A stretch of DNA of 28,021 nt. Source: Methylococcaceae bacterium. GTDB lineage: Bacteria > Pseudomonadota > Gammaproteobacteria > Methylococcales > Methylomonadaceae. The position numbers and the translations under genes were made by a program. Below the pieces are notes generated by a model. That model had not been told where the DNA came from. It did no database searches and worked only from the letters and a program-made list of their open reading frames with translations. Below, one piece after another: positions 1-28,021 of this stretch. The first letter of the stretch is position 1. Every line of letters starts with the position of its first letter. Location of the stretch: assembly GCA_947505055.1 (NCBI GenBank), contig CANNLO010000020.1, positions 1 to 28,021 on the forward strand, read 5' to 3'.

Positions 1-142
1 AAAGAGATAAACCATTCAGACTAAGATTTACAAAGCTCATCAAAAGTTTACATTGTCTTTATCAGAAAGATAGCCACCTACAAACCTTTTAACTGTTGCC
101 AGACAAGTCATCCATAAAAACAAGCAAATGGTCAACAAGTAA

Positions 143-170
143 AGGAGGAGGAGGAGGAGGAGGAGGAGGA
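143..170. repeat. (AGG)9 trinucleotide microsatellite
   Basis: Nine uninterrupted AGG units plus a final A are read directly. Every unit resembles a Shine-Dalgarno core. The run ends 10 nt before an ATG that opens a seven-codon frame (181-204). The surrounding 1-278 region holds no long frame. Such perfect repeats are prone to slippage, so copy number may vary between cells; that is inference. Confidence 0.9.
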
Positions 171-180
171 ATTTCTTATC

Positions 181-204
181 ATGAATGATCTATTACAATT
201 ATAA
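181..204 (+). other. possible 7-codon micro-ORF behind the AGG repeat
   Basis: ATG at 181 opens a frame reading MNDLLQL and ends with TAA at 202-204. Its only notable property is the AGG repeat upstream at 10 nt spacing, a usable if slightly long ribosome-binding distance. No following gene on the plus strand could be controlled by it, since the next gene, mscL, is on the minus strand. It may be chance. Confidence 0.2.
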
Positions 205-278
205 ATTAAGCTGGAATTCTGGGCTAAACAAGGTGAAAACCAAACGTCTTAATTCGCCTCCCTTTAACATTTCCAGTA

Positions 279-689
279 TCAACTTTTGATTTTTTCTTTC
301 AATAAATCACGAATTTCTGTCAATAATAATTCTTCTTTAGAAGGCTCTGGAGCTATTTCAACCGCTTCAATTTCAGACTTCTTGAGCCTATTGATTAGTT
401 TTACTACCATGAATATGACAAAGGCAATGATTGTAAAGTCAACTATTGATTGAATGAAACTACCATAATTGAGCGTTACGGCAGGCGCATTTTCTGCCGC
501 TTCTTTGATGGTAAATGCCAACTTTTTAAAGTCCATGCCGCCGATTAAGACCCCAATCGGAGGCATGAATATATCCGCAACCAGAGACGAAATAGTCTTG
601 CCAAAAGCAGCACCGACAATAATACCCACAGCCATATCAACAGCATTTCCCTTAATGGCGAATTCTTTAAACTCTTGCAATATACTCAT
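279..689 (-). CDS. mscL: large-conductance mechanosensitive channel MscL
   Basis: 136 residues, the normal family length. MscL is an inner-membrane homopentamer that opens under membrane tension to release solutes during hypo-osmotic shock. The sequence has the amphipathic N-terminus ([15 protein letters not shown]), pore helix TM1 at about 15-45 with its Gly/Ala-rich face ([11 protein letters not shown]), a periplasmic loop at 50-75, TM2 at about 78-100, and a charged C-terminal helix ending in [12 protein letters not shown], as in the family. The start is supported by an AAGGA ribosome-binding site at 696-700. It lies downstream of the Met-rich periplasmic gene on the same strand but has its own good sigma70 promoter at 760-789, so it is probably a separate unit. 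Confidence 0.97.
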
Positions 690-759
690 TTTATTTCCTT
701 TTTTTTATATAATTACGAAACGTTAGCCAATGCCCCTGGCAAAAACCTGAGACATTGGA

Positions 760-789
760 AGTATAGTTCTGAGTTAAAAATTTCGTCAA
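760..789 (-). promoter_or_regulatory. sigma70-type promoter of mscL
   Basis: On the minus strand TTGACG (784-789) is followed after 18 nt by TATACT (760-765), about 70 nt upstream of the mscL ATG. The hexamers and spacing are near consensus. A CCAATG/CATTGG six-base stem (726-731 with 753-758) falls in the leader. Confidence 0.6.
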
Positions 790-791
790 AT

Positions 792-1148
792 CTATTTACC
801 CTTTTGCTCCGACATTTTTTGACCGTGTCTCTCCATCATTTGGCCATAATGCGCCTTCATCAAATCTAATTGCTGCTTTTTTAAAGCTTCTTTTTTGACG
901 GCATCTTTTTCTGCCAGAATCTGATTAGACAGGTCATGCATCTGCAGCATGTGCTCCTGACTACTACGCATCCGCTCACTTTGCTGCTCTTCGGTTATGC
1001 CACTCATCATCCCCATGCCCATACCGTGATGCTGCCCCCCCATTTCTTTCATGGGCTCAGCTAGCTTTTGAGCTTCGGTGGCTGAGACAGTCAGGCTTAT
1101 GGATAACAACGCTACAACAATTAACATTGATTTATATATATTTTTCAT
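792..1148 (-). CDS. small Met/His-rich periplasmic protein
   Basis: 118 residues. A signal peptide occupies 1-23 (KNIYK, then a hydrophobic stretch, then VSA before TEA). The mature part begins with a Met/His/Gly cluster (QHHGMGMGMM, about 39-48), followed by charged, heptad-like helix (about 52-115) rich in Gln, Lys and Met. That layout resembles the small helical Spy/CpxP-type periplasmic chaperones and metal-responsive proteins, but I do not see their duplicated LTxxQ motif clearly (only ITEEQQ at 51-56), so assignment stops at the general class. Met/His clusters often bind Cu(I) or other soft metals; a metal role is inference. An AAAGGTG ribosome-binding site precedes the ATG. Confidence 0.75.
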   Translation of the reverse strand: MKNIYKSMLIVVALLSISLTVSATEAQKLAEPMKEMGGQHHGMGMGMMSGITEEQQSERMRSSQEHMLQMHDLSNQILAEKDAVKKEALKKQQLDLMKAHYGQMMERHGQKMSEQKGK

Positions 1149-1182
1149 TTATTTTCACCTTTGTAAAATGGGTTGATTGAAG

Positions 1183-1203
1183 TTCAATTGTAAATGAATT
1201 GAA
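1183..1203. promoter_or_regulatory. 21-bp dyad, operator-like
   Basis: TTCAATT (1183-1189) and AATTGAA (1197-1203) form a perfect 7-bp inverted repeat with a 7-nt spacer. It lies 35 nt upstream of the Met-rich periplasmic gene, in the 249-nt divergent space shared with phoB. The form suits a dimeric repressor or activator; no regulator is identified. Confidence 0.35.
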
Positions 1204-1335
1204 TGCCATATAATTAAAAATTTAATGAATAAGCGGCATGCACAATCAAATTCGATAAAACGAAAGCACGCTTTTGCTCATTAATCTAATGGATAGCACT
1301 CAAGTCACAGTCATTTACAATAAGAATAAATTCAT

Positions 1336-1370
1336 TTGTCATAAAAGAGTAATATGTCTTTTGTTACAAT
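1336..1370 (+). promoter_or_regulatory. Pho-box-like promoter of phoBR
   Basis: Two 11-nt units with the Pho-box pattern lie side by side: TTGTCAT plus four A/T bases (1336-1346), then a poorer GAGTAAT unit (1347-1357). A -10-like TACAAT follows at 1365-1370, 28 nt before the phoB ATG. PhoB-dependent promoters normally have the box in place of a -35 hexamer, as here, so autoregulation by phosphate is likely. The second unit is degenerate. Confidence 0.42.
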
Positions 1371-1397
1371 GCTTACTTTAATGCGCCCACTCTAATT

Positions 1398-2108
1398 ATG
1401 TCTAAATTAAATATTCTCGTTGTTGAAGATGAAGACGCCATCAGAGAAATGTTGATGATGGTTCTCGAGCAATCCGGTTTCAGATCAATTGCTGCCGCAG
1501 ACTCGGATGATGCGCAAAAAGCCCTGGACGAGTCTTTACCTGACCTTATCTTACTGGATTGGATGCTCCCTGGCATCAGTGGCGTTGAATGGGCAAGACG
1601 TTTAAAAAAAGATCCTATGTATAGGGAGCTGCCTATTATTTTACTAACGGCCAGAGGCGAAGAAGAAGATAAAGTGAGAGGGCTTGAAATCGGGGCCGAT
1701 GATTATGTCACCAAACCCTTTTCACCCAAAGAATTAGTGGCAAGAATTCGTGCAGTGCTCCGCCGCAGCGGCAAAATAAATGACTTGGCGCAAATTAGCG
1801 TGGGTGACCTGGTTCTTGATACCGAACAACACAGACTCAGTCTGGGCGACAAGCAACTTGAAGTCAGTCCGACCGAATTTCGTTTAATGCAGTTTTTTAT
1901 GACTCATCCAGATAAAGTATTTAATCGCACTCAATTGCTTGATCAGGTTTGGGGAAGAAGCGTATACATCGAAGAACGAACTGTCGATGTGCACATCCGT
2001 AGACTTAGAAAAATCCTGGGTGAACATGGAAGAGAAGATTTGGTTCAAACAGTTAGGGGATTTGGCTACCGGTTTTCAATGTCAGATACCTCGCCCGTCC
2101 TGATATGA
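1398..2108 (+). CDS. phoB: phosphate regulon response regulator PhoB
   Basis: 236 residues (E. coli PhoB is 229). It has an N-terminal receiver domain with the acidic pocket E10/D11, phosphoacceptor D54 (LLDWMLPG), T84 and K106 (TKPF). The C-terminal OmpR/PhoB winged helix (about 135-230) carries the recognition-helix region [12 protein letters not shown] and the final GYRF wing. When phosphorylated by PhoR under phosphate limitation it binds Pho boxes and activates phosphate uptake genes. PhoR follows 87 nt later on the same strand, confirming the pair. No pst or phoU genes lie in the window. No clear ribosome-binding site precedes the ATG. Confidence 0.95.
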
Positions 2109-2195
2109 CAGCAAATATAACCACAACTGAAGTTGTTTCGACTGTCTTTAATAAAGATGCATCGACTGATCAGTTGACCATAAAATTCTAAAATT

Positions 2196-3512
2196 ATGGG
2201 AATTTGGCAAAAAGAACTCATTACCGCTTTGCTACTGCTGTTAGTAGCTGGAATAATTGGCGGCTTGACCGGGCTTTTTTTGCCTCTAGCTTTAGCATTC
2301 ACCCTAGTCCTGTTATTAACCCAGCTATATCAGATTAACCGTTTCGAAAAATGGATACGCACTGGCGGTCGCTCTAACTACCCTAAAACCTCAGGTATTT
2401 GGGAAGAAATCTATTACCATGTTTACCGGATCAAAAAAAACGAGAAAAAGCGTAAAAAGAAACTGGGAAAAATGGTAGATCAATTTCGCCAGTCAACTGA
2501 AGCCTTGCCCGATGCCGCCGTCGTCCTAAGTGCCAATGACGAAATTGAATGGGCGAATAAAGCCGCCAGAGAAGTCTTTGGCCTACAAGCCTCGGATAAA
2601 GGCCAGCGCATTCCCAATCTAATTCGCTTCCCTGAATTTATCCGTTACCTTAGATCGGGAAATTATACCGAAGCCGTCATCTTGCCCTCACCTGTTGATC
2701 ACCGCATCACTTTGGCAGTTCGTATTATCGCCTATGGTGCCGGATTACGTCTGTTATTAGCGCAGGATGTTACTCAGCTTAAAAAAATGGAGCGAATGCG
2801 CAAAGATTTTGTTGCCAATGTCTCACATGAACTCCGAACACCACTGACAGTCCTTAAAGGTTATCTGGAAACATTACAGGACATGGATGATGGCGAATCG
2901 CCGTTATTAACGACTTCGTTTTACCAAATGCGGGGACAAACCGAGCGCATGCAGCATCTGGTTGATGACTTACTGTTGCTGACCCGGCTGGAAACCCAAC
3001 AAAAGAAAACCGAGTGCATAGACATACCCATCCTGTTAACTCAAATTTGCAAGGAAGCAGAAGCGCTAAACGGCAATGCTCCTATAGACACCTCACCAGC
3101 TCTGACAGGTAAGCTTTTTGGCCGGATTGAATTAACGCTTGAAGCAAATACCTGTGTAATTGGTGAGGAACAGGAATTACGCAGTGCATTTACCAATCTA
3201 CTCGGCAATGCGCTCAAATATTCACCGGACGATTCAGTCGTCAAAGTCCGCTGGCACGCCTCCGATGACTTCGTAATTCTGGATGTCGCGGATCATGGCG
3301 AAGGTATCGCTATGGCCGACATATCTCGCGTTACTGAGAGATTTTACCGCTCTGAAGTCAAACGGACCAAGAAAGTGGGTGGCACCGGTCTCGGACTGGC
3401 TATCGTAAAGCATGTCTTAATGCGCCATGATGCAGATTTAAAAATTGCCAGTGAATTGGGCAAAGGCAGCTGCTTCAGTTGCTATTTTCCGCGTAAACGG
3501 ATTTGCAGCTAA
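2196..3512 (+). CDS. phoR: phosphate regulon sensor histidine kinase PhoR
   Basis: 438 residues, close to E. coli PhoR (431). Two adjacent N-terminal membrane helices (about 8-28 and 30-46) have almost no periplasmic loop, as in PhoR, which senses through the Pst/PhoU complex rather than an external ligand. A basic linker (KKNEKKRKKKL, 81-90) precedes a PAS domain (about 95-195). The HisKA domain has phospho-acceptor H211 in VSHELRTPL, and the ATPase domain shows the N box ([10 protein letters not shown]), G1 (DHGEGIA) and G2 (GGTGLGLAI). It phosphorylates PhoB at low phosphate and dephosphorylates it when phosphate is plentiful. The 87-nt phoB-phoR gap holds two small palindromes (2123-2136 and 2165-2174). 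No strong ribosome-binding site is visible. Confidence 0.93.
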   Translation: MGIWQKELITALLLLLVAGIIGGLTGLFLPLALAFTLVLLLTQLYQINRFEKWIRTGGRSNYPKTSGIWEEIYYHVYRIKKNEKKRKKKLGKMVDQFRQSTEALPDAAVVLSANDEIEWANKAAREVFGLQASDKGQRIPNLIRFPEFIRYLRSGNYTEAVILPSPVDHRITLAVRIIAYGAGLRLLLAQDVTQLKKMERMRKDFVANVSHELRTPLTVLKGYLETLQDMDDGESPLLTTSFYQMRGQTERMQHLVDDLLLLTRLETQQKKTECIDIPILLTQICKEAEALNGNAPIDTSPALTGKLFGRIELTLEANTCVIGEEQELRSAFTNLLGNALKYSPDDSVVKVRWHASDDFVILDVADHGEGIAMADISRVTERFYRSEVKRTKKVGGTGLGLAIVKHVLMRHDADLKIASELGKGSCFSCYFPRKRICS

Positions 3513-3596
3513 TAGCCCATAAGTGGCATCAAAACTATTCACACCAACCTCCTCACAGCTAATTGCAAGTGGTCTCTATTCCTATACAAATCATAA

Positions 3597-3628
3597 TTTT
3601 CGGGATTTAACAGAAAAAATCTCGAAAA
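3597..3628. terminator. A/T-flanked hairpin downstream of phoR
   Basis: TTTTCGGGATTT (3597-3608) can pair with AAATCTCGAAAA (3617-3628): 12 positions with one G-U pair and an 8-nt loop, 85 nt after phoR. On the plus strand it is followed by A rather than T residues, so it is not a classic intrinsic terminator in that direction. Confidence 0.3.
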
Positions 3629-3678
3629 AAACCGCATCAACCAGCACTAAGAACTGGATTTATTGATTTGCCTCCACC

Positions 3679-3707
3679 CTTGACAACGGTCAGTCTATCC
3701 CCCATGT
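3679..3707 (+). promoter_or_regulatory. heat-shock (sigma32/RpoH) promoter of clpB
   Basis: CTTGACA (3679-3685), 14 nt, then CCCCATGT (3700-3707) matches the RpoH pattern of a CTTGAAA-type -35 and the diagnostic CCCCAT-N-T -10. It lies about 40 nt upstream of the clpB ATG. RpoH control is what is known for clpB in proteobacteria. Confidence 0.85.
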
Positions 3708-3746
3708 TAGCATTAACTTAAAAAACTTCCTGATGAGGTAGATAGT

Positions 3747-6323
3747 ATGCGTATGGACAAATTAACCAGTATGTTTCAATCAGCAATTGCTGATGCACAA
3801 AGCCTGGCCTTGGGTAAGGACCATCAATTCATTGAACCGACTCATGTTCTGCTTGCCTTGTTGGACCAGCAAGGTGGCAGCGTCAAACCCTTGTTGACCA
3901 AAATGGGTATCAATATCCAGCTACTGCGCACCGAACTGGTCAGAGAACTGGATCGCATTGCAACGGTGACTGGTTCTGGCGGAGATGTACAACTCTCCAA
4001 TGAACTATCCCGTTTAATGAATTTAACCGATAAGCTGGCTCAAAAACGTAATGATAAGTTCATTTCGAGTGAACTGTTTTTATTAGCGGCATTTGAAGAA
4101 AAAAGTCTGGTACAGGATTTGTTAAAAAAAGCCAGTGTCACCAAACAGGCCATAGAAAATGCCATCGATGCCATGCGCGGTGGCCAGCCCGTCGACGATC
4201 CCAATGCCGAAGAACAACGACAAGCCTTAAATAAATACACCATCAATCTGACCGAGCGTGCTGAACAAGGCAAACTCGACCCGGTGATTGGACGAGATGA
4301 TGAAATACGACGCACCATTCAGGTTTTGCAACGCCGCACCAAAAATAACCCGGTCTTGATTGGCGCCCCGGGGGTTGGTAAAACGGCGATTGTTGAAGGT
4401 TTGGCGCAACGCATTGTCAATGGCGAAGTGCCTGAAGGCATCAAGGGCAAACAGGTTTTGGCGCTGGATATGGCCGCGTTGATTGCCGGAGCGAAATTTC
4501 GTGGCGAATTCGAAGAGCGTCTGAAAGCGGTTTTAAATGATCTGGCCAAACAGGAAGGTCAGGTCATTTTGTTTATCGATGAACTGCACACCATGGTCGG
4601 TGCGGGTAAAGCAGAAGGCGCCATGGATGCCGGCAATATGTTAAAACCCGCTTTGGCACGTGGCGAATTGCATTGCGTTGGCGCTACGACACTAGACGAA
4701 TACCGTAAATACGTTGAAAAAGACGCGGCTCTTGAACGTCGCTTTCAAAAAGTATTGGTCGATGAACCGTCAGTTGAAGATACCGTTGCCATTCTGCGCG
4801 GCCTGAAAGAAAAATACGAAGTACATCATGGTGTGGATATTACCGATCCGGCCATTATTGCAGCGGCAAACCTTTCCTATCGTTATATTGCCGACCGCCA
4901 GTTGCCTGATAAAGCAATCGATCTGATCGACGAAGCCGCGAGCCGTATTCGTATGGAAATTGATTCTAAACCTGAAGAAATGGACAAACTTTATCGACGC
5001 TTGATTCAGTTGAAAATTGAGCAGGTGGCACTTAAAAAAGAAAAAGATGCAGCGTCTAAAAAACGCCTGGAGATTCTGGAAGAAGAAATCGCAACCCTGG
5101 AAAAAGAATATTCCGATCTGGAAGAAATTTGGAAAGCGGAAAAAGCTTCCTTGCAGGGTTCAGCCTCGATTAAAGAAAAGCTGGAGCAAGCCAGAACTGA
5201 ACTGGAAGCGGCCAGTCGTACCAACGATCTGGCTCGTATGTCTGAGTTACAGTACGGGATCATTCCCGCGCTGGAAAAACAATTGCATTCAGACTCGCCT
5301 ACCGAAGGAAAGAAAATGACTTTGTTGCGTAACAAAGTCACTGAAGAGGAAATTGCCGAGGTAGTATCAAAATGGACCGGGATTCCCGTGTCCAAAATGA
5401 TGGAAGGTGAACGCGACAAGTTATTGCGCATGGAGGAAAATCTTGGCAAACGGGTTATTGGTCAGGAAGAAGCATTAAAAGCGGTAAGCAACGCGATTCG
5501 CCGTTCCAGAGCCGGTTTGTCCGATCCGAATCGGCCAAATGGCTCGTTTTTATTTTTGGGGCCGACCGGTGTGGGCAAGACCGAATTATGTAAAGCCCTT
5601 GCCGAGTTCATGTTCGATACGCCGGATGCCATGGTGCGCATTGATATGTCCGAATTTATGGAAAAACATTCGGTAGCGCGATTGATTGGGGCGCCTCCGG
5701 GTTATGTTGGATATGAAGAAGGTGGCTATTTAACAGAATTGGTCAGACGTAAACCGTATTCGGTTATTCTGATGGATGAAATTGAAAAAGCCCACCCCGA
5801 TGTATTTAACGTTTTATTACAGGTGCTGGATGACGGTCGTTTGACCGATGGGCAAGGCCGAACAGTCGATTTCAGAAATACCATTATTGTAATGACCTCA
5901 AATTTAGGCTCGGATATTATTCAATCACTGTCGGGCGAAGCACTTTACACTGTTATGAAAGCTGCGGTGATGGACATAGTTGCCACCAAGTTCCGTCCAG
6001 AATTTATTAATCGGATTGATGAGGCCGTGGTATTTCATTCCTTGGGACGAGGACAAATTCGTGCTATTTCTGCCATTCAAATCGAGTACTTGCGTAAGCG
6101 TTTGCAAGAACGTGAAATCGGTTTTGAAATTTCAGAAGAAGCTTTTGACTTATTGGGCGAAGCCGGTTTTGATCCGGTTTACGGTGCAAGACCAATGAAA
6201 CGCGCGATTCAGCAACAGCTGGAAAATCCGCTGGCTCAGGAAATATTAGCCGGTAATTTTGTAGCTGGCGATATTATAAAAGTCGCTGTTGAGCATGAAT
6301 CGATGCACTTTTCCAAGGGATAA
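3747..6323 (+). CDS. clpB: ATP-dependent disaggregase ClpB
   Basis: 858 residues (E. coli ClpB is 857). It is a cytoplasmic hexameric AAA+ disaggregase that threads aggregated proteins through its pore, working with DnaK. The N-domain spans about 1-145. NBD1 has Walker [10 protein letters not shown] (206-214) and Walker [10 protein letters not shown] (273-281). The long coiled-coil middle domain (about 405-525) is rich in Glu and Lys and is needed for DnaK cooperation. NBD2 has Walker [10 protein letters not shown] (near 605) and Walker [12 protein letters not shown], and a C-terminal small domain with [10 protein letters not shown] follows. The start [10 protein letters not shown] aligns with the E. 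coli N-terminus, preferring the first ATG over the one two codons later; GAGG sits at a suitable distance upstream. It has its own sigma32-type promoter and terminator. Confidence 0.98.
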
Positions 6324-6332
6324 AACGCAATG

Positions 6333-6368
6333 TTGTTAATGAAAATTCATTCATTAACAAGTTTTTAG
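6333..6368 (+). terminator. intrinsic terminator of clpB
   Basis: TTGTTAATGAA (6333-6343) and TTCATTAACAA (6350-6360) form a perfect 11-bp stem with a 6-nt loop, followed by GTTTTT. It starts 10 nt after the clpB stop. The stem is A/T-rich, so termination may be leaky. Confidence 0.6.
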
Positions 6369-6397
6369 TCCCACTTCAACAAACATCTGCATAACTC

Positions 6398-6426
6398 GTC
6401 ATCCCTGTATTGAATGCGGGGATGAC
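6398..6426. repeat. GTCATCCC...GGGATGAC intergenic palindrome
   Basis: GTCATCCC (6398-6405) and GGGATGAC (6419-6426) form a perfect 8-bp inverted repeat with a 13-nt spacer. This motif is typical of short dispersed intergenic palindromes in proteobacterial genomes. It lies in the 464-nt gene-free stretch 6324-6787, which otherwise holds the clpB terminator, the cheR promoter and a hairpin-rich leader. Confidence 0.5.
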
Positions 6427-6637
6427 CTTGCAAATAGTCAAAATTTTGTAATTATTCCCCATCCTTTTTCTTGTTTATAACGTTTGGTATATAACGCCGC
6501 GCTTATACACCCTACTGGTTTTTTTATGTATAGAAAGTACGAAAATCAGCCTGTAAGGGGCTTAAGTTCAGCGACATACATCAACTATCCACCTATCTTT
6601 TATGCAATATTAAAGTAGCAAAAATAATATGACTATA

Positions 6638-6665
6638 TTGATTTTCTGCTACACTTACGTATAAA
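6638..6665 (+). promoter_or_regulatory. predicted sigma70 promoter of cheR
   Basis: TTGATT (6638-6643), 16 nt, TATAAA (6660-6665), about 120 nt upstream of the preferred cheR ATG. The spacing is acceptable and both hexamers are close to consensus. Transcription from here would include a leader with three small hairpins. Confidence 0.4.
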
Positions 6666-6674
6666 CACCTATAC

Positions 6675-6765
6675 TACCGAAAGGTAAGCTTTGTGTCACA
6701 AAAGCTCTTAAGTGAATATCTCCTTTGGCTTTAGTAGCCCCTATACTCCTTACCTGTGCTGGTAA
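6675..6765 (+). other. hairpin-rich 5' leader of cheR
   Basis: Three short stems are visible: TACC-GAAA-GGTA (6675-6686), closed by a GNRA tetraloop; AGCTTT/AAAGCT (6687-6692 with 6701-6706); and TTACC/GGTAA (6750-6754 with 6761-6765). I do not recognise a known riboswitch; in particular the conserved c-di-GMP-I core is absent. The structure may affect cheR translation, or may be chance. Confidence 0.25.
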
Positions 6766-6787
6766 TTATTGTTTTAAATATCAATCT

Positions 6788-7621
6788 ATGGAAACAAAAG
6801 ACAGCGTTGAAATTGCGGAAATAGAAATAGACTTGCTATTGGAAGCTATTTATAGACGCTATGGCTATGACTTTCGCAATTATTCCCGAGTCAGTCTTGA
6901 AAGACGCTTATTACAGTTCCTGAATGATGCAGAGTACAAGACTTATTCTGAAGTAACGGGACGACTATTAAGAGACAGTTTGTTTTTTCATAAATTAGCC
7001 GCTTATTTTTCAATTTCCGTGACCGCTTTATTTAGAGATCCTTTTTTTTATAAAGCCGTACAGGAAAAAGTAGTGCCGCTATTAAGAACCTGGGCACATT
7101 TCAAAATTTGGCATGCAGGCTGCGCTACCGGCGAAGAGGCTTATTCAATGGCAATATTATTGAATGACGAAAAACTGCTTGGCCGGGCAATGCTCTACGC
7201 AACCGATATTAGCCAACCGGCCTTGGATACCGCCAAAGCCGGGGTTTATCCTTTGGATACGGTCAAACAAGGCAGCATTAATTATTTAAATGCCGATGGA
7301 ACTTCTTCACTATCAAAATACTACCACGCCAAATATGGTGCTGCGCTATTGGACTCTTCACTCAAGAAGAAAATAACATTTAGTCAGCATAACTTGGTTA
7401 TTGATAAAAGTTTCGGGGAAATGCAAATGATTGTTTGCAGAAACGTCCTGATTTATTTTAATCAGGATCTCCAAAACCAGGTGCTGGAACTGTTTTGGGA
7501 TAGTCTGGAATACGGCGGTTTTTTATGCCTGGGAGATAAGGAAAGCCTGATGTTTTCATCAGTTGCCGACAAGTTTATTGCTATCGATGAAAAAGCCAGA
7601 ATTTATAAAAAGAAGATTTAA
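6788..7621 (+). CDS. cheR: CheR-type protein-glutamate O-methyltransferase
   Basis: 277 residues from ATG 6788. The frame extends upstream to a TTG at 6725, but those 21 codons (ALVAPILLTCAG...) do not resemble CheR. The helical N-domain (RYGYDFRNYSRVSLERRL, about 23-40) and the FSISVTALFRDPFFY segment (about 74-88) are CheR hallmarks. The SAM-binding motif HAGCATGEEAYSMA starts near 109 and NVLIYF lies near 223. Classical CheR methylates glutamates of chemoreceptors. No receptor, CheB, CheA or CheW gene lies nearby; instead hybrid kinases and an HD-GYP protein follow. It probably belongs to a non-motility signalling system, modifying a kinase or acting as a methylation branch. No strong ribosome-binding site is visible. 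Confidence 0.88.
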   Translation: METKDSVEIAEIEIDLLLEAIYRRYGYDFRNYSRVSLERRLLQFLNDAEYKTYSEVTGRLLRDSLFFHKLAAYFSISVTALFRDPFFYKAVQEKVVPLLRTWAHFKIWHAGCATGEEAYSMAILLNDEKLLGRAMLYATDISQPALDTAKAGVYPLDTVKQGSINYLNADGTSSLSKYYHAKYGAALLDSSLKKKITFSQHNLVIDKSFGEMQMIVCRNVLIYFNQDLQNQVLELFWDSLEYGGFLCLGDKESLMFSSVADKFIAIDEKARIYKKKI

Positions 7622-7755
7622 GCTTTTTGATATTTTCATCGCTTTATTTTTACCAAATAAGGCATTGAGCATTTTATAACAACCATGAACACGTCGTTAA
7701 AACTTTCTATTTTTACGAAATACCAGTCGCTTTAAGTTTGATTTAGGAGTCTAAG

Positions 7756-9957
7756 ATGCCCGAAGTTTATATTCTCATTGTCGACGACGTACCAAGAAAC
7801 CTGTTTGCCCTTGAAAAAGTACTTAGTAAACTAAAGGTTAATGTCATTAAAGCAGGCAGTGGCGATGAGGCGCTCGCACATACACTGAACTATGATTTCG
7901 CCCTGGCGATACTCGATGTAAATATGCCTGACATGAATGGCTATGAATTGGCTGATTTACTTCTAGGCGACCCAAACACCTCTCGTATTCCGATCATTTT
8001 TTTAACGGCAGCCTACGCAGATGAATACCACTCCTTTCAAGGCTATGAAAGGGGAGCGGTTGATTACATTGTCAAACCGTTTGATCCTGTCATTTTTCTT
8101 AGTAAAGTCAGCGTATTTCTCGAGTTGGCACGCTACCGAATAGGCCTTCAGGATTTAGTTGATCAACAAACCAGCGCCTTACTGGAAGAAGGTAATAAGC
8201 TTCGTTTACTTGTCGAAAATACACCTGACTGCATTTTAAATGTCGACCACCAGGGAAATATCCTTTTTATAAATCAATCACATAATGATTTAGATTTTAT
8301 TGGAAAATCTGCTTATCAATTTTTTGATGAGGTCGACAACGAGTTGCTGCGAAAAGCCTTGGAATCAGTATTTAAAAAAGGTGAAATTGCCGAATTCGAA
8401 TCCAATATGCATCTCCCTTGGAACCCCCAGGCCACATGCTATAGCCATAGACTGGCACCGATTGTCCGTAATTCTGATATTACTGAATGCGTCCAAATAT
8501 CACGCGACATATCGCAATTGAAACTGGCTGATGAAGCACGGCTAAAGTTAGTTCGAGCCGAGGCTGAGAACCAGGCCAAAAGTAAATTCCTGGCCAGCAT
8601 GAGCCATGAAATCCGCACACCTATGAATGCTGTTCTAGGGTACGCCCAACTTCTTAGAAGAGAAGGCAACTTAACAACTCAGCAGTGCGAATATTTGGAT
8701 ATCATAGACCGGAGCGGCGAACATCTTTTAATGTTAATTGATTCGGTTTTGGATATGGCCAAAATTAAATCAGGCAGAATAACTTTAGCTCCTTCGAAAA
8801 CGAGTCTTTATGACTTACTGAATGATCTCGAAAAAATGTTTCTTTTATCTGCCAGAAAAAAAGGTCTGCAATTAAATGTCCAATGCTCGAAAGAGCTTCC
8901 CGATTGGTTAATGGTTGACGCAAATAAAGTCCGGCAAGTACTGATTAATCTTTTGGGTAATGCGCTGAAATTTACAGACCATGGAAGAATTGAAATACGC
9001 GCCGGGATAACTGATTATGATGACTATAAAACAACAGTTTATATTGAAGTTGAGGATACGGGTTACGGCATTGAAACTGAAAAAATAGAGTCCATCTTTA
9101 ATGCTTTTGAGCAAGCCAGAGCAGGCACTAAGAATATAGGCGCAGGATTAGGACTGGCCGTAAGTAATGAGTTTGCTCACCTGATGAATGGCTCAATTAC
9201 TGTTCAAAGCGAAGTCGACAAAGGGAGTCTATTTAGATTTGAATTTACTGCCGAACCGACTGACTTTGAAAACAGACGAAAATCCACCCAGGTTGTAATG
9301 CACCTGGATTCGGATTATGAAACACCACTTGTCTTAGTTGTGGATGATGACACTGATAATTTGAATATGCTGGGACTAATTCTTAGCTCGGTAGGTTTTA
9401 AAGTTTGTCTGATTAGCAATGGAGAGGAAGCTTTAACTGCTTTTCTGGAACAGAAACCTTCAATCATTATTTTGGATCTAAAAATGAAGGGAATGGATGG
9501 AATGGAGTTTGCCCAGCGTATTCGTAGCTTGCCGAGTGATAATCAGGTTCCAATCATTATGATTACAGCATCACCCTCAAGCGAAAACAGGGACTTGGCG
9601 TTTAATGTTGGCGTTAACCAATTCTTATGTAAGCCAGTACGCGAACAAACTTATTTTGAAGAAATTGGCCACCTGATTGGCACAAAATATATTTACGCAG
9701 GGGACATTAAGTCTGATTTTAAAGATGAAAGACGCTTGAACAGTAAAATGATTGAAACTTTGCCGCTATCACTACGCCTGGGCCTCCAACAAGCCGTTCG
9801 TAGCGGTTACATCGAAAGCATTACTGACTGGATTGTGCGAACGGAAGATCAAGACCCTTGGATAGGACAGAAACTGCGGGTTATGACCGAAAAATTTGAC
9901 TACACCTCTTTATTGAAACTTTTGGATAATACAGGACAGCCTTATGAAAAACATTAG
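7756..9957 (+). CDS. soluble hybrid histidine kinase (REC-PAS-HisKA-HATPase-REC)
   Basis: 733 residues and no membrane segment, so it acts in the cytoplasm. Receiver 1 spans 1-125, with acid pair D10/D11, phosphoacceptor D54 and K107. A PAS-like domain covers about 145-255. HisKA has H284 in [10 protein letters not shown]; the ATPase domain shows the N box LLGNALKFT (399-407), VEDTGYGIE and GAGLGLAVS. Receiver 2 (about 524-640) has D574 and K626. A tail of about 100 residues lacks a recognised domain. With an N-terminal receiver it takes input from another kinase as well as from the PAS signal, so it is a relay integrator. AGGAG at 7745-7749 fixes the start. The stop overlaps the next gene by 14 nt, indicating translational coupling. 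Confidence 0.9.
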
Positions 9958-11104
9958 AGCTCGGAACAATGTCTTAATTGTCGACGATACGCCAGAAAAT
10001 CTTCGATTATTGGCTATTGCAATGTTGTCAGAAGGCTATCTGGTTCGGGTTGCTCCTAATGGTGAAATGGCGATAGCGATGGCAATAGCGGAAACACCCG
10101 ATTTGGTACTTATGGATATCGACATGCCAGGCATGAACGGCTATGAAGTTTGTGATGTGTTTAAAGCAAATCCCCAATTGAAAGAGGTGCCAATCATCTT
10201 TTTAAGTGCTTTACATGATACGAATGCAAAAGTTGTGGCGTTTAATCATGGTGGAGTGGATTACGCTACCAAACCTTTTATATTGGAAGAGTTATTGGCA
10301 CGCGTTTCCACACACATCGAACTAAATAGCTTGCGACAGGAGCTTGAACAACTCAATCTCTCTTTAAAGCACACCATTTCAGATCAGGTGCATGAAATTA
10401 ACGCCGCCCAAATGTCCACAATTGTAGCCTTGGCAAAGTTGGCAGAATCGCGCGACGATGACACCGGAATGCACATCGACAGAGTTGGATCTTTTAGTCG
10501 AAGCCTTGCCCAAGCAGCACAAAATCATGCAAGCCAAAAAGCAGAAATTGATGATCACTTCGTAGAGATGATTTATCACGCATCCGCTTTGCATGATATA
10601 GGCAAGGTTGGGATTGCCGATGCTATTTTGAAGAAACCAGGAAAACTTAAACCTGAAGAATTTGAAATCATGAAAACGCATCCTGTTATCGGATTTGAAA
10701 CACTTAACGCCGTGTTAAAAATCTATCCAAATAACACAATGATTGGCATGGGGACGGACATCGCAAAATCGCATCATGAGAAATGGAATGGTTCTGGCTA
10801 TCCACAAGGCTTAAAAGGTAAAAACATACCTTTGAGCGCCCGAATTGTTGCACTTGCTGATGTTTACGATGCGCTTCGGGCCAAGCGTCCTTATAAGCCC
10901 CCCTTCAGCCATGAGCAGGCCGTCGAAATCATTCAGGAAGGTTGTGGACAGCATTTCGACCCGGACTTGGTCAGTATTTTTGAAAGCATTCACAGGGAAT
11001 TTGATCAGATCTGGCATACCTTGCAACACAAACCTGTTGAAAAGTTGATATTGGACGGCTCAATGAAATTGACCTCATCCCTGAGTGGATCGAGAGTGAT
11101 GTAA
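9944..11104 (+). CDS. RpfG-like response regulator with HD-GYP c-di-GMP phosphodiesterase
   Basis: 386 residues. The receiver domain (about 8-125) has D14/D15, phosphoacceptor D58 (LMDIDMPG) and K110. A coiled-coil linker (about 126-155) follows. The HD-GYP domain (about 155-355) is complete: H178 in HIDR, H217/D218 in HDIGKVGI, SHHEKWNGSGYP with GYP at 285-287, then IPLSARIVALADVYDAL. These metal ligands are those of active HD-GYP enzymes, which hydrolyse c-di-GMP to pGpG or GMP. Phosphorylation by the preceding kinase, whose 3' end overlaps this start by 14 nt, is the likely switch. It would lower c-di-GMP and so favour motility or biofilm exit. The start follows [15 protein letters not shown]; no separate promoter is expected. 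Confidence 0.93.
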   Translation: MKNIRARNNVLIVDDTPENLRLLAIAMLSEGYLVRVAPNGEMAIAMAIAETPDLVLMDIDMPGMNGYEVCDVFKANPQLKEVPIIFLSALHDTNAKVVAFNHGGVDYATKPFILEELLARVSTHIELNSLRQELEQLNLSLKHTISDQVHEINAAQMSTIVALAKLAESRDDDTGMHIDRVGSFSRSLAQAAQNHASQKAEIDDHFVEMIYHASALHDIGKVGIADAILKKPGKLKPEEFEIMKTHPVIGFETLNAVLKIYPNNTMIGMGTDIAKSHHEKWNGSGYPQGLKGKNIPLSARIVALADVYDALRAKRPYKPPFSHEQAVEIIQEGCGQHFDPDLVSIFESIHREFDQIWHTLQHKPVEKLILDGSMKLTSSLSGSRVM

Positions 11105-11268
11105 AAACCACATGGCACAATGATTGGAACGATGACTTACCTCTTCCACTTGGCATGCTTAGCAATACCATGTAATCAGTAATAAAAATAGCCAAGCCCA
11201 CGCTGGAAAAGGGTTTGGTGGAGGGGAGCAAACAAAACTTCACCTCGTTTCTCTAAAATAACATCAAA

Positions 11269-14200
11269 ATGAGTTTCTCTATGCTGAATAATCTCAATAT
11301 AAAAGGTCTGTTTCTGGTTGTTGGGTTAATGGCCTTGCTTGCCATTGTCATGGGTTTATCCTCTTTGAATGGGTTGGAGCAGTCCAACGATAGTTTACGC
11401 ACGATTTATCTGGATCGTACCGTTGGACTTAGGCAATTAGGCGAAATCAAGATAAAAATACTGGCCAACCGTCTGTCAGTTTCCAACTCTCTGGCATTCA
11501 AAGATGAAATTCCAAGAAATGTAGCGCTAATCAAGCAAAATCTCCTTGATATCGAAAAACTATGGGTTGAATACCGGAACTCAAAATTTACCAGCGACGA
11601 ATTTGGACTGGCCAATAAGCTTGAAAAAGAAATGAAGCAACTGACTCAGGAAGGTTTAACGCCTAGCATGGAAGCCCTGATGATAGGTCATACAGAAGCT
11701 GCCGAAGACCTAGTTAAAACAACCATACGCCCTTTATATATTCCTGTCGAAGAGGATATCGATAGATTGCGGCAGATTCAGGTGGACGTTACTTTACAGG
11801 AATATATGGATAATCAATCCCGATATGAGTCGAATCGGGTAATGTTGATAGCGATTCTGACAGTTAAGATATTACTGGCAATTTTTATATTAAGTTATAT
11901 TAGATTGCTGATACGCAAAGTCACAAAAATGATGGCGGTTACCGAGCGTATTTCCATAGGCGAATTGGATATGGAAGTTGACATTCAAGGTACTGATGAA
12001 ATTGGCCAATTAGCCGGCTCGGTTGAAAGGATGCAGCATGCTCTCAGGTCTGGCCGCAACGAAAGCTCATCACAAGATTGGTTAAAAACGGGTATCGCAC
12101 GAATTAACCAAATGCTAATGGGGCAAGATAATATCGCTGTTTTAGCTTCAAAAACCATAACCGAAATTGCCACCTATCTCGACGCCAAAGTGGGAGCCTT
12201 ATACGTTGCAAATGGTTCTGATAATGGCACTGAATTGGCATTGCTTGGAACCTATGCCTATACCCAGAGAAAGAATTTATCCTGCAAATACAAACTAGGT
12301 GAAGGCTTGGTCGGTCAGGCAGCGTTAGAGCAGAAACAAATATTACTTCAAAATGTGCCTGATGATTACGTTCGGGTCGTTTCAGGATTAGGTGAAACGG
12401 TACCTCGTAACATTTGTGTAACACCTATTCTTTATGAGCAGTCAATTCGGGGCGTTTTGGAAATAGGTACTTTAGAGCCTCTAACAAAAATGGAAATGGA
12501 ATATCTGGCGCAGGCAGTTGAAATCGTTGCTACAGCCTTTGAAATTACTGCAACTCAAGCCCGCATGAAACTCCAGCAGGAAGAATTACTAGCCTCTAAT
12601 GAAGAGCTTGAAGCACAAGCGAAGGTAGTAGAATTATCACGGCAGGAATTAAAAGCCCAGCAAGGGGAGCTACAAAACATCAACGCAGAACTGGAAGCCC
12701 AGATACAACGCGTTAAAGATTCTGAAGATGAACTGAGGGCACAACAAGAAGAGTTGGAAGTGACTAATGTTGAACTGAAGACCAACAATAATCAGTTGGA
12801 ACAACAAAAAACGGCGAATGAAATAGCACGCCGGGAGTTGGCAGTTCAAGCCGAAGAATTGACCATGGCCAGCAAATACAAATCAGAATTCCTGGCCAAT
12901 ATGTCCCATGAACTTAGAACGCCGCTAAATAGCTTGTTGCTATTATCTCGATCTTTACTTGAAAACAGGACAGGAAATCTCTCGGAAGACCAAGTTGAAA
13001 CGGCTAGCGTTATTTACGATAGCGGAAGTGATCTGCTGAATCTGATTAACGAAATTCTGGATCTTTCTAAAATCGAGTCCGGCAAGATGGACTTAAGGTT
13101 ACAACCTATAGAAATTACAGAATTAATGCGCACCATCAATGTCCAGTTTGAACACATGGCCATAAATCAGGGATTAACATTAAACATTGATTGTGAAGAC
13201 GATGTTCCAAAATCCATTGTTACCGATGCACAACGCTTGGGACAGGTCATCAAAAATCTAGTCGGCAATGCCTTGAAATTCACAGAAAAAGGTTCCGTTT
13301 CGGTAGCCTTTACACCCGTGCCTGACGATGTCGATTTATCACGTAGCCAGTTAGATCCTGCAAAAGCCTTAGCTATTAAAGTCACCGATACCGGAATTGG
13401 CATTCCTTTTGATAAACAAAAAATAATCTTTGAAGCCTTTCAGCAAGCTGATTCAGGAGATCGCAGACGTTTTGGCGGCACCGGTTTGGGCTTATCCATA
13501 TCCCGGGAACTGGTTACCTTGTTGGGCGGTGAAATTCAACTGGTCAGCGAGTTTGGCAAAGGCTCTACGTTCAGTATTTACATTCCGCTTGAAGCAATTA
13601 GCAAAGAGGCATCGACCGAAAAAGAGCTTATCCGTAATGCCCCTAAACCGACTTATCCCGTCCAGAATAAAACACCCTCTATCGCCACCAATAATCTGCC
13701 CGCACCGATCAATGTTGATGATGACCGCGAGAGTATCGCCGACAAAGATAGAGTTTTATTGATCATAGAAGATGACTTGCGTTTCGCAAAAATTTTAGTC
13801 GGCAACAGCCGTGAACGCGGCTTTAAATGCTTAATTGCGCTGACCGGTGAAGAGGGTATGGAGTTAGCCAGAAATTACCGCCCTGACGGTGTTGTGCTTG
13901 ATATTCACCTTCCGGGTATGGATGGTTGGGCCGTCTTGAATGAGCTCAAGCAAGATGTCGATACCCGACATATTCCGGTTCATATCGTATCCTCTGAAGA
14001 TGCGTCGAATGACGGCTTACGTATTGGTGCTATTGGACATCTAAGAAAACCGGTGCTCAGAGAAGATATTGAGGCCGTTTTAGACCGCCTCGAGCAAGCG
14101 TCATCATCCGCTCAAAAACGGGTTTTAATCGTTGAAGACGATGCGCTGATACGTCGTGAAACCGTTCGTTCAGTTGGTAATGGCAATGTCACTGTAGAAG

Positions 14201-14916
14201 AGGTCGATACCGGCGAAAAGGCGCTACAAGCTTTACGCGAAAGAACCTTTGCCCTGGTTATACTTGATCTTGGTCTACCCGATATGCAAGGACTGGAATT
14301 ACTTAATGCCGTAGCGAAAGAAAAAATAGATATGCCCCCTGTCATTATTTATACGGTTCGTGAGCTGTCCATGGACGAGGAAATGTCGCTACGCAACTAT
14401 GCCAACTCCATCATCCTGAAAGATGTCAGGTCTCAGGAGCGCCTGATTGATGAAGTCGCCTTGTTCTTGCACCGCGTAGTCAATGAATTACCTGAAGATA
14501 AAAAAAGAGTTATCCGGCATTTACATGAATCTGACGATAATCTGAAGGGTCGCAAAATCTTAATTGTGGAAGATGATATGCGCACCATGTTCGCCATGAC
14601 TAAAATTCTGGCAGGACATGGGTTAAATCCCATCAAGGCAGATAACGGTGAAAAAGCCCTGGAGATGCTACATAAAAATCCTGATGTTGATTTGGTGTTA
14701 ATGGATATGATGATGCCAGTCATGGATGGCTATGAGGCAACCAGCTGTATTCGTGCGCTACCTGACTTTGCCCATCTTCCGATCATTGCCTTAACTGCTA
14801 AAGCCATGAAAGAAGATCGGAAGAAATGTTTAGATGCAGGCGCCTCGGATTATTTGTCCAAACCCGTTGATCAAGATCGACTTATTTCATTAATTAGGGT
14901 TTGGTTGTGTAGATAA
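11269..14916 (+). CDS. membrane hybrid histidine kinase (HAMP-GAF-coiled coil-HisKA-HATPase-3xREC)
   Basis: 1215 residues. TM1 (about 13-33) and TM2 (about 192-213) flank a roughly 155-residue periplasmic four-helix-type sensor domain. HAMP (about 214-266), GAF (about 285-430) and a long Glu/Gln-rich coiled coil (about 435-540) follow. HisKA has H547 (NMSHELRTPL) and the ATPase domain has [17 protein letters not shown] and GGTGLGLSI. Three receivers in series have phosphoacceptors D878, D1000 and D1146; the last has SKPVD. Receiver 2 carries K in IILKD instead of the usual KP. No HPt domain is present, so phosphate must pass to a separate carrier or directly. A 164-nt gap separates it from the HD-GYP gene. 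No strong ribosome-binding site is seen; ATG 11281 is an alternative start. Confidence 0.92.
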   Translation: MSFSMLNNLNIKGLFLVVGLMALLAIVMGLSSLNGLEQSNDSLRTIYLDRTVGLRQLGEIKIKILANRLSVSNSLAFKDEIPRNVALIKQNLLDIEKLWVEYRNSKFTSDEFGLANKLEKEMKQLTQEGLTPSMEALMIGHTEAAEDLVKTTIRPLYIPVEEDIDRLRQIQVDVTLQEYMDNQSRYESNRVMLIAILTVKILLAIFILSYIRLLIRKVTKMMAVTERISIGELDMEVDIQGTDEIGQLAGSVERMQHALRSGRNESSSQDWLKTGIARINQMLMGQDNIAVLASKTITEIATYLDAKVGALYVANGSDNGTELALLGTYAYTQRKNLSCKYKLGEGLVGQAALEQKQILLQNVPDDYVRVVSGLGETVPRNICVTPILYEQSIRGVLEIGTLEPLTKMEMEYLAQAVEIVATAFEITATQARMKLQQEELLASNEELEAQAKVVELSRQELKAQQGELQNINAELEAQIQRVKDSEDELRAQQEELEVTNVELKTNNNQLEQQKTANEIARRELAVQAEELTMASKYKSEFLANMSHELRTPLNSLLLLSRSLLENRTGNLSEDQVETASVIYDSGSDLLNLINEILDLSKIESGKMDLRLQPIEITELMRTINVQFEHMAINQGLTLNIDCEDDVPKSIVTDAQRLGQVIKNLVGNALKFTEKGSVSVAFTPVPDDVDLSRSQLDPAKALAIKVTDTGIGIPFDKQKIIFEAFQQADSGDRRRFGGTGLGLSISRELVTLLGGEIQLVSEFGKGSTFSIYIPLEAISKEASTEKELIRNAPKPTYPVQNKTPSIATNNLPAPINVDDDRESIADKDRVLLIIEDDLRFAKILVGNSRERGFKCLIALTGEEGMELARNYRPDGVVLDIHLPGMDGWAVLNELKQDVDTRHIPVHIVSSEDASNDGLRIGAIGHLRKPVLREDIEAVLDRLEQASSSAQKRVLIVEDDALIRRETVRSVGNGNVTVEEVDTGEKALQALRERTFALVILDLGLPDMQGLELLNAVAKEKIDMPPVIIYTVRELSMDEEMSLRNYANSIILKDVRSQERLIDEVALFLHRVVNELPEDKKRVIRHLHESDDNLKGRKILIVEDDMRTMFAMTKILAGHGLNPIKADNGEKALEMLHKNPDVDLVLMDMMMPVMDGYEATSCIRALPDFAHLPIIALTAKAMKEDRKKCLDAGASDYLSKPVDQDRLISLIRVWLCR

Positions 14917-14941
14917 AGCAAATAAATTAATGATTTATATC

Positions 14942-14962
14942 CTCTCTCCCTTAGGGAGAGAG
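14942..14962. terminator. 9-bp G/C-rich palindrome after the hybrid kinase
   Basis: CTCTCTCCC (14942-14950) and GGGAGAGAG (14954-14962) form a perfect stem with a TTA loop, 25 nt after the kinase stop. No T-run follows, so it may be a dispersed intergenic palindrome serving as a transcript end or RNA stabiliser rather than a standard terminator. The same kind of CTCTCCCT palindrome recurs between genes in many proteobacteria. Confidence 0.45.
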
Positions 14963-15073
14963 CTGTTAAACTTGATATCTTCGTGACAAATTCTTGCCGC
15001 CTCCAAAAACTGAATTTCTTATCTCTGACAAGTTAGAAAACCTTTTCAACTGCAAGCTTGGATAGATGTACGG

Positions 15074-15079
15074 TATAAT
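15074..15079 (+). promoter_or_regulatory. -10 element for the yciO operon
   Basis: A perfect TATAAT lies 33 nt upstream of the yciO ATG. The -35 region at 17-nt spacing is weak (TGCAAG, 15051-15056). It is the only good promoter candidate in the 196-nt gap before yciO. Confidence 0.45.
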
Positions 15080-15112
15080 CGCGCCCTATTCAACTTTACT
15101 TGGCACTGCCCC

Positions 15113-15733
15113 ATGTCTCAATATTTTGAAATACACCCGGAGAGTCCGCAGCTGCGCTTGATACATCGTGCCGTAGACATTATCCGCAAGGGAGGCGTAA
15201 TTGTTTATCCGACCGAAACCTCTTATGCGATTGCCTGTCATCTAGGTGATAAACAGGCGCTGGATAAAATTCGTCGTATTCGCCAACTGGATGATAAACA
15301 TAATTTTACGCTGGTGTGTAAAGATTTAGCACAGGTTTCCACGTTTACTAAAATCAGCAATGATGCATATCGCTTGATCAAGTCCTTATCGCCAGGGGCT
15401 TTTACCTTTATATTGGAAGCCACGCGTGAAGTGCCTCGACGGTTACAGCATCCCAAGAAAAAAACCGTCGGTATACGTATTCCCGATCATCCAGTCGCAC
15501 AATTACTGGTTCAAGAACTGGGCGAACCTTTATTTAGCACAACGTTGTTGTTGCCAGGAGAAGATGAAGGCATGACCGATCCTTACGAAATCAAAAGCAA
15601 GCTGGATAATGATCTAGATTTAATAATTGATGCCGGTATTATCGACTTCGAACAAACGACCATCATCGAATTTTCTGCCGAAGGCGCTGAAATCATCCGG
15701 CAGGGCAAAGGCCTTGCACCGATGTTGGGATAA
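15113..15733 (+). CDS. yciO: YciO-type Sua5/YrdC family protein
   Basis: 206 residues, the same length as E. coli YciO, with a matching start (MSQYFEIHPESPQLRLI). The YrdC fold shows GGVIVYPTETSYAIAC (about 27-42), KIRRIRQLDDKHNFTLVC (about 58-75), SPGAFTFIL (about 94-102) and KKKTVGIRIPDHP (about 115-127). Sua5/YrdC proteins make threonylcarbamoyl-AMP for the tRNA t6A modification; whether the YciO branch does this efficiently is unsettled. It is the first gene of a tight operon: the next ATG comes 3 nt after its stop. In other Gammaproteobacteria YciO also lies close to ScpA and RluB-type genes, which supports the grouping. Confidence 0.92.
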   Translation: MSQYFEIHPESPQLRLIHRAVDIIRKGGVIVYPTETSYAIACHLGDKQALDKIRRIRQLDDKHNFTLVCKDLAQVSTFTKISNDAYRLIKSLSPGAFTFILEATREVPRRLQHPKKKTVGIRIPDHPVAQLLVQELGEPLFSTTLLLPGEDEGMTDPYEIKSKLDNDLDLIIDAGIIDFEQTTIIEFSAEGAEIIRQGKGLAPMLG

Positions 15734-15736
15734 ACA

Positions 15737-16396
15737 ATGATGAATGAATTATCGCTGATGCAGCGCATTGTTGTATGGGTCTTGCCTGTAGTTTTTGCAA
15801 TTACCGTACATGAAGTTGCGCATGGTTGGATAGCGAAAAAATACGGTGACAACACTGCCTCTCTTTTAGGGCGGTTAACCTTAAATCCAATCAAACATGT
15901 TGATTTGGTTGGAACCATTATTCTTCCCGGGATTTTACTAATGACCGGAACCGGTTTTATTTTCGGCTGGGCAAAACCGGTGCCTGTCGATCCGCGAAAT
16001 TTTAAAAATCCATTGCGCGATATGGCATTAGTTGCGTTGGCCGGGCCTGTGTCCAATTTATTGATGGCAGTTGGCTGGGCCTTAATTGCTCGGATGGGTG
16101 TCACTATCGGCACGCAAACTGAGGCCATTTCCTTGCCGCTAATTTATACCGGCATAGCTGGAATATCAATCAATCTGGCCTTGGCCATGATTAATTTGCT
16201 ACCAATTCCTCCCTTGGATGGTAGCCGGATTTTGACTGGTATTTTGCCACATCGATTGGCCTGGCAATATAACCGTCTTGAGCGTTACGGTTTTATCATT
16301 TTATTGGTGTTGTTATATACCAATGCCTTGGGGGCAATTTTGGCCTATCCGATGTTTGTCGCCCAAAAATTCTTCTTTGCAATTGCTGGATTATAA
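15737..16396 (+). CDS. M50 (site-2 protease) family membrane metalloprotease
   Basis: 219 residues and about six hydrophobic segments. The zinc motif HEVAH is at 25-29 inside the first membrane helix, and the third ligand region NLLPIPPLDG has D161. GWAKPVPVDPRNF (78-90) is typical of the small bacterial S2P group without a PDZ domain. These are intramembrane zinc proteases; the substrate of this subgroup is largely unknown. It starts 3 nt after yciO and precedes scpA by 15 nt. In many bacteria this family sits beside scpA/scpB, so the arrangement is conserved though functionally unexplained. ATG 15740 is an equally possible start. Confidence 0.92.
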   Translation: MMNELSLMQRIVVWVLPVVFAITVHEVAHGWIAKKYGDNTASLLGRLTLNPIKHVDLVGTIILPGILLMTGTGFIFGWAKPVPVDPRNFKNPLRDMALVALAGPVSNLLMAVGWALIARMGVTIGTQTEAISLPLIYTGIAGISINLALAMINLLPIPPLDGSRILTGILPHRLAWQYNRLERYGFIILLVLLYTNALGAILAYPMFVAQKFFFAIAGL

Positions 16397-16411
16397 GCGG
16401 GTGCGTTGTCG

Positions 16412-17281
16412 ATGACCCCTGTTAAGGATAGCCCTGAGCAGGCCGGTGGGATTTTAGCCGAACCATCGACCTATGCACTGGTTAACGGCGCGCCGTTTAA
16501 TACCTTGCCGGATGATCTTTATATTCCACCGGATGCCCTGGAAGTAATGCTGGATACTTTTGAGGGGCCACTGGATTTGTTGTTGTATTTGATCCGTAGA
16601 CAAAATCTGGATATTGTTAACATACCGATCGCACAAATTACTCACCAATATATCGCTTATATTCAGATTATGGGCGTATTAAATCTGGAGCTGGCTGCAG
16701 AATACCTGGTGATGGCCGCCTTATTGGCGGAAATCAAATCAAGAATGTTGTTGCCCAGACAGACCGAAGTAGAAGACGAAGAAGAAGACCCAAGAGCAAC
16801 TCTGATTCGGCGCTTGCAGGAATATGAGCTGATAAAAAATGCAGCAGAAGAAATTGATCAGCTACCCCGAATTGAACGTGATATATTTGAAGTGGGCGTC
16901 GATGTTTCAGCGCTAAAAAATACCGAAATAAATTTACCGGATATCCAATTAAAAGAGATGCTGTTGGCATTTCAGGATGTACTCAAAAGAGTTGAACAAC
17001 TCAGTCATCATCAAATTACCAAAGAAGCCCTATCTGTCCGTGAACGAATGTCAACCATTTTGGAAAACCTTAAAGGAGCGGATAGTCTCCTTTTCACTCA
17101 ATTATTTGTCCGACAAGAAGGTCGACACGGAGTCGTTGTCTCGTTTTTGGCAATCCTCGAGCTCAGTAAAGAACGACTCATCGACATTATCCAGTCTGAA
17201 CCCTTTGCCGAATTACGAGTCAGAATTGCCGAAGCCTGTGCCGAAACCGAAGGTGAAACCGCAGTCCAAGCCAGCAGTTGA
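16412..17281 (+). CDS. scpA: segregation and condensation protein A
   Basis: 289 residues from ATG 16412; a TTG two codons earlier (16406) is possible. ScpA is the kleisin that bridges the Smc dimer and, with ScpB, compacts and segregates the chromosome. The N-terminal Smc-binding helices begin with TFEGPLDLLLYLI (about 49-61), followed by IPIAQITHQYIAYI and LAAEYLVMAALLAEIKSRMLLP. An acidic linker (EVEDEEEDPRA, near 135) leads to the ScpB-binding middle, and the winged-helix end carries VVSFLAILELSKERLIDI. A roughly 45-residue extension precedes the conserved core. Its 3' end overlaps the likely start region of scpB. Confidence 0.93.
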   Translation: MTPVKDSPEQAGGILAEPSTYALVNGAPFNTLPDDLYIPPDALEVMLDTFEGPLDLLLYLIRRQNLDIVNIPIAQITHQYIAYIQIMGVLNLELAAEYLVMAALLAEIKSRMLLPRQTEVEDEEEDPRATLIRRLQEYELIKNAAEEIDQLPRIERDIFEVGVDVSALKNTEINLPDIQLKEMLLAFQDVLKRVEQLSHHQITKEALSVRERMSTILENLKGADSLLFTQLFVRQEGRHGVVVSFLAILELSKERLIDIIQSEPFAELRVRIAEACAETEGETAVQASS

Positions 17282-18044
17282 ACCAACGCCTGAATCTTTA
17301 ATCAATGTTTGTCCCGAATGCAGCCAAAGGGCTCTGGACAAGTCTACCGTAACCGAACAATCTGAAATCAATGTGGAAATTAAACGTGTAGTCGAAGCAA
17401 TATTATTTGCTGCCAATCGTCCGATGACCTGCAAACAAGTGCAGCAGGTTTTCCCTGAAATTGAACAGCCAGACATAGCGGAAATACAGGCGGCTATCGA
17501 ATCGATTCAGGAAGATTATCGTTACCGGCCTGTAGAATTAAAACAGATAGCCAGCGGTTACCGATTCCAAGTAAGATCCGAACTGTCCCGTTGGGTTTCA
17601 CGGTTGTTTGAAGAAAAGCCGCCAAAATATTCCAGAGCTTTATTGGAAACATTGGCCATTATCGCTTACCGGCAACCAGCAACACGTGGCGATATTGAAG
17701 ATATTCGTGGCGTTGGAGTCAGTTCAAGCATTATTCATACGTTACTGGACCGTGAATGGATTCGGGTGGTGGCGCATAAAGAGGTACCCGGTCGACCTGC
17801 TTTATATGGTACGACCAAGCAATTTCTTGATTATTTTAATATCACCTCATTAACCGAGCTGCCAACCTTACAAGAGATTAAGGAGCTTGATATAAAAATA
17901 CTCAGCCCATCGTTAGAGACAACGCAACAACCCATGCAGGTAAAGAGTGAACAGCAAGAAACCACCGAAAAAAACGCAGAAATCGTCGAACAGTTCAGCT
18001 CAGCAGCCGAGGCGGACGCTGAAACCCTCGAAAGGTTCGACTGA
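17238..18044 (+). CDS. scpB: segregation and condensation protein B
   Basis: 268 residues as given, but the start is uncertain. No in-frame ATG lies between the scpA stop (17281) and the conserved core. GTG 17238 and GTG 17253 overlap scpA; GTG 17373 would give 223 residues and begin just before EIKRVVEAILFAA. The frame stays open back to an ATG at 16977, deep inside scpA, but those codons do not resemble ScpB. The core has two winged helices, with LLETLAIIAYRQPATRGDIEDIRGV and GRPALYGTTKQFLDYF. ScpB dimerises, binds ScpA and regulates the Smc ATPase. The N-terminal stretch is Pro/Lys-rich, and the acidic C-terminal tail (about 35 residues) overlaps rluB in another frame by 98 nt. Confidence 0.88.
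   Translation: MPKPKVKPQSKPAVEPTPESLINVCPECSQRALDKSTVTEQSEINVEIKRVVEAILFAANRPMTCKQVQQVFPEIEQPDIAEIQAAIESIQEDYRYRPVELKQIASGYRFQVRSELSRWVSRLFEEKPPKYSRALLETLAIIAYRQPATRGDIEDIRGVGVSSSIIHTLLDREWIRVVAHKEVPGRPALYGTTKQFLDYFNITSLTELPTLQEIKELDIKILSPSLETTQQPMQVKSEQQETTEKNAEIVEQFSSAAEADAETLERFD
17938..17949 (+). promoter_or_regulatory. ribosome-binding site and GTG start of rluB inside scpB
   Basis: AGG (17938-17940) lies 6 nt before GTG 17947. No in-frame ATG, GTG or TTG occurs between this GTG and the S4 domain of RluB, so translation has to start within scpB. Confidence 0.6.
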
Positions 18045-18909
18045 AGTAGCGGCTAATGCTTCCAAGGTAACGCCGGCATTAAAAAAGAAAGGGCCGGACT
18101 CATCCAAATCCGAGGATGGCGAGCGTATTCAGAAAGTCTTGTCACGCGGTGGCATCGGTTCCAGGCGAGAAATCGAGCGCTGGATAAATGAAGGTCGCAT
18201 TAAAATTAATAGCATTACCGCAGGTCTGGGTGACCGTTTGAAGCCGGGCGATCATTTGCAGATTAATGACAGGGTCGTACATTGGGAAAAATTTGCCGTA
18301 CAACCCACCCGTGTTCTGCTTTATCACAAACCTGTCGGTGAAGTGGTTACGCGCCGTGATCCTGAAGGTCGTCCTGTGATATTTAGCAAGCTCCCCCAAT
18401 TGGCAGGGAGTCGCTGGATAGCCGTTGGCCGCCTGGATATTAATACGTCGGGCTTATTATTGGTGACCAATAATGGCGAACTGGCCAATCAGTTAATGCA
18501 TCCATCAACGCAGGTAGAACGCGAATATGCCGTACGAATTTTGGGAGAAGTATCCAATGAGATGCTGGCAAGGTTGAAAGAAGGCGTGGAACTTGAAGAC
18601 GGCAAAGCCAAATTCGACAAAATTATCTTTTTCGGTGGTGAAGGTGCTAATAAATGGTACAACGTCATCGTTGCCGAAGGCCGAAACCGATTGGTAAGAC
18701 GATTGTGGGAATCCCAAAATGTTACTGTTAGCCGTTTGATGCGAGTTCGCTATGGACCAGTTGTTTTACCCGAGCGCTTGAAAACCAATGCAGCCTATGA
18801 ATTGACCGATAAGGAGCTGGATTTGTTATTTGAGTTTGCAGGTATGCCAAACGAAAAACGCTATATCGACAAGACTGAGAATAAAGACCAAAGGTCCAAA
18901 AAACGTTAG
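17947..18909 (+). CDS. rluB: 23S rRNA pseudouridine synthase RluB
   Basis: 320 residues from GTG 17947. The first 57 residues are a disordered, strongly basic tail (KKPPKKTQK, PRRTLKPSKG). The S4 RNA-binding domain (about 58-105) shows ERIQKVLSRGGIGSRREIERWI. The catalytic domain has VGRLDINTSGLLLVTNNGE with catalytic D164, and the C-terminus NRLVRRLWE plus SRLMRVRYGPVVLP is typical of the RsuA/RluB group. RluB modifies U2605 of 23S rRNA in E. coli. The closely related RluE and RluF differ in tail and domain content, and linkage to scpB favours RluB. The first 98 nt overlap scpB in another frame. Confidence 0.93.
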   Translation: MNSKKPPKKTQKSSNSSAQQPRRTLKPSKGSTEVAANASKVTPALKKKGPDSSKSEDGERIQKVLSRGGIGSRREIERWINEGRIKINSITAGLGDRLKPGDHLQINDRVVHWEKFAVQPTRVLLYHKPVGEVVTRRDPEGRPVIFSKLPQLAGSRWIAVGRLDINTSGLLLVTNNGELANQLMHPSTQVEREYAVRILGEVSNEMLARLKEGVELEDGKAKFDKIIFFGGEGANKWYNVIVAEGRNRLVRRLWESQNVTVSRLMRVRYGPVVLPERLKTNAAYELTDKELDLLFEFAGMPNEKRYIDKTENKDQRSKKR

Positions 18910-18920
18910 AAGAAGGTAAG

Positions 18921-18974
18921 AATAACTTCCCGATTTAAAATGCCCTATTGGGTAGAATGCATCGGGAAGTTATT
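18921..18974. terminator. 14-bp palindrome between convergent rluB and ugd
   Basis: AATAACTTCCCGAT (18921-18934) and ATCGGGAAGTTATT (18961-18974) are perfect inverted repeats. The 26-nt interval contains a smaller CCC-TATT-GGG hairpin. The position between two converging genes suggests a bidirectional terminator, although neither side carries a long T-run. A small non-autonomous palindromic repeat is the alternative. Confidence 0.6.
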
Positions 18975-18984
18975 ACTATAAAGA

Positions 18985-20312
18985 TCAGCTATTAGACCGA
19001 CCAATTCCATAATAAGTTATTCCTTGTTTTTTAAGTAACGCAGGTTGATATAAGTTTCTACCATCAAATATGACCGCATCTTTCAAGGTTTGCTTGATAT
19101 GTTCAAAATCAGGACTCCAAAAATTTTTCCATTCGGTAACAACAATTAAGCCATTTGCACCTTGCAAAGCTTCATCGGCGGATTCAACCAAAGTCAATCC
19201 GGCATAAGCCCCATAAAGCCGCTTGGCTTCATCCATCGCTTCAGGATCAAATGCTTGAACGGTTGCGCCTGCTTGAATTAAAGCCTCTAAAATGACTCGA
19301 CTGGGCGCCTCACGCATGTCATCTGTTTTTGGCTTAAAGGACAAGCCCCATAATGCAAATACTTTGCCTTTAACATCACCGTTATAATGCTGAAGCACTT
19401 TATTGAAAATAACCTGCTTTTGTCGGTCATTGACATTTTCAACGGCACTCAGTAATTCCGCATGATAACCAACCTGTTGCGCTGTGCGTTCCAAGGCTTT
19501 GACATCTTTCGGGAAACACGATCCACCATAACCACAGCCAGGATAAATAAAAGAATAACCAATCCGTGAATCTGAGCCTATGCCGTTTCTAACCTGCTCG
19601 ATATCCGCGCCTAACAATTCCGCGAGATTGGCCAACTCATTCATAAAACTGATTTTGGTCGCCAACATGGCATTAGCGGCATATTTGGTTAATTCTGCTG
19701 AACGGATGTCCATAATAATGACGCGTTCATGACTACGATTAAAAGGCGCATACAGTGCTTTTAATAATTCCGCAGTTCTAGGGTTATCGGTGCCCACAAC
19801 AATTCTATCCGGTTTCATAAAATCGGTAATCGCAGCACCTTCTTTTAAGAATTCCGGATTTGAAACCACGTCGAAATCAATTTCAACGCCACGTTCATTC
19901 AAAACTTCGAGCATGACATCCTTAACTTTATCCGCCGTACCAACCGGCACCGTGGACTTATCAACAACAATACGGTATTCAGTCATGTGTTCTGCTATCG
20001 ATTTGGAGACGGCTAAAACATATTGTAAATCTGCCGCTCCATCTTCATCAGGTGGTGTGCCAACCGCTATAAACTGAAAAGTGCCATGACTAACAGCCTC
20101 TTGAATATCTGTAGTAAACTTTAAACGCCCCGCTTGCTGATTTTCTACTACCAACGCAGCCAAGCCAGGTTCATAAATAGGTATGATTCCTTTTTTAAGT
20201 TTTCAATTTTTCCCTGATCAATATCGATACAAACGACATCATTACCCACTTCGGCTAGACAAACCCCTGTAACCAGTCCTACATAGCCCGAACCAAAAAT
20301 TGTAACTTTCAT
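18985..20312 (-). pseudogene. ugd: UDP-glucose 6-dehydrogenase, frameshifted
   Basis: UDP-glucose dehydrogenase oxidises UDP-glucose to UDP-glucuronate with 2 NAD+, for exopolysaccharide or LPS sugars. The N-terminus starts at ATG 20312 ([20 protein letters not shown], with the Rossmann GSGYVG) and runs to about residue 45 (KIENLKK). There an A6 run (20191-20196 on the plus strand as T6) breaks the frame, and this frame stops at TAG 20148-20150 after 54 codons. The rest continues in another frame with [29 protein letters not shown] and catalytic Cys in [10 protein letters not shown] (about 266 of a restored 442). One extra A would restore the full gene. A real mutation, a slippage site or a sequencing indel are all possible. 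It lies downstream of galE. Confidence 0.88.
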
Positions 20313-20393
20313 TCTAATTCCTAAAATATAAATTCTGAGATTATTTAATTAATTGAGCGTAAATATTTTTCGTAAAGACTGACTTATGTCCTG

Positions 20394-21233
20394 TTAATCG
20401 ACATAGCCCAAAGGATTCTGTTTCTGCCAGTTCCAGGTATCGCGACACATGTCTTTAATATCGCACTCCGCCTTCCATCCCAGTTCACGTTCTGCCTTTA
20501 ACGAGTCAGCATATACCTCGGCTATATCCCCGGTCCGCCGGGGAGCAATTTGATACTTCACAGGTCGACCTGAAGCAAATTCGAAAGCTTTCACCATCTT
20601 CAATACACTATAGCCGTGTCCGGTTCCAAGGTTAAAAACATGAACTCCAACCTGATTTTGAAGCCAGGCCAATGCCTTAACGTGACCTTCCGCCAAATCC
20701 ATTACATGAATATAATCACGCACTCCAGTGCCATCAACTGTTGGATAATCATTGCCAAACACGGTTAACTGTTCACGCCTACCCACCGCAACCTGACTGA
20801 TATATGGCATAAGGTTATTGGGAATACCGCTTGGATCTTCACCTATAGTACCGCTAAGGTGCGCGCCAACCGGATTGAAGTAACGTAACAATGCGATTCG
20901 CCAAGCGCCATCAGACTGCGCCAAATTAGTATAAATTTGCTCTACCATGAGCTTAGAGCCTCCGTAAGGATTAGTTGCTCCCAACGGAAAATCTTCGCGA
21001 ATCGGCAGACTGACCGGATCACCATATACTGTTGCCGAAGAGCTAAATACCAGCATATTTATTCCAAACTCGGCCATCACCTCGGCCAAAATCACACTAC
21101 CGGAAACATTATTATCATAATACCTCAACGGTTGCTCCATAGATTCGCCGACCGCTTTCAAGCCGGCGAAATGTATTACACCATCAATTACGTATTGCTT
21201 GAACACTTTCTGTAGATCACTACGGTCGCGAAC
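20394..21233 (-). pseudogene. galE: UDP-glucose 4-epimerase, missing its 5' end
   Basis: GalE interconverts UDP-glucose and UDP-galactose using bound NAD. Recognisable homology runs from VRDRSDLQKVF (21233 inward) to the C-terminus (GYVD). It includes VIHFAGLKAVGES, SSSATVYGDP, catalytic YGGSK (Tyr and Lys) and FNLGTGHGYSVL. The first 60 or so residues, with the NAD-binding GGAGYIGS motif, are absent: an in-frame TAG lies at 21234-21236 and no such motif occurs between there and nth in any frame I read. The longest open frame begins at GTG 21204-21206 (270 residues). Without the Rossmann start it should not be functional. It is upstream of the frameshifted ugd on the same strand, 81 nt apart. 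Confidence 0.88.
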
Positions 21234-21434
21234 CTAAATTATCGACTAGTAATTGAACCACGAATTGATGTAGATATAAGTTGAATCGAATAAGATTTCC
21301 TTGCAAGGAAGTATCTCAGAAGACCAGCCAAATGACAATTGCTTACTTCCACCCAATCACCTATGCTTAACCGTTTTATAAATTTCGAATTACACTTATA
21401 AACTCGATAATAAATTTCCTGCTCTATTACCCTA

Positions 21435-22067
21435 ATGAATCCAAAAAAACGACTGGATATTTTTGATCGTCTGGCTATCGCCACACCTGAGCCGACAACT
21501 GAACTTAACTACAACAGTACTTTTGAATTATTAATAGCAGTGGTTTTATCTGCTCAAGCAACCGATAAAGGGGTTAATAAAGCGACTGCCAAGCTTTTCC
21601 CAATCGCCAATACGCCAAGTGAAATTCTGACATTGGGCGAAACCGGCTTAAAAGAGTACATTAAAACAATTGGTCTTTTTAACAGCAAGGCTGCGCATAT
21701 CATCACTCTATGCAAACAACTGCTAGATACCTTTAACGGCCAAGTGCCGCAGACACGTGAAGAACTTGAAATGCTGGCGGGTGTCGGCAGAAAAACCGCG
21801 AACGTCATATTAAACACTGCTTTTGGACAGCCCACTATTGCCGTAGATACGCATATTTTCAGGGTTGCTAACAGAACAGGTATTGCAACCGGTAAAAATG
21901 TTCTGGAAGTTGAACGAAAACTGGACAAATCAGTGCCAAAAAAACATAAAAAAGATGCCCATCATTTACTGATCCTTCATGGTCGTTATACCTGTATTGC
22001 AAGAAAACCTCGTTGCCTTAGCTGCGTTATACAAGATTTGTGCGATGAAAAAACCAAAAATATCTGA
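21435..22067 (+). CDS. nth: endonuclease III
   Basis: 210 residues (E. coli Nth is 211). It is a bifunctional DNA glycosylase/AP lyase that removes oxidised pyrimidines in base excision repair. The helix-hairpin-helix LAGVGRKTANVI contains catalytic K120, and D138 lies in AVDTHIFRV. The [4Fe-4S] ligands C187, C194, C197 and C203 follow the C-x6-C-x2-C-x5-C pattern exactly. The start MNPKKRLDIFDRL matches the family. It stands alone, divergent from the damaged galE; the 201-nt space between them (21234-21434) has no other gene. A weak A/T hairpin overlaps its stop. Confidence 0.97.
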   Translation: MNPKKRLDIFDRLAIATPEPTTELNYNSTFELLIAVVLSAQATDKGVNKATAKLFPIANTPSEILTLGETGLKEYIKTIGLFNSKAAHIITLCKQLLDTFNGQVPQTREELEMLAGVGRKTANVILNTAFGQPTIAVDTHIFRVANRTGIATGKNVLEVERKLDKSVPKKHKKDAHHLLILHGRYTCIARKPRCLSCVIQDLCDEKTKNI

Positions 22068-22082
22068 TTAATTAGATATTTT
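22057..22082 (+). terminator. A/T hairpin over the nth stop codon
   Basis: AAAATATCT (22057-22065) and AGATATTTT (22074-22082) form a 9-bp, almost wholly A/T stem with an 8-nt loop, ending in TTTT. It is weak thermodynamically, but placed where a terminator is expected. Confidence 0.35.
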
Positions 22083-22267
22083 ACGCGGGGTACGATAAAA
22101 AACCTATACACAGTTTCTGCCGCTCAATGGGTTAATTGTCTTAAGGATATTTATTCTTTATTTTGTTGATTTTGATATGATACCCTCAATTCGATGCGTT
22201 TTTAAGTATCGATTTATCTCTCGGGTTAACTGCCGGGAACGGTTTTTAAAACTTGTATCAATACACT

Positions 22268-22279
22268 GGAGACACCATG
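22268..22279 (+). promoter_or_regulatory. ribosome-binding site fixing the hvfA start
   Basis: GGAG (22268-22271) lies 5 nt before ATG 22277. It selects this start over the in-frame TTG at 22253, and the choice gives a proper signal peptide. The 200-nt region upstream holds CGGGTTAAC (22222-22230) and GGGAAC (22235-22240). The latter resembles the -35 of ECF-sigma promoters, but I see no convincing -10. Confidence 0.65.
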
Positions 22280-22831
22280 AAAAAAAATAATAAAACCCCT
22301 TTAGCTACTGCAATGGGCGCTGCTTTTCTGTCTGCTTTTGCTGCAACTGCGGTTAATGCCGACGTAAATCCTTTCGGTATGACTGAATTATCAACAGGTT
22401 ATATGCAAGTTGCAGCAGCCGATAAAGCTGCTGAAATGGCCTGTGGCGCTGCAATGGGTGGCATGGCCAAACCTAAAACTGCAGAAGGTGCTTGTGCAGG
22501 CAATGTAAAAGCTGAAGGCGCAAAAGCGGCTGATGGCTCCTGCGGCGCAATGATGAAAGATGGAAAAATGAAACCCGGCATGGAAGCAGCTTGTGGCGCC
22601 ATGATGAAAGGCAAAGAAGGCGCTTGTGGTGATATGGGCAAGGGCAAAGAAGGTGCTTGCGGTGCTCAGTGCGGCGAAGGCATGAAAGCCTGTGATTCAG
22701 CAAAAACCAAAGAAGGTGCTTGTGGTGCGCAAATGCAAGGTTGCGGAGAAGGCATGAAAGGTTGTGGCGAAATGATGAAAGGTACAGAAGGTGCATGCGG
22801 CGACAAAATGAAAGCTAAAGACGCCAAGTAA
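22277..22831 (+). CDS. hvfA: HvfA-family Cys-rich secreted RiPP metallophore precursor
   Basis: 184 residues. The signal peptide spans about 1-28 (KKNNK, hydrophobic segment, AVNA before DVNPF). The NPF...LSTGYM segment just after it (31-43) is usual in this family. The rest is low-complexity Gly/Ala/Lys/Met/Glu with 12 cysteines (56, 72, 89, 106, 117, 128, 132, 139, 149, 156, 163, 174). Five lie in EGAC motifs, four of them EGACG, close to the EGKCG motif of Haemophilus HvfA. There HvfB/HvfC turn Cys into oxazolone-thioamide groups that bind copper. Unusually Met-rich as well. Spacing of Cys is regular (17, 17, 11, 11, 11 and then 7, 7). It is first in an operon with hvfB and hvfC, separated from hvfB by a hairpin. 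Confidence 0.85.
   Translation: MKKNNKTPLATAMGAAFLSAFAATAVNADVNPFGMTELSTGYMQVAAADKAAEMACGAAMGGMAKPKTAEGACAGNVKAEGAKAADGSCGAMMKDGKMKPGMEAACGAMMKGKEGACGDMGKGKEGACGAQCGEGMKACDSAKTKEGACGAQMQGCGEGMKGCGEMMKGTEGACGDKMKAKDAK
22607..22672 (+). repeat. two 33-nt tandem units inside hvfA
   Basis: Codons 111-121 and 122-132 both encode KGKEGACG followed by three residues. The DNA is similar but differs at third codon positions, so the protein repeat is being kept by selection rather than being a very recent duplication. Confidence 0.7.
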
Positions 22832-22851
22832 TTTATTTTTCAATCAGGTAG

Positions 22852-22898
22852 CGTGGCAGGCCGACGATAAATGACACTTTTATTGTTAGCCTGACACG
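22852..22898 (+). terminator. hairpin between hvfA and hvfB, possible attenuator
   Basis: CGTGGCAGGC (22852-22861) pairs with GCCTGACACG (22889-22898) at 9 of 10 positions. An inner CGATAAA/TTTATTG stem (22865-22871 with 22879-22885) can form as well. It lies 20 nt after hvfA and 42 nt before hvfB and lacks a strong T-run. A partial terminator or RNA-stabilising stem here would give more precursor than enzyme, which is common in RiPP operons. Confidence 0.5.
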
Positions 22899-22940
22899 AT
22901 CCTACTATTTATTTTGTCTTCATTAATCTAAGGTGTTCAT

Positions 22941-23792
22941 ATGGACACGACCAAACAACTCGTTCACGGCGCCGGCTTGGGTCTGCGGCGGTCTTTTTTA
23001 AGTCAAATTGTAGATACTCCTCCTGAAGGTGTCGGCTTTTATGAAGTTGCGCCCGAAAACTGGATTACACTCGGCGGAAAATATGGCAAACAATTTCGTG
23101 GCATGACCGAGCGTTTCGATTTTATCTGCCATGGCTTATCATTATCCATAGGCAGCACTGATCCTCTAGATGAATTTTTCATTCATGAAATTAAACAGTT
23201 CATGTCCGAACATCAAATCAAGTTTTACAGCGAACATCTAAGTTATTGCAGCAAAGATGGTCATTTATATGATCTAATGCCTATTCCGTTCACCTCTGAA
23301 GCCGTTACCCACGTAGCTAAACGAATCAGACGGGTCCAGGATATTCTCGAACAAAAAATTGCCATAGAAAACGTATCTTATTATGCAGCTCCCGGCCAGG
23401 AGATGGACGAAATTGATTTTTTCAATGCCGTTATCGAAGAAGCCGATTGTGACGTGTTAATAGATATTAATAATATTTACGTAAACAGTGTAAATCATGG
23501 TTATGACGCGGAGGCATTTTTAAAAGCAATGCCCGCGCACCGTATTGCTTATGCCCATATCGCCGGACATTATGTGGCAGCAGAAAATTTTCTGGTCGAT
23601 ACCCACGGTGCTGACGTGCTTGATCCGGTCTGGAAGCTGCTGGGTAAAGCTTACGAACTTTACGGTGTCTTTCCGACGCTTTTAGAACGTGACTTTAATA
23701 TCCCGTCGTTGGATGAATTAATCAAGGAAGTTAACACTATCAGCGCCATTCAAGCCGCCTGGGAATCGCAACATGCGCAACACTCCGCTTGA
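22941..23792 (+). CDS. hvfB: HvfB-family MNIO (DUF692) RiPP maturase
   Basis: 283 residues, a TIM-barrel DUF692 protein. MNIO enzymes use two or three irons and O2 to oxidise cysteines of a peptide substrate. The expected metal ligands are visible: H64 (CHGLSLS), H99 (SEHLSY), E143 (IENVSYY), D175 (DINNIYVN), H206 and H210 (AHIAGH), D220/H222 (DTHG) and E249 (LLERDFNIP). The N-terminal GAGLGLRRSF and FYEVAPENW segments are also typical. AGGTG at 22931-22935 fixes the start. It sits between the Cys-rich precursor and the DUF2063 partner, as in hvfABC and bufABC operons. Cytoplasmic, so modification should precede export of HvfA. Confidence 0.92.
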   Translation: MDTTKQLVHGAGLGLRRSFLSQIVDTPPEGVGFYEVAPENWITLGGKYGKQFRGMTERFDFICHGLSLSIGSTDPLDEFFIHEIKQFMSEHQIKFYSEHLSYCSKDGHLYDLMPIPFTSEAVTHVAKRIRRVQDILEQKIAIENVSYYAAPGQEMDEIDFFNAVIEEADCDVLIDINNIYVNSVNHGYDAEAFLKAMPAHRIAYAHIAGHYVAAENFLVDTHGADVLDPVWKLLGKAYELYGVFPTLLERDFNIPSLDELIKEVNTISAIQAAWESQHAQHSA

Positions 23793-24546
23793 AACCGTGG
23801 TGAAAATCGATTTTAAAGCCAAGCAACAAGAGTTTGCGGCCTATATCAGAGACCCTGATAACCATCCAGCTCCTGTCGATGTTCAGCCACAGCGGATGGC
23901 CATGTATCGTGAACTGTTTTTCAATAATATCGACACCTTTCTAACTGCCAATTTTCCTGTATTACGGGCAATATTGAACGACAGACAATGGTTTGAATTG
24001 GGTCAGGATTTTTTTGCGAATCATGCCTGTGTGTCACCGCATTTTTCAAAAATTCCAGAAGAGTTTCTTAATTATCTGCAAAACGAGCGCGATTGTATAA
24101 CGGATTTCCCATTCATGCTGGAACTGGCTCATTACGAATGGGTAGAAATGGCTTTATCCATCGCCAAAGAAACCGTGCACGCCAATCCTCAGAGTCTGGA
24201 CGAGCTGCAAAACCGGCACATAACATTATCACCACTTGCTTGGCCACTCATCTATCAATATCCCGTCCAACAACTATCGCCAAATTTTTTACCTGAAAAG
24301 GCACCAGATCAACCCACTTTCCTGGTTGTTTATAGAAACCCTGAAGACAATGTTAACTTTATTGAAATAACACCACTTACCTACCGTTTACTACAAATAA
24401 TTCAGGAAAATGGCGAGATTATGACCATAAGCTGCCTAAAGCAGGTTGCTGAAGAATCGAATCATCCCAATCCCCAAATGATAATAACCGGCGGTTTGCA
24501 GATATTAAAAGAATTGGCGGAAAAGACGGTGATTATTCCAGGGTAA
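23773..24546 (+). CDS. hvfC: HvfC-family RiPP maturation protein (DUF2063)
   Basis: 257 residues. The N-terminal DUF2063 domain (about 15-110) carries RMAMYRELFFNNIDTFLTANFPVLRAIL and WFELGQDFFANHAC. A second segment includes LAHYEWVEMAL (near 120) and a C-terminal helix-rich part. In characterised HvfBC and BufBC pairs this protein binds the MNIO enzyme and presents the precursor; it has no catalytic residues of its own that I can see. It overlaps hvfB by 20 nt, indicating coupled translation and a fixed enzyme-partner ratio. GTG codons about eight codons downstream are alternative starts. The DoxX-like fourth gene often found in these operons is absent here. Confidence 0.9.
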   Translation: MRNTPLETVVKIDFKAKQQEFAAYIRDPDNHPAPVDVQPQRMAMYRELFFNNIDTFLTANFPVLRAILNDRQWFELGQDFFANHACVSPHFSKIPEEFLNYLQNERDCITDFPFMLELAHYEWVEMALSIAKETVHANPQSLDELQNRHITLSPLAWPLIYQYPVQQLSPNFLPEKAPDQPTFLVVYRNPEDNVNFIEITPLTYRLLQIIQENGEIMTISCLKQVAEESNHPNPQMIITGGLQILKELAEKTVIIPG

Positions 24547-24965
24547 ATTAAGCAAGATAAGCCAGACCATCTATCCGGTTTGATCTAAAAATTGGGACTG
24601 AACGCTTGGTTGGCTTAACCTCTTGAGTTATCGAAAATACGTGAGGCTAATTTTCGGCTATTTAAAGAGTGGCTTAAATTTAGGCAATCGTCCTTCATTG
24701 AATAAAAAATGCAATTTGAAGTTTTGTTCCCGTTAATTCGTTTTCCTGGATGCTGTCTTCGATGTTAAATATTTTATATACCGATATATCCGTCTAATTG
24801 ATCAGGTAGAGTCACAATTATCAATTTGTGATACCAAGAAAATTCAAAAAGCATCAACGTAAACAATAAATTATATTAATTTTTTTATGATTTAGATCTG
24901 AGATTCAGCTCGATATCTCTTTAAAAAATTTCATTAATATGGGCAAAAAACTGTTCCCAATATAA
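24547..24965. other. 419-nt gene-free region between hvfC and flavin reductase
   Basis: No convincing gene is seen on either strand. Two overlapping hairpins near 24615-24656 could end the hvf transcript: TTAACCTC/GAGGCTAA (24615-24622 with 24643-24650, one mismatch) and CGAAAAT/ATTTTCG (24632-24638 with 24650-24656, perfect). A TCACAA/TTGTGA dyad lies at 24812-24831. The rest is A/T-rich without recognisable structure. Confidence 0.4.
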
Positions 24966-25436
24966 TTATTTATATAAATGACTACTGCCATCCATATCAT
25001 CAGTCTGATTATAAATCAAAGGCAGCCCCTCATTAAGTTTTGCCGCTGTCAATACTTTGCAAACTGCGATTTTATGATCGCCTGCCTCAGTATAATGACT
25101 GACTTGGCAATCAAAATAAGCCAGGCTTTCTGCCAAAATAGGCGCACCCGTTATGCCTTTTTGCCATTTATAACCACTCATTTTATCCTTTCCTGAACTG
25201 CCAAAATGTTTGGCTATAGCATATTGATCCTGAGCCAAAACATTTACCGAACATATCCCACCGGTTTGCATCAATTGATAAGAAAAATGTCCGGGATTAA
25301 TACTGATCGCCAATAGAAATGGAGCGAAAGACACCGGCATGACCCAGGCAGCAGTAAAAGCATTTTGAAGTTTGCCATCACTGACGCCAATAACATAAAC
25401 ACCAAGACTGATTTGTTTAATCAAGGCTTCAGGCAT
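24966..25436 (-). CDS. flavin reductase-like, FMN-binding protein
   Basis: 156 residues from ATG 25434-25436. The fold is the split-barrel flavin reductase/flavoredoxin type: LGVYVIGV near the start, then NAFTAAWVMPVSFAPFLLAISINPGHFSYQLM and GICSVNVLA, where FMN-binding residues usually lie. An ATG at 25482-25484 would add 16 residues overlapping nadC, but the downstream ATG begins 1 nt after the nadC stop (TGA-T-ATG), a normal arrangement for termination-reinitiation, and the domain starts right after it. Members reduce free flavin or act as FMN-dependent oxidoreductases; the substrate here is unknown. Linkage to nadC suggests a link with NAD(P)H metabolism, as inference only. Confidence 0.8.
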   Translation of the reverse strand: MPEALIKQISLGVYVIGVSDGKLQNAFTAAWVMPVSFAPFLLAISINPGHFSYQLMQTGGICSVNVLAQDQYAIAKHFGSSGKDKMSGYKWQKGITGAPILAESLAYFDCQVSHYTEAGDHKIAVCKVLTAAKLNEGLPLIYNQTDDMDGSSHLYK

Positions 25437-25437
25437 A

Positions 25438-26268
25438 TCAATGCACCAGTTTAATGCGCATTGATAAGTCAACGGCTCTGACATTTTTGGTCAAGGCGCC
25501 AATGGAGATAAAATCAACACCGGTATTGGCAATTTCCCGGATATTGTTCAAATCAATATTGCCAGAGGCCTCAAGCTCTATTTTATTAGCATTAAACTTT
25601 ACCGCATCAACCATATCTTCAATACTAAAATTATCGAGCATAATACGGTCTGGACTGGCGGCAACCGCTTCCAGAAACTCATGCATGGATTCAACCTCTA
25701 CTTCTACAGGCACTGAAGATAATTCACGCGCAAGTTGAATTGCCCGAGCAATTGAGCCCGCCGAGATGATATGATTTTCTTTGATTAAAACACCATCATA
25801 CAAACCGATCCGATGGTTATAACAGCCGCCACAGGTTACCGCATACTTCTGGGCATTTCTTAAGCCAGGAATTGTTTTTCGGGTATCCAGCACCTTACAA
25901 CCCGTTCCAGAAACAGCATTGGCATAGTCTCTGGAAACAGTCGCAGTTGCCGACAAGGTCTGCAACAGATTTAGCGCAGTTCGCTCCCCGGTTAGCATTC
26001 CTCTGGCAGATCCACTAATCCTACATAAAACAGAATCTTTGCCGACTAGAGCGCCTTCAGACACTAACCAATCAATCTTTATTTTTTTATCCAAATGCTC
26101 AAATATTGCCTCAAACCAAGCCTGGCCGCAAAGCACCATGTCATCGCGTGTCGTGACTTCTGCTTCTGCAAACATCGTTTCAGGAACGATGCCTGCCGTT
26201 ATATCGCCAGAACCGACATCTTCTTCTAAAAAAATTTTTATCTCTAGCGTATTTAATTGTGCTCTCAT
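25438..26268 (-). CDS. nadC: nicotinate-nucleotide pyrophosphorylase (carboxylating)
   Basis: 276 residues. The enzyme converts quinolinate and PRPP to nicotinate mononucleotide, CO2 and PPi in de novo NAD synthesis. It has EEDVGSGDIT (15-24), ERTALNLLQ (95-103), LDTRKTIPGLR (127-137), GGCYNHRIGLYDGVLIKENH (147-166), VEVEVES (188-194) and IMLDNF (209-214), followed by SGNIDLNNI and GVDFISIGALTK, all family signatures for quinolinate and PRPP binding. The ATG overlaps the stop of the upstream DUF1631 gene (ATGA, 26265-26268), and the flavin reductase follows directly, so the three form one operon. Confidence 0.97.
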   Translation of the reverse strand: MRAQLNTLEIKIFLEEDVGSGDITAGIVPETMFAEAEVTTRDDMVLCGQAWFEAIFEHLDKKIKIDWLVSEGALVGKDSVLCRISGSARGMLTGERTALNLLQTLSATATVSRDYANAVSGTGCKVLDTRKTIPGLRNAQKYAVTCGGCYNHRIGLYDGVLIKENHIISAGSIARAIQLARELSSVPVEVEVESMHEFLEAVAASPDRIMLDNFSIEDMVDAVKFNANKIELEASGNIDLNNIREIANTGVDFISIGALTKNVRAVDLSMRIKLVH

Positions 26269-28021
26269 AAGCCTGCCAATTCTGATAGTACGCGCTCTGT
26301 GATCATTTTTTGATCACTCTTAATAATAACAGCCTGCCCCAATCGAAGCTTTTCTCCCAAATCGGAAGTTTTAATCTCAAGCAATTTTTCTCCATTTTTC
26401 CCAACAAAAACCCTATTGTCGCTTAAATCATCTTTCCAAATCAGTTTCCCCCATAATCTGCCAGATTCAAGATTGAACATAACCCAACTTTGCTCGGCAA
26501 TATTCTTTGCCAGTTCCGAACTTTCATCTGCTATCGAAAAATCATTTGTTTTCTCAGAAACCAGGTTAGGTTTACTGATGGGACATACTGTTTTCTTGGC
26601 CTCTTTTTTATCCATCAAAATAATATGCCATACAGCAAGATCTTTAAAAAACCGGGACTGGGCAGATTTTTCATACGAAATTAATTTCAGCCCTTTTCTC
26701 AATTCTAAAATCAATCCTGGCAATATTTTTAATATTTGTTTTCTTACCAGATCATCTGCAGGTGGTACCACACTTAGAATTAGCTCATCCATAACCTGTA
26801 CAGATTTTAACCATTGTTCTGGACGCTCATCTTTTGATTGATATGCAGCAAGCAAAACATCAAACCAGACATCACGTAGAAAATCGACGATCATGGTCGG
26901 CAAGGCTTTACCCCTCATACTGTTTTCAATAACATTTTCAATTATTTTTCTGAACTCCTCCAGAGATTGAAGGTTTTTCAACATTTCCCTGATGCTCTTT
27001 TCAATCTCTTGACTATGCAAATTCTGCTTATTGATATAACTGGAAAATACTTCCGCCTCTAAAAGCCAACTCGAAAAATCAGAGCCACTTTCCTTGATCA
27101 TTTTGTTAATCGAATATTCAATGCGCGCTAAAATTAATTGATCATCTTGTTCAACTACATTTAAAAATAATCCAGCTGAATATACATCGTCCAATAATTG
27201 CCTGACCGGATTTTTCTGATTTGTAAAAACACTATATCGCCCCAAAGAAACAGAAGCCATTGGTATCTCCAACTTTAACAGCGCTGTTTTTAAACTATAG
27301 TCCAAGCATTCATCTTGCTCTATTGCATTAAAAATTAGCGCAACCAAATCCAGTGTATCTTCATCTTGCTGATTCAGATTATTGGCTTTGTCACTAAAAC
27401 TGAGTTCCTTGAGTTTTTTAAGTACGCGCCATTTTAATGGCCATTTTTTTTCATATGGCTCACTTTCCTCTTCGAACTGCTGAAGAATTTGCAAGGCATT
27501 TTTTATTTCAAAGTGCTCATAAAACACATCAAGAGTGGCCGGCGTTAAATCATAGGCAGAAGGCGAGTGAGACAATCGCCATTGTCCCAATTTTTGCTGT
27601 AATAACTGAAACTCGTCACTCGATTTCTCTGCAGTCACCTGTATCAGTTCAATCTCTTCCTTAATCTCACCGACAATATAGTCCGATAAAGGACCTAGCT
27701 GCTTTGCCTTTGGAATATTTATGTCCCTGTCTTGCTTAATCTCAGTCTGCTCGCAGAGTTTAATCAACTCACGATAAATAAATCCAAGCTGCATAAAAAC
27801 ATTAGCTTCAAAGATTTTATACAGGGCAATTCGAGCTTCTGAATTTAGCTGTAAAGGCTTAATGACTTCAATAAGATTTTGAATCAACTTATCCGGAAAT
27901 AGCGGGATTTTACTGCGGACAATTGACTGGTTTGTTGAAGAAGTAGCAAGATACTTATTAAGGCTCGCTAATTCTTCATAAAACAAGTTTTGACACTGGC
28001 CAATAATCAATGCAATGTTCT
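26265..28021 (-). CDS. DUF1631 family protein, 5' end beyond the window
   Basis: At least 585 residues are visible; the frame stays open through the window edge, so the N-terminus is missing. The sequence is mostly alpha-helical and Leu/Glu/Lys-rich, with motifs like the DUF1631 family: LYKIFEANVFMQLGFIYRELIKLCEQ, SPSAYDLTPATLDVF, VALIFNAIEQDE and VSLGRYSVFTNQKNPVRQLLDDV. The C-terminus (WVMFNLESGRLWGKLIWKDDLSDNRVFVGKNGEKL) looks like a small beta-barrel resembling PilZ-type ends. Function is unknown; a c-di-GMP link through that end is speculation, as no PilZ RxxxR motif is clear. Its stop overlaps nadC. Confidence 0.75.
   Translation of the reverse strand, partial: NIALIIGQCQNLFYEELASLNKYLATSSTNQSIVRSKIPLFPDKLIQNLIEVIKPLQLNSEARIALYKIFEANVFMQLGFIYRELIKLCEQTEIKQDRDINIPKAKQLGPLSDYIVGEIKEEIELIQVTAEKSSDEFQLLQQKLGQWRLSHSPSAYDLTPATLDVFYEHFEIKNALQILQQFEEESEPYEKKWPLKWRVLKKLKELSFSDKANNLNQQDEDTLDLVALIFNAIEQDECLDYSLKTALLKLEIPMASVSLGRYSVFTNQKNPVRQLLDDVYSAGLFLNVVEQDDQLILARIEYSINKMIKESGSDFSSWLLEAEVFSSYINKQNLHSQEIEKSIREMLKNLQSLEEFRKIIENVIENSMRGKALPTMIVDFLRDVWFDVLLAAYQSKDERPEQWLKSVQVMDELILSVVPPADDLVRKQILKILPGLILELRKGLKLISYEKSAQSRFFKDLAVWHIILMDKKEAKKTVCPISKPNLVSEKTNDFSIADESSELAKNIAEQSWVMFNLESGRLWGKLIWKDDLSDNRVFVGKNGEKLLEIKTSDLGEKLRLGQAVIIKSDQKMITERVLSELAGL

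What the first reader, a model, noticed from the sequence alone, without database searches (positions are those of the whole stretch)
22277..24546. HvfABC-type copper-peptide operon with a long, regularly spaced Cys/Met precursor
A secreted Cys-rich precursor, a DUF692/MNIO enzyme with all expected metal ligands, and a DUF2063 partner lie in the order known for hvf and buf operons. The core motif here is EGACG rather than the EGKCG of Haemophilus HvfA, and the peptide also holds many Met residues. If the host is a methanotroph, a modified copper-binding peptide beside its own copper uptake systems would be of real interest. The product chemistry (which of 12 Cys are modified) cannot be read from sequence.
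Basis: partly seen in the sequence, partly recalled or inferred. Interest (0 to 1): 0.75.

Follow-up and report, generated by a model that had tools for sequence, protein, structure and literature searches.

The report
Methanotroph copper-peptide operon, methionine-rich variant
A methane-eating bacterium carries the known three-gene recipe for a copper-binding modified peptide, but its peptide has swapped the usual lysine beside each cysteine mostly for alanine or serine and filled the gaps with methionine, a variant that is easy to test in the laboratory.

Summary
Window 22277-24546 encodes hvfABC in a Methylobacter: a 12-Cys precursor with a Sec-type signal, an HvfB-family MNIO (437 bits, cut-off 360) and an HvfC-family partner (305 bits, cut-off 142). 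The precursor matches no Pfam or NCBIfam model, but has the NPFxxTELSxGYM segment and E-x-x-C-G sites of EGKCG (oxazolin/fontiphorin, "captophorin") precursors. The operon is a known kind; the peptide is a variant. In 75 unique precursors of relatives the residue before Cys is Ala (294 of 670) or Ser (100) more often than Lys (163); in 20 other gammaproteobacterial precursors it is Lys at 147 of 164. The window has Lys before 0 of 12. Met is 11.7% against 5.3%. HvfB keeps the Arg-Arg and Asp-Phe residues of Lys-Cys enzymes in 38 of 38 rows, so the substrate changed, not these enzyme residues. The hvfA-hvfB spacer is structured (z <= -2 in 55 of 66). Most likely product: a periplasmic Cu(I)-binding 5-thiooxazole polypeptide with thioether ligands, for copper buffering or sequestration rather than as a secreted chalkophore. 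Modification, copper binding and copper response are not shown here.

The parts
22150..22175 (+). Upstream element before the -10: ATTCA...ATTCAG-type direct repeat, 11-base period in the relatives (degenerate in the window)
   Evidence: ATTCA-N3-9-TTCAG in 22 of 72 upstream regions, mean 0.24 and maximum 2 in 200 single-base shuffles; the window does not match the strict pattern. In 15 same-genus genomes the 17-base pattern has 7 exact matches, 7 of 7 upstream of hvf; of 34 matches with up to 1 mismatch, 10 are at hvf and 24 elsewhere, against 10 for the reversed control. Regulator unknown.
22176..22181 (+). Putative -10 box TATGAT of hvfA
   Evidence: TATGAT/TATCAT in 37 of 72 upstream regions at -150 to -45; transcription start inferred, not shown
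22191..22212 (+). Stem-loop at the inferred 5' end of the hvfA mRNA (TCGATGC...GTATCGA)
   Evidence: 29 of 37 anchored regions hold the two arms by pattern; the three variable pairs are standard in 27, 22 and 22 of 29, with swaps such as C-G/T-A/A-T/G-C. RNAalifold on the MAFFT alignment gave no structure; no Rfam match. Suggestive only.
22277..22831 (+). hvfA: precursor, Sec-type signal peptide about residues 1-28 (by eye), NPFGMTELSTGYMQ segment, 12 Cys, 20 Met
   Evidence: no Pfam/NCBIfam match
22649..22801 (+). C-terminal 7-Cys module of HvfA (residues 125-175; Cys at 128, 132, 139, 149, 156, 163, 174)
   Evidence: present in 30 of 32 rows of A2 by eye (rows chosen by me from the 120 listed hits); absent or shortened in 6-Cys relatives
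22847..22906 (+). Hairpin in the hvfA-hvfB spacer (partial terminator or 3'-end stabiliser, inferred)
   Evidence: window -26.5 kcal/mol, z -2.8 and -3.2; 55 of the 66 spacers of 50-200 bases (of 75 unique precursors) have z <= -2, median -3.56
22941..23792 (+). hvfB: MNIO (DUF692), HvfB family
   Evidence: NF003818 437.4 bits > 360; PF05114 351.6 bits; 3BWW best PDB match, E 1.5e-71; tree; residues
23773..24546 (+). hvfC: DUF2063 + NGO1945_C partner protein, HvfC family (RRE by the family's name)
   Evidence: NF050145 305.1 bits > 142; PF09836 and PF22106; 3DEE E 2.5e-9

Best explanation
This is an hvfABC (captophorin/oxazolin-type) operon. HvfA is made in excess over the enzymes because a hairpin after hvfA limits or stabilises transcripts (inferred). 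HvfC (RRE partner) presents the unfolded precursor, with its signal peptide and NPF...GYM segment, to HvfB. HvfB uses a mixed-valent diiron centre to oxidise Cys in E-x-[A/S/K]-C-[G/A] sites to 5-thiooxazole, losing 4 H each (chemistry inferred from the characterised relatives). By FonBC's site rules about 11 of the 12 Cys should be accepted, about -44 Da, with Cys139 (MKACD) the likely exception. The product is exported by Sec to the periplasm, where thiooxazole thiolates, together with the many Met thioethers (a feature of the methanotroph versions), bind Cu(I). The role is buffering or sequestration of the copper that these pMMO-bearing cells must take in, not secretion as a chalkophore.
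For: Families over curated cut-offs. HvfB placement: 36 of 38 Methylococcales rows in one branch (SH-aLRT 99), BufB-like rows outside. The positions I took as candidate metal ligands (H64, E98, H99, E143, D175, N177, N178, H206, D220, H222, E249) are invariant in 38 of 38 Methylococcales rows, and so are R16/R17/D251/F252, which by position are the specificity and base residues of FonB studied in PMC13097082. FonBC tolerated an EAACGEGACG double variant, and position 5 tolerated Gly/Ala but not charged residues. Conserved site pattern: E at -3 in 549 of 670, G or A at +1 in 637 of 670 Cys. An hvfC cluster is present in 80 of 81 loci. Met enrichment: 11.7% against 5.3%; median 11.8% in 34 genomes with PmoB >= 600 bits. 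Among 14 gene clusters shared by 6 or more of 81 loci I recognised no transporter or receptor (by eye), unlike methanobactin operons (recalled). PmoB in the nearest genome. Structured hvfA-hvfB spacer.
Against: No chemistry, copper binding or expression data for this lineage. Copper protection is disputed even for relatives: Microbulbifer MmrABC was not detected in the proteome with or without copper, and its authors hesitate to assign a protective role (PMC12538549 passages). The AlphaFold model of HvfA is uninformative (mean pLDDT 42.7), so no metal site can be read. Not every PmoB carrier has HvfB: five f6 genomes, four of them with PmoB at 590-620 bits, have only matches under the HvfB cut-off, and the two looked at have Buf-like precursors (L171, L172). 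Met enrichment does not track PmoB perfectly: a PmoB-negative f5 genome has 8.7% Met, and some other gammaproteobacterial precursors are Met-rich too. DoxX (HvfX), part of the Haemophilus operon, was not seen beside hvfABC; the only DoxX match in the nearest genome is 25.3 bits inside a 1235-aa frame. FonBC also modified a Cys-Tyr variant once, so its site rules are not strict.
Confidence: 0.68

Rival explanations
1. Copper acquisition: the modified peptide or fragments of it are released and work as a chalkophore, like methanobactin, feeding pMMO.
For: Host family carries pMMO; the nearest genome has no second MNIO and so no MbnB; HvfB over the cut-off in 52 of 61 relatives (36 of 37 in family f1) against 48 of 140 in the class.
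Against: No exporter, TonB receptor or protease recognised by eye among the clusters shared by 6 or more of 81 loci; the precursor is long and low in complexity rather than a short core; characterised relatives are induced by excess copper rather than starvation (PMC13097082). Families of the order whose PmoB matches score below 500 bits, and other gammaproteobacteria, carry hvfA and hvfB too.
Confidence: 0.1
2. General thiol or oxidative (hypochlorite, formaldehyde, metal) stress protection; copper is incidental. In a methanotroph the thiols could also scavenge formaldehyde.
For: Oxidative stress and gold also induce relatives (PMC13097082); no copper response was seen in Microbulbifer (PMC12538549).
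Against: Characterised products generally bind Cu (PMC13097082); Met enrichment in the lineage fits Cu(I) better than formaldehyde (inference).
Confidence: 0.15
3. Only some Cys are modified: the Lys-less, 7/10-spaced C-terminal module stays as free thiols or Cu-thiolate clusters, so HvfA is a hybrid of thiooxazole and metallothionein-like parts.
For: The C-terminal module has non-Glu sites (GAQCG, MKACD, MQGCG, MKGCG); in FonBC charged residues after Cys block processing (PMC13097082).
Confidence: 0.3
4. Structural low-complexity secreted protein unrelated to HvfB; HvfB/HvfC act on another substrate.
For: No family model matches HvfA.
Against: A precursor cluster lies before hvfB in 73 of 81 loci; signal peptide, NPF...GYM segment and E-x-x-C-G sites are shared with gammaproteobacterial precursors next to their own hvfB.
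Confidence: 0.03

Closest known systems
HvfABC / oxazolin of nontypeable Haemophilus influenzae (PMC13419390, abstract and passages read)
   Same: Gene order A-B-C, signal-peptide precursor, HvfB (MNIO) and HvfC (DUF2063/RRE) families, E-G-x-C-G sites
   Different: Haemophilus HvfA has three AEGKCGEGKCG units (6 modified Cys) and a DoxX-like HvfX; here 12 Cys, no Lys before any of them, 20 Met, no hvfX seen
Fontiphorin FonABC and the captophorin class (PMC13097082; abstract, Results parts 1-3 of 4 and passages read)
   Same: Minimal three-gene operon; MNIO with Arg-Arg and Asp-Phe specificity residues; FonBC accepts Ala at the Lys position
   Different: Native FonA is of the Lys-Cys type; in the main text 'EGACG' has 0 word-start occurrences and appears in what I read only inside the engineered EAACGEGACG variant; the supplement with the motif tables was not seen
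Bufferins BufABC (Buf1 DUF2282, Buf2; PMC12452194, abstract, Results parts 1-2 of 4 and passages read)
   Same: MNIO + DUF2063 pair, Sec-exported Cys precursors, copper
   Different: BufB model is below its cut-off here (267 against 310 bits); precursors have 4 or 6 conserved Cys; Arg17 and Phe252 absent in 12 of 12 BufB-like rows
Methanobactin MbnABC of methanotrophs
   Same: MNIO-made copper peptide in methane oxidisers
   Different: Different MNIO subfamily (53.7 against cut-off 325 bits); short precursor, oxazolone-thioamide product, dedicated transport genes (recalled)
Second hvf operon in 11 of 23 same-genus genomes (L111-L120, L122)
   Same: HvfB and EGKCGEGKCG start of the core
   Different: HvfB about 55-57% identical to the window's, own clade; precursor found in 9 of 11 loci, 99-110 aa, with EGGCS repeats

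Membership tests
HvfABC / EGKCG-type captophorin operon | MNIO of the HvfB family | tested here: met
   NF003818 437.4 bits, cut-off 360; tree
HvfABC / EGKCG-type captophorin operon | DUF2063/RRE partner of the HvfC family | tested here: met
   NF050145 305.1 bits, cut-off 142
HvfABC / EGKCG-type captophorin operon | Signal-peptide precursor just upstream with repeated E-G-x-C-G | tested here: met
   EGACG at 4 of 12 sites, G at +1 in 10 of 12; NPF...GYM segment shared; signal peptide judged by eye
HvfABC / EGKCG-type captophorin operon | Lys before Cys (the Lys-Cys precursor category of PMC13097082) | tested here: not met
   0 of 12 Cys in the window; by this precursor category it is outside, although the enzyme is of that type
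HvfABC / EGKCG-type captophorin operon | Enzyme residues Arg-Arg / Asp-Phe of Lys-Cys MNIOs | tested here: met
   R16, R17, D251, F252; 38 of 38 Methylococcales rows; correspondence to FonB Arg15/16/Asp249/Phe250 by position, no direct alignment to FonB
HvfABC / EGKCG-type captophorin operon | 5-thiooxazole at Cys, Cu(I) binding | not testable with these tools
   needs mass spectrometry/NMR
HvfABC of Haemophilus | DoxX protein HvfX in the operon | tested here: not met
   no + strand ORF of 50 aa or more lies between hvfC and the reverse-strand flavin reductase; no DoxX-like cluster recognised by eye among clusters shared by 6 or more of 81 loci; only a 25-bit match in the nearest genome
Bufferin (BufABC) | BufB equivalog cut-off | tested here: not met
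   267.2 against 310 bits
Methanobactin | MbnB equivalog cut-off | tested here: not met
   53.7 against 325 bits

The most novel reading that the evidence does not exclude
In methane oxidisers the captophorin has been remodelled into a mixed-ligand copper store: Lys beside the thiooxazole lost, linkers turned into Met-Met-Lys segments, so that each chain holds many Cu(I) through thiooxazole-thiolate and thioether sites in the periplasm and hands copper to pMMO, filling the place that Csp or methanobactin has in other methanotrophs.
Probability: 0.2. Interest if true: 0.8.

Novelty: new variant of a known kind. Interest (0 to 1): 0.5.

Why it matters
Methylococcales depend on copper for pMMO, and the nearest genome to this host has no MNIO other than HvfB. 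A thiooxazole system this widespread in them (HvfB over the cut-off in 36 of 37 genomes of the host's family and 52 of 61 relatives) makes the question of what captophorins do in a cell that wants copper directly testable in named methanotrophs such as Methylobacter tundripaludum, M. marinus and Methylotuvimicrobium buryatense, whose loci are in hand (L070, L059, L083). The natural Lys-to-Ala change with unchanged enzyme specificity residues is also a ready-made test of the published substrate rules.

Tried and rejected
Tried and led nowhere. (1) AlphaFold of HvfA with a 32-row alignment: mean pLDDT 42.7, pTM 0.18, no fold, so neither the beta-helix reported for an EGKCG protein nor a Csp-like bundle can be tested. 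(2) Rfam over 22068-24965: no match up to E 1. (3) RNAalifold of the 5' stem-loop region: no consensus structure; I think MAFFT did not hold the 3' arms in register. Arms were then read by pattern, which favours sequences that pair. (4) The ATTCA repeat as a regulon marker (15 genomes): 7 of 7 exact matches are upstream of hvf; with up to 1 mismatch 24 of 34 lie elsewhere, against 10 for the reversed-pattern control. Those 24 were not followed up, and no regulator was found. (5) Literature: ten searches found no paper describing EGKCG-type hvfABC in Methylococcales; a 2021 paper reports six-Cys DUF692/DUF2063 clusters in another methanotrophic order and mentions Methylocapsa (PMC8692599 passages). 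Most subscription papers and all supplements were out of reach, so this is weak evidence of absence.

Rejected: methanobactin and bufferin identity; strictly regular spacing.

Rows dropped; of 110 loci plus the window, 95 gave a precursor and 75 were unique. 12 are named as dropped: 9 real-looking precursors lost to my start-codon window (among them M. buryatense L083) and 3 without the NPF motif. The other 4 had no candidate with 4 or more Cys. The loci overlap in source; of 29 class loci, 20 gave a precursor with at least 4 CG; 9 did not. The class loci are the best-scoring HvfB hits, not a random draw; 66 of 75 had a spacer of 50-200 bases; 49 rows; G036 had no precursor in its stretch, and genomes whose stretch I did not fetch are absent; 37 of the 110 loci plus the window stand for the Methylococcales, chosen by me.
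Full report
What is there. On the + strand lie hvfA (22277-22831, 184 aa), hvfB (22941-23792, 283 aa) and hvfC (23773-24546, 257 aa), the last two overlapping by 20 bases. HvfB passes NCBI's HvfB equivalog model (437.4 bits, cut-off 360) and stays under the BufB (267.2/310) and MbnB (53.7/325) cut-offs; HvfC passes the HvfC model (305.1/142). Pfam gives PF05114 for HvfB and DUF2063 plus NGO1945_C for HvfC. The precursor has no Pfam or NCBIfam match. Best solved relatives are 3BWW (E 1.5e-71) and 3DEE (E 2.5e-9).

Host. The own assembly is not held. The nearest named record is an uncultured Methylobacter contig (L031): HvfB 99% identical, DNA 96% over 6795 bases and 95% over 1953 bases. The nearest held genome, G001, carries PmoB (PF04744) at 641 bits and a single PF05114 protein, the HvfB itself, so no methanobactin MbnB.

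Distribution. Matches to the HvfB model occur in 58 of 61 relatives, 52 of them over the cut-off; in the host's family f1 36 of 37 are over it (one of these, G014, by the second-operon type only). In the class the figures are 89 of 140 and 48 of 140 (G001 and G040 of the host's order are among them). Five f6 genomes of the order, four with PmoB at 590-620 bits, have only matches under the cut-off, so the system is not in every PmoB carrier. In a 90-row tree, 36 of 38 Methylococcales rows form one branch (SH-aLRT 99) holding the window; two rows from other families (L024, L028) fall outside. Twelve rows under the HvfB cut-off, ten of them with a Buf-like precursor of 4, 6 or 7 Cys upstream (L173 and L174 are the exceptions), are apart (quick method, four long branches flagged, all in that group). 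They were not scanned with the BufB model.

The precursor. Signal peptide (to about residue 28, by eye), then NPFGMTELSTGYMQ, then 12 Cys in contexts EMACG, EGACA, DGSCG, EAACG, EGACG, EGACG, GAQCG, MKACD, EGACG, MQGCG, MKGCG, EGACG, at steps 17, 16, 17, 11, 11, 4, 7, 10, 7, 7, 11. In 75 unique precursors (from 95 kept of 111 sequences; see the dropped rows) with 670 Cys, position -3 is Glu in 549, +1 is Gly in 545 and Ala in 92, and -1 is Ala 294, Lys 163, Ser 100. 740 proteins match HvfA at E <= 0.001 in the protein database; 120 are listed, and those listed with an organism name are Methylococcales.

How it differs. In 20 precursors of other gammaproteobacterial families (of 29 loci looked at), -1 is Lys in 147 of 164, the commonest Cys step is 5, Met is 5.3% (median 3.1%) and MM pairs 0.15 per sequence, against 11 and 17 as commonest steps, 11.7% Met (median 11.8%) and 3.21 MM pairs in the Methylococcales set (Mann-Whitney p 2e-8, which ignores relatedness). 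By family within the order (49 rows): f1 Lys at 49 of 281 Cys with median Met 11.8%; f4 16 of 20 with 10.4%; f7 46 of 47 with 1.2%; f8 17 of 17 with 5.3%; f2, f3 and f5 one genome each. PmoB scores 600 bits or more in 29 of 33 f1 and 5 of 6 f4 rows. So Met enrichment is seen in f1 and f4, and the loss of Lys mainly within f1. Exceptions: f5 (no PmoB) has 8.7% Met; G052 of f4 has only short PmoB matches; several f1 precursors keep Lys (G031 8 of 11). The number of independent changes is small, so this is a lineage pattern, not a statistical law.

The enzyme's specificity residues did not change with it. R16, R17, D251 and F252, at the positions that PMC13097082 reports as FonB Arg15, Arg16, Asp249 and Phe250, are present in 38 of 38 Methylococcales rows. 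R17 and F252 are absent from 12 of 12 BufB-like rows. H64, E98, H99, E143, D175, N177, N178, H206, D220, H222 and E249 are invariant in the same 38 rows; I chose these as candidate metal ligands from recall and from the 3BWW alignment. D220 and H222 match in spacing the site-3 residues D242 and H244, whose replacement inactivated HvfB (PMC13419390 passages). FonBC tolerated a double Lys-to-Ala substrate (EAACGEGACG) and Gly or Ala after Cys, failed on charged residues there, yet modified a Cys-Tyr variant once (PMC13097082 Results). From those rules I predict about 11 modified Cys, with Cys139 (MKACD) spared: inference.

Regulation and dosage. Upstream of hvfA the close relatives share a block (..ATTCATTCTTTATTCAG..GATTTTGATATGAT..). 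A strict pattern is found in 22 of 72 upstream regions against 0.24 in single-base shuffles (relatedness not removed; the window has a degenerate form that does not match). In 15 same-genus genomes 7 of 7 exact matches of the 17-base pattern lie upstream of hvf; with up to 1 mismatch 10 of 34 do, and the reversed control gives 10. Just after the -10 a stem-loop is present by pattern in 29 of 37 anchored regions, with some compensatory changes, but RNAalifold did not return it. The hvfA-hvfB spacer folds unusually well in 55 of 66 relatives (z <= -2, median -3.56), in the window at z -2.8; in the spacers printed the sequences differ much. The likely meaning, a partial terminator or transcript stabiliser giving more substrate than enzyme, is inference.

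Neighbours. Within 5 kb of hvfB in 81 loci (ORFs of 80 aa or more) 14 clusters are shared by 6 or more loci: hvfB (80), hvfC (80), a precursor cluster (73), an endonuclease III gene (65; Pfam), a reverse-strand lipoprotein (37; no Pfam match) and nine others that look like housekeeping genes by eye (6-19 loci each). I recognised no DoxX, transporter or copper gene among them. Contig ends shorten some loci. The nearest genome has only a 25.3-bit DoxX match; the four other genomes searched have better ones.

Function. Shown: gene content, families, conservation, motif shift. Inferred: modification to 5-thiooxazole, Sec export, Cu(I) binding, buffering. [quoted passage not shown] I therefore hold copper buffering as most likely, not established.

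Novelty. The operon is a new member of a known class; the Lys-poor, Met-rich precursor of methanotrophs is a new variant. DUF692/DUF2063 clusters with six-Cys precursors were already noted in another methanotrophic order (PMC8692599). I found no description of the present type in Methylococcales in ten searches of the open library, which lacks most subscription papers.

Noticed in passing
L111-L120, L122 (unnamed same-genus genomes): A second hvf operon in 11 of 23 same-genus genomes: HvfB about 55-57% identical to the window's and a separate clade; in 9 of 11 loci a short precursor with EGKCGEGKCG followed by EGGCS repeats was found. Not seen in the nearest genome G001.
   Followed up: partly
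L059 about 1.75 kb after the hvfB start, reverse strand; similar in 37 of 81 loci: A 150-aa lipoprotein-like protein with several Cys and a HDPFDHSHD stretch, no Pfam match, recurs downstream of hvfABC in relatives but not in the window; possibly a metal-linked partner.
   Followed up: partly
window 792-1148 (-): 118-aa secreted-looking His/Met-rich protein with a sub-threshold Metal_resist match (20.3 bits, cut-off 29.2), next to what look like a response regulator and sensor kinase at 1398-3512.
   Followed up: no
window 22847-22906 and relatives' hvfA-hvfB spacers: Structure of the spacer is kept while sequence changes (GGAGGGC...GCCCUCC in L037 and L103, quite different in the window); a possible RNA element, no Rfam match.
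   Followed up: partly
window 21435-22067: nth (endonuclease III) precedes hvfA in 65 of 81 loci, with an rnf-like gene further upstream in 19 (rnf name read by eye, not tested); hvfABC seems to sit after an rnf-nth block.
   Followed up: no
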